Under the pieces are notes generated by a model. The model was not told the DNA's origin. It searched no databases and saw nothing but the letters and a program-made list of their open reading frames with translations. From contig VHCW01000031.1 in assembly GCA_016871575.1 (NCBI GenBank), positions 1 to 46,627 of the forward strand: a stretch of 46,627 bases of DNA, read 5' to 3'. Below, in pieces: positions 1-46,627 of this stretch (position 1 is its first letter; every line of letters starts with the position of its first letter). Source of the stretch: Verrucomicrobiota bacterium (GTDB lineage Bacteria; Verrucomicrobiota; Verrucomicrobiia; Palsa-1439). The position numbers and the translations under genes were made by a program.

Positions 1-204
1 GCGGTGCACTGGGTGTTGGACGTGCAAATGAATGAAGACCGCTGTCGGGTGTGTGATCGGACGGCGGCGCAGAACTTGGCAACGTTACGGGTCTTCTGCC
101 TGAACCTGCTGCGTCGGGACAAACAGCACAAGGTTGGCGTCCGCGCCAAACAAAAAGCCGCCGGCTGGTCGCCGCAATACCTCCTCTCCCTCCTCAAATT
201 CTAA
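1..204 (+). CDS. ISAs1-type transposase, C-terminal fragment (5' end outside window)
   Basis: The reading frame is open from base 1 and stops at TAA 202-204, giving 67 residues. The peptide starts AVHWVLDVQMNEDRCRV and continues AAQNLATLRVFCLNLLRRD, then KAAGWSPQYLLSLLKF. This HWxLDVxxxEDxxR...AxQNLAxLRxxxLNLLRxD pattern is the well-known C-terminus of ISAs1-family (DDE) transposases. The N-terminal DDE core would lie upstream of the window, so I cannot tell whether the element is intact. The stop is followed directly by a candidate right inverted repeat. The element abuts a restriction-modification operon, which fits a region of horizontal exchange. Confidence 0.82.
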   Translation, partial: AVHWVLDVQMNEDRCRVCDRTAAQNLATLRVFCLNLLRRDKQHKVGVRAKQKAAGWSPQYLLSLLKF

Positions 205-218
205 ATGCGTTCACCGTG
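204..218 (+). repeat. Candidate right terminal inverted repeat of the ISAs1-like element
   Basis: Immediately after the transposase stop the sequence reads AATGCGTTCACCGTG. From memory, ISAs1-family right ends often read like AATGCGTTCACCCTG just after the transposase stop, so this would be a slightly degenerate end. The left end is outside the window, so the repeat cannot be confirmed here. Confidence 0.4.
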
Positions 219-276
219 GCAACTCTGCGCTTGTTTGCGGACGGTCGCCGGCGTACAAATCAAGCTGATAACTGAT

Positions 277-300
277 CCGCCATCGTGCAAACGATGGTGG
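277..300 (+). repeat. Hairpin with GCAA tetraloop
   Basis: CCGCCATCGT (277-286), loop GCAA (287-290), ACGATGGTGG (291-300). This is a 10-bp stem with one G-T pair and a GNRA-type tetraloop. No T-tract follows, so it does not look like an intrinsic terminator. It is one of three hairpins in the gene-free stretch 205-566. Confidence 0.55.
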
Positions 301-405
301 AAAGGAGACCGATCGAACTGAACCAATAGACTAAAACCAAATTCGCGTAGCTTCGGCTGCTGTCCTTCTCGAAACTGACAATTTCACACCATGGACGGCG
401 TTGAA

Positions 406-427
406 GACGCGCCCGCAAGGGCGTGTC
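406..427 (+). repeat. Second hairpin with GCAA tetraloop
   Basis: GACGCGCCC (406-414), loop GCAA (415-418), GGGCGTGTC (419-427), with 8 of 9 positions paired. It has the same GCAA loop as the hairpin at 277-300, about 130 bp away. It lies upstream of the mod start at 567. Confidence 0.5.
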
Positions 428-462
428 TGAAAACGTTCCATGGAAGGCATGTCAGTGCCTGA

Positions 463-491
463 GAAGGGGCGTGAGTAAGTCACGCCCCTTC
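463..491 (+). terminator. Perfect 12-bp hairpin in front of mod, terminator-like
   Basis: GAAGGGGCGTGA (463-474), loop GTAAG (475-479), TCACGCCCCTTC (480-491), then GTTTTCTC. The stem is perfect and GC-rich, with a short T-run after it. Outer segments can also pair: GTGTCTGAAAACG at 423-435 is close to the reverse complement of 491-505, and TGGAAGG near 440 matches CCTTCCA near 510. Mutually exclusive pairings are therefore possible, as in an attenuator or a palindromic repeat. It could stop transcription from the transposase side or attenuate mod; neither is proven. Confidence 0.4.
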
Positions 492-566
492 GTTTTCTCA
501 GACACAAGCATCCTTCCACGGAAGCCATCCCCGACGGTCGCAGGGGCTTCGCACACAAGGAAGCCT

Positions 567-3179
567 ATGTCAGTCGGAAACCGCGAGCAGAAGTTTTTCA
601 ATGCACTCCGCGATGTATTCGTGGGGGCAAAAGTCCAGGGCGAGTCTGGTTACATCAACCTGATGCGCATCAAGTCCCGCTACTACGAGAAGGGCGTGTT
701 CCCGGAGTTGTCGAAGGACATCAACGCCGCGCTGAAGCCGTTCCCGCAGTTCCGCGAGGAGTTGTTCGACAAGCTCTACACATTCTTCAGCCGGTACTTC
801 AGCGAAAGCGGCTCGATCTACTTCCGGTACACCCCGCTGCACCAGAACGTCTATGAGAAGGTCTATACCGACGACAAGGACGTGATGCTGTTCTGGAAGA
901 CGCACATGCTGTACTACGTCAAGACCGACCGGCTGTTCCAGAACCTCGACGTGGAGTTGGACGGTCAGAAGTTCTTCTTCGACGTGTCCGGCTTGGAGCA
1001 CAAGAAGGCCAACGAAAAACGCGAGTTGATCTACGCCTTCAAGGAGAAACGCAAAGACGGCGTGCTGGCGTTCACCGTCGCCTACTCCGAGCGCGGTCGG
1101 AAAACCAAGACGACCGACATCCTGCGGGCGCTGCGGCAGGCGGGCGCAAACGTCGGTGAGGAATTGTTGGAACGGGCGTTCCGCGTGTTCGAACGGCAGA
1201 GTGAAGTGGACTACTTCATCAACAAAAACGCCAAGGCGTTTCTGGAGGAGCAGTTCAAGTTGTGGCTGTACCAGTACGAGTTCGAGGGCGAAACCCAATG
1301 GGACGAGAAGCGCATCCGGCAACTGCAAGCCCTCAAGGACATCGCGTTCAAGATCATCGCCTTCATCAGTCAGTTCGAGGACGAGTTGGTTAAAATCTGG
1401 AACAAGCCGAAGTTTGTGCTCAACTCCAACTACGTCATCACGCTGGATCGCATTGCCGGCGAGGATGGCGGCATGGCGGTCGTGGAAAAACTACTGGGGC
1501 ATCCCGGCTTCAAAGCGCAGGTCGAGGAATGGCGCGAGTTGGGCATCGTCAACGGTTCGTTCAAGAAAGCCGACGTGCTGGTGAAAGACGGCAAGGGCAA
1601 ACGGCTGGCCGACGACTGGCAACACTTGCCGGTGGACACGAAGCATTTCAAGGACGTCGAGTTGGAAATCCTCGGCCTGTTCGACAACCTCGATGCGGAG
1701 TTGGATGGCCGGCTTATCAAGAGTGATAACTACCAAGCCCTCAACACCATCCTGCCGAAGTTTCGTGAGCGGGTGAAGTGTGTCCACATTGATCCTCCCT
1801 ACAATACCGAGACGAGCGGCTTTCTTTATGTGAACGCCTTCCAGCATTCGTCTTGGGTGACTATGATGGAAAACCGCATAGCGCTGAGTCTTGAACTGAT
1901 GTCGCACGGCGGGTCTTTCCTTTGCCACATTGACGAAAACGAATACGAACGTCTCCATCTGCTATGTGAACAACTGGGCATTCCTAATGCGGGAACAGTC
2001 GTTTGGGATAAGAGAAATCCGATGAACGCAGGCCAAGGCGTTGCCAATCAACATGAATACATTGTCTGGCGGTCGCGACAAGAAACCCCTATCTACCTCA
2101 GCAATGACAGCATCCTTGAGATACTGGATGCGGCTGAGAGAATTATCAAGAAACACCGTGGCATTACTGAAGAAGCAAGACGTGAATATGCAGAATGGGT
2201 AAACAGTAACGAGACGTTGACCGGGGGTGAGAAGTCGTATCGCTACTTGGATGACCAAGGACGCATCTATCAGAGCGTCAGCCTGAGGGCGCCGGAGCCG
2301 CGCACAGATCGTAAATTCTTCATCCCGCTCAAACACCCAATTACGAAGAAGCCTTGCCCAGTCCCGCCAAACGGCTTTTCACGAACTCCTGAAACGCTTC
2401 TCGCCATGGTTCAAAGAGGCGAAATTATCTTCGGAGAAGACGAAACCACACAACCACGGCAGAAGGTGTTTCTTACCGCTGAGTCTCGGCGGCAAGTAGC
2501 GTCGGTGATTCAAGATGCTCGAAAGGGCAAGGCTGATCTCGATCCATTGGGTTTAGACTTCCCTTATTGTCATCCCGTCTCCCTCTACCAACTTCTGGTT
2601 GGGGCAGTAGTTAAATCGCAAGGTGGTTTGGCCCTCGACTTTTTCAGCGGTTCAGGCACGACTGCTCACGCGGTTGTTAATCTGAACCGATCCGATGGTG
2701 GCACGCGCAAGTACATCTTGGTTGAAATGGCGGATTATCTCCACACCACCATTCTACCGCGCATCAAGAAGATCGTCTTTTCCGACAAGTGGAGTGATGG
2801 ACGGATACAGGACGGCGGGAAAGGTATCAGTCACTTCGTGAAGTATTACCGGTTGGAACAGTACGAAGACGCCCTGCGCCGCGTGAAGTACGACGATGCC
2901 GACTTGTTCAGCGATCCGAGCAAGGACGCCTACAACCAGTACGTTTTCCTGCGCGATCTGAAGATGCTGCAAGCGCTGGAAGTGGACACCAAGAAGAACA
3001 AGGTCAAGGTGGACCTGAGCAAGTTGTACGATGGCGTTGACGTGGCGGAAACGCTGTCGAATCTCACCGGCAAGTGGATCAAGCGCGTCACGGCGGACGA
3101 GGTCGAATTTGCCGACGGCGAGAAGGTTGACCTGAAGAATCTCGATTACCGGCTAATCAAGCCGTTGATCTGGTGGTGA
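567..3179 (+). CDS. mod: Type III restriction-modification system, Mod (adenine-N6 DNA methyltransferase) subunit
   Basis: 870 aa. It would transfer a methyl group from S-adenosylmethionine to adenine in a short non-palindromic site and supply target recognition to the Mod-Res complex. The catalytic motif IV is DPPYN (D409-P-P-Y412) and the AdoMet-binding motif is FFSGSGTT (692-699). Motif IV before motif I is the beta-class order typical of type III Mod proteins. The roughly 400-residue region before DPPY is longer than in classical Mod proteins (about 550-700 aa in all) and I do not recognise it. The ATG at 567 is chosen because AAGGA lies about 5 nt upstream and the protein then begins MSVGNREQKFF; an earlier GTG (423) would add 48 unlikely residues through inverted repeats. 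The stop is 3 nt before res, so the two genes are probably co-translated. Confidence 0.88.
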   Translation: MSVGNREQKFFNALRDVFVGAKVQGESGYINLMRIKSRYYEKGVFPELSKDINAALKPFPQFREELFDKLYTFFSRYFSESGSIYFRYTPLHQNVYEKVYTDDKDVMLFWKTHMLYYVKTDRLFQNLDVELDGQKFFFDVSGLEHKKANEKRELIYAFKEKRKDGVLAFTVAYSERGRKTKTTDILRALRQAGANVGEELLERAFRVFERQSEVDYFINKNAKAFLEEQFKLWLYQYEFEGETQWDEKRIRQLQALKDIAFKIIAFISQFEDELVKIWNKPKFVLNSNYVITLDRIAGEDGGMAVVEKLLGHPGFKAQVEEWRELGIVNGSFKKADVLVKDGKGKRLADDWQHLPVDTKHFKDVELEILGLFDNLDAELDGRLIKSDNYQALNTILPKFRERVKCVHIDPPYNTETSGFLYVNAFQHSSWVTMMENRIALSLELMSHGGSFLCHIDENEYERLHLLCEQLGIPNAGTVVWDKRNPMNAGQGVANQHEYIVWRSRQETPIYLSNDSILEILDAAERIIKKHRGITEEARREYAEWVNSNETLTGGEKSYRYLDDQGRIYQSVSLRAPEPRTDRKFFIPLKHPITKKPCPVPPNGFSRTPETLLAMVQRGEIIFGEDETTQPRQKVFLTAESRRQVASVIQDARKGKADLDPLGLDFPYCHPVSLYQLLVGAVVKSQGGLALDFFSGSGTTAHAVVNLNRSDGGTRKYILVEMADYLHTTILPRIKKIVFSDKWSDGRIQDGGKGISHFVKYYRLEQYEDALRRVKYDDADLFSDPSKDAYNQYVFLRDLKMLQALEVDTKKNKVKVDLSKLYDGVDVAETLSNLTGKWIKRVTADEVEFADGEKVDLKNLDYRLIKPLIWW

Positions 3180-3182
3180 GCC

Positions 3183-6173
3183 ATGCCCCGCGTTTTACTA
3201 CAGGAAATGTTAGAGTATGTCCGCGCGGAGAACCTGCCGGCCAACTGGAGCGGGTTCGACTTGGAGAAATTCGCCCGCGACAAGTCGCTGTGGGATTATC
3301 AACAGGAAGCCGTCGCAAACGCGATCAAGGTGTTGTGGCGCCATTACGAGGACGGCACGGACTACCGGCAATACGAGAAGACGGAGGTCAACGGGCAGCG
3401 GCGGCAGAAGTTGCACGAGTGGTACCGGAACAACGGGCTTGTGGATGATCTCGACCTTGAATTGAGCAGCCGGTTGGCGGCGTTGCTGGGCGATTACTAT
3501 CCGGTCGGCGCGGATGGCAAGCTGGCGTTCGAGCATTACCTGAATCGCGCCTGTTTCTGGATGGCGACCGGCAGCGGCAAGACGCTGGTGATTGTTAAGT
3601 TGATCGAGGTCTTGCGGGAGTTGATCCGGCGCGGCGAGATACCGGCCAACGACATTCTGGTGCTGACACACCGTGACGATTTGATCGAACAACTCAAACG
3701 GCATGTGGACGAGTTCAACGCCGCGCACAGTGAGTTACACATCCATCTGCGGGAATTGCGCGACTACGCCACCGTGAAACGGGAAAACCCGTCGCTGTTC
3801 AAGGAGCGAGAGTTGACGGTGTTCTACTACCGGTCGGACAACCTCAGCGACGAGCAAAAGGAGAAGATCGTTGATTTCCGCAACTACGACGACACCGGCA
3901 AGTGGTACGTCCTGCTCGACGAGGCGCACAAAGGCGACAAGGAAGATTCCAAACGGCAACACCTTTATGCCGTGCTCTCCCGCAACGGTTTTCTGTTCAA
4001 TTTCTCCGCCACGTTTACCGACGTGCGGGATTTAACGACCACAGCGTACAACTTTAACCTGCGGGAGTTCATCAAGGCGGGGTACGGCAAGCATCTGGCG
4101 ATTTTGGAGCAGGAGTTGCGGGCTTTCCGTGATGAAGAGGACTACAACAACGAGGAAAAGCAGAAGATCGTGCTGAAGTCGTTGATCCTGCTGGCCTACG
4201 CCCGGAAGTTCGCCGACCAAGTACAGCGCATCAACGCGCAGACCTATCACCGACCACTGCTGCTTACGCTGGTTAACTCGGTAAACACGGAAGACGCAGA
4301 CTTGAAGCTGTTCTTCCGAGAGTTGGAACGCATAGGCAAGGGAGGTGTGGGCAAGCGCATCTGGAATCAGGCCAAAGCTGAGCTATGGGAGGAGTTGAAA
4401 GAGCGGCCAGCGTTTGTGTTTGAGGAGAACCAACCGGTACTTGTGGACGAAACCGTTTTCCGTGCGCTATCGCAAGAAGACGTGTTGCGGCGTGTTTTCA
4501 ACGCAAGCCGACCGGGAGACATCGAAATCATGGTCCGCCCGTCCAACCGTCAAGAATGTGCGTTCAAGCTGAAAACCAGCGACCGGCCATTTGCATTGAT
4601 CAAGATCGGCGACATTACCGGCTGGCTGAAAGACGAGCTTGCCGGCTACGAAGTCAACGAACGGTTTGAGGACGAAACGTACTTTGAGGGACTGAACGGC
4701 GAGGAATCCGAGATCAACATCCTCATGGGGTCGCGGAGTTTCTACGAAGGCTGGGACTCGAATCGCCCGAACGTCATCAACTTCATCAACATCGGCACCG
4801 GCACCGACGCCAAGAAGTTTATCCTCCAATCGGTAGGGCGTGGTGTGCGCATCCAGCCGGTAAAAGGGAAGCGCAAACGGCTCTTGGCGCTCTACAACGC
4901 CGTGCCCCGCGAAGTGGACGAGGAATTGTTCGAGCAAGTACGAGACAAAGTGCAGCCGCTGGAAACGCTGTTCATCTTCGGCACGAACCGCACGGCGTTG
5001 AAGACGGTCATTGAGCATCTCGACCGGGAAGGGGGCAAAGGCGAGGAGCATCAATTGTCGTTATTCGTCAACGAAGAAGCCAAGAAGCACAAGTTACTGA
5101 TTCCCGTTTACCGAGAAGCCGCACAGCCATTGGCCGCCAGTCGAGACATGGCGAAGTTCGAGGTAGCGAGGGACGACTTGGCTCTGCTTCAGCGATACAC
5201 GCAATATCTGGACGATGACCGCGTGATGCTGGCGTGGCATGAAACGCAGCCGGACCGGATCGCCGTCCTGCGTCAAAGCGCCAAGAAGCCCGGTGACTAC
5301 TACACCACCGACGGGAAGCGTCTCGGCAATGCGCCAATGTTAGTTGACCGCATCCTCAACTACTTCGACCAAAAACCGCAGGAGTTCGACAAGCTGAAGC
5401 CAGTCGAGAATGAAATCCGTCACTTCGAGCAGGTGCGCGTGGAATTGAAAGACATCACCGAGCTACAAGGCAAGATTGAGCAGGCGCGACAGTACCCCGA
5501 ACGAAAAGCCAAATTGGAAGCGGAACTGGCCAAGATGAGCGCAGAGGCACAGCAAGCTGTCCGTGATATGCTCGTGCGAGAAGCCGCCGCGACCTACGAA
5601 CACGACGGCAAGAAGATTCGAATCCGGCATGTTGCCAATCACTACTACATCCCGATGGTTCTTTCGTACATCCCGATGGTTCTTTCGGGTAAGAATGAGC
5701 GAGTCGCGTACATCAAGCACATCGTCCAAGAGCCGAGCGAAGTGAAGTTCTTGAATAAGCTGGAGGAATACCTCGCCCAACCCGGTAACCAGTTCGCTAG
5801 GTTTGACTGGTGGATGTTCAGCAAGTTGGATGAAACGCTCGACGATGTTTACATCCCGTATTACGATCCGACGCGAAACAAGGCAGACGCCCGTTTCAAT
5901 CCCGACTTCATCTTCTGGCTGCAGAAGGGAAACGATTACTACATCGTTTTTGTTGACCCCAAAGGCACAGAACACACCGCCGGCCTCCGCAAGCTTGACG
6001 GTTACCGGCGGGTGTTCGAGGAGAAGGGCAAGCCCAAGCAAATCCTGCACGGCAAAGCGCAAGTTCGCATTCACGCGTTCTTGTACACCGACCACCTCGC
6101 TCAAGTCCCGGCCGACTACCGCCGCCACTGGTTCGACCGAGTAGATAGTTTCTTGGAGTTGATAGATGGATGA
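3183..6173 (+). CDS. res: Type III restriction-modification system, Res (ATP-dependent helicase/endonuclease) subunit
   Basis: 996 aa. Res subunits use ATP to communicate along DNA from unmethylated sites recognised by Mod and then cleave. The SF2 motifs are clear: Walker A ATGSGKT (128-134), DEAH box (D246-E-A-H249) and a motif VI QSVGRGVRIQP. Near the C-terminus a PD-(D/E)xK nuclease core is visible: P907-D908 followed by V-D925-P-K927. Length matches the family (900-1000 aa). The start ATG lies 3 nt after the mod stop without a strong ribosome site of its own, so translational coupling is likely. An exact 21-bp tandem duplication (5646-5687) repeats YIPMVLS at residues 822-835, shortly before the nuclease domain. 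All catalytic motifs look intact. Confidence 0.9.
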   Translation: MPRVLLQEMLEYVRAENLPANWSGFDLEKFARDKSLWDYQQEAVANAIKVLWRHYEDGTDYRQYEKTEVNGQRRQKLHEWYRNNGLVDDLDLELSSRLAALLGDYYPVGADGKLAFEHYLNRACFWMATGSGKTLVIVKLIEVLRELIRRGEIPANDILVLTHRDDLIEQLKRHVDEFNAAHSELHIHLRELRDYATVKRENPSLFKERELTVFYYRSDNLSDEQKEKIVDFRNYDDTGKWYVLLDEAHKGDKEDSKRQHLYAVLSRNGFLFNFSATFTDVRDLTTTAYNFNLREFIKAGYGKHLAILEQELRAFRDEEDYNNEEKQKIVLKSLILLAYARKFADQVQRINAQTYHRPLLLTLVNSVNTEDADLKLFFRELERIGKGGVGKRIWNQAKAELWEELKERPAFVFEENQPVLVDETVFRALSQEDVLRRVFNASRPGDIEIMVRPSNRQECAFKLKTSDRPFALIKIGDITGWLKDELAGYEVNERFEDETYFEGLNGEESEINILMGSRSFYEGWDSNRPNVINFINIGTGTDAKKFILQSVGRGVRIQPVKGKRKRLLALYNAVPREVDEELFEQVRDKVQPLETLFIFGTNRTALKTVIEHLDREGGKGEEHQLSLFVNEEAKKHKLLIPVYREAAQPLAASRDMAKFEVARDDLALLQRYTQYLDDDRVMLAWHETQPDRIAVLRQSAKKPGDYYTTDGKRLGNAPMLVDRILNYFDQKPQEFDKLKPVENEIRHFEQVRVELKDITELQGKIEQARQYPERKAKLEAELAKMSAEAQQAVRDMLVREAAATYEHDGKKIRIRHVANHYYIPMVLSYIPMVLSGKNERVAYIKHIVQEPSEVKFLNKLEEYLAQPGNQFARFDWWMFSKLDETLDDVYIPYYDPTRNKADARFNPDFIFWLQKGNDYYIVFVDPKGTEHTAGLRKLDGYRRVFEEKGKPKQILHGKAQVRIHAFLYTDHLAQVPADYRRHWFDRVDSFLELIDG
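5646..5687 (+). repeat. Exact 21-bp tandem duplication inside res
   Basis: Positions 5646-5666 and 5667-5687 are identical. The duplication adds exactly seven codons, so the frame continues and the protein reads YIPMVLS twice (residues 822-828 and 829-835). The lack of any divergence between copies suggests a recent slippage event. Confidence 0.95.
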
Positions 6174-6188
6174 CCTGCCGGGGCACGG

Positions 6189-6207
6189 ACGGCTGGGCCA
6201 GCCGTTT
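6189..6207 (+). terminator. Possible weak terminator after res
   Basis: ACGGCTG, 3-nt loop GGC, CAGCCGT, then TT, starting 16 bases after the res stop. The 7-bp GC-rich stem is in the right place, but the T-run is very short. Confidence 0.3.
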
Positions 6208-6273
6208 GCGGAGAACCGCGTTTGGCGAGGACGCCGTTTGCCATATACGACAATGGCGTCTCATCGGATTCGG

Positions 6274-6469
6274 CTCCGCAAGCTAGTGCCCTGTCAAACG
6301 ACATTCAATGGGTAGTTTGTAGTAAGCCACGCAGCGAAGCGGAGTGGCGTTGCGGAAGATCGTCGCCGCCCAACGACCGCACTCCGTCTCGAAACGGCAC
6401 GGGACTGCGTGCGTTACTACAAACGCAACCTTCCATTCAAGTTTGACGGATGACTAGCCTCCGCAAGCT
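6274..6469. mobile_element. MITE-like inverted-repeat element with flanking 11-bp direct repeats
   Basis: An imperfect long palindrome runs from CTAG at 6283 to CTAG at 6457 (175 bp). Left end 6283-6325 and the reverse complement of 6414-6457 share CTAGT, GTCAAAC and GTTTGTAGTAA in order, with small gaps between. Inner segments also pair (CGGAGTG near 6340 with CACTCCG near 6380). The direct repeat CTCCGCAAGCT occurs at 6274-6284 and 6459-6469, on either side, as expected for a target-site duplication. There is no coding capacity, so movement would need a transposase in trans. The parent element is not recognised. Confidence 0.6.
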
Positions 6470-6716
6470 CGGCTCTGCCTTTGCCCTACTTTGCGTCCCT
6501 TTGCGGCCAACCGTTTCGTGTGCTTCGTGCCCGCCACGGCGGATAAATGTTTCGTGGTGAAATTCGTCCCGCAGCCACTTCTGCCGGGGGAGTTGTTGGC
6601 GGAGGGATTGGAGGGTAGATGTGGCGGCCGGCTATGACGTAGTTGCTCGACTTGGACCGCCGCATCGCCAAACTGTCCAAGCCATGAATGCAACACTGAT
6701 CCTTGCAAATTGAGCG

Positions 6717-7970
6717 ATGCCCGCTCAAAATGCACATACGATGAACGCTTCCCCCTCCAAATCCCGCTGGTTCAATCGCACGGTGCTCGGCGCGGGATTC
6801 ACCAGCGCGCTGGGCGATTTCTGCTATGAAACGACGACCGTGATTCTGCCGGGGTTTCTCGCGGTGCTCGGTGTCCCAGCCGCGCTGCTCGGACTCATTG
6901 AGGGGATTGCCGATGCCGTGGCCAGTTTCACCAAGATGGTTGCCGGCTATGTCGCGGACAAATTCGGCCATCGCAAACTGCTGGTCTTGGCCGGATACGC
7001 ATTGACGCCCATCGGCCAGGCGGGGATCGCTTTTGCGGCCGGGTGGCCGCTCATTCTTACCGGGCGGTTGATCTCCTGGTTTGGCAAAGGACTGCGCGGG
7101 CCGTTGCGCAACGCGATTGTGGCGCAAGCGGTGACGCCCGAAACGCGCGGTCGCGCCTTTGGTTTTCATCGCGCGATGGATACCTTGGGCGCAGTCGTGG
7201 GTCCGTCGCTGGGCGTGTTGTTGTTGGGCTGGTCGCAAACTTTCGGATGGGCCGATGCGTCCGGGCCGTTTCGATTGGTGCTATGGTTGAGCGTGATTCC
7301 GGGCGCGTTGGCCGTGTTGTCATTTTTGGTGCTCGTGCAAGACCCGGAACATTCCCCGAACCCGGCGTTGAAATTCTGGGCCGGCTTGCGGGGGTTGCCG
7401 CCGCGCTTCAAACGTTACCTGGCAGCAGTGGGCATTTTCGGCGCGGGCGACTTTTCCCACAGCCTGCTGATTCTGGCGGCGACGCAATTGTTGACCGGCT
7501 CGCTCGGCGTGGTGAAGGCCGCACAGGTGGCGGGTCTGCTTTACGTTGGGCGCAACATCATACAGGTCGTGCTGTCGCATCCAGTGGGTGTATTGGCGGA
7601 CCGGTTTGGCGCGCAGATCGTCCTGCGATTCGGCTATGGATTCGGGGCGTTGACGGCGGCCTTGGTAGTCGTGGCGTTCGTCGTGGACGCGGGTATCCCG
7701 CTGTTGGCCGGGATTTTCATCGTGGCGGGGGTTTACATGGCCGCGCAAGAAGCGTTGGAGCCGACGGTGACGGCGGAACTCGTGCCCACCGACGCACGGG
7801 GCATGGGCTTTGGCGCGCTCGGCACGGTGAATGGCGTGACCAAGTTTATTTCCAGCGGCCTCGTGGGATTGTTGTGGACGGCGGTTTCGCCGGTCGTGGG
7901 CTTCGGTTTCGCCGCCACGGTCATGGCCATCGGAACTCTCGCTTTGGCCAGACACAACGACAGCCGCTGA
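6717..7970 (+). CDS. Major facilitator superfamily (MFS) transporter
   Basis: 417 aa, about 12 hydrophobic segments and almost no soluble domain, so an inner-membrane secondary transporter. The first segments read FTSALGDFCYETTTVILPGFLAVLG and LIEGIADAVASFTKMVAGYVADKFGHRKLL. The stretch GYVADKFGHRK matches the MFS loop 2-3 motif (GxxxDRxGRR-like), and RAFGFHRAMDTLGAVVGP resembles the loop and helix that follow. Substrate cannot be told from sequence. Two starts are possible, ATG 6717 and ATG 6741 (MNASPSKSRW); neither has a good ribosome site, so 6741 is equally plausible. It appears to be monocistronic, with the eno promoter downstream. Confidence 0.8.
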   Translation: MPAQNAHTMNASPSKSRWFNRTVLGAGFTSALGDFCYETTTVILPGFLAVLGVPAALLGLIEGIADAVASFTKMVAGYVADKFGHRKLLVLAGYALTPIGQAGIAFAAGWPLILTGRLISWFGKGLRGPLRNAIVAQAVTPETRGRAFGFHRAMDTLGAVVGPSLGVLLLGWSQTFGWADASGPFRLVLWLSVIPGALAVLSFLVLVQDPEHSPNPALKFWAGLRGLPPRFKRYLAAVGIFGAGDFSHSLLILAATQLLTGSLGVVKAAQVAGLLYVGRNIIQVVLSHPVGVLADRFGAQIVLRFGYGFGALTAALVVVAFVVDAGIPLLAGIFIVAGVYMAAQEALEPTVTAELVPTDARGMGFGALGTVNGVTKFISSGLVGLLWTAVSPVVGFGFAATVMAIGTLALARHNDSR

Positions 7971-8048
7971 ACGCCACGCCCCATGGTCGTCGCGCGACTG
8001 CTGATCTTCTCCACAGCCCTTGCGGTTCGCGGTACATCCGCTAAATAG

Positions 8049-9380
<1,332 letters not shown>

Positions 9381-9389
9381 GGTGTCCCG

Positions 9390-9701
9390 ATGAAGGTGCG
9401 CGCGTTCTGGCTGTGGGTGCAATCGCTGGGATTCTGGGTGTTCCTGGCGATTGTGGCAGCCGGGGCCGTGGCATTGTTCATCCCGCTCTGGCACCGGCAG
9501 CACACGCTTCAGGTGGAGAACCGCCGGCTCGAAGCCGAGGTCGGGCGGCTGGAGGCCATCGAGAAACAGTACCGAAGCGAGATCGAGGCGTTGAAGACGG
9601 ACCCGACCTATCTCGAACGCGTCGCGAGGGAGAAACTCAACCTCGTGAAGACGAACGAGACCGTCTTTCAGTTCCCGAGCAACGCCGTGTCGCGCCGGTG
9701 A
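9390..9701 (+). CDS. FtsB/DivIC-like septum formation protein
   Basis: 103 aa. A short N-terminal cytoplasmic stretch is followed by one transmembrane segment (about residues 12-32, FWVFLAIVAAGAVALFIPLW). A coiled coil then covers residues 36-70 (QVENRRLEAEVGRLEAIEKQYRSEI), and the tail LERVAREKLNLVKTNETVF matches the DivIC/FtsB family. These proteins bridge FtsL and FtsQ in the divisome. The position directly behind eno is a recurrent arrangement for ftsB-type genes. The AAGGTG around 9379-9384 gives a reasonable ribosome site. The paralog distinction FtsB versus DivIC cannot be made by eye. Confidence 0.82.
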   Translation: MKVRAFWLWVQSLGFWVFLAIVAAGAVALFIPLWHRQHTLQVENRRLEAEVGRLEAIEKQYRSEIEALKTDPTYLERVAREKLNLVKTNETVFQFPSNAVSRR

Positions 9702-9706
9702 CCGTC

Positions 9707-10348
9707 ATGTTCACGATGCGAACATTGCTCGAGGGAAAATGGCCGATCCTTGTGCTGGTCATTTTTCTGGTCGCCACGCTGGTCTGGTGCCCGGTCCGCG
9801 GGGCGTGGCTGTTGCCGGCCGCGTTGCTCGTGTTTGTGTTTTCGTTCTTCCGCGACCCGAACCGCGCGATTCCGATTGACCCGAAACAGATCGTCGCGCC
9901 GACCGACGGCAGGGTGGTCGAGATCACCACCGTCAACGAGCCGCTCTACTTCAAGGGCGAAGCCAAAATGGTGGGCATCTTCATGTCGGTGTTCAACGTC
10001 CACGTCCAACGCGCGCCAGTCGCCGGGCGGATTGAACTGGTGCAGTATTCGCCCGGCCAGTTTCTCGACGTGCGCGATCCGGTGGCGGGCGCAGTCAACG
10101 AAAACCGGTTCATCGGCATCGCGGGCGCGGATGGCGCGCGCTACGGCGTGCGTCAGATTGCGGGGCTGATTGCGCGGCGGATCGTGGGCTGGGCGGACAA
10201 GGACGCCACGGTGTCGAAGGGCGACCGGATCGGAATGATCCGGTTCGGTTCGCGCGTGGATTTGTTGGTGCCGGTGGAGATGGAGATTCTCGCCAGGATC
10301 GGCGATCACGTGAAAGGCGGTGAGAGCATTGTTGCCCAACGAAAATGA
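9707..10348 (+). CDS. psd: Phosphatidylserine decarboxylase proenzyme, short (archaeal-type) form
   Basis: 213 aa. It converts phosphatidylserine to phosphatidylethanolamine at the membrane. Two hydrophobic N-terminal segments (about residues 10-45) precede FSFFRDPNR, IVAPTDGRV and FMSVFNVHVQRAPVAG, all family hallmarks. The self-cleavage site is IRFGSRVD, with S182 expected to become the pyruvoyl group. The short length and FGS cleavage site fit the compact Psd class rather than the longer LGST class. It starts 5 nt after the preceding stop and its 3' end overlaps pssA by 29 nt, so the two phospholipid genes are coupled. Confidence 0.93.
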   Translation: MFTMRTLLEGKWPILVLVIFLVATLVWCPVRGAWLLPAALLVFVFSFFRDPNRAIPIDPKQIVAPTDGRVVEITTVNEPLYFKGEAKMVGIFMSVFNVHVQRAPVAGRIELVQYSPGQFLDVRDPVAGAVNENRFIGIAGADGARYGVRQIAGLIARRIVGWADKDATVSKGDRIGMIRFGSRVDLLVPVEMEILARIGDHVKGGESIVAQRK

Positions 10349-11162
10349 ATTGAAGCCCCCGACGCCGGACAACGACGACCGGGTGAAGATCTATCTGCTG
10401 CCGAACCTGTTCACCGCCGGCAACCTGGCGTGCGGGTTCTTCGCGCTGACGTGGATGTTCAAGTACGATGCGACGTCGCTCGATTTCGAGCCGATTCGCC
10501 GGGCGATCTGGCTGATCCTGGCGGCGTTCGCGTTCGATTTCTTCGATGGCCGCGTGGCGCGCGTGACGAAAAAGGAGTCGCCGTTCGGGCGCGAGTTCGA
10601 TTCGCTGGCGGACATCGTGAGTTTCGGCGTTGCGCCGGCGTTCCTGGTGTACCGGATCGTGCTGCAGGAGTTCGTCCAGACCGGCTGGATGGTGGCGGCG
10701 ATTTACCTGGTCTGCGGCGGCATCCGCCTGGCCCGGTTCAACCTGCTGGAGCAAATGGGCAGCAAGAAAAGCCACGGTGATTTTGTCGGGTTCCCGATTC
10801 CGTCCGCGGCGGGGTTGGTGGTGAGCGTGACGATGCTGATGATGTCGTTGCAGGAACACGAGCGGCATCTGGGCAACTGGCGGTTTGTGTTGCCGGCGCT
10901 GATGCTGATCCTGTCGTGGATGATGGTCAGCAACGTGCGTTTCCCGACGTTCAAGACGGTGGAGTGGACGCTGCAAAAATCGGTGGCGGCATTCGCGGCG
11001 GTCACGGTGATGGCGATGTTGCTGATGGCGAACTTTGAAGTGACGCTGGCGTTTTTGTTTATCGCGTACCTCTTGTACGGCTTGGCGCGTCCATGGGTCA
11101 GCAAACGCTGGCGGCGCGAGATCGAGGAAGAGGAGGCCGACGAGGACTCGGCGGAGAACTGA
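10320..11162 (+). CDS. pssA: CDP-diacylglycerol--serine O-phosphatidyltransferase
   Basis: 280 aa. It makes phosphatidylserine from CDP-diacylglycerol and L-serine, the substrate of the adjacent Psd. The CDP-alcohol phosphatidyltransferase signature D-G-x2-A-R-x8-G-x3-D-x3-D is present as FDGRVARVTKKESPFGREFD followed by SLAD. NLFTAGNLACGFFA marks the first transmembrane helix, and about eight hydrophobic segments follow. The C-terminus is charged (EIEEEEADEDSAE). The GTG at 10320 is taken as start, but the purine-rich AAAGGCGG ends right there, so TTG 10329 or 10332 is equally possible. Either way the gene overlaps psd in a different frame. Confidence 0.93.
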   Translation: MRALLPNENELKPPTPDNDDRVKIYLLPNLFTAGNLACGFFALTWMFKYDATSLDFEPIRRAIWLILAAFAFDFFDGRVARVTKKESPFGREFDSLADIVSFGVAPAFLVYRIVLQEFVQTGWMVAAIYLVCGGIRLARFNLLEQMGSKKSHGDFVGFPIPSAAGLVVSVTMLMMSLQEHERHLGNWRFVLPALMLILSWMMVSNVRFPTFKTVEWTLQKSVAAFAAVTVMAMLLMANFEVTLAFLFIAYLLYGLARPWVSKRWRREIEEEEADEDSAEN

Positions 11163-11168
11163 ACCGTC

Positions 11169-11837
11169 GTGGACGACGTGAAACATCTGGCGGTGGCATG
11201 GCTGGCGGGATTGATAACGGGATTCGTCGTGTGCCTGCCCATCGGCCCGGTCAATCTGACGGTCATCAACACGGCCTTGCGCAAGGGTTTCTTGCCGGCG
11301 TTTCTTGTCGGCTGCGGCGCGATCTGCGCCGACCTTGTCTATGTGACGCTGGCGATGGCGGGCCACGCCACGCTGCCGCGCGACCCGCGCGTGTTGACCG
11401 CGTTGCGCATCGTCGCGGTGGTCGTGGTCGCCGGGCTGGGCGTGCGCAATTTGTTGTTGAAGACGCAAAAGTTCGAGGCGTCGTCGGAGGAGGCTGCCGC
11501 GCGCGTGGAGGCGCGCTGGCATCATCCGCGCTCGTTTCTGCTGGGATTCCTGTTGCCGATCACGAACCTCGGGTTGTTGCTGGTCTGGGCGACGGTCTTG
11601 ACGGCGCTGGACGCGCGCAGTTGGGTGAACTTGGGACAGGCGGCGAGCCGCTGGTCGTGCGCCATCGGGATCGGCATGGGCGCGACCGCGTGGTTCTTCT
11701 TCATGGCGTGGCTGGTCTCTCGCGCGCACAAGCGCATCACACCGGAAGCGCTGGCGTGGCTGGCGCGCGGTTGCGGCGTGGTATTTCTGATTTTTGCCGC
11801 GCTGTTGGTGGTCAACCTCATCTCGCCCAGGGTTTGA
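11169..11837 (+). CDS. LysE/RhtB-type amino-acid exporter
   Basis: 222 aa, about six hydrophobic segments. The N-terminal VVCLPIGPVNLTVINTALRKGFLPAFLVGCGAICADLVY matches the LysE signature (PGPxxxxxxxxxxxxGxxxGxxxxxGxxxGD-like). The family exports amino acids or related small metabolites across the inner membrane; the substrate is unknown. Start is GTG 11169, 6 nt after the pssA stop, and the stop is 4 nt before the next gene, so it belongs to the same transcript. A lipid-synthesis role is not implied by position alone. Confidence 0.8.
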   Translation: MDDVKHLAVAWLAGLITGFVVCLPIGPVNLTVINTALRKGFLPAFLVGCGAICADLVYVTLAMAGHATLPRDPRVLTALRIVAVVVVAGLGVRNLLLKTQKFEASSEEAAARVEARWHHPRSFLLGFLLPITNLGLLLVWATVLTALDARSWVNLGQAASRWSCAIGIGMGATAWFFFMAWLVSRAHKRITPEALAWLARGCGVVFLIFAALLVVNLISPRV

Positions 11838-11841
11838 ACCG

Positions 11842-12687
11842 ATGCGCGCATTTCTCACGCTCCTGCTCGCCCTGCCGGTCATGGCGGCGGAACACCTGAA
11901 CTGGAACAACGACGGCGCCGTGATGGATCACTTGTGCCAGGCCGGCAGCCGGTTGATCGGGAAAAGCGCGACCACCCCCAAGAAAACACTGCTCTCACAG
12001 TTGCGCCGCAAACAATGCCGGCTCGACCTCGCCGCGGAGCACGGGGGCGCCCTCGAACCGGCCGACCTGTACGCGCGCGCCCGTCGCGGAATCGTTGTCG
12101 TGGCGGGATTGTACCTGTGCCGGACATGCACGCGCTGGCACGCGACGGTCGCCAGCGGTTTTGTCCTCACTCGCAACGGCGTCATCGTGACGAACTGCCA
12201 CGTGCTCAAGTCGGAGGAACCGCAAACCTTCGTCGCGATGACCAGCGACGGCGAGATTCTGCCGGTCCGCGAAGTGCTCGCGGCCAACGAAGCCGACGAC
12301 CTTGTCCTCCTGCAACTGGCCGGGCCGCCGGGCGAGGCGTTGACGCCGTTGCCGCTGGCCGCCGGCGAACCGGCGGCGCCGGTGGGCACCCGCATCAGTG
12401 TCATCAGCCATCCGGAACGCCATTTCTACATGTTGACGGAAGGAATCGTTTCCCGCCACCTCGACTGGCGACAGTCGTCGGGGACCGTCAAGCGGGTGGC
12501 GATCACCGCCGATTTCGCCATTGGCTCCAGCGGCGCGCCCGTGCTGAACTCGCGCGGCGAAGTCGTGGCCGTCGTCTGCGCCACGCACGCCGTGTTTGCC
12601 GGCAAGGAACACGGCAAGCGCGAGCCGCAAATGACCCTGAAACTGTGCGCGCCCGTTGACCGCTTGTGGGCGTTGCTCGCGCGTTGA
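11842..12687 (+). CDS. Secreted trypsin-like serine protease (S1/DegP-type fold)
   Basis: 281 aa. An N-terminal signal peptide is visible (MRAFLTLLLALPVMAAE). The catalytic triad can be assigned as H120 in VTNCHV, D153 in ADDLVLL and S230 in GSSGAPV, the expected order and spacing for chymotrypsin-fold proteases. No PDZ domain follows, so it is not a full DegP. A CxxC pair (C93, C96) precedes the protease core and could form a disulfide or bind metal. ATG 11842 is chosen because it starts the signal peptide and lies 4 nt after the preceding stop. Likely a periplasmic or exported protease of unknown target. Confidence 0.83.
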   Translation: MRAFLTLLLALPVMAAEHLNWNNDGAVMDHLCQAGSRLIGKSATTPKKTLLSQLRRKQCRLDLAAEHGGALEPADLYARARRGIVVVAGLYLCRTCTRWHATVASGFVLTRNGVIVTNCHVLKSEEPQTFVAMTSDGEILPVREVLAANEADDLVLLQLAGPPGEALTPLPLAAGEPAAPVGTRISVISHPERHFYMLTEGIVSRHLDWRQSSGTVKRVAITADFAIGSSGAPVLNSRGEVVAVVCATHAVFAGKEHGKREPQMTLKLCAPVDRLWALLAR

Positions 12688-12718
12688 CTTGTCAGCGCGC
12701 CCGCCGTAATCTGCCGCC

Positions 12719-14140
12719 ATGGCGCAAGGCAAACCATCCTTGTGGACGATTCTCTGGAGACAAGCGCTCGACATTCTCAAGCGCGATCCGACCGATCTGG
12801 ATTCGTACCGGCCCGCGGTGCGGCGGTTGTACCTCCTCTGGTTGTTCTTCCAACAGGTGGTGCTTGGTTTCCGCGACAAACGCTGTTCGCTCCGCGCCGC
12901 GGCGCTCTGTTACACCACGTTGCTGGCGCTCGTGCCCCTGCTGGCGGTCGGGTTCAGCGTTTCGAAGAGTTTCCTGCGCGAATCCAGCACCACCGTCGTG
13001 CCGCAAGCCATTGACGTTTTCATCGCCAAGGTCGCGCCGCAACTCGAAGTGTTGCCCCCCGCCGGCGCGACCAATGCCGCAGTCGCCGCCGGTCAGGTCA
13101 CGGTCTCCGATGACGCCCGCCATGAGGTTGTGGAGAACATCCAGCAGTTCATCGGCAACATTGACGCCGGCACGCTCGGCGTCCTCGGCACGCTGGCGTT
13201 GATTCTCATCGCCATCCGTCTGTTGATGACCATCGAGGAAACCTTCAACGACATCTGGGGCGTCGCCCAAGGCCGCTCCATCTGGCGCAAGGTAGTGTAC
13301 TACTGGGCGTCGGTCACGCTCGGCCCGTTGGTCGTGCTGACGGCGCTCACGTTGACCGGCAGCGGCGAGTTCGCGCAGACGCTCAACCAATTCGTGGCGG
13401 TTCCGTGGCTGGAGCGATTCGTCTTCAAGGCGCTTCCCTATCTCATCCTCTGGTTGGGCTTCGGCGCGTTGTACGGTCTCATGCCCAACACCAGCGTCCG
13501 CTGGTGGGCAGCCGCCGCCGGCGGCATCGTGGCCGGCACGCTCTGGCAGCTCAACAGCATCCTCAACACGATGTACATTTCGCGCGTCGTGACCTACAGC
13601 AAGATTTACGGCAGCCTCGGCATCCTCCCCGTCTTCCTGCTCGGCCTCTATTTTTCATGGCTCATCATCCTGTTCGGCGCCCATGTGTCGTTTGCCGTCC
13701 AGAACCACACCGCCTACCTCCAGCAGCGCGCCAGCGAACGGCTCGACCAGTTTGGCCGCGAACGGCTGGCTTGCCGGCTCGTCCTGCTCGTCAGCCGCCA
13801 GTTCCTCAACAGCCTTCCGCCGCTCAGCATCGAGGAGATCGCCAGCCGTCTTACCGTGCCCGGTTCGTTGATTCGCCGGCTCGCCACCCGGCTGGCCGAG
13901 GCCGGGCTGCTCACCCTCACCGCGGACGAACCGGTCCGCCTTCAACCCGCGCGAATGCCCGACACCTTCACCGTGGCCGACGTGCTCGACATTCTCCGCA
14001 GCAACGGCGACGGCGCCGCCGGCGCCAAGCGCAACGCCGGCGTGGTGGAATCGCTTCTCAGCGACCTGTGCGCCGCCGAACACGCGGCGCCCGCCAACCT
14101 GCGTTTCAGCGAACTGGCCGCCCGCGCCGAGAAAGCGTGA
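12719..14140 (+). CDS. YihY/BrkB family membrane protein with C-terminal winged-helix-like region
   Basis: 473 aa. The family core is clear: FRDKRCSLRAAALCYTTLLALVPLLAV near the N-terminus, then about six transmembrane segments including LILWLGFGALYGLMPN and GIVAGTLWQLNSIL. Members were once called ribonuclease BN, but that activity belongs to another protein; a transport or envelope role is more likely. After residue 350 the soluble tail (QFLNSLPPLSIEEIASRLTV, then PGSLIRRLATRLAEAGLL) looks like a winged helix, which is common in the long form of this family. ATG 12719 follows the protease stop by 31 nt. A 74-bp palindrome lies 49 nt after its stop. Confidence 0.85.
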   Translation: MAQGKPSLWTILWRQALDILKRDPTDLDSYRPAVRRLYLLWLFFQQVVLGFRDKRCSLRAAALCYTTLLALVPLLAVGFSVSKSFLRESSTTVVPQAIDVFIAKVAPQLEVLPPAGATNAAVAAGQVTVSDDARHEVVENIQQFIGNIDAGTLGVLGTLALILIAIRLLMTIEETFNDIWGVAQGRSIWRKVVYYWASVTLGPLVVLTALTLTGSGEFAQTLNQFVAVPWLERFVFKALPYLILWLGFGALYGLMPNTSVRWWAAAAGGIVAGTLWQLNSILNTMYISRVVTYSKIYGSLGILPVFLLGLYFSWLIILFGAHVSFAVQNHTAYLQQRASERLDQFGRERLACRLVLLVSRQFLNSLPPLSIEEIASRLTVPGSLIRRLATRLAEAGLLTLTADEPVRLQPARMPDTFTVADVLDILRSNGDGAAGAKRNAGVVESLLSDLCAAEHAAPANLRFSELAARAEKA

Positions 14141-14189
14141 CCGGCGAATCCTCTTCGCCATTCCTCGCAACCCTGCCGCCATTGACCAT

Positions 14190-14263
14190 CCGCCAACCTT
14201 TCCCTTTGTCCGGAAAAATGGAACGATCGTTCCGTTTTCCCGGACAAGCGGAAAGGTTGGCGG
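14190..14263. repeat. Long palindrome A with core GGAACGATCGTTCC
   Basis: Outer arms 14190-14203 and 14250-14263 are perfect 14-bp complements. Inner arms pair through TTGTCCGG and its complement. The centre is GGAACGATCGTTCC (14220-14233). The inner unit 14210-14243 reads CCGG-N6-core-N6-CCGG, the same 34-bp layout as elements B and C. It is 49 nt downstream of the YihY gene and has no T-tract, so it is not a standard terminator. Confidence 0.9.
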
Positions 14264-14324
14264 CAGGGCGGTGTCAGGGCGGTGTCTTGCAAGGGCGGGC
14301 AACTTGTGCCACGATGCGAGGCGC

Positions 14325-14996
14325 ATGGCAGAGAATGGCTCCCGATTCGTCCGCGTCCTGCGCCGGCTTGTGTGGCTGGCGGCGCTGTTGTTTGCGCTTC
14401 AGATGATCGGCGTGGTCGTCGGCTTGCCGTCTCCGCTGTGCGACTGGCTGTACGCCAAGGATCTTCAACCCAACGAGACGCCGCACACCATCGTCGTGCT
14501 CGGCGGCGGCGGCGTGCCCAGCTCCTCCACGCTGCTTCGCTTGTACTGCGCCGCCGAGTTCGGGCGAAGCCTGACCGGCGCCACGTTCATCGTCTCATTG
14601 CCGGCGGACCAGAATCCCGATGAGGCGAGCGTGGGGCGAATGCGCGACGAACTGGTGTTGCGCGGCATTCCGGCGTCGCGAATCCGGATGGAAACGCGCG
14701 GGACAAGCACCCGTCATCAGGCGGTAAACGTCCGCTCGTTGCTCGGCGACGAAGCGCGTCATCAACCGCTGGTGGTTGTCACCTCCGGTTTTCACATGCG
14801 GCGGTCAGTGTTGGCGTTTCGCGCGGTGGGTTTCAGCAATGTGCGGGGCGAGCTTGCCGCGGGCGCGGATGTCGAGGCCGATCTCGGCTGGTTTACGGGG
14901 TTGCGCTATGGGATCTGGAAGAACTGGGAGTTGCAAGCTGAACTGGCGCGCGAACTGTGTGCGCTGGCCTTTTACAAGCTCTGCGGCTGGGCCTGA
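14325..14996 (+). CDS. YdcF/SanA-type DUF218 protein
   Basis: 223 aa. One N-terminal transmembrane segment (about residues 13-32) anchors a soluble DUF218 domain. Typical family landmarks are TIVVLGGGGVPSSSTLLRLYCAAE, ADQNPDEASVGRMRDELVLRGIP, ETRGTSTRHQAVN and VVTSGFHMRRSVLAFRAVGF. The family is thought to act in envelope or peptidoglycan-precursor metabolism, but the reaction is not established. ATG 14325 (MAENGSRF) is chosen since upstream codons are inside or next to palindrome A. The 3' end overlaps the convergent symporter gene by 25 bp. Confidence 0.8.
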   Translation: MAENGSRFVRVLRRLVWLAALLFALQMIGVVVGLPSPLCDWLYAKDLQPNETPHTIVVLGGGGVPSSSTLLRLYCAAEFGRSLTGATFIVSLPADQNPDEASVGRMRDELVLRGIPASRIRMETRGTSTRHQAVNVRSLLGDEARHQPLVVVTSGFHMRRSVLAFRAVGFSNVRGELAAGADVEADLGWFTGLRYGIWKNWELQAELARELCALAFYKLCGWA

Positions 14997-16387
14997 GCGA
15001 CATCATCCTTCTGTGTCATCAGGCTGACGCACACGAGCACCACGGACGAAATGGCGAACCCAAACAGATTGTGCGGGTAATCTTCCGGAAGAAAGATTTT
15101 GAACAGCAACCATGACGCCATGCCGGCGGCGGCCCCGGCCAACGCGCCCTGGGTGGTCGCCTTCTTCCAGTACACGCCGGCGATCATCGGCGCCACGACT
15201 CCGGTCAGCAGGACGCCCCACGCTTCCTGGCACAACTTGTAGATGTTTTGGAAATACAACGCCAGCACCAGCGAACAGGCGCACAGGATGAGGACGCTCC
15301 ATTTGCACCAGTTCAGTTGCTGTGTTTCGCTGGCGCCGGGCTTCAGCCATGGGATGATGTTGCGCCCGATGATGCTGGCGGGCGCAAGCAGCGCGCTGTC
15401 GGCCGAACTCATGATTGCAGACAACAGCGCGCCGATCATGAGCGCGATCAAGGGCGGAGACAGGTATTTCATCGCGACTTCGACCAGTATCCGTTCGCCC
15501 GAACTTTCCGGAATGGCAGCCCTCCCCAGGATGCCCAGAAAGACCGGCAACAGTCCCACCGCCACATACAACAACCCGGCAATGATGGCGCCCCACTTGG
15601 ATATCGTTGCATTCTTGGCCGACATGATGCGCTGAAAAAGGTCTTGCGCCGGCAATGATCCCAGTCCCACGATGATCCACGCCTGCAAATAATTGAGCCA
15701 GCTCACCGGCGACTGATCACCGGGATAAAAACGGAAAAAGTCCGCCGGTATCTTTGCCTTTGCATTCGCAAACCCGCCTATGTCGTGAACCAAGATCGGA
15801 TAAAGGATCAGAAGGCTGACGACCAAAATCAGCGCCTGAAACAGGTCCGTCATCGCCACCGCCCACATCCCGCCGGAATAGGTGTAGATGACGATCACCG
15901 CCGCGGAGACAAGAACCGCCGGCAGCAGCGGCAGGCCGGCGAGCGTGTGCAGGATGTAACCGAACGCCAGAAGCTGCGCCCCGATCCATCCCAAGTAGAC
16001 CGGAAGATAAATCAGACTCAGACACGATGCCGCCTTCTGCCCGTACCTCATTTGGAAGAAGTCAATGATGGTTGCGATGTTCAGCTTGCGAAAATATTTC
16101 GCAAAGAAAAGGCCCGCCAGCACAAGGCACAATCCCGCGCCGAACGGATCCGCAATCACACCGAGAATGCCCTTTTGAAAAGCCGTGCCGGAGGAACCCA
16201 TGCACGTCTCGGCCCCGAACCAGGTGGCGAAGATCGTCCCGATGGACAACACCCACCCCATCCTGCCCCCGGCCACGATGAAATCCTTTACATTATGAAT
16301 CTTGCTGCTTGCCCAGTACCCGATGCCGAGCATCATGAGCATGTAGCAGCACACGCCGCCGATGATCCAAAGCTGTGTTGAAGTCAT
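14972..16387 (-). CDS. Sodium/solute symporter (SSS family)
   Basis: 471 aa with about 13 hydrophobic segments. The N-terminus SSKIHNVKDFIVAGGRMGWVLSIGTIFATWFGAETCMGSSG is the SSS pattern (TM1-TM2), and later GGMWAVAMTDLFQALILVVSLL and AIMSSADSALLAPASIIGRNI match the conserved sodium-binding and TM8-TM9 regions of PutP-like carriers. It imports a small organic solute with sodium; the substrate is unknown. A promoter with TACAAT only about 12 nt from the ATG and no ribosome site suggests a leaderless transcript. Its 3' end overlaps the convergent YdcF-type gene by 25 bp. Confidence 0.87.
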   Translation of the reverse strand: MTSTQLWIIGGVCCYMLMMLGIGYWASSKIHNVKDFIVAGGRMGWVLSIGTIFATWFGAETCMGSSGTAFQKGILGVIADPFGAGLCLVLAGLFFAKYFRKLNIATIIDFFQMRYGQKAASCLSLIYLPVYLGWIGAQLLAFGYILHTLAGLPLLPAVLVSAAVIVIYTYSGGMWAVAMTDLFQALILVVSLLILYPILVHDIGGFANAKAKIPADFFRFYPGDQSPVSWLNYLQAWIIVGLGSLPAQDLFQRIMSAKNATISKWGAIIAGLLYVAVGLLPVFLGILGRAAIPESSGERILVEVAMKYLSPPLIALMIGALLSAIMSSADSALLAPASIIGRNIIPWLKPGASETQQLNWCKWSVLILCACSLVLALYFQNIYKLCQEAWGVLLTGVVAPMIAGVYWKKATTQGALAGAAAGMASWLLFKIFLPEDYPHNLFGFAISSVVLVCVSLMTQKDDVAQAQPQSL

Positions 16388-16399
16388 GATTGTGGACGG

Positions 16400-16427
16400 A
16401 TTGTAACTTTCAACAATTCGTAGTCAA
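16400..16427 (-). promoter_or_regulatory. Predicted promoter of the sodium/solute symporter
   Basis: Read on the minus strand: TTGACT (16427-16422), 16-nt spacer, TACAAT (16405-16400). The ATG at 16387 is only 12 nt beyond the -10 box, so the transcript would have a leader of about 5 nt. Confidence 0.6.
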
Positions 16428-16464
16428 GAACACAGCAACGCCGCAATGCGATGCAAACGGTGTT

Positions 16465-17622
16465 TTATGATTGTCCCGGCAACGGCGCCACCCGGATGGC
16501 CACTTTCGGCCAGACGGGACAGACCGATTCGCACGCGCCGCAACCGTTGCACCGGCCTTGGATCAGCCGCGGTTCGCTGCCGGTGTGCTCTGCGTTCTCC
16601 ACCACCACCAACGCCTCGAACGGACACGACCGGATGCAGGCGGTGCATTCTTCGCCATTGGCCAGCGCGCAAGCGTCCAAATCAATTTTCGCCACGCCAA
16701 TGAGCCGCGCCTCTTTTTCCGCCAACGGCAACCGCGCAATTGCGCCGCTCGGGCAGGCCTGTCCGCACCGGTTGCAGTTTTCCCGGCAATAATCCTTGTC
16801 GTAACGCAAGACCGGCGCGAGCAATCCCGCCACGCTCTTCAAGTCCTGGTGAATGACCTGCGACGGACAGACCGCGCCGCAGTTGCCGCAACGCACACAC
16901 GCGCCGGTGAAGTCCGCCTCCGGCAAGGCGCCCGGCGGACGCAACGGCGGCGCGGTTCGTCCGCTCGCCTTTTGCACCAGCACCGCTCCGGCCGCGCCCG
17001 CGCACACGCCGATGAACGCGCGCCGCGCCAGCCGCTTTTGGTGCGGCACCGGCACCGGCGTCCGTTTGTGCCGGCGCGCCAGCGCCAGCAATTCCTGCAT
17101 CGCGCCGAGCGGACAAATCCGCTGGCACCAGACCTTCGGCAGAAAGAAGTTAAACACCAGCACCACCGGCAACAGCGCTCCCGCCGCCAGCGTGACCGGC
17201 TTGTGCCACGCCGCGTTCAGGAACCCGTTGAAAATCGCAAGCGGGTCGAGCCACAAGAAAACCGGATATCCCAACGCCGCGCCGCCGAGTGTGATGACGA
17301 GCAGCCATTTCCCAATCGGCGGCCACCGTCGCCACTCCGCCGCTTTGCGCCGGGAGAACAAATCCTGAAGAAACCCTGTTGGGCAGGCATGATGACAAAA
17401 CCACCTCGGCCAGATCAAGACCAGCACGAGCACCGGCAGCCCGACCAACGTCACCACGCTCGCCGTCTTCGCCGCCAGCGCGCCGCCAAGCGCGATGTGC
17501 GGGCTGAGCGATGGAAACCAAACCGCCGTTTGCGGTGAAAGTCCAAGCGCTACCGCGGCCGCCAGCGCCAGCCAGCGCCCGATGCGGCGCGCCCAGACCG
17601 GGAATTTCGTGTTCTCCGACAT
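16465..17622 (-). CDS. NapH/NapG-like polyferredoxin membrane protein (fusion)
   Basis: 385 aa. The N-terminal half has about four transmembrane helices and two CxxxCP motifs (WFCHHACPTG and WCQRICPLG), as in NapH/NosR/RdxA-type quinol-linked membrane proteins. A twin-arginine-like segment LARRAFIGVCAGAAGAVL follows, with R200-R201. The C-terminal half carries four cysteine clusters: CVRCGNCGAVCP, CRENCNRCGQACP, CALANGEECTACIRSCP and CNGCGACESVCP, enough for four 4Fe-4S clusters as in NapG. It looks like a fusion of a NapH-type and a NapG-type protein, passing electrons to an unknown partner; no nitrate reductase is present here. ATG 17622 is preferred over TTG 17634. Confidence 0.82.
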   Translation of the reverse strand: MSENTKFPVWARRIGRWLALAAAVALGLSPQTAVWFPSLSPHIALGGALAAKTASVVTLVGLPVLVLVLIWPRWFCHHACPTGFLQDLFSRRKAAEWRRWPPIGKWLLVITLGGAALGYPVFLWLDPLAIFNGFLNAAWHKPVTLAAGALLPVVLVFNFFLPKVWCQRICPLGAMQELLALARRHKRTPVPVPHQKRLARRAFIGVCAGAAGAVLVQKASGRTAPPLRPPGALPEADFTGACVRCGNCGAVCPSQVIHQDLKSVAGLLAPVLRYDKDYCRENCNRCGQACPSGAIARLPLAEKEARLIGVAKIDLDACALANGEECTACIRSCPFEALVVVENAEHTGSEPRLIQGRCNGCGACESVCPVWPKVAIRVAPLPGQS

Positions 17623-17680
17623 TTCGGCGGTCAATCTAGCAGTTCCATCCGTCTTGTCGAACCGTTTGCTGCCCCGCAGC

Positions 17681-17699
17681 CGCGGGCTTTATGCCCGTG
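17681..17699. repeat. Short hairpin between the iron-sulfur and FAD genes
   Basis: CGCGGGC, loop TTTAT, GCCCGTG: a 7-bp stem including one G-T pair, just after the stop of the FAD gene ending at 17705. There is no clear T-tract on the minus strand. It could be a weak terminator or a degenerate repeat. Confidence 0.35.
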
Positions 17700-17704
17700 T
17701 TCCG

Positions 17705-19069
17705 TCAGCCGAGATACGCGCCTTGGTCTTTGAGAAGCTTCTGAACCTTCTTGATGTCCACGTTGCGCGGTTGGCATTTGCTCTGCACGGCAACCGCCGC
17801 CGCCGCGCCCGCCGCATGACCGGTGACCAGGCACGGCGCGATCAGGCGCATGTTCTCGATGAGTTTTTCATCGGTGGAGATGCACCGGCCCGCCGCCAGC
17901 AATCCATCGAGCTTCTTCGGCAACAGCGTGCCGTACGGAATCGGCCAGCCCTTGCCGCCGCCGCCAATGCCCACGATATCGGAGAACTTCTTGCCCGCGC
18001 GCACTTCGTCCCCGGTGAGCTTGTGCGTTCCCGCCAGCATGCGCGTGACGCGCACGCCAAGTTGCGGCGCGGTCTGCAAGAGAAAAACGTTTTCGCCACC
18101 GGGGGTGCCGCGAAGTTTTTGCGTGGCCTGCCAGATCGAGCGGCGATGCTCCATTTCCAGACGGGTCAATTCCTTCACGTTCAATCCGTCGCTCATCGGT
18201 CCGCGCAGGTTGACCCAATTCACGCTGGGCAACGGTTCGAGGGCGCCAAGCGATTTCATCTTCAACTTGCCCAGGTCGGCCCGGTCCACGTTGCCGCGCC
18301 GATGGACGAGGCCGATGGCGTGCAGCCATTGCTCAAACTCCGCGCCGCCCGCGGCAAAAATATCGCCGTCGCCAGTCGCGTCCACGACCACCTTGGCGAG
18401 AATGGCCTGTCGGCCGGCTTTGCTCTCGAACACGACGCCGCGCACCGCGTTGCCGTCCATTACCACGTCGGTCGCCCACGAATGCAACAGCACGGTTGCG
18501 CCGGACTCGGCGATCATTTCGTCCATGAAATACTTTGTGGCTTCAGGATCGGTGGTCGGGTTGTGTTTGGTGTTGGGACGGTAGGCAATGGTGCCGGGAA
18601 TCTTCCAGTGACGATCCAGCAATTCGCCGCCGATGCCGCGCATCACCTGGGTGGAGTCAGTTTTGACGTTGATGTGCGTGTCGAGGACGATCAACACAAT
18701 CCCGCCCGTCCACAGGCCGCCGAAATAGCCGTACCGCTCGACGATCATCGTCTTCACGCCCGCGCGCGCCGCCGACACCGCTGCGGCAAACCCGGCCGGG
18801 CCGCCGCCGACCACGAGCACATCGGTCTCCTGAATCACCGGCAACGGGCGTTCGGGTTGAATGACCTTGCCGCCGACAAGCGTGGCGGGATACCGGTCAC
18901 GCGGCGTGGCGGGGATCGGTTTGCGGACGGATGCCCAACCCGACCCTTCCGGTGATGCTGCGGCTTTTTTCCCCGTTTCATCGGCCACAGTGCGCGCGGC
19001 CAATACCGTGCCGAACCCGGCGACGGAAAGAACTCGCAGCAATTGACGTCGTGAGATGTTGTTGATCAT
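17705..19069 (-). CDS. Tat-exported FAD-dependent oxidoreductase (copy 1)
   Basis: 454 aa. The N-terminus MINNISRRQLLRVLSVAGFGTVLA is a twin-arginine signal, so a folded FAD protein is exported. A Rossmann dinucleotide fold follows: ETDVLVVGGGPAGFAAAVSAARAGVKTMIVERYGYFGGLWTGG, typical of the FAD_oxidored family (PF12831-like). VVVDATGDGDIFAAGGAEFEQW is the second FAD signature. The substrate is unknown; relatives are widespread in polysaccharide-degrading PVC bacteria. It is a close paralog of the gene at 19144, roughly three quarters identical by eye. The ATG is preceded by GAGG and by a TTGACA/TACAAC promoter. Confidence 0.87.
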   Translation of the reverse strand: MINNISRRQLLRVLSVAGFGTVLAARTVADETGKKAAASPEGSGWASVRKPIPATPRDRYPATLVGGKVIQPERPLPVIQETDVLVVGGGPAGFAAAVSAARAGVKTMIVERYGYFGGLWTGGIVLIVLDTHINVKTDSTQVMRGIGGELLDRHWKIPGTIAYRPNTKHNPTTDPEATKYFMDEMIAESGATVLLHSWATDVVMDGNAVRGVVFESKAGRQAILAKVVVDATGDGDIFAAGGAEFEQWLHAIGLVHRRGNVDRADLGKLKMKSLGALEPLPSVNWVNLRGPMSDGLNVKELTRLEMEHRRSIWQATQKLRGTPGGENVFLLQTAPQLGVRVTRMLAGTHKLTGDEVRAGKKFSDIVGIGGGGKGWPIPYGTLLPKKLDGLLAAGRCISTDEKLIENMRLIAPCLVTGHAAGAAAAVAVQSKCQPRNVDIKKVQKLLKDQGAYLG

Positions 19070-19094
19070 GTTGTGCCTCGTATGTGTTACTGTC

Positions 19095-19124
19095 GTTGTA
19101 TGCTGGCGCCGCTCGGCTTGTCAA
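19095..19124 (-). promoter_or_regulatory. Predicted promoter of FAD oxidoreductase copy 1
   Basis: On the minus strand: TTGACA (19124-19119), 18-nt spacer, TACAAC (19100-19095). The -10 region and the sequence CAGCA before it match the promoter of copy 2 at 20546-20574. Confidence 0.65.
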
Positions 19125-19143
19125 TTCCAAGCAACCAGAATCA

Positions 19144-20520
19144 TCAGCCGAGATGCGCGCCTTGGTCTTTGAGAAGTTTCTGGACCTTCTTGATGTCCAC
19201 GTCGCGCGGCCGGCATTTGCTTTGCACCGCCACGGCGGCCGCGGCGCCTGCCGCGTGACCGGTCGTCAGGCAGGGCGCAATCAGGCGCATGTCCTCGATG
19301 AGTTTTTCGTCCACGCAAATGCAACGGCCCGCCGCCAGCAGGCCATCCAGTTTCTTCGGCAACAGCGCGCCGTACGGAATCGGCCAGCCAACGTGCTTGG
19401 CCGTCTGCGCGCCGCCAACACCCACGGTGTCGGGAAACTTCGTGCCCACGCGGGCTTCGTCGCCGGTGAGCTTGTGCGTGCCGGCCAGCACCCGGCTGAC
19501 GCGCACGCCAAGTTGCGGCGCGGTTTGGAGCAAGAACACGTTCTCGCCGCCCGGCGTTTTGCGGACTTGTTGTATGCCCTGCCAGAGCGTGCGACGATGT
19601 TCCATTTCCAAGCGGGTCAATTCCTTCACGTCGAGCGCATTGCCCATCGGTCCCCGCATGTTGATCCATCGGACGCTGGGCACCGGCTCCTTGCCGCCGC
19701 CGAGCGACTTGATCCCGGCGGCCTTCAGTTTGTCCATGTCGGCCCGGTCCACATTGCCGCGCCGATGCACCAAGCCGATGGCGTGCAGCCATTGCTCAAA
19801 CTCCGCGCCGGCTGCCGCAAAGATGTCGCCGTCGCCGGTGGCGTCCACGATGACCTTGGCGAGAATGGCTTGACGGCCGGATTTGCTTTCGAACACGACG
19901 CCGCAAACGGCGTTGCCGTCCATCACCACGTCGCTCGCCCACGAATGCAACAGCACGGTGGCGCCGGACTCGGTGATCATCTCGTCCATGAAATACTTCG
20001 TGGCTTCGGGATCGGTGGTTGGATTGTATTTGCTGTCGGTTATGGCATTCTGAACCTTCTTGTGGCGGTCGAGCAATTCGCCGCCGATACCGCGCAGTAC
20101 TTGAATGGTTTCGTCTTTCTCCCGCGCGTGCGTGCTGATGACGACCAACACCAGCCCGCCGGACCACAGGCCGCCGAAATAGCCGTACCGTTCGACAATG
20201 GTGGTCTTCACGCCCGCGCGTGCCGCCGACACCGCCGCGGCGAACCCGGCGCAGCCGCCACCCACGACGAGCACGTCGGTCTCGGCGATCACCGGCAATG
20301 GGCGTTGCGGCTGGATGATCTTGCCGCCAACGATGGTGGCTGGATAACGGTCACGCGGCGTGACGGGAATCGGTTTTCGCACAGATTCCCAGCCGGACGG
20401 CGCACTCTTCACGCCTTTCTTGCCGACTTCATCGGCCACGGTCCGCGTGGCAAACACCGTGCCGAACCCGGCAGCGGAGAGGATTCGGAGCAATTCGCGA
20501 CGTGAGATGTTGTTAATCAT
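19144..20520 (-). CDS. Tat-exported FAD-dependent oxidoreductase (copy 2)
   Basis: 458 aa. It has the same architecture as copy 1: Tat signal MINNISRRELLRILSAAGFGTVFA, FAD-binding ETDVLVVGGGCAGFAAAVSAARAGVKTTIVER and the later VIVDATGDGDIFAAAGAEFEQW. The two genes are consecutive on the same strand, each with its own promoter, so this is a tandem duplication that included the promoter. Differences cluster after the Tat signal and in a short insertion near residue 370 (AQTAKHVGWPIPYG compared with GGGKGWPIPYG). ATG 20520 is taken because it begins the Tat signal and is preceded by GAGG; the frame stays open further upstream but runs through the promoter. Confidence 0.87.
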   Translation of the reverse strand: MINNISRRELLRILSAAGFGTVFATRTVADEVGKKGVKSAPSGWESVRKPIPVTPRDRYPATIVGGKIIQPQRPLPVIAETDVLVVGGGCAGFAAAVSAARAGVKTTIVERYGYFGGLWSGGLVLVVISTHAREKDETIQVLRGIGGELLDRHKKVQNAITDSKYNPTTDPEATKYFMDEMITESGATVLLHSWASDVVMDGNAVCGVVFESKSGRQAILAKVIVDATGDGDIFAAAGAEFEQWLHAIGLVHRRGNVDRADMDKLKAAGIKSLGGGKEPVPSVRWINMRGPMGNALDVKELTRLEMEHRRTLWQGIQQVRKTPGGENVFLLQTAPQLGVRVSRVLAGTHKLTGDEARVGTKFPDTVGVGGAQTAKHVGWPIPYGALLPKKLDGLLAAGRCICVDEKLIEDMRLIAPCLTTGHAAGAAAAVAVQSKCRPRDVDIKKVQKLLKDQGAHLG

Positions 20521-20545
20521 AGTGCGCCTCGCATGGGTTGCTGGG

Positions 20546-20574
20546 GTTGTATGCTGACACAGTCCGGCTGTCAA
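20546..20574 (-). promoter_or_regulatory. Predicted promoter of FAD oxidoreductase copy 2
   Basis: On the minus strand: TTGACA (20574-20569), 17-nt spacer, TACAAC (20551-20546). A consensus -35 box and the shared TACAAC make it a good sigma-70-type candidate. Confidence 0.68.
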
Positions 20575-20643
20575 TTGGGAATCGCCGATTTGCCGCGCAT
20601 TCGTGTCATCAAAGCGCCCATCTTGTTTAGCTCCACACAAACA

Positions 20644-20681
20644 TACCGGACTTGAGGAACGATCGTTCCGTATTTCCGGTA
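20644..20681. repeat. Palindrome B with core GGAACGATCGTTCC
   Basis: TACCGGA (20644-20650) pairs with TCCGGTA (20675-20681); the centre 20656-20669 is GGAACGATCGTTCC. The unit CCGG-N6-core-N6-CCGG spans 20646-20679 (34 bp). It begins 3 nt after the stop of the PaaX-like gene. It is close to a reverse-complement copy of element C, including flanking bases (CATACCGGA on one side, CCGGTAGATT on the other). Confidence 0.9.
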
Positions 20682-20684
20682 GAT

Positions 20685-21476
20685 TCAACTGGATGGCGGA
20701 TGAGAGGCCAACTCCGCGAGGCGACGACTGATGAGTTGACGCAGGCGTTGGTGACGTTGGTGCACGGCACGCCCCAAGTAACCCTCCGGCCAGAGGGAAC
20801 GCGGCAAGAGCGGATCCCACAGGAATGCGTGCTCGCACGCCTCTTTCTCGATTCTCGCCAGCCGCCCCAACTCGGCCAAGTCACGCGCTTCCCGCAGTGT
20901 CTTTTCGTTGGCAACCAGATGTTGGAGATAGCCCTTGTGGCGTTGCGTGATCTCCTCCCAGTTCCACGCCGAAGCGACAATTTCCTTGTCGGTGCACAAG
21001 AACAACTCTTGCGACTTGAACCCGCAGAAACATTCCGGCACACCCTCGACCTTGATGATCTCGTGCAGGATTGGGGTCACATCATGCGGCCAGACCCAGA
21101 CGCTGCGTTGAAGCAAGCCCAGCTTGTGTGCACGCAACGCCTGCCAGAGCCGTTTGCGGTCGTTGCGCCGGGTTTCTGGCAGATCGAACGTCACCACGCG
21201 CCAGTAACCATCCCAACCGCGCCCCCAATGCGGCTGCGGCTCCACGACGCGCACGCGTTGCCGGCCTTTTTCGGTGATCGTGAACCTGGCGCGCGCGCCG
21301 CGTCCGCGGGCTGCGATCCACTCCTCGTGCCGCAACCGCTCGATGAGCCTCATGCTGCCGCTGCGGTGCGAATGCTCTTCATAGCCCGTCAACAGGTTGG
21401 CCAGTGTGGGGCGTGTGAGCATGTTCAATCCCCAGAAAAACACGTCCAGCATTTGCAGGCGATCGCTCTGTTTCAT
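20685..21476 (-). CDS. PaaX-like winged-helix protein with Cas2-like middle domain
   Basis: 263 aa. N-terminal helix-turn-helix region (LDVFFWGLNMLTRPTLANLLTGYE, then RLIERLRHEEWIAARGRGARARFTITEKGRQRV) is followed by DGYWRVVTFDLPETRRNDRKRLWQALRAHKLGLLQRSVWVWP. That is the ferredoxin-like middle domain that PaaX-family regulators share with Cas2. The end HAFLWDPLLPRSLWPEGYLGRAVHQRHQRL resembles the PaaX C-terminus. Classical PaaX controls phenylacetate catabolism, but no paa genes are nearby, so the target is unknown. ATG 21476 (MKQSDRLQML) fits better than the upstream in-frame start at 21518. Palindromes B and C sit on either side of the gene. Confidence 0.72.
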   Translation of the reverse strand: MKQSDRLQMLDVFFWGLNMLTRPTLANLLTGYEEHSHRSGSMRLIERLRHEEWIAARGRGARARFTITEKGRQRVRVVEPQPHWGRGWDGYWRVVTFDLPETRRNDRKRLWQALRAHKLGLLQRSVWVWPHDVTPILHEIIKVEGVPECFCGFKSQELFLCTDKEIVASAWNWEEITQRHKGYLQHLVANEKTLREARDLAELGRLARIEKEACEHAFLWDPLLPRSLWPEGYLGRAVHQRHQRLRQLISRRLAELASHPPSS

Positions 21477-21520
21477 GCCGCCAACAATACCGATCCTGCT
21501 TCCCCGCCTCAACCACAATC

Positions 21521-21558
21521 TACCGGAATCAAAGAACGATCGTTCCCTGATTCCGGTA
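21521..21558. repeat. Palindrome C with core GAACGATCGTTC
   Basis: TACCGGAATCA (21521-21531) and TGATTCCGGTA (21548-21558) are perfect complements around GAACGATCGTTC (21534-21545), with two unpaired positions between. CCGG to CCGG is 34 bp (21523-21556), as in A and B. It is 54 nt after the stop of the CPBP protease gene and 45 nt before the PaaX-like start. Confidence 0.9.
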
Positions 21559-21612
21559 TGGTTGTGCCGTCCGATCTGATGGCGTCACGGGCGTTGCATT
21601 TGACAGGCGCTC

Positions 21613-23139
21613 TTATTGCTTTGTGAGGTTGAGCACGAGCGTGGCCAGCGTGTTGTTCAGGCAGTGCAACAGGATGCTCTGGCGCAGGTCGCCGGTGCGC
21701 AGCCGCAGCCAGCCCAGCGCCAGCGCGATGCAAAACAAGACCGGCGCATAGGTCAGTCCGTGGACGAGGGCGAAAATCACCGAGCTGACACCGAGCGCCC
21801 ATCCGCCGCCCCAGCGGCGTTCCAGCGCGCCGAACAAAAAGCCACGGAAGACGACCTCCTCATAAAACGGGATCAACAACCCGGCCACCGTCAGTGTGAC
21901 GACAAAATCGCTCGTCGTGTTGCACTTCAGCAGCGCGGCGACCAATTGGGAATCCAACGGGTGTCCCGTGATTGTTTTGTAGAGGAACTCGTAGCCGAAC
22001 CCGACCGCCAGCATTCCAGCCAGCAACGCCACCAGCAAACCACCGATGCGCAACGCCGACCTGACGTCACTCGCCAGCGGCGCCACGCCGAAGTACCGTG
22101 TGCCGTCGCTGAGACGGGCGCTGACGAGACAGAAAGCAGCCGTCAGGATCGCGCCCATCCAACGCCCGGCGGCGTTGTTGATCGCCGCCGGCAATGGCAT
22201 CATGAACCCCATCCCGGCCGCAAGTGTCACGACGCCAATCCACGTGGTGCTCAGCATCAATCCCGGTCCGCGCGCGTGGGTCAAATACGTCCACAAGACC
22301 AACCCCGCCAGCACCGGCAACAGCACCGCCAACGCGCCCCACAGCAACCACCCGCGGCCGATGTTCATGCTTTGAAGCATCTCGATGGCATCTTCGGGTT
22401 TGATCTCCGAGAATTTCCCTCCGCGCAACGCGCTGAGAAAGCGGATGCTGTTGGCGAACATGAAATCTCTGCGATTGTCGCGGAGCTTGGGAACAACGCG
22501 CGATGACAATTCGTACGCCTCCGCATATTTGCCCTGTTCCATTCGCAGCGCCGCCATCGAAAGAAGATAATACCGGTTGTCGGGCGCCGCCGCGCCGGCT
22601 TTTTGCAGCAACGTTTCCGCACGCGCTTTGTCGGGTTTGAGTTTCCACCAGCCAAACAAATAACCGCGCGCCAGCAGCGACGCGTCGCTCACAGCCCCTT
22701 TGCAGCCGAGGTCGAACGATTCCAAGAACAACTCGCCCGCTTTCGTGGCGTCACGGCGTTCCCACAGGCAGACGTGGCCCACCCGCCACAGGCCGCGCCC
22801 CAATCTTGCCCGCGGCCCGTCGCGAAACGCGGCCTCCGCCTTCGTCACGTCCTGCGTCACGCCCCAGCCGTTGAGATGGAAATAGCCAAGCTGCCAGACA
22901 GCCGCTTGAATCCCCTGGGCGGCATCAGCCTGCATTTTGGGGAAAACCACGTCGCGCACATACAAATCCACTTCTTCCTTCGGGGCATTCGTCGGAAATC
23001 CGTGAGCGCGAATGTTCAGTTGTTCCGTCCCGTTATCCAACATCTTGACAGTCACAGAAAACGGTTTCTTCTCGGCAGCAACAAGACTGTTGACGCCGAG
23101 CAGCAGGCTGATGAGGAGCAGATGAAGCGGTTTGCGCAT
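21613..23139 (-). CDS. Sel1/TPR repeat protein fused to a CPBP intramembrane protease
   Basis: 508 aa. A signal peptide (MRKPLHLLLISLLLGVNSLVAAE) is followed by a soluble region with Sel1/TPR-like helices (QAAVWQLGYFHLNGWGVTQDVTKAEAAFRDG and others to about residue 250). The C-terminal half has about eight transmembrane segments. It carries the CPBP/Abi (type II CAAX protease-like) motifs: YEEVVFRGFLFGALERR (EExxxR), then FALVHG, then HCLNN. CPBP proteins are membrane glutamate proteases used in prenyl processing, bacteriocin immunity or signalling; the Sel1 region may capture a partner. The start is 80 bp from the divergent sulfatase. No strong ribosome site is visible. Confidence 0.8.
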   Translation of the reverse strand: MRKPLHLLLISLLLGVNSLVAAEKKPFSVTVKMLDNGTEQLNIRAHGFPTNAPKEEVDLYVRDVVFPKMQADAAQGIQAAVWQLGYFHLNGWGVTQDVTKAEAAFRDGPRARLGRGLWRVGHVCLWERRDATKAGELFLESFDLGCKGAVSDASLLARGYLFGWWKLKPDKARAETLLQKAGAAAPDNRYYLLSMAALRMEQGKYAEAYELSSRVVPKLRDNRRDFMFANSIRFLSALRGGKFSEIKPEDAIEMLQSMNIGRGWLLWGALAVLLPVLAGLVLWTYLTHARGPGLMLSTTWIGVVTLAAGMGFMMPLPAAINNAAGRWMGAILTAAFCLVSARLSDGTRYFGVAPLASDVRSALRIGGLLVALLAGMLAVGFGYEFLYKTITGHPLDSQLVAALLKCNTTSDFVVTLTVAGLLIPFYEEVVFRGFLFGALERRWGGGWALGVSSVIFALVHGLTYAPVLFCIALALGWLRLRTGDLRQSILLHCLNNTLATLVLNLTKQ

Positions 23140-23219
23140 TGGCGCATTTACACCGAAGCCGGCGCGAAAAGCAAGATGGCGCGTGCCAAACGAACGCCGT
23201 TTTGATAAACAAACGAACC

Positions 23220-24596
23220 ATGAAACCGCGTCTTCTTCTACACGTCGTGCTGCTCGTACTGACTGCGTTCTGCGTCCGGGCAGCGGAGCGGAAACCCAAC
23301 ATCATTCTGATTGTCACCGACGATCAAGGCTACCGCGATCTCGGCTGTTTCGGCGGCGATCAAATCAAGACGCCCAACCTCGACCGGATCGCCCGCGAGG
23401 GTGTGCGCGCCACCAACTTCTACGTGACATGGCCGGCCTGCACGCCGTCGCGCGGCAGCCTCCTCACGGGACGCTTCCCGCAACGCAACGGCCTCTACGA
23501 CATGGTTCGCAACGACATGGTCAATTATGGCCACCGTTTCACATGGGAGGAATATCTGGTGTCACCGGAAATGACGCTCGGCCTTGACCCGCGCGAAACG
23601 ACCATCGGCAACGTGCTCCAGCGCGCTGGTTACCGGAATGCTGTCATCGGCAAATGGGACATGGGGCAGGCAAAACGATATTTACCGCTTCAGCGCGGTT
23701 TTCATTACTTCTATGGCCACGGCAACAACGGTATTGATTACTACACGCACGAACGCTACGGCGTCCATTCGATGTTCCGCAACAATGAGCGCACCGCCGC
23801 CGACAAGGGTGTTTATGCGACCGACCTGTTCCGGCGCGAGGCGTTGCAGTTCGTGCGCGAAAATGCCAGCCGCCCATTCTTCTTGTATCTGCCGTTCAAC
23901 GCGCCGCACAGCGCCTCCAACTTGGAGAAGGACAGCCTGCAGGTGCCGGAGAAATGGCTGGGTTTCTATCCAGGCCTCGATCCGAAGGACAAGCGCGCGC
24001 GCTACATGGCCATGGTGAGCTGCATGGACGACGCGGTGGGCGAACTGCTCGATACGTTGCGCGAATTGAAGCTCGAACAAAACACGCTCATCATGTTCTT
24101 CTCCGACAACGGCGGCAGCGGCCCCGGCGACAACAAACCGTTGCGTGGCGGGAAAAGCTCGATGTTCGAGGGCGGGATCCGCGTGCCGTTTCTCGCGCGC
24201 TGGCCGGAACGTTTGCCGGCCGGCAAGGTGTGCGACGAATTCCTCACCGCGCTGGAAGTGTTCCCGACGTTCTGCGCCGCAGCGGGCGCGAAACCGCCGG
24301 CGGGCGTCAAGCTCGACGGTCACGACATGCTCCCAATCCTCGCCGGCAAGGCAAAGTCGCCGCGCACGGAGATGTTCTGGCAGCGCCGCGCCGACAAGGC
24401 CGCGCGCGTCGGCAACTTCAAGTGGGCGGATTCGGCCAAGCACAAGGGACTCTACGACCTCAGCGTTGACATCGAAGAGCGCAACGATTTATCGGCAGAG
24501 AAACCCGACGTCCTCGCCCGCGTCAAGGCGCGGTTCGACGCATGGCGCAAAGAAATGGACGCCGCCGAGCCGCGCGGCCCGTTCCGCGATTACTGA
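23220..24596 (+). CDS. Secreted sulfatase (arylsulfatase family, formylglycine type)
   Basis: 458 aa. A signal peptide (MKPRLLLHVVLLVLTAFCVRAAE) precedes RKPNIILIVTDDQGYRDLGCFG, the metal-binding N-terminus of sulfatases. The activation motif is C74-T-P-S-R-G-S-L-L-T-G-R, matching CxPSRxxxLxG, so C74 should be converted to formylglycine. FFSDNGGSGPGDNKPLRGGKSSMFEGGIRVPFLARWP is the second family signature. It would hydrolyse sulfate esters, probably on a sulfated polysaccharide in the periplasm or outside. No formylglycine-generating enzyme gene is in the window. It is divergent from the CPBP gene and convergent with the DUF4838 gene, 11 nt apart. Confidence 0.93.
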   Translation: MKPRLLLHVVLLVLTAFCVRAAERKPNIILIVTDDQGYRDLGCFGGDQIKTPNLDRIAREGVRATNFYVTWPACTPSRGSLLTGRFPQRNGLYDMVRNDMVNYGHRFTWEEYLVSPEMTLGLDPRETTIGNVLQRAGYRNAVIGKWDMGQAKRYLPLQRGFHYFYGHGNNGIDYYTHERYGVHSMFRNNERTAADKGVYATDLFRREALQFVRENASRPFFLYLPFNAPHSASNLEKDSLQVPEKWLGFYPGLDPKDKRARYMAMVSCMDDAVGELLDTLRELKLEQNTLIMFFSDNGGSGPGDNKPLRGGKSSMFEGGIRVPFLARWPERLPAGKVCDEFLTALEVFPTFCAAAGAKPPAGVKLDGHDMLPILAGKAKSPRTEMFWQRRADKAARVGNFKWADSAKHKGLYDLSVDIEERNDLSAEKPDVLARVKARFDAWRKEMDAAEPRGPFRDY

Positions 24597-24607
24597 GCGC
24601 GCCGCTG

Positions 24608-27103
24608 TCACTTGATGCGTTTTGCATCGGCCTCAACAACTTCCTTGGGCAGCAACAACGTTTCGGCGGTCTTGGCGAAACACGGCGGAACAGTCATCAG
24701 CGCGCGCGCTCCGGCGACTTCTTCCATCTTCCACAACGCGCCGTCCTGACCGGCGGGGACTGTCGCCTTGAAGTAACCGGCACCGGGAAGATCGTCGAAG
24801 TTGAAGATGCGTTTGCCCTGCGGATTGACGAGCCAGCCGCCTTTGGCGGCGGCGTAGCCGCCGATGACTTTGGTGCCGCGCGGGACATAGAAGTACAAAC
24901 TCCACCGTTTTTGCAGGCTCATTTTGTCTTCCAAGGCGAGGCGGATCGTCCACGGCAACGTCGGCGGCGGAACCACCTGCGAGAGATCGCCGCCATCGCT
25001 CCATTCCAACCAGTGAAGTCCCGCATACGGCGACTTCAACAGGACGCGCCGCGCCTGGCCGTCCGGCGGCACCGAGACGTCCTGCGCCACTGGTTCGAGC
25101 GTGGCCTCTTGTTCTGCGTAAAGGCGGAAGGAAACGTTGCCGCGATCGCGATAATGTTTGATGAGACCGCCGGTGACTTCGAGTTCGATGGACTGCTTCG
25201 ACGACGACAGCCATGTGAAGACTTTGGCATGGCCTCGTGTGCGGTTGGAACATTTGCCCGGTGGCACAGCCGGCAATGCGAGAGCCGTAGCGGGGACCAG
25301 GTCGTTGCTGAACTCCACCGGCTGGAAGTTCAACACGACAGGTTGATTGGCTTCAACACCGGCAAGCAAAATCGCTTTGATCTCTTGCGCGCTGAAGGGC
25401 GTCGAAGACCCCTTTTCTTTCAGTGCTTTTACTTTCGGATCGCGAAACCCGCGACAGACCTGTTCGGCGCTGAGCATCCGGCGGTCGCGCATTCGATAAG
25501 CGTGACGGCAAGTCTCCTCAAACTTCTGTTGGCGCGCCGCGCCGCCGAGCAGTTCGTATTGCGTGTGCAACTCGACATAGCGCGTGTAAACCACGAGATC
25601 ATCGAGCCGCGCGCGGACCTTCGCGTCGTCCGTGGCACGGTAAGCCGCTTGCAGGCTGCGATACATCCGGGCCACGACATCCTGCTTGGTGCGCGTGGAT
25701 TTATCCATGTTCAACAACTGGTAGAATTCCCGCATGGGCGCTTGCGCTTTCGGGAACGCATGATTGAGAAAGTCGTCCACCAGTGTGTCCACGTTTTCCG
25801 CGAGACCGGTGTTCCAGAGCAAGCGCGGCGTAATCCAGTAGCCCAAACCGTTGGCGCCCCAAGAGTCCGAGTTCTCCGAGTTCATGAAACGCGCGCCGTG
25901 CCGGTAAAAATACGGGATTGTCCTCGCCAGATAGGCGAGATCGCCGCCGCGTGCCTTGCGCGGCAGGTCGTGGCTCCAGGTGAAGACATCGTGGTATTCG
26001 CGGATGCCGATGGTCGCGCCCTTCACCTGCCAGCCTTCGACCAGTTTCTCCACGGTGAACCCGCCCCTTATGAAACTGGTGGCGATGCTCACCACCACGT
26101 TCGGATGAACGCGAATCGAGGGCGGTGGACTGTGCTGGTTGTAGGCGTAAATGCCGACATACTTCGCGCCGAGGCCGAGCTGGTTGATGGCGGCAGCAAC
26201 TTCGTTGGCAAGCGTCAAGGCGCGGTCGGTCACGCTGCCGAAGGCGCGGCACGCCTCGCACTCGCACCAGTTGCCGCCGTCGGATGGGTCCATGGAAATG
26301 CTCTGTGAGCCGGGATTCGCGCGCATCGTGTTCACCGCATGATCCACGAACAGTTTCCGCAACCCCGGATTGCTCACGCAGACCTTGGTGTTGCCGTGAG
26401 TTCCCGGGACACGGCTGCCATTCACGAGCGCGTAATACTCCGGGTGCGCTTCAAAGGTTTTCTTGTTTGCCTTGATGATTGCCCCGTAGGCGTGGCCGGT
26501 GGAGAGCGTGAACGAGGATGCGATCCGGTTGCGCACTTCCCATCGTTCTTGCAGTTTCCGGTCGCCATGCGGCGCGCCGCGCGGCGCCTGACGTGTGACA
26601 AAGTGGGGACGTTCCAATTGATCGAGAGTCGCCGTCAGGTTCGGCTTGCGCGGAATGACCTCCCAGGTGTCGGTCGGGAAATACAGCCGATAACCGAGAT
26701 GATGCAGGAAATCCCAGACCGCCAGATGCGCCGCATTCTCCCCGGCCCCGATGAGCCACGCTCCGCGCGCATGAGTGCGCAGCAAATAGTCGTCGAGTCG
26801 GAAAGGATTTCCCCGTTCAAACAACGCGTCCAGTTTCAACGCCGGAAAATCCGTGTGCGATCCCACGGCCAGCCCCGTGGAGCCGTCGCCGGATTCCACG
26901 TTGAACCGGGCGCCGGTGATTCGCCCCAGATACTCGGCCAGTTCCGCCGCTGCGACTCGTGTGCGCTCGCTGGCATTCGAGGCCACGACGACGCTCTGCA
27001 ATGGCTGTCCGTTTTTCGCCAGGGCAATGGGCGTCGCCATTGCGGCCCACAAGGATGAAGTGACAAGGCCAAGAGGCAGGGCCAGCGCGAGAAAAGGCTT
27101 CAT
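24608..27103 (-). CDS. Secreted DUF4838 protein (alpha-glucuronidase-like N-terminus)
   Basis: 831 aa. A signal peptide (MKPFLALALPLGLVTSSLWA) is followed by an N-terminal domain like the non-catalytic domain of alpha-glucuronidases (ASNASERTRVAAAELAEYLGRITGARFNV). The central DUF4838 region contains HPEYYALVNGSRVPGTHGNTKVCVSNP and SMDPSDGGNWCECEACRAF. Members are found next to polysaccharide utilisation genes and are predicted glycan-active, but the reaction is not known. The C-terminal third looks like a beta-rich accessory domain. ATG 27103 is chosen because it begins the signal peptide. It points toward the sulfatase and is divergent from the polysaccharide operon. Confidence 0.82.
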   Translation of the reverse strand: MKPFLALALPLGLVTSSLWAAMATPIALAKNGQPLQSVVVASNASERTRVAAAELAEYLGRITGARFNVESGDGSTGLAVGSHTDFPALKLDALFERGNPFRLDDYLLRTHARGAWLIGAGENAAHLAVWDFLHHLGYRLYFPTDTWEVIPRKPNLTATLDQLERPHFVTRQAPRGAPHGDRKLQERWEVRNRIASSFTLSTGHAYGAIIKANKKTFEAHPEYYALVNGSRVPGTHGNTKVCVSNPGLRKLFVDHAVNTMRANPGSQSISMDPSDGGNWCECEACRAFGSVTDRALTLANEVAAAINQLGLGAKYVGIYAYNQHSPPPSIRVHPNVVVSIATSFIRGGFTVEKLVEGWQVKGATIGIREYHDVFTWSHDLPRKARGGDLAYLARTIPYFYRHGARFMNSENSDSWGANGLGYWITPRLLWNTGLAENVDTLVDDFLNHAFPKAQAPMREFYQLLNMDKSTRTKQDVVARMYRSLQAAYRATDDAKVRARLDDLVVYTRYVELHTQYELLGGAARQQKFEETCRHAYRMRDRRMLSAEQVCRGFRDPKVKALKEKGSSTPFSAQEIKAILLAGVEANQPVVLNFQPVEFSNDLVPATALALPAVPPGKCSNRTRGHAKVFTWLSSSKQSIELEVTGGLIKHYRDRGNVSFRLYAEQEATLEPVAQDVSVPPDGQARRVLLKSPYAGLHWLEWSDGGDLSQVVPPPTLPWTIRLALEDKMSLQKRWSLYFYVPRGTKVIGGYAAAKGGWLVNPQGKRIFNFDDLPGAGYFKATVPAGQDGALWKMEEVAGARALMTVPPCFAKTAETLLLPKEVVEADAKRIK

Positions 27104-27179
27104 GGCGCACTTGTACCAGAATCCCGCCCTGCTGCAAAGCCCCCGGCGGGAGTGGGCGTACCCTTGCTGCACGCTGTTC

Positions 27180-27208
27180 TTGGCAAGCGGTCGGTTGCCC
27201 CTTATTCT
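27180..27208 (+). promoter_or_regulatory. Predicted promoter of the polysaccharide operon
   Basis: TTGGCA (27180-27185), 17-nt spacer, TATTCT (27203-27208), then GGAG around 27225 and the ATG at 27235. Spacing and position are good for a sigma-70-type promoter. Confidence 0.55.
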
Positions 27209-27234
27209 GTGCGGCGAACAAACGGAGAACGATC

Positions 27235-28524
27235 ATGAGCGTGAATGAGAAACTGGCAATCGAAGGCGGCACACCGGTCCGGACGAAGCCGTTGCCGCAG
27301 GAATGGTGCGGCGTCCATCACATGGACGAGCAGGAGATCGAAGCTGTCGTTCGCATCTGCAAATCGAGATCGTTGTTCCGTTACTACGGCTTGGACCCGC
27401 AAAAAGAAGTCGCAACGCTCGAAAAGGAGTTCGCCGCCAGCGTAGGGACACAATACGCAGTGGCGATCAACAGCGGGACGGCGGCGTTGCAGGTGGCGGT
27501 CTGCGCGCTCGGCATCGGCCCCGGCGATGAGGTGCTCATTCCCGGTTATTTCTGGGTCGCCACCGCCGGCGCGGTGCTGCGCAGCGGCGCGATCCCCGTG
27601 CTCGTGGATTGCGACAACACGTTCAGCATGGACCCGTTGGCGGCGGCCAGGAAAATCACGCCGCGCACGAAGGCCATCCTCGTCGTCCACATGGGCGGCG
27701 TCATCGGCCACATCACGGAGATCGTGGCGCTGGCGCGCCGGCACAACCTCCAGGTCATCGAGGATTGCGCGCAGGCCAACGGCGCCACCCAGCACGGCGT
27801 CAAGGCCGGCGCGTTCGGCGACATCGGGATTTTTTCGTTCCAGACGAACAAGCACATGACCTCCGGCGAAGGCGGCATGCTCGTCACCAACGACCCGCAC
27901 CTTCACCGGCGCGCGTTTGCCGTGCACGATCTCGGTTTTCCCCGCAACGAGGCGGGCCGGTTGATCTTCGATGATCCGTCGGTCCAGCTCTGGGGCATCG
28001 GTTGCCGGATGAGCGAACTGACGGCCGCGTTCGCCCGCGTGCAACTCGGAAAGCTCGACCGCATCACCGGCGCGATGCGCTCGGCGAAGAACAGGATCAA
28101 GAAGGCGCTGGAGGGCGTGTTGACGTTCCGCGAGGTGCCCGATCCCGAAGGCGATGGCGGGTCGTTTCTGCTGACCATGCTGCCGACGCGGGAGAAGTCG
28201 TTGCGGTTCGTCGAGGCGCTGCGCGGCGAGGGGATCGTGGCGGACAGGGGCGGTTTTTATCCGATCCACATGGACCAATGGGGCCTGCACATCTACTACA
28301 ACGCGACCAATCTCGTGAACAAACGCGGCATCTCCGCCATCTCGCCGTGGCAACTGGCGGAGAACCGCGCCTCGGCCGACATCTCCTACGCGAAAGGGAC
28401 TTGCCCGCATCTCGATGACTTGCTCAGCCGCACGGTGCTCCTTTGTATCGCCTCGAACTTGACCGACGACGATGTCGCAGACATCATCACAGCGTACCGG
28501 AAAGTCGCCGCTGCTGTCTGTTGA
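27235..28524 (+). CDS. DegT/DnrJ/EryC1/StrS aminotransferase
   Basis: 429 aa. PLP-dependent sugar aminotransferase family, which adds an amino group to keto-sugar nucleotides during polysaccharide or antibiotic-sugar synthesis. INSGTAALQVAV (cofactor phosphate binding), VIEDCAQANGA (pyridine-ring aspartate) and FSFQTNKHMTSGEGG with the Schiff-base lysine K206 are all present. The N-terminus LAIEGGTPVRTKPLP is typical of the subgroup. It is the first gene of a four-gene operon and is preceded by GGAG and a candidate promoter. Cytoplasmic. Confidence 0.92.
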   Translation: MSVNEKLAIEGGTPVRTKPLPQEWCGVHHMDEQEIEAVVRICKSRSLFRYYGLDPQKEVATLEKEFAASVGTQYAVAINSGTAALQVAVCALGIGPGDEVLIPGYFWVATAGAVLRSGAIPVLVDCDNTFSMDPLAAARKITPRTKAILVVHMGGVIGHITEIVALARRHNLQVIEDCAQANGATQHGVKAGAFGDIGIFSFQTNKHMTSGEGGMLVTNDPHLHRRAFAVHDLGFPRNEAGRLIFDDPSVQLWGIGCRMSELTAAFARVQLGKLDRITGAMRSAKNRIKKALEGVLTFREVPDPEGDGGSFLLTMLPTREKSLRFVEALRGEGIVADRGGFYPIHMDQWGLHIYYNATNLVNKRGISAISPWQLAENRASADISYAKGTCPHLDDLLSRTVLLCIASNLTDDDVADIITAYRKVAAAVC

Positions 28525-28537
28525 GAGCAGGTTTGCC

Positions 28538-30202
28538 ATGACATGTTCAAACTTCACATGGTATTGGCAACGCGCCCGCGCCATGTCGCCGGCGGAGATG
28601 GTTCAGCGCGTGGCCTTCGAGTGGCAGAAACAACGCTGGCGCCGCCAGCCGCCGCGCGGCGCGACGCCGTTGCATTTGAACTTTCCGGCAGACGCCGTCT
28701 CCGCAAAGTGCCTGCCGTCTTCGCTTCCTGCTGAAGCTGATCAGCTTTTGCGGCGCGGCACGCCCGACTGGCACCGCGACGAAACCACCGGCAAAACCTC
28801 GCCGCTGGGGTTCTCGCTCGACATTGATTACCGCAACGCCGCCGTCATTGGCGACGCGAAGGTCATCTGGGAAAAGAGCCGTCATCATCACCTGACTGTT
28901 CTCGCGGCCGCCTACGCGCTCACGAAGGATGAACGCTACGCCGACGCCGTTGCCGGGCAACTTCTCGACTGGTCGGAGAAAAACCCCTGCCTGCGCGGCC
29001 TGAACTGGTCGCACGCCCTCGAAGCCGGCATCCGGCTGATTGCGTGGGTCTGGTGCGAGCGGCTCTTGCGCGGCTCGCCGCATCACGACCGGCTGAACGC
29101 GCTCTGGCCGGTCATTCACCAGCACCAGGAATTCATCGAGCGCGCCCGTTCGCGCGGTTCCTCCGCCAACAACCATCTCATCGGCGAAATGGCCGGGCTG
29201 TTCATCGCGACAACGGCGTGGCCGGTGTTCGCCGAGTCGGCGCGCTGGCGCGAAATGGCGTTGCGCTCGCTCGAAGAAGAAATCATCCGGCAGACGTTCC
29301 CGTGCGGCCTGAACCGCGAGATGGCCTGGTCGTACCACGTTTTCACGTTCGAATTCTTCCTCTTCGCGTGGCTGGAGAATCCGTCAGCGTTCTCGCCGTC
29401 GTACGTCGAGCGTCTCCGTCGCATGGCCGGCGTCATCACGGCGCTGGCTGATTGCGCGCCGAATTACGGCGACTGCGATGACGGGCACGCGCTCGTGCTC
29501 GGCGCCGACAACGCGCGGCTTCGCCAACTCTGCGGCGAAACGCCGACGACCACCGAGGACGCCGGGTTGTTTGTCCTGCGCCACGGGAACATCGCCGTGC
29601 TCGCCGACGCCGGGCCGCACGGGTATTTGTCCATCGCGGCGCACGCACACGCCGACGCGCTCGCGTTCACGCTCACCGTCGCTGGAAAACCAGTCTTTGT
29701 GGACAGCGGGACGTGCGATTATTTCCGCTCGGACGCGGATCGCCGGTACTTCCGCAGCACGCGAGCGCACAACACCGTCGTCGTGGACGGCCTCGACCAG
29801 TCCACGCAGGCCGGGCCGTTCCTTTGGAGCCGGCAGGCGAAGACGACTGTGGAGTCGTGGGACGGCCAGACGCTCGTTGCCTCGCACGACGGCTATCGCG
29901 GGATCATCCATCGCCGGCGATTTGCGTTGCGCGGAAACATTCTCGAAATCACCGACACGCTCGAAGGCGGCGGCGAACACGATGTCGCGCTGCTGTTCCA
30001 CTTGGCGCCGGGATGCGTTTTCGATGGCGATGTCCAGCTTGACAATATCCGCGTGCGGATGAAATTGCCGGCGACGGTGGAAACAATTCCTGGCTGGTAT
30101 TCGCCGCGGTTTGGTGTGAAGAAAGGGACAACCACGATTCAAGCCCGGTGGCGCGGCCCGCTGCCGGTGACATTGACAAGTCTATTGGAGGTGTTGCCAT
30201 GA
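28538..30202 (+). CDS. Heparinase II/III-like polysaccharide lyase family protein
   Basis: 554 aa. An N-terminal alpha-helical toroid carries the conserved ANNHLIGEMAG (N-H) and MAWSYHVFTFEFF (Tyr-His) sites. The beta-sandwich starts with HAHADALAFTLTVAGKPVFVDSGTCDY and RSTRAHNTVVVDGLDQ, classic Hepar_II_III signatures. No signal peptide is visible, so it is probably cytoplasmic, as for the versions encoded in exopolysaccharide clusters. A role in trimming or recycling the polysaccharide is likely. ATG 28538 lies 14 nt after the aminotransferase stop; the frame is open further upstream, but inside the previous gene. Its stop overlaps the next start as ATGA (30199-30202). Confidence 0.88.
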   Translation: MTCSNFTWYWQRARAMSPAEMVQRVAFEWQKQRWRRQPPRGATPLHLNFPADAVSAKCLPSSLPAEADQLLRRGTPDWHRDETTGKTSPLGFSLDIDYRNAAVIGDAKVIWEKSRHHHLTVLAAAYALTKDERYADAVAGQLLDWSEKNPCLRGLNWSHALEAGIRLIAWVWCERLLRGSPHHDRLNALWPVIHQHQEFIERARSRGSSANNHLIGEMAGLFIATTAWPVFAESARWREMALRSLEEEIIRQTFPCGLNREMAWSYHVFTFEFFLFAWLENPSAFSPSYVERLRRMAGVITALADCAPNYGDCDDGHALVLGADNARLRQLCGETPTTTEDAGLFVLRHGNIAVLADAGPHGYLSIAAHAHADALAFTLTVAGKPVFVDSGTCDYFRSDADRRYFRSTRAHNTVVVDGLDQSTQAGPFLWSRQAKTTVESWDGQTLVASHDGYRGIIHRRRFALRGNILEITDTLEGGGEHDVALLFHLAPGCVFDGDVQLDNIRVRMKLPATVETIPGWYSPRFGVKKGTTTIQARWRGPLPVTLTSLLEVLP

Positions 30203-31443
30203 ACATCAGCGTATTTGGCCTTGGTTACGTTGGCACGGTCAGCGCGGCTTGCCTGGCGCGCGACGGCCACAAGGTGATCGGTGTGGACGTGAACCCCGAT
30301 AAGGTCGCCCGCGTCGCGCGCGGTGAATCGCCGATCATCGAAAGCGGTCTCGGCGAACTGCTCGACGCCGGCGTCAAGGCGGGACGGATCAGCGCCACCA
30401 TTTCCGCGTTGGACGCCGTGCAGGCGACCGACATTTCATTGATCAGCGTCGCCACGCCGAGCCGGTCGGATGGCGTCCTGGACTTGACCGCGCTGGAGAC
30501 GGTCTGCGCGCAGATCGGGAAGGCGGTTGACGCGAAAGGCGTCTCTCACATCGTGGCCATCCGCAGCACGGTGTTTCCCGGCACCACCGAGCGGTGCGCC
30601 GCCATTCTCCGCCAATTCGCCCACGAGACCCCGGTCCACGTTGCGTTCAACCCCGAATTTCTGCGCGAAGGCGCGGCCGTCCGCGATTTCGACGAGCCGC
30701 CCTGCACGGTGATCGGCACAACCGACCCCGCGGCGGCGGATGCGATGCGCCAATTGTACGCGACGGTTCGCGCGGCGATATTCGTGACGGAACCGGCCGT
30801 GGCGGAATTGATCAAGCTGGCGGCCAACGCCTGGCACGCCGCCAAGATCTGTTTCGCCAACGAGATCGGGCGACTCGCCGCCGCCGCCTCGGTGGACGGG
30901 CGCAAGGTGATGGAGATTTTTGTGCAGGACACCAAGCTCAATGTGTCCGCCGCTTATCTGCGGCCCGGCTTTTCGTTTGGCGGCTCGTGTCTGCCGAAGG
31001 ATTTGCGGTCGCTGACGAGTTATGCCCGGCTGCACAACCTCGAAGTGCCCTTGCTGGCGTCGTTGCGGCGCAGCAACCAGATTCCCATCGAGCGCGCCGT
31101 CGAGCGCGTGTTGACGCTGGGCAAACGCCGCGTCGGCCTGCTCGGCCTGACATTCAAGCCGGGCACCGATGACTTGCGCGAAAGCCCGGCCGTCGAACTC
31201 GCCGAGCGGTTGATGGGCAAGGGCTGCGATGTCCGCATCCTCGACCACGCCGTGCGCAAGGCGAAATTGATCGGCGCCAACCGCGCGTACATCGAGCAAC
31301 ACATCCCGCACCTCGCCAGCCTGCTGGTGGCCGACGCGAAGGAACTGCTGGAGCACGCGGAGGTCCTCGTCGTGACGCACGACACGGCGGAATTCCGTGC
31401 GTTGGCGCAGCAGGCCGGCGTGCCGGTGCTGGACCTTGCGTGA
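30199..31443 (+). CDS. Nucleotide-sugar dehydrogenase, GDP-mannose 6-dehydrogenase (AlgD)-like
   Basis: 414 aa. It oxidises a sugar nucleotide to the corresponding uronate with two NAD+. The N-terminal MNISVFGLGYVGTVSAACLA is the NAD-binding fold. The catalytic cysteine is C264 in SFGGSCLPKDLRSLTSYA. FGGSCLPKD followed by an R-x-L pattern is closer to AlgD-type enzymes than to UDP-glucose dehydrogenases, but substrate assignment needs testing. LGLTFKPGTDDLRESPAVELAE is the C-terminal signature. It is translationally coupled to both neighbours: ATGA overlap upstream and GTGA overlap downstream. GGAGG precedes the start. Its product probably feeds a uronic-acid-containing exopolysaccharide. Confidence 0.92.
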   Translation: MNISVFGLGYVGTVSAACLARDGHKVIGVDVNPDKVARVARGESPIIESGLGELLDAGVKAGRISATISALDAVQATDISLISVATPSRSDGVLDLTALETVCAQIGKAVDAKGVSHIVAIRSTVFPGTTERCAAILRQFAHETPVHVAFNPEFLREGAAVRDFDEPPCTVIGTTDPAAADAMRQLYATVRAAIFVTEPAVAELIKLAANAWHAAKICFANEIGRLAAAASVDGRKVMEIFVQDTKLNVSAAYLRPGFSFGGSCLPKDLRSLTSYARLHNLEVPLLASLRRSNQIPIERAVERVLTLGKRRVGLLGLTFKPGTDDLRESPAVELAERLMGKGCDVRILDHAVRKAKLIGANRAYIEQHIPHLASLLVADAKELLEHAEVLVVTHDTAEFRALAQQAGVPVLDLA

Positions 31444-32627
31444 ACGCGAAAGTCCTCATCATCGTCGAGAACCTGCCGGTGCCGTTTGACCGACGGGTCT
31501 GGATGGAGGCGACGACCTTGCGCAGCGCCGGTTGCGAGGTGTCGGTGATCTGCCCCACCGGCAAGGGCTACGAGGCGCTGCGCGAGGTCATCGAGGGCAT
31601 CCACGTTTATCGGCATCCGTTGCCGCCGGAGGTGCATTCGGCGACCGGCTATTTTCGCGAGTATCTCGCCGCGTTGTCGTGGGAATGGAAACTGGCCCGG
31701 CGCGCCTGGCGCGAACGCCGGTTTGACGTCATCCACGCGTGCAACCCGCCGGATTTGATTTTTGTCGTGGCAGCATGGTTCAAGTTCCTGCACGGCGTGA
31801 AGTTCGTTTTCGACCACCACGATCTCTGCCCGGAATTGTACGAATCGAAGTACAACCGCCGCGATTTGTTTTACTGGGCGTTGCGCTTGCTGGAACGGCT
31901 GACGTTCGGGCTGGCCGACACGGTGATCAGCACGAACGAATCCTACCGGGCCGTCGCTCTCCGGCGCGGACGGAAAAAGCCCGAACACGTCCACGTTGTC
32001 CGCAGCGCGCCGGATCTTTCCAAGTTCAACCCGACGACGCCGGACCCGTTGTTTCGACGCGGGCGACAATACCTGGTGGGCTACCTCGGCGTGATGGGGC
32101 CGCAGGACGGACTGGATCATCTGTTGCGCGCTGCGCATGAGTTGGTGGTGAACCGCGGGCGGAAGGACATCCAGTTCTGCCTGATCGGCAAGGGGCCGAT
32201 GTTCGAGCAACTGCAACAGATGGCGCGCGACCTTGGCGTGGCCGACTGCGTCGAGTTCACCGGGCGGATTCCCGACGCTGAAATGATGGCGCGGCTCGCA
32301 CGCTGCGACCTCTGCGTCAATCCCGACCCGCTCAACCCGCTCAACAACGTCTCCACGATGAACAAAATCATGGAGTACATGGCGTTGGGCCGTCCCATCG
32401 TCCAGTATGACCTCAAGGAGGACCGTTTCTCCGCCGGGGAGGCGTCGTGGTATGCGGAGCCGAACAACGTTGTTGACCTCGCGGCAAAGATAGAACAGTT
32501 GCTTGCTGATGAAACTGAGCGAACCAAGATGGGCGCGCTCGGACGGAAACGCATGGAAGACTCGCTCGCGTGGCATCATCAAGCGCCGCGCCTGCTGGCC
32601 GCCTACCAACAGACCCTTGGCGCGTAG
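31440..32627 (+). CDS. Glycosyltransferase family 4
   Basis: 395 aa. GT4 (GT-B fold) enzyme, adding a sugar to a growing polysaccharide at the inner membrane. The N-terminal ENLPVPFDRRVWMEATTLRSAGCEVSVICP and FDVIHACNPPDLIF are the acceptor-domain signatures. The C-terminal donor domain has YLGVMGPQDGLDHLLRAA, CLIGKGPMFEQL and NNVSTMNKIMEYMALGRPIV, an E-x7-E-like segment. The GTG start at 31440 overlaps the previous stop (GTGA). It is the last gene of the operon; palindrome D with a T-run lies 70 nt downstream. Confidence 0.92.
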   Translation: MNAKVLIIVENLPVPFDRRVWMEATTLRSAGCEVSVICPTGKGYEALREVIEGIHVYRHPLPPEVHSATGYFREYLAALSWEWKLARRAWRERRFDVIHACNPPDLIFVVAAWFKFLHGVKFVFDHHDLCPELYESKYNRRDLFYWALRLLERLTFGLADTVISTNESYRAVALRRGRKKPEHVHVVRSAPDLSKFNPTTPDPLFRRGRQYLVGYLGVMGPQDGLDHLLRAAHELVVNRGRKDIQFCLIGKGPMFEQLQQMARDLGVADCVEFTGRIPDAEMMARLARCDLCVNPDPLNPLNNVSTMNKIMEYMALGRPIVQYDLKEDRFSAGEASWYAEPNNVVDLAAKIEQLLADETERTKMGALGRKRMEDSLAWHHQAPRLLAAYQQTLGA

Positions 32628-32697
32628 CGCGACTTCGCGCCGCGCCGCCTGCGAACTGCCGAGGCACGGACAGAACACCTTTCCCGCGACCACCGCA

Positions 32698-32743
32698 CCG
32701 GTGAATCTATGGAACGATAGTTCCATAGATTCACCGGGTTTTT
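32698..32743 (+). terminator. Palindrome D, intrinsic-terminator-like, core GGAACGATAGTTCC
   Basis: Left arm 32698-32715 and right arm 32720-32737 are perfect 18-bp complements with loop GATA. A run of five T (32739-32743) follows, so it should end transcription of the polysaccharide operon. The core differs from A-C by one base (GATA for GATC), and CCGG to CCGG is 40 bp because the inner spacers are N9 rather than N6. It lies between two convergent genes. Confidence 0.82.
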
Positions 32744-32754
32744 GTGTCTGTGCG

Positions 32755-33816
32755 TTACGGGGTCGTTCTCTGGCGATTGCGGACATCCCCCTCAACGTTG
32801 AACCCGGCTACGGCGTCGAACATGGCGATGACGTTCTCCACGGGAGTCTCTTCGAGGATGTAATCGTGGCTCGCGCCGGCGATGTAGCCGCCGCCGGGGG
32901 CCATGATGGCAAGGACTTCACGCGTACGCTGGCGAACGAGGTCGGGCGTGCCGTTGATGAGGACGTGATGCGAATCAATCGCGCCGTTGAAGAGGATCTT
33001 CGCGCCGTAGTTGGTTTTGAGCTTCGCCAAATCCATGCCGCCGCAACACGGCTGGATGGCGTGCAGGCCGTCAAGTCCGGCCGCGATCATCGCGGGAATC
33101 AACGGCTCGAAACCGCCGCAACAATGAAGTTGGACTTTCAGCCGGTATTGGTGGCCGATGTCAATGAGGCGCTTGAGATGTGGCAACATGAACCGCTCGA
33201 ACTGGGCGGGACTGAGCAGCGGACCGGTCTGGCCGCCGAAATCGTTGCCGATGAAAAACACGTCAATCGCATCGGCGGCAGCGTCGAAGATGCGACGGTT
33301 GACGGCGGCGTAGTAGTCCACGATGTGTTGGAGGACGGCATCTACAATTTCCGGTTCGTCGTACATCTTGAGGTACATGTTCTCCATGCCGAGCAGGTCA
33401 ATCGCGTCGTGCCAGAACGGCGACCAATCGCCGCCGAGGATGGCGTATTGACGGTTCCACGCGAGCGCGTTGACGCGAATGCGCGACACGTCCTGCCAGT
33501 TCGGATCGGGCCACGGGTAATCGTGGACTTGCTGAAGCGTGGCGTCGGCGAGCGGATGACTCAACGGCTGGCCGTACCCGTGCCCGGCGCGCTCGATGCC
33601 GAAGATGGTGCTGTTTGCCGGATGCGCTGGGCCGGCGTACTGCGCAAAGACGCGCCGGAAATCGTCGCCGATGCGGACGAAGAAACTCTCGTCGTCCGTC
33701 AGGTGTAATTGCCGGCGCGCCTTGGCGAGAAACTCCGGTGATGCACCACACCAGCGCGGTACGAGGTCGGGTTCGACGTGGTAAAAAGCAGCTAGAACTC
33801 GTTCGCGGGATGTCAT
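32755..33816 (-). CDS. Uroporphyrinogen decarboxylase family protein (UroD/MtaA-like), copy 1
   Basis: 353 aa. The fold is of the UroD/methylcobamide:CoM methyltransferase superfamily, but the true uroporphyrinogen decarboxylase signatures are missing. VQLHCCGGFEPLIPAMIAAGLDGLHAIQPCCGGMDLAKLK contains the H-x-C motif that binds zinc in MtaA-type enzymes. Where MtaA has a third cysteine, this protein has ASHDYILEETPVENV, so a histidine may take its place. The expected role is methyl transfer or another zinc-dependent step in a sugar pathway, not haem synthesis; this is inferred from neighbours. It is the last gene of the minus-strand rhamnose-type operon, 12 nt after rhaM. Confidence 0.8.
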   Translation of the reverse strand: MTSRERVLAAFYHVEPDLVPRWCGASPEFLAKARRQLHLTDDESFFVRIGDDFRRVFAQYAGPAHPANSTIFGIERAGHGYGQPLSHPLADATLQQVHDYPWPDPNWQDVSRIRVNALAWNRQYAILGGDWSPFWHDAIDLLGMENMYLKMYDEPEIVDAVLQHIVDYYAAVNRRIFDAAADAIDVFFIGNDFGGQTGPLLSPAQFERFMLPHLKRLIDIGHQYRLKVQLHCCGGFEPLIPAMIAAGLDGLHAIQPCCGGMDLAKLKTNYGAKILFNGAIDSHHVLINGTPDLVRQRTREVLAIMAPGGGYIAGASHDYILEETPVENVIAMFDAVAGFNVEGDVRNRQRTTP

Positions 33817-33828
33817 GGGATTCTCCCT

Positions 33829-34167
33829 TCAATCCTGATGGAACACTTCTTCCATGTCGGCCCACCATTCCTCCGGTTTGCGGTTGGCAAGCGGGAGCTG
33901 GCACGGTTTGCAGACCGCCCACCAACGTTGCGTTTCCGCGTCGGCCGCCATCGTCGCCATGTCGCCGGCGAAATCGCTGCCCACGTATTCGAGGTAGCTG
34001 AACAGATAATGGTTGCCGTCGGGCAGTTGGCGCAGATAGATCGAGTAGTTCTGGATATGGCACTGCTTGATCATCCGCAGCACCCCCGGCCAGACGGCGG
34101 CGTGCAGGCGTTTGTATTCGTCCAGTTTCTCAGGCCGGACACCGATAACCCAAGCGTATCGTTTCAT
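33829..34167 (-). CDS. rhaM: L-rhamnose mutarotase
   Basis: 112 aa (family about 104 aa). It interconverts alpha and beta anomers of L-rhamnose so that isomerase can act quickly. The N-terminus MKRYAWVIGVRPEKLDEYKRLHAAVWPGVL has the family Y18 and H22. IQNYSIYLRQLPDGNHYLFSYLEYVG is the second conserved segment and WWADMEEVFHQD the C-terminus. It lies between rhaT and a UroD-like gene, 12 nt from each, which supports L-rhamnose or a related deoxysugar as the operon's substrate. Cytoplasmic. Confidence 0.93.
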   Translation of the reverse strand: MKRYAWVIGVRPEKLDEYKRLHAAVWPGVLRMIKQCHIQNYSIYLRQLPDGNHYLFSYLEYVGSDFAGDMATMAADAETQRWWAVCKPCQLPLANRKPEEWWADMEEVFHQD

Positions 34168-34179
34168 TGTGGTGATCTC

Positions 34180-35253
34180 CTAGTGTTTGGCGGTTACATC
34201 GCCGAGATGGTTGCCGTAGGTCAAGGCCAACACGGCGGCGACGAGCACGGTCAACGCGATGCGCAGCGCCCAGCGCGTGCGCGGTTTGCAGGTTGTCCAT
34301 TCCTTCAGCGCGAGGCCGACGACGTTGCTGAACAGCACCAGCATGATCATGTGGATCGCCCAGCTCGTGAACTTGAACGCCCCCATCCGCACGTGGCCGA
34401 GGTTGTAGAAGAAGAACTGCCCGTACCAGAACAAACCGGTGAGCACCGCCATCGCAAAGTTCACCGGCAACGACGCCTTCTCCTCACCCGCCGGCAACTC
34501 GACGAGTTCGCCAATCGTCTTGTGCTTGGCGTGGAGGTAGAGGCAATAGACCAGCGTCGTCAGGAACGCGCCGGTGTTCGAGAAGATGTAGATGACGTTA
34601 CCCTGCCACATTCCCGCGCCGTGCTTGACGGCGGTGTCGGCAATCGGCTGCCCGGCTTCGAGCGCGAAGCCGTACACCGCGGAGAGCACGCCCGCCAACA
34701 GCGAGAGCGCCAGCCCTTTGCCAAGCGAGAAACTCTTCGACGCATCCTGCCCCTGCAAGTCTGTCTCCTTCGACCGGCCCGCGACACCGCACAACGCGAT
34801 GCCGAGCGTGCCGACGATGATGCCCATCAACACCCAACCGCCGCCGGGCTTCGAAAGAGTTGAGCCGAGCGTGCCCTTGACCAGCGGCGGAATCAGCGTG
34901 CCGAGCACGCTCGACAACCCGACCGCGATGGCATACGTGAGCGAGAACCCGATGTACCGGATCGAGACGCCGAACGCCGTCCCGCCGATGCCGTACGCCG
35001 CGCCGAGCAGGAACGATTTCAACATCGCGTCGCGCGGCGCTTCGCGGAGCACCGCGCCAAGTTCTGGAATCGTGAAGTACGCGCCGATGATCGGCAGCAG
35101 GAACCAGCAGAACGCGGCCTGCGTCAGCCAATACGTCTGCCACGACCAGCGTTTGACCTGTTTCTGCGGCGTGTAGCAGGTCGCCGCGAAGATCGCGCCC
35201 ACCGCGTGCAGCGCGACACCAAGGAAGGGATTGGAAACAACGCCGTCTGTCAT
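34180..35253 (-). CDS. rhaT: L-rhamnose/proton symporter (RhaT-like)
   Basis: 357 aa (E. coli RhaT is 344), about ten transmembrane segments. RhaT signatures include GVALHAVGAIFAATCYTPQKQVKRWSWQTYWLTQA at the N-terminus, GAAYGIGGTAFGVSIRYIGFSLTYAIAVGLSSVLGTLIPP and YGQFFFYNLGHVRMG. It imports L-rhamnose or a similar 6-deoxyhexose with protons. ATG 35253 is chosen because AAGGA lies about 8 nt upstream; an open frame further upstream lies in the preceding gene. The catabolic enzymes rhaA, rhaB and rhaD are not in the window. Confidence 0.93.
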   Translation of the reverse strand: MTDGVVSNPFLGVALHAVGAIFAATCYTPQKQVKRWSWQTYWLTQAAFCWFLLPIIGAYFTIPELGAVLREAPRDAMLKSFLLGAAYGIGGTAFGVSIRYIGFSLTYAIAVGLSSVLGTLIPPLVKGTLGSTLSKPGGGWVLMGIIVGTLGIALCGVAGRSKETDLQGQDASKSFSLGKGLALSLLAGVLSAVYGFALEAGQPIADTAVKHGAGMWQGNVIYIFSNTGAFLTTLVYCLYLHAKHKTIGELVELPAGEEKASLPVNFAMAVLTGLFWYGQFFFYNLGHVRMGAFKFTSWAIHMIMLVLFSNVVGLALKEWTTCKPRTRWALRIALTVLVAAVLALTYGNHLGDVTAKH

Positions 35254-35269
35254 TGTGAAGTTCCTTTCG

Positions 35270-36676
35270 TCACGTTTGTGGCACGTTCTCCAGGTAAACA
35301 CCATCCTTGCGCAACTGCACCTGCAGCTTGCGAACGTCAAACTGCGCCATCTCCGCTCCAGCGTTGAGCGCGAGCACGGCACAGGTGCCGACGCCCTGCC
35401 CCATCACCATGCAGTGGGATTGGAGACGGACCGACGCGAGGGCTTCGTGTGTCGCGGAAATGCAGCGACCGACGACGGCGAGATTCGGAATCTGGTTATT
35501 CAAACAGATACCAAGCGGAATATGATAGCTATCGCCGACGGCCGGCATCATCTCTGCCTTCTGATCCACCCACGTCGTGTGGCCGGTGCCTTTCGGGTCG
35601 TGAATATCAATCATCCAAAAACCGTGGCCTATGGCGTCGGGTTGCTTGACGGCTTTCACCACCATTTGCGCGTCAAGCGTCTTGAGACCGCGAATGCGCC
35701 GCGACTCACGGATGCCAAGGGCAAACCCTACTTGCTCGACCTCGGCGTCATGGAAGCCGGGCATCTGTTCCCGCCACAGATTCACGTATTGATAAACCTG
35801 CTCGCGAGCCTGCGCGGAGAGCCGTGTCAGTTCTTCCTCGTCGAGCGGATTACCGGCCACCGGACACATGTTGTAGGACACCAGCGGATCGCGCGGGCTG
35901 GTCAAGTAGGAACGGGCTGCCGCTTCAAGGAACTGGGGAAACTTGCCCTCATCGCGAAGTTTCTTCATGAGTTCGAACACGCGCTGGGCATCTTTGGAAT
36001 GAGATTTAATAGTGGCAGCATCCAATCCGCGCAACCGGAACATCATCGTCATGCCTTGCACTGCACCGTCACTTGCGCGCCCAAAGTCGAACGACAGCCC
36101 GGCGTTGGCAGCCACATCACCGTCGCCGGTGGCGTCAATGAAGATTTTTCCGGACACGAGTTTGCGGCCAGTTTTGGTGTCCACGAAGACAGCTTTCATC
36201 CGTCCATTCTCGACGAGCGACTCGATGGCGGTCAGGTTGCAGAAGACCCGCACACCAGCGTCCTTGAGCATTCGATGAAATACCACGCGCATTCCGGTTG
36301 AGTCGAACTCGTGCGTCTCTGGACGCGTTGGGTAATGCGCCATCCGACGCACGAAACGCCCGCCGCGGTCAATTGCCTCTTGTGTGAACCCGAAGATGAC
36401 CTGTTTCTTGCGGTCACTGGTGTGCCAGATGTTGACGAGCGCGTTGGTGGCCATCCCGCCAAGGCTCGGCCAGCGTTCCAGCAGGATCACTTTCGCCCCG
36501 TGTCGCGCCGCGCAACAAGCCGCCGAGATCCCCGCCGTGCCGCCGCCGCAGACGACAATGTCGGCCTCCGCCAACACAGGCAGTTTACGTTGAGGCTTTT
36601 CGTTTGCGCTGGTGGTGAGCGCGCCGAGTCCGCCGGCTGCGGCACTCCACAAGAATTTACGTCGTGAGGTTCTCAT
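35270..36676 (-). CDS. Tat-exported FAD-dependent oxidoreductase (copy 3, rhamnose operon)
   Basis: 468 aa. The N-terminus MRTSRRKFLWSAAAGGLGAL is a twin-arginine signal. The FAD fold is PVLAEADIVVCGGGTAGISAACCAARHGAKVILLERWPSLGGMA, with IFIDATGDGDVAANAGLSFDFG later. It belongs to the same family as the two tandem copies at 17705 and 19144 but is more distant. The GGAG site fits ATG 36676; the in-frame TTG at 36688 is less likely. The start lies inside the end of the UroD-like gene (20-nt overlap), so translation is coupled. An oxidation of a sugar in the periplasm is possible but unproven. Confidence 0.86.
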   Translation of the reverse strand: MRTSRRKFLWSAAAGGLGALTTSANEKPQRKLPVLAEADIVVCGGGTAGISAACCAARHGAKVILLERWPSLGGMATNALVNIWHTSDRKKQVIFGFTQEAIDRGGRFVRRMAHYPTRPETHEFDSTGMRVVFHRMLKDAGVRVFCNLTAIESLVENGRMKAVFVDTKTGRKLVSGKIFIDATGDGDVAANAGLSFDFGRASDGAVQGMTMMFRLRGLDAATIKSHSKDAQRVFELMKKLRDEGKFPQFLEAAARSYLTSPRDPLVSYNMCPVAGNPLDEEELTRLSAQAREQVYQYVNLWREQMPGFHDAEVEQVGFALGIRESRRIRGLKTLDAQMVVKAVKQPDAIGHGFWMIDIHDPKGTGHTTWVDQKAEMMPAVGDSYHIPLGICLNNQIPNLAVVGRCISATHEALASVRLQSHCMVMGQGVGTCAVLALNAGAEMAQFDVRKLQVQLRKDGVYLENVPQT

Positions 36677-37865
36677 CGAACTCTCCAAGGTTGAGTGGAT
36701 ATGTACCGTACTCGCGGACCAGTTTCACGATGTAATCGTAGGTCTGGCCGGAGACGTTGCTACTGACGGAGTGGTCGCTTTGGAAGATGACGCCACCGCC
36801 TTTGGCGGCGTTGAGTTTGCGGAGCACCTCGCGCTTGATCGCGGCGCGGTCGCCGGTTTCCCAGACCTGCATGTCACTGCCGCCACAAAAACCAATCCGG
36901 TGACCGTACTTCTTGCGATACTCGCAGAGATCCATCCCGGCTTTGGTTTCCATCGGGTTGTAGGAGTCGAGGCCGATCTCAATGTAGTCCTCCAAGATTG
37001 ACTCCACGTTGCCGCAACCGTGGTAGATGACCGGCAGGTTGTTCTTGTGACAGAGCGCGATCATCGCCTTGACGGTCGGCTTGAAATACTCGCGCCAGTA
37101 ATCGGGCGAGAAGAGCAGCGATTTACGGTAGGCAACGTCACCCCAGACGACAAAGCCGTCGAGCAAACCTTCACCGGCCTTGATGGTGGCCTCGGCGCTC
37201 TTGTAGTAGTGCTCGCCGATGCGGAGAATCTGTTTGCCGAAACGCTCCGGGTATTCGCCCATCCACATCAACATGTTCATCTGGCCGAGCAACCGGGTCA
37301 CGCACTCCGACGCTTCCATCATGCTGCCATAGACGGGGAAGTCGGGTCGCAGCGATTTCACCGTCTCGATCCACGGCGGCGAGTTGCGCGAGAAACCGTC
37401 ACCGACGCCCGCGATCTGGTTGTCGCCGCCGCTGAAGAACCTTCGTGGGTCGGCGGGGTCATCGAACTCGAACGCTTCGAGTTTCTCGATGGTGTCGGTC
37501 TCCCAACTGACCTGTTCCGGCATTGGGAAATCGAACCGTTTCCGCAACGTCGTCTCGAAGCCGGTCTTGATGACGACTTCCTCGGCGTCCTCGCGGATCG
37601 TCTCGAAGGGTTTGATGTGCGGGTCCATGTTTGGAATTGTGACAATCCAATCGAGGTCGTAGTGGTAATACGGATTGGCGTCCGCCGGCAGGCCGAGCTC
37701 CGTGCGCCAGCGTTTGATGAATCCGCCCCAGAACCAATCGCTGATCGGGACGCGGTCCAGTTCCTGATGGTGCAGTGCCTTGTTCATGCGGTCGAGTTTG
37801 CGCAGGGTATTCTCCTTGCGCGCGGTGGTGCCAGCCGCTTTGCCGGTGGTGTCGAACATGCTCAT
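36657..37865 (-). CDS. Uroporphyrinogen decarboxylase family protein (UroD/MtaA-like), copy 2
   Basis: 402 aa. A second, divergent UroD-superfamily protein in the same operon. LPVIYHGCGNVESILEDYIEIGLDSYNPMETKAGMDL holds the H-x-C zinc motif. The C-terminal part has GGVIFQSDHSVSSNVSGQTYDYIVKLV, where a histidine stands in the place of the MtaA third cysteine ligand, as in copy 1. AAGGAG lies 9 nt before the ATG. An orphan signal-peptide ORF ends 13 nt upstream. Function is probably methyl transfer or another C1 step in catabolism of a modified sugar; no corrinoid protein is encoded in the window. Confidence 0.8.
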   Translation of the reverse strand: MSMFDTTGKAAGTTARKENTLRKLDRMNKALHHQELDRVPISDWFWGGFIKRWRTELGLPADANPYYHYDLDWIVTIPNMDPHIKPFETIREDAEEVVIKTGFETTLRKRFDFPMPEQVSWETDTIEKLEAFEFDDPADPRRFFSGGDNQIAGVGDGFSRNSPPWIETVKSLRPDFPVYGSMMEASECVTRLLGQMNMLMWMGEYPERFGKQILRIGEHYYKSAEATIKAGEGLLDGFVVWGDVAYRKSLLFSPDYWREYFKPTVKAMIALCHKNNLPVIYHGCGNVESILEDYIEIGLDSYNPMETKAGMDLCEYRKKYGHRIGFCGGSDMQVWETGDRAAIKREVLRKLNAAKGGGVIFQSDHSVSSNVSGQTYDYIVKLVREYGTYPLNLGEFDENLTT

Positions 37866-37878
37866 GGTTGTGTTCTCC

Positions 37879-37968
37879 TTATATGTGTTTTTTTATTTCT
37901 AAATTGTGAATGCCAGCGGCCAGCGGCGCCAGCAGTAGGACAGTGAGGAGTGCGAGGGTGTGTTTCAT
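37879..37968 (-). pseudogene. Orphan signal-peptide ORF (29 aa), likely gene remnant
   Basis: The ATG at 37968 overlaps the DUF1961 stop as ATGA. Translation gives MKHTLALLTVLLLAPLAAG then IHNLEIKKHI and a TAA, i.e. little more than a signal peptide. Bases 37917-37972 match 43326-43381 (signal-peptide region of the GH38-like gene) at 50 of 56 positions without gaps. It looks like a former secreted-protein gene deleted down to its leader, or a recombined leader cassette. The low GC end runs into the ribosome site of the UroD-like gene. Translation could still help couple that gene to the operon. Confidence 0.6.
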
Positions 37969-38765
37969 GGTTTTAAGGGGAAGACTTTTAGGTCGTCGTA
38001 TTCACAACGGACGGTGTGAGCCATCTGGCGCAGGCCGATCCAGCCGGCGTGCGTCCAAACGGGTCCGTGAGTCTTGCCGTCATCATCGAAGGCGACTTCG
38101 ATCACGTCATCCACCATGAGTCGAATGGTGCCGCCGTGTTTGTAGAGGCGGATGGTTTGAAAGGCCTCGGCGGGTGCGGGCACCACAAGGTCTTTGCCGG
38201 TGGCGACCAGATGGAAGCCGCAATTCTTGCGCACGTTGGCGGTGCCGCGGTCGCCCGCCCAATACGAGATGTGGTAGTTGTTCAGGTCGCCGCTGTGATA
38301 TTGCGCGAAGAGGCCGGAACGCGGCTTGAGCGCCGGGTCGAAGATGCTTTCGCCATGGAGACCCCGGGCATTGAAGAAGATGATGTTGAGACCGTTCTTG
38401 CGATCCTGCGGGCGCACCTTGAACTCCAGCAGAAAGTCGGCGGGCATCTCTTTGGTCAGCCAGCAGACGAGGTGGTTGTCTTTCGGCGATGGTTTCTCAC
38501 CGCCGGGATCGCTTTCGAGGACGAGTCTGCCATTCACGATGCGCATGGTCTTGCCGCCTTCGAGCTTCCAATCGCCAAGCGCCGCGGCGTTGTCGAACGT
38601 CGTGGCATAGACGGGATGCGACCAATCGACATCGGTCGGCATGAATCGCTGGCCGACGGCAGGATGCGGCGGCGGTTCCTTTTCTGCCGCTACGACGAAT
38701 GGCGCGCTAGGCGCAAGAGCGGCGACGATGAACAGGCAAGCGGGGAGATGCATGAGACGTTTCAT
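37965..38765 (-). CDS. Secreted DUF1961 (YesU-like) protein
   Basis: 266 aa. A signal peptide (MKRLMHLPACLFIVAALAPSAPFVVA) is followed by a concanavalin-like beta sandwich. DWKLEGGKTMRIVNGRLVLES, then SIFDPALKPRSGLFAQYHSGDLNNYHISYWAG, then GWIGLRQMAHTVRCEYDDLKVFPL match the DUF1961 family (B. subtilis YesU is in a rhamnogalacturonan locus). It likely binds or acts on a polysaccharide fragment outside the cytoplasm. ATG 38765 overlaps the upstream stop as ATGA, which decides the start. Confidence 0.82.
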   Translation of the reverse strand: MKRLMHLPACLFIVAALAPSAPFVVAAEKEPPPHPAVGQRFMPTDVDWSHPVYATTFDNAAALGDWKLEGGKTMRIVNGRLVLESDPGGEKPSPKDNHLVCWLTKEMPADFLLEFKVRPQDRKNGLNIIFFNARGLHGESIFDPALKPRSGLFAQYHSGDLNNYHISYWAGDRGTANVRKNCGFHLVATGKDLVVPAPAEAFQTIRLYKHGGTIRLMVDDVIEVAFDDDGKTHGPVWTHAGWIGLRQMAHTVRCEYDDLKVFPLKP

Positions 38766-40720
38766 TCGTTGAAGTTCAGCACGTGTTTGCGGGCACCCTT
38801 CTGGATGGTGACCACACCGCTCTTCCAATCCGACTGCACGAACGGACTGTCATAAACCCTCGTCGGAGCCAGGTTGACGGGCTGGTCATTCACGCGCGGC
38901 AGTTCCGTTTGGTCGGTGAAGAAAATGAACCGGTCGCCACCGAGGCCAGTGTATGTGAGCCGTCCACCTTCGGTCTTCACCGGCAGGGCGAGGATGGCTT
39001 TTCGGAACGCCTCCCGCGTCGGGTAATCCGCCTTGGTCGCTGCCTCGATGATGACGGACGAGAATGCATCGGAGCATTGAAGCACCCATCCGCTCGCGCG
39101 GCTGTCCAGCGTGTCTCCGTCATCGCTCGTGGTGGCCTTGGGGAGCACCTTCTTCTTTTTCGCGGGTTTCGCCGGAGGAATGAGTTTGGTGTCGCCGGAG
39201 ATCACGCGCACTGCTGCCCACGCACCGGCTGCTTCCGTGAAAAACCATCCGCCTTCCTCGCGCGGCGCGGTAAGTCCCGCCTCCGAAATCCAAACGCGCA
39301 GGCCGTCGGCGTGCTGGCTGGTCTTGAGTTTCTGAGCGATCAGCGTGCCCTTGTGCTGCACGGCCCACTGCTGGTTGTAGGAGCTGTGATCCGTCTCGCA
39401 ATAGGGATAGATGCGCGCGTTCATCGCTCCGCGAAAGATGACTCCATACCAGCGGTTCTGAGAGCTTATCGACGTCCAGTCGCTAGCGGGCCGTGCAGCG
39501 CAAAGCAGGGAGCCCATGACAAATTCCGGCGTGCAGTAGGTGTAACGGACCAGACCACCACCATCGGGAGCGATTTGACTCATGCCTTTCCGCTTCTCAG
39601 CTCCCGGCTGGGCGAGTCCCGGACGGCGCTCGATCACCTCGTAGCTACCCCGGCCTTTCACATCGAGCGCCAGATCCATCACTACGTCGGGGATTTTCCA
39701 TGACGAGGTGACGAAGGGCAGCATGCTCAAATGCACGAACTGTGACGAACCGACGCCGAGCGCATACCACGCTGCACGACTGACGAAACTCTCCCCGTGT
39801 TTTGCTGAATCGGGATAGCACCGCGCCTTTGCCCCGCCCTCGATTCCATCGATCTGCTGTTGTGCCCACAGCGCCCAATAGAGCGTGATGTAGTCGCTGG
39901 CGCGATGCTTTAACACGGGATCATCGCTTAGCTCATAGAGCCAATAGACCGCGCTCAAGGTCCCGGACGCATACGAAGGCGACTCGATCTCGACCGTCAT
40001 GCCTTTGCGACCCCGCTCGCTGAGATACTCGCGCAGGTAAGCGGTCCACGCCGCGCTGTGCTGCCTCGCGGTGTGGCCGTCATCGAACAGGCGGTCGCGA
40101 TACTCGGGGACACGCGCCAGAAACGTCGTCACCGCCAAGCAGGACGCGAAGTGATTTGCATGATGATTTTCCGAGTCGGTTATCGTCCATGTGTGGGACT
40201 CGTCCACCACGCACGCCGCCATCTTCGACTTCACCTTCGCCCACTCCCACATCGTCGTGAGCATGACACGATAAGTCTCCGGGGAGAGCCGTCCTTTGGC
40301 TCGCGTGCCCTCGGGTCCGTAGAATTGCGCAAGCTGGGCCAAATAGCGGAGCGCTTCGGGAAAGCTGTGGATTTCCAGCAACGTCTGGGGGCGATCGAGA
40401 TGATACTGGCACATCTCACTGAGGGCCCTGTTCGCCTCCGCGAGCTGCTCATTCAAGTAGAACGCCCTCGAAGCAAAGAGGAGTACCGATTGCACATAAT
40501 GGCGGGTGAAGTCACCGCGATGATTCCAGTCCTTAATGATCGGTGCCGGAGCAAACGGCTGCCCCGACTGCTTGCGGAAAAACGCATCGCATCGCTGGGC
40601 GCTCTCGGTGCGGAGTTGTTGGATGGCGTCGGCGGAGAGCGAGCCGCCCGCATTGTCGGCAAGGAGTGCTGCTGGCGCAGCGAGCAACATGGTGGTGAGG
40701 AGTGTGAGGGCGCGTTTCAT
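38762..40720 (-). CDS. Large secreted protein of unknown family, probable alpha-helical toroid plus beta domain
   Basis: 652 aa. A signal peptide (MKRALTLLTTMLLAAPAALLA) is visible. The N-terminal 400 residues are helix-rich and carry ITDSENHHANHFASCLAVTTFLARVPEYRDRL and IESPSYASGTLSAVYWLYEL, which recall the (alpha/alpha) toroids of alginate or heparin lyases. A beta-rich C-terminal half follows, with a lysine-rich stretch (PPAKPAKKKKVLPK). I cannot assign the family; a polysaccharide lyase or glycosidase role is suggested only by fold impression and neighbours. ATG 40720 overlaps the GH38-like stop as ATGA. Confidence 0.68.
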   Translation of the reverse strand: MKRALTLLTTMLLAAPAALLADNAGGSLSADAIQQLRTESAQRCDAFFRKQSGQPFAPAPIIKDWNHRGDFTRHYVQSVLLFASRAFYLNEQLAEANRALSEMCQYHLDRPQTLLEIHSFPEALRYLAQLAQFYGPEGTRAKGRLSPETYRVMLTTMWEWAKVKSKMAACVVDESHTWTITDSENHHANHFASCLAVTTFLARVPEYRDRLFDDGHTARQHSAAWTAYLREYLSERGRKGMTVEIESPSYASGTLSAVYWLYELSDDPVLKHRASDYITLYWALWAQQQIDGIEGGAKARCYPDSAKHGESFVSRAAWYALGVGSSQFVHLSMLPFVTSSWKIPDVVMDLALDVKGRGSYEVIERRPGLAQPGAEKRKGMSQIAPDGGGLVRYTYCTPEFVMGSLLCAARPASDWTSISSQNRWYGVIFRGAMNARIYPYCETDHSSYNQQWAVQHKGTLIAQKLKTSQHADGLRVWISEAGLTAPREEGGWFFTEAAGAWAAVRVISGDTKLIPPAKPAKKKKVLPKATTSDDGDTLDSRASGWVLQCSDAFSSVIIEAATKADYPTREAFRKAILALPVKTEGGRLTYTGLGGDRFIFFTDQTELPRVNDQPVNLAPTRVYDSPFVQSDWKSGVVTIQKGARKHVLNFNE

Positions 40721-43377
40721 GGTTGTTTCTTCGTTGCGGGTTTTGGTTGTAGCCACTCGGCTGGCGGGTGGCCTTTGACGTCGGGCTGGTAGCGGCGTAA
40801 CGCTTCGCGCTTCTTTTCCGGCACGAGTTCGTCCCATTCCGTCAGCGGCTTCACGGCCGGCACGGCATCGGCGGTCTTGAAGCGCATCGTCACGATCTGT
40901 TGGGGGCGAACAGGGAACTTGTAGCTCGGGCCGCCTCGCAACGGCTGACGATTGCCGCCGAGCATGTCAGTCAACGCTGCGCTTTCGTGCGGCAGACGCA
41001 GCATGACTTGTGCGTTACCGGCTTTGCCGAGACATTCGACGAGGCGCAATTCGATCTCGCTGCCTTCACGGCGCAGCGCCTCGACGATGACGTTGTCGCT
41101 GGTTTGCAGAAACTCCGTCGTCTTCACCGACGGCAAATCTGTCGGCGTGTTGTACTCCCACGCCCGTTGCGCCACCCGCGCGGTGGTGAAATCACCGGTG
41201 TGCGGGACGAGCGCGTATCGCAACACGTGCCGGCCTTTGCCACTGAGCCACGAGTTGGTGTGGCCGCGATAGGTGTCGTTGGCGTTGTAGAGGTAGATGA
41301 TCGGCGTGTTGTCGGTGATCTCGCGGCCGGTGAGGCCCTGATCGAGTAACGCCACGCCGGCGCCAGCCATCTGGTAATGCGACCAACGCACCGCCGGGGT
41401 GATGCCTTTGACGAAGCCGGGCAGAGCGGCGTTGGTGATCGCCCACGCGCCGTGGGCGAAGCCGTACGGGATGCCCCGGCGCACTTCGCGCACGGGCGCG
41501 GCGAGCGGGAACTCGGCGACGACAACAGTCCGGTCGGGGATGTTGTTCAACTCGGTCTCGAAATCTATCCGCGGATCATCCCGGTGAAACGTCATCGTGC
41601 GCCGCAACCGGCCACCGCCGAGGAACGACGACTCCGCTTCCACCACGGTCATCTCAGAACTGGCGCGGACGCTGAGGCGCGGTGCGGAATGGTTGGAATC
41701 GGCGAGACGGTCGCGGTCGGGCCGGTCCACCATGTGGTCGGCGGAAAAGGCGATTTTCTTCTTCGGCTGCTCGGCGACGATGACGTTGGCGGGGCCGCCG
41801 AGCAGTTCGCGGTTGCCGAGCTTGAGGCTGATGAGCGCGCCGGTCTTTGGATCGAGCCGGGCGGAGTAGAACTTTGTCCGTATGGTCTCGTTCAAGGAGC
41901 GGCGGTTTGCAACCGCCGCAGCCTGATTGGCGACAGGCTCGTTCTTCTGTGAACTCGCCACGGCGGCGGTTGCAAACCGCCGCTCCTTGGGAGTAGCACT
42001 CAAATCAGAGTTCAATGAGAGTGAGCGGGCGGCGCGCGTGGCGATGGCGCGGGCGGTTTGCTCGACCCACTCGAACCGGTCGCGGGCGTCCCAACTGCGT
42101 TCGTGCTCGAACACCATGCCGCCGGCGGCGCCCCAAAGGGTGTTGCGGTCCATGTTCAGGCACATCAACAGCCACGCGTGGTGGAACGCTTGCGCGGGAT
42201 ATTCGAAACCAGAAAGTGGGAGGGGCCTTGGCGCCCCGACCTTCTGTTTATGCCGCGATGAGTCGGGGCGCTGAGGCCCCTCCCACATTCCACCTGCATA
42301 GAGGCTGGCGGCGGTGGCGAGCATCTCGGCGGCCTGAAGCTCGTGTTCGCACCGGCGAAACCACGATTTGACGCGCGGGTTCTGGATCCAAAACGCGTTG
42401 TAGTTGAACATCGTTCCGCCGCGCATCACCGGCAGTTTGATCGCGCCCGACTTGATGCCCGGCAGAATGGCGTCGAGATATTTGCTCGACGTCGCGAACT
42501 GCACGTCGAACTCCGGTGCGACTTTCTTGAACTGTTGCAGGAACTCGGTCGGGTACGGTTTGTAGAGCGGCGCGAGGCTGTAGTCGGCGCTGCCGCCAAA
42601 CAGGAGCAACGGCGCGCCGACCGGGGCGCGACGCGGTTCGCCGCCCGACGGCTTCGCGTTTTTCACGATCTCCTCCGGCGTCAACGGCCTCGGATCGGCG
42701 CGGAACTGGAGGTCGGCCTGCAGTTCGGCGAGTTGTTTTTCTGTCAGTGGCACCGAGGACTTGAAAACGGGCGACCAGTCAGCGTACCGGCCGGGCGCGA
42801 CCGCAAGCGAGCGCGTGCCGTCGGGCGACTCGGCCCAGTGAATCGCGTAGCCGGTCGGGTTGTGCCGGCAATAGGCAAAGCCGTCGAGGCCGAGGCCGGC
42901 GCTGATCTGCGCCATCTGTTCGTGCATACCGGTCACGTCAATCATCCACGCGAGACGGGGACGCACACCGAACATCGCTTGTTGCCAGCGCAGGCCCTCG
43001 ACGCCCATTTTCACGAGCGCCTCGCCGCCGGAGAGGTTGATGGTCGGTTCGAGGAAGAAGGCGTTGCAGAGTTCGACGCGGCCTTCGCGGAGGCGTTGCT
43101 TCAACTCCGCGATGCGGTCCGGGCGGAAATTCAGCATCGCGATGAGATTGTTGCACTCCGAGAGCGCGAAGTTGTAGTTCGCGTCGTCCCGGACCCGGTC
43201 GAGGTGGTCGAAGTAGGAATTCGCGCAGTAGTTCCGCTCCGTGGACCAGTCGGTTAGCCATCCGCAACTGGCCGGGTGAAAGTTCGGCACGACGTAAACC
43301 GTTCGCGTGTCGGCGGCGTGCAGCGCGGCCAGCGGCGCCAGCAGCAGGGCGGTGAGGAGGGTGAGGGTGGGTTTCAT
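40717..43377 (-). CDS. GH38-like glycosidase, secreted, with two palindromic insertions
   Basis: 886 aa. A signal peptide (LTLLTALLLAPLAALHA) starts the protein. The middle resembles family 38 alpha-mannosidases: RPRLAWMIDVTGMHEQMAQISAGLGLDGF places the nucleophile at D147 (GH38 pattern WxxDxxGxxxxxA). ARLDPKTGALISLKLGNREL begins the C-terminal beta domain. The usual N-terminal HxHxD is not seen; the region reads VPNFHPASCGWLTDW, so substrate or activity may differ. Two REPIN-like repeats (42216-42286 and 41893-41989) lie in the frame and add about 25 and 33 low-homology residues around 364-388 and 463-495. First gene of the minus-strand operon. Confidence 0.8.
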   Translation of the reverse strand: MKPTLTLLTALLLAPLAALHAADTRTVYVVPNFHPASCGWLTDWSTERNYCANSYFDHLDRVRDDANYNFALSECNNLIAMLNFRPDRIAELKQRLREGRVELCNAFFLEPTINLSGGEALVKMGVEGLRWQQAMFGVRPRLAWMIDVTGMHEQMAQISAGLGLDGFAYCRHNPTGYAIHWAESPDGTRSLAVAPGRYADWSPVFKSSVPLTEKQLAELQADLQFRADPRPLTPEEIVKNAKPSGGEPRRAPVGAPLLLFGGSADYSLAPLYKPYPTEFLQQFKKVAPEFDVQFATSSKYLDAILPGIKSGAIKLPVMRGGTMFNYNAFWIQNPRVKSWFRRCEHELQAAEMLATAASLYAGGMWEGPQRPDSSRHKQKVGAPRPLPLSGFEYPAQAFHHAWLLMCLNMDRNTLWGAAGGMVFEHERSWDARDRFEWVEQTARAIATRAARSLSLNSDLSATPKERRFATAAVASSQKNEPVANQAAAVANRRSLNETIRTKFYSARLDPKTGALISLKLGNRELLGGPANVIVAEQPKKKIAFSADHMVDRPDRDRLADSNHSAPRLSVRASSEMTVVEAESSFLGGGRLRRTMTFHRDDPRIDFETELNNIPDRTVVVAEFPLAAPVREVRRGIPYGFAHGAWAITNAALPGFVKGITPAVRWSHYQMAGAGVALLDQGLTGREITDNTPIIYLYNANDTYRGHTNSWLSGKGRHVLRYALVPHTGDFTTARVAQRAWEYNTPTDLPSVKTTEFLQTSDNVIVEALRREGSEIELRLVECLGKAGNAQVMLRLPHESAALTDMLGGNRQPLRGGPSYKFPVRPQQIVTMRFKTADAVPAVKPLTEWDELVPEKKREALRRYQPDVKGHPPAEWLQPKPATKKQP
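41893..41989. repeat. REPIN-like element R1 inside the GH38-like gene
   Basis: Arms 41893-41919 and 41963-41989 are perfect 27-bp complements. Each arm is also a small hairpin with stem CGGCGGT/ACCGCCG and loop TTGCA. The peptide encoded on the minus strand is about residues 463-495 (KERRFATAAVASSQKNEPV and so on). The frame stays open. Confidence 0.9.
42216..42286. repeat. REPIN-like element R2 inside the GH38-like gene
   Basis: Arms 42216-42240 and 42262-42286 are complementary at 23 of 25 positions, and each arm contains GGGGC...GCCCC. Encoded residues on the minus strand are about 364-388 (EGPQRPDSSRHKQKVGAPRP). The frame stays open. The sequence is unrelated to R1 and R3. Confidence 0.85.
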
Positions 43378-43511
43378 GGTTGGGGAGCATTGGACGGCAA
43401 ACCGCCGGCGACGTTCAAGCCGGAAATCAGCGCGTCACTTGGAAGCTGTTGATCGGGATTCTGGTTCTTGAAGCACGGGCGTGAAGGGTGAAGCCGGCGG
43501 ACGGAAGCGCC

Positions 43512-43556
43512 TTGACGTGCTGTCATAATGCCGCTATAAGGTGTTGCATTATGACA
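43512..43556 (+). promoter_or_regulatory. Promoter of the AAA/DUF4143 gene with an 11-bp perfect inverted repeat
   Basis: TTGACG (43512-43517), 17-nt spacer, TATAAG (43535-43540). TGTCATAATGC (43521-43531) and GCATTATGACA (43546-43556) are perfect complements; one lies in the promoter spacer and the other covers the start codon (ATG 43551). A protein bound there would block the -10 box. The transcription start would be only a few bases before the ATG, so the mRNA is nearly leaderless. Confidence 0.65.
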
Positions 43557-44771
43557 GACTATCTTTCCCGCGAAATCACGCCGCGGCTGGTGGGGGCGCT
43601 GCGGCGGCTGCCGGTGGTGGTGCTGTCCGGGCTGCGGCAGACCGGCAAGAGCACGTTGCTCCAGAACGAAGCGGCCCTCGCTCGCGGTCACGCTTACCGG
43701 ACGCTGGATGATTTCGCCACGCTGGCGGCGGCGCGCGCCAATCCGGAATCGCTGCTGGAAGGCGCGGTGATCCTCGACGAAGTGCAGCGGTGTCCGGAAC
43801 TGCTCGTGGCGTTGAAACGAAGCGTGGATGAACAGCGGCGGCCGGGGCGGTTCATTTTGTCCGGGTCGGCCAATCTGGCGTTGCTCGGCCATGTGTCGGA
43901 GACGTTGGCGGGGCGGGCCGGCTATTTCACGCTGCATCCGATGACGCGCCGGGAACAGCGGGGAACGACGGCCAAACCGCCGTTCCTGGTGAAGTTTCTC
44001 GCGGCTCCCGTCCTGTCCGCCGGCAGGGCGAATCCGGTGACGGAGCGCGAGGTGTTGGGGGGCGGGTTGCCGCTGGCGTGTCTCGGCCCGGCCGACGGCG
44101 TGGCGGAGTGGTTTCGCGGTTACGTGCAGACGTACGTGGAGCGCGATGTGCGGCAGTTGTCGCAGATCACCGATCTGGTCGCGTTCCGCACGCTGGCGCA
44201 ACTGGCGGCGTTGCGCACGGGGCAGGTGCTGGTCATCAGCACGATTGGCCGTGACGCCAAGCTCAATGCGGTGACGGCGGGCCGGTATCTCGATCTGCTG
44301 GAGACGTCGTTCCTGATTCGCCGGCTGCCGCCGTTTCTGAAGAACCGCAGTTCGCGGTTGATCAAATCGCCCAAGTTGTATTTCACGGACAGCGGGTTGG
44401 CGGCGCACTTGGCCGGGGTGGTCTCGCTGGAAGCGGGACGCGAGGAGTTGTTGCGCGGCGCTTTGTTTGAGACGTATGTGGCGCAGAATCTCGCAGCGCT
44501 GCTGGAAGCCCACCTGCCCGAAGCCCGGCTGAGTTACTGGCACGAGCAGGGGCGGCATGAAGTGGATTTCGTGATCGAGGCGGGCCGCAAGGTGTTCGCC
44601 ATCGAGGTGAAAGCGACCACGCGCTGGAACGAGAGTGACCTGTCCGGTCTGCGGGCGTTCTTGGAGCGAACGCCGGCCTGCCAGGCCGCGGTGCTGGCCT
44701 ATAATGGGAAGGAAGCGGTGAAACTGGACGAGCGATTGTTCGCCATCCCCTTGGGACATCTCCTGGAGTAA
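43551..44771 (+). CDS. AAA ATPase with DUF4143 (PD-(D/E)xK-like) domain
   Basis: 406 aa. Walker A is GLRQTGKST (27-35, with K33) and Walker B is AVILDEVQRCPEL. FILSGSANLALL is the sensor-1 region. The DUF4143 C-terminal part holds VEWFRGYVQTYVERDVRQL-like (here AEWFRGYVQTYVERDVRQL), LETSFLIRRLPPF, then YWHEQGRHEVDFVIEAGRKVFAIEVKAT. The D-(10)-E-V-K segment resembles a nuclease-fold core. These ATPases are common, often as orphan or toxin-like genes, and their biochemical role is unknown. Start ATG 43551 fits the strong promoter with a perfect palindrome across it. It is divergent from the GH38-like operon. Confidence 0.88.
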   Translation: MTDYLSREITPRLVGALRRLPVVVLSGLRQTGKSTLLQNEAALARGHAYRTLDDFATLAAARANPESLLEGAVILDEVQRCPELLVALKRSVDEQRRPGRFILSGSANLALLGHVSETLAGRAGYFTLHPMTRREQRGTTAKPPFLVKFLAAPVLSAGRANPVTEREVLGGGLPLACLGPADGVAEWFRGYVQTYVERDVRQLSQITDLVAFRTLAQLAALRTGQVLVISTIGRDAKLNAVTAGRYLDLLETSFLIRRLPPFLKNRSSRLIKSPKLYFTDSGLAAHLAGVVSLEAGREELLRGALFETYVAQNLAALLEAHLPEARLSYWHEQGRHEVDFVIEAGRKVFAIEVKATTRWNESDLSGLRAFLERTPACQAAVLAYNGKEAVKLDERLFAIPLGHLLE

Positions 44772-44869
44772 CCCCTGCCGGAATGGGAACTCGCTGTTGT
44801 GCGCAGGTCTCCTGACCGCGTACCTGACTTGAGTTGCTCCTTTTCGTTTCATGGCTGTGTTGTGAGTGG

Positions 44870-45223
44870 TCAATACTTTTCGATTCTGACGTCCACCTTC
44901 ACGGTGAAATCCGGGCCGATGGTGGCGGTGACCCGGTAGAGTGGGCTGTTCTCGAAATAGCAGTCCGGCGCGACCGAGTGATGCTTGCCAGCGGCGTCGA
45001 ACTCGAACCGCAGGCTGGACTCGCCCGAGGGGCTGACGCCGAGACGCCTCTGCTCGCCGGGCGCAAGCGCGCCCAAGCGCGTGGAGAAGCCCGAGCCGGA
45101 CACCACAAGATCGGTGAGCGTTGTGGACGATTGGTTGACCACGGTGAGTTGCGGCTGGCGCGCGCAGCCCGTAAGGGCGGCAAGACACAGCACAGCGGCA
45201 AACATCACGAAGCATCGAATCAT
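44870..45223 (-). CDS. Small lipoprotein of unknown function
   Basis: 117 aa. A type II signal peptide with lipobox LTGC (MIRCFVMFAAVLCLAALTGC) predicts a lipid-anchored envelope protein. The rest is a small beta-rich domain (LTVVNQSSTTLTDLVVSGSGFSTRLGALAPGEQRRLGV). I do not recognise the family. GGAGGAG lies 10 nt upstream, and the ATG overlaps the stop of the beta-helix gene (ATGA), so the two are co-translated. Confidence 0.75.
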   Translation of the reverse strand: MIRCFVMFAAVLCLAALTGCARQPQLTVVNQSSTTLTDLVVSGSGFSTRLGALAPGEQRRLGVSPSGESSLRFEFDAAGKHHSVAPDCYFENSPLYRVTATIGPDFTVKVDVRIEKY

Positions 45224-46627
45224 GGCTTATTCTCCTCCACAACAGGCCAGCTTGCGCGCAGGTCGTCGCGGTAGCAACCAATCTTCTCGACGGGGATGCG
45301 CTTGAAACCAAGCTTGAACGCCGGCGAGGTGAAACGGAGACGGTAGTCGTCCTTGTTCGCGTTCACGAATCGAGGGTCGGCGATGAGTGAGTGACGATCC
45401 ATGCCAAGCGCCTGCCATGCGGCCCATTCGTCCATCGGCTCGGCGGCGTGCAGTTCCACGTCGTCCACGCAGACCGCGCCGTCGCCGTCGGGCAACCGGA
45501 TGCGGACGTAACAGCTTTTCATTTCCGGTGGCTGCGCGGGGAAACGCGCAATCAACTCGTGCTGCGACCACGCCGTGCCGACGCTGACGGTCTTCACCGA
45601 CTGCCAACTGTAGAGCTTGGGTCGGTAGGCTTGCAGGCCGATCTCGACGCGCACCGTGTGGGGCAGGTTTGCAACCTGCCTATTGCCGACAGCGGGCAGG
45701 TTGCAAACCTGCCCCACATTGCGGAGCCACACGGTGAGACGATAGACTTGGCCGTGCTGGACGGGAACCTCGGCGCTCTTCACGCTGGGGATGCGCGCCC
45801 ATGATTCCTTGTCTTTGTTCGCAGGATCGGTTTTGCCAGTGATGCGCAGGCAGCCACGACCGCCGTGCGGTGAGTCGGCGCAAAGCATGACGTGATCGTT
45901 CGTGCTCGGACGGATGTGCCACTTCCAAACCTCAGGTGTCTCGAAGTCGGCGTTGGGCGGCGCGATGTTCGGGCCGGTGACGGACTTGAGTTTGAACTGG
46001 CCGGTCTTGAGCGGCTGGTTGAAATGCCAGACGAGGTTCGAGTCGGAGAGGTTGTGCTCGAACGAGACGTTGCGGAAACTGAACGGCTGCGGCTGTGGGT
46101 CGCGCCAGCAAAGGATGTTCCGGCGGGCGACGTTGCGTTGCATCGTGCGGCCATCGGGCAGCGGCACCGTGCGCGGGTCGCGCAGGCTCGCGACGTTGCG
46201 CCACGCCGGCAGGTTGGCGACGGAGTCGTATTGTTTGCTCCAGTTCTCGATCTCCCGTTTCCACCAGCCGTAGCTGGTGTCCCAGCCGTTGAACTCGATC
46301 TGGCTGACCGCGCCGTGCTCATGCTGGCCGGAGCCGCACTCGACGAGGATGTTGTTCTCGATCAGGTTGTCGCGCCCGTCGTGGACATGGATGCCGGAGC
46401 GCGGCGTGCGCGCGACGATGTTGCCGGTAACCGTGACGCCCATCGCCGTCCAGTCGAGATAGATGCCCCACGCGAAATACGGCGCGAGCCATTTGCCCGC
46501 CTTGCCGCTGCGGCCGATGACGTCGTGGATGAAGTTGTGCCGGATGACGCAACCGTGGGCGGAGAGCCAGTTCAACGAGCCGCCGTAGATCGCGCCGGTG
46601 TCCATCGTCTCCAGACAGACGTCGTGG
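45220..46627 (-). CDS. Right-handed beta-helix protein, 3' part (5' end outside window)
   Basis: The frame is open from the window end to the stop at 45220, about 468 residues. CVIRHNFIHDVIGRSG, GIYLDWTAMGVTVTGNIVARTPRSGIHVHDGRDNLIENNILVECG is a parallel beta-helix (pectate-lyase-like) repeat pattern. A second, carbohydrate-binding-like domain with PNADFETPEVWKWHIR and PVQHGQVYRLTVWLRN follows. Probably secreted and polysaccharide-directed; the signal peptide is not in view. A palindromic element R3 (45657-45718) lies within the domain and encodes about VGQVCNLPAVGNRQVANLPH. Co-translated with the lipoprotein gene. Confidence 0.78.
   Translation of the reverse strand, partial: HDVCLETMDTGAIYGGSLNWLSAHGCVIRHNFIHDVIGRSGKAGKWLAPYFAWGIYLDWTAMGVTVTGNIVARTPRSGIHVHDGRDNLIENNILVECGSGQHEHGAVSQIEFNGWDTSYGWWKREIENWSKQYDSVANLPAWRNVASLRDPRTVPLPDGRTMQRNVARRNILCWRDPQPQPFSFRNVSFEHNLSDSNLVWHFNQPLKTGQFKLKSVTGPNIAPPNADFETPEVWKWHIRPSTNDHVMLCADSPHGGRGCLRITGKTDPANKDKESWARIPSVKSAEVPVQHGQVYRLTVWLRNVGQVCNLPAVGNRQVANLPHTVRVEIGLQAYRPKLYSWQSVKTVSVGTAWSQHELIARFPAQPPEMKSCYVRIRLPDGDGAVCVDDVELHAAEPMDEWAAWQALGMDRHSLIADPRFVNANKDDYRLRFTSPAFKLGFKRIPVEKIGCYRDDLRASWPVVEENKP
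45657..45718. repeat. REPIN-like element R3 inside the beta-helix gene
   Basis: Arms 45657-45680 and 45695-45718 are perfect 24-bp complements separated by 14 nt. Each arm is itself a hairpin with stem GCAGGT/ACCTGC and loop TTGCA. The core GGTTTGCAACC is shared with R1 (41893-41989). The gene remains in frame through the element. Confidence 0.9.

Follow-up and report, generated by a model that had tools for sequence, protein, structure and literature searches.

A REPIN of a small dispersed family lies in frame within a GH38-type gene of a Verrucomicrobiota bacterium, probably in a tolerant interdomain linker

The stretch of DNA analysed here, hereafter the window, comprises positions 1-46,627 of contig VHCW01000031.1 in assembly GCA_016871575.1 of a Verrucomicrobiota bacterium (Palsa-1439), a draft genome of 5.19 Mb in 257 contigs. 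Toward its end, the window carries a GH38-type gene with two REPIN-like repeats, R1 and R2, and an open reading frame (ORF) of another type with a third, R3 (Table 1). The product of the GH38-type gene contains both the N-terminal and the C-terminal domain of GH38 enzymes, with matches to the Pfam models Glyco_hydro_38N (PF01074; E 1.5e-22) and Glyco_hydro38C2 (PF17677; E 1.6e-4) that are both above cut-off, and a profile of its family matches the catalytic and the middle/C-terminal parts of solved alpha-mannosidases. The assignment to a GH38-like enzyme that had been made in a sequence-only reading of the locus is thereby confirmed. The N-terminus of the protein resembles a signal peptide, and this alpha-mannosidase-like enzyme is probably secreted.

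Table 1. Repeats and the reading frames that carry them, in positions of the window.
Feature	Position	Strand	Remarks
GH38-type gene, 886 codons	40717..43377	-	open through R1 and R2; R1 corresponds to residues 464-495
R1, first REP arm	41893..41919	+	tail CAAGGAG and hairpin CGGCGGTT-TGC-AACCGCCG; further copies elsewhere in the genome
R1, spacer, 43 nt	41920..41962	.	spacers of the copies in C21 and C93 are related
R1, second REP arm	41963..41989	-	perfect inverse of the first arm
R2, REPIN-like unit of another family (GTGGGAGGGGCC... family)	42212..42290	.	clean 28-residue in-frame insertion in the same GH38 gene
R3, REPIN belonging to the largest family (TGTGGGGCAGGTTTGCAACCTGCC)	45657..45718	.	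in frame within a beta-helix-type ORF
R3-bearing ORF, 468 codons or more	45223..46626	-	runs to the end of the contig; weak match to Beta_helix, short of the Pfam cut-off

We note that the signal-peptide region of this gene has a distribution of its own. A 41-bp coding core (LTALLLAPLAALHA; window positions 43316-43356) occurs at 21 places with at most 3 mismatches (0 for the reversed-pattern control), and the other 20 places in the host genome (L183-L203) are starts of apparently unrelated secreted proteins. The DNA upstream of the ATG and the protein past the cleavage site are unlike among them, and from this sequence pattern the core is best described as a dispersed signal-peptide cassette. 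Two 51-aa frames (L037 and L039, in C209 and C105) combine the same signal peptide with a common tail, RNLPG...GSFQAL, close to full-length genes with that peptide. Elsewhere in the window, a perfect 18-bp inverted repeat (CCGGTGAATCTATGGAAC; 32698-32737) and two similar 38-bp palindromes of the form TACCGGA...GATC...CCGGTA (20644-20681 and 21521-21558) are possible operators or terminators.

R1 is a perfect inverted repeat, with two arms of 27 nt each that are 100% complementary. Each arm is also a hairpin in itself (stem CGGCGGTT, loop TGC) behind its tail, and the whole has the anatomy of a REPIN, i.e., two inverted REP hairpins around a spacer. At the position of the GT(A/G)G tetranucleotide by which REPs have been defined (PMC3686654), R1 has GGAG and hence lacks the tail of a GTAG-type REP. 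Its core CGGCGGTTTGCAACCGCCG matches four times in the window, compared to 0.05 matches expected, and the element folds as single-stranded DNA at -46.7 kcal/mol against a shuffle mean of -18.95 (z = -10.6). An Rfam scan of R1 gave no match above threshold; those below it were all to eukaryotic microRNA hairpins, and we take them as chance similarities of hairpins. The arms are free of stop codons in all six frames. This does not extend to the whole R1 family, an idea that we discarded since the C93 copy has a single open frame. We likewise dropped the AT-rich 30 nt before R1 as part of the element, given that matches to other copies start at CCAAGGAG.

The segment that R1 would encode (KERRFATAAVASSQKNEPVANQAAAVANRRSL) has 32 residues, of which 28% are alanine compared to 11.6% in the whole protein. 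As the sequence-only reading had described, an element of about 97 bp with two inverted hairpins thus lies in the middle of a gene without breaking its frame, and the corresponding peptide (then placed at about residues 463-495) is alanine-rich and unlike its surroundings. Its residues are unique to this genome. A weak Pfam GH38C match starts directly after it at residue 499. AlphaFold modelling of nine sequences was poor overall (mean pLDDT 47.8), with residues 363-389 and 455-493 weakly supported as low-confidence segments.

A single scan of 84,980 species genomes yielded eight GH38 homologues that are 58-72% identical to the window protein and come from metagenome-assembled genomes named Verrucomicrobia, Opitutaceae, Kiritimatiellae or uncultured bacterium; those from a family set of 11 genomes were too distant for use. 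An insertion would be called into question if homologues without the repeat had the same residues, and neither the R1 DNA element nor the residues that it encodes occur in any of the eight. The distance from the conserved L453 to Y504 is 50 residues in the window protein, equal to that in its two closest relatives (L040 and L046), and homologues differ in the length of the linker at the R1 site (37-77 residues). A conserved FNPLNWxR strand between the middle and C-terminal domains, the counterpart of NTLPWPR in an alignment with the solved alpha-mannosidase Ams1, is retained completely or partially by each of the eight homologues and absent from the window protein. Since the linker does not exceed the length seen in the nearest relatives and FNPLNWxR has been lost, R1 stands in place of native sequence. 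As judged from this alignment, both insertion and deletion (or replacement) are involved, and the loss of native sequence may have preceded, accompanied or followed the insertion of R1. Because of this loss, neither a target-site signature nor a genuine empty site could be read there. The initial view of R1 as an insertion into the enzyme therefore holds insofar as the element is dispersed, in frame and absent from homologues, but not in the sense of a simply added segment.

At the R2 site, 35 residues separate two conserved positions of the window protein, compared to 7 in each of the eight homologues. The host gene is a mosaic in which residues ~134-325 resemble L040 and the flanking parts resemble L046 and L041, a pattern that suggests past recombination. 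A connection of R2 to a mosaic break was considered, but no such link was established.

All three repeats belong to dispersed families, with arm matches in the host genome numbering 11 for R1, 9 for R2 and 71 for R3 (0 for each reversed-pattern control). The full R1 unit including its spacer matches intergenic copies in C21 (78%) and C93 (74%), with the window copy being 1 nt longer, and the R1 family has few copies (about 6 units). In a survey sample of 447 kb, composed of the window and 20 stretches chosen regardless of repeats, we found 14 close pairs of inverted arms compared to 0 in a Markov control. Twelve of these have internal hairpins, of which five lie within predicted ORFs (three of the five being the window's own). 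Across the three families, 15 of 50 deduplicated units lie inside ORFs as predicted by a home-made simple codon-score predictor: 3/6 for R1, 4/8 for R2 and 8/36 for R3, with the remaining 28 R3-family units outside. However, ~92% of the sample is predicted to be coding, so that the REP units still strongly avoid genes.

Besides the GH38-type gene, about a dozen predicted genes of the host genome contain such repeats in frame. An R3-type unit (with GTGG tails, like R2) is found at one site in three FAD-oxidoreductase paralogues in C2, where it accounts for roughly 20 extra residues, and is absent from a paralogue in C5. The C2 units (L102 2494-2554, L102 7386-7437 and L103 4125-4176) share the same codon position, their spacers differ in length, and they may go back to one ancestral insertion. 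Putative further hosts in this genome are an FtsY-type GTPase, a GH95 protein, an FGE-sulfatase-domain protein, a GH5-like protein and another GH38N protein.

REPINs are linked to REP-associated tyrosine transposases (RAYT/TnpA_REP), and the host genome has nine Y1_Tnp matches. Four of these genes adjoin hairpins, with GTAG tails in C57, C49 and C33 and GTGG tails in C68, and no R1-type REP was seen beside a RAYT in this fragmented draft assembly. Among 289 genomes of the phylum, the R1-type pattern was found in only one other (G171, 19 matches). There, a RAYT (L176; 45% identical to the C68 RAYT) has GGAG-tailed hairpins like those of R1 on both sides, which makes a RAYT link for GGAG REPs plausible but indirect. 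Previous work showed that a change at position 2 of GTAG nearly abolished cleavage by the Stenotrophomonas enzyme and that the Marinomonas enzyme is more tolerant (PMC8266576). As a separate observation, the RAYT frame in C68 (L017 652-1821) follows a D-aminoacyl-tRNA deacylase (Tyr_Deacylase, E 6e-59) as an in-frame fusion, joined through REP hairpins encoding VGQPSRLS-type peptides, and the RAYT frame in C33 (L016 1540-2532) continues in frame into what by eye is TrpF-like sequence.

We favour the interpretation, with a probability of roughly 85%, that R1 is a RAYT-type REPIN tolerated in a permissive interdomain linker. A copy of this small family would have inserted into the linker that joins the middle domain to the C-terminal one, probably moved by a RAYT acting on single-stranded hairpins. 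The gene could then be read through R1, because the arms are stop-free in six frames and this particular copy is open throughout, resulting in an alanine-rich linker in place of the native one. The enzyme would tolerate the element because the length of this linker already varies among relatives. R1 would then be neutral, and any copy that disrupted the frame would not have persisted.

The most serious alternative, though an unlikely one, is that R1 sits in a decaying pseudogene that has lost a conserved strand and whose frame is open by chance. Besides the loss of FNPLNWxR, it could explain why the Pfam model Alpha-mann_mid does not match the window protein but matches six of the other eight. 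Yet, the gene has a strong coding score and runs over its full length without stop or frameshift despite two insertions, and its product deviates at only 7 of 350 columns that are invariant in the other eight sequences, a number that is not raised given that the others range from 0 to 23. These deviations argue against long decay of the gene and not against a recent loss of function, which would escape such tests.

It is still less probable that R1 functions as RNA or DNA, e.g., as an attenuator, an mRNA-stability hairpin or a spliced element, with its coding capacity being incidental. The hairpin is indeed very stable and published REPs can work as RNA elements (PMC3733652), but R1 lies in mid-gene with a frame that is open without splicing, all Rfam families stay below threshold, and the same repeat family is found in unrelated genes as well as between genes with no common context.

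Beyond its likely origin as a tolerated REPIN, R1 invites comparison to known systems. Its behaviour is, as first proposed, that of the Rickettsia palindromic elements (RPEs), which are likewise palindromic, located in ORFs of functional-looking proteins and read in frame (PMC3733652). That R1 is itself an RPE or a close relative acquired by transfer is hardly credible, since RPE-4/6 are CGTC REPs of another phylum (Di Nocera et al. 2013, PMC3733652) with no tail or sequence in common by their published description, while R1 (ending CAAGGAG...CTCCTTG) and its sister copies are GGAG-tailed and dispersed in their own host beside other local REP families.

A closer parallel exists within the phylum. 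The sequence-only reading had considered this behaviour undescribed for the group, but REPs and REP dimers within ORFs have already been reported, those of GTAG type above all from Opitutus terrae (Verrucomicrobia); they encode 20-30 residues and occur twice in some ORFs (Di Nocera et al. 2013, PMC3733652). These elements resemble R1 as dimers inside ORFs, and the tail of the O. terrae GTAG-20 family is mostly GTGG; compared by description only, R1 differs in its GGAG tail and in the native residues lost at its site. With the REPIN/RAYT systems of other bacteria (Bertels and Rainey 2011, PMC3116915; Nunvar et al. 2013, PMC3686654), R1 shares the inverted doublet with a spacer and an 8-bp hairpin with a 3-nt loop behind a tetranucleotide; the tail of R3 is the canonical GTGG, and R2 resembles the P. 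fluorescens REP PF1 (GTGGGAGGGGGCTTGCCCCCGAT). In strain SBW25, overlap with genes is limited to 14 of 1,067 core REPs (PMC3116915), in contrast to the 15 of 50 units within predicted ORFs reported here. R1 is therefore a further, well-supported case of an event type known from the phylum, set apart by a non-canonical tail and the loss of native sequence. One might go on to suppose that GGAG-tailed REPs form a distinct, RAYT-mobilised class of Verrucomicrobiota and that their REPINs can replace interdomain linkers of secreted enzymes, beyond only extending them, by insertion coupled with deletion, as a recurrent supply of new linkers, but we regard this extension as speculative and rather doubtful.

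REPs are extragenic by name, yet in this survey about 30% of units fall within predicted ORFs. The cases backed by homologues, in proteins that are apparently intact, indicate that Rickettsia is not the only group in which small mobile repeats supply proteins with new residues, and the clean R2 insertion and the FAD-oxidoreductases with and without insert provide concrete pairs for tests of tolerance.
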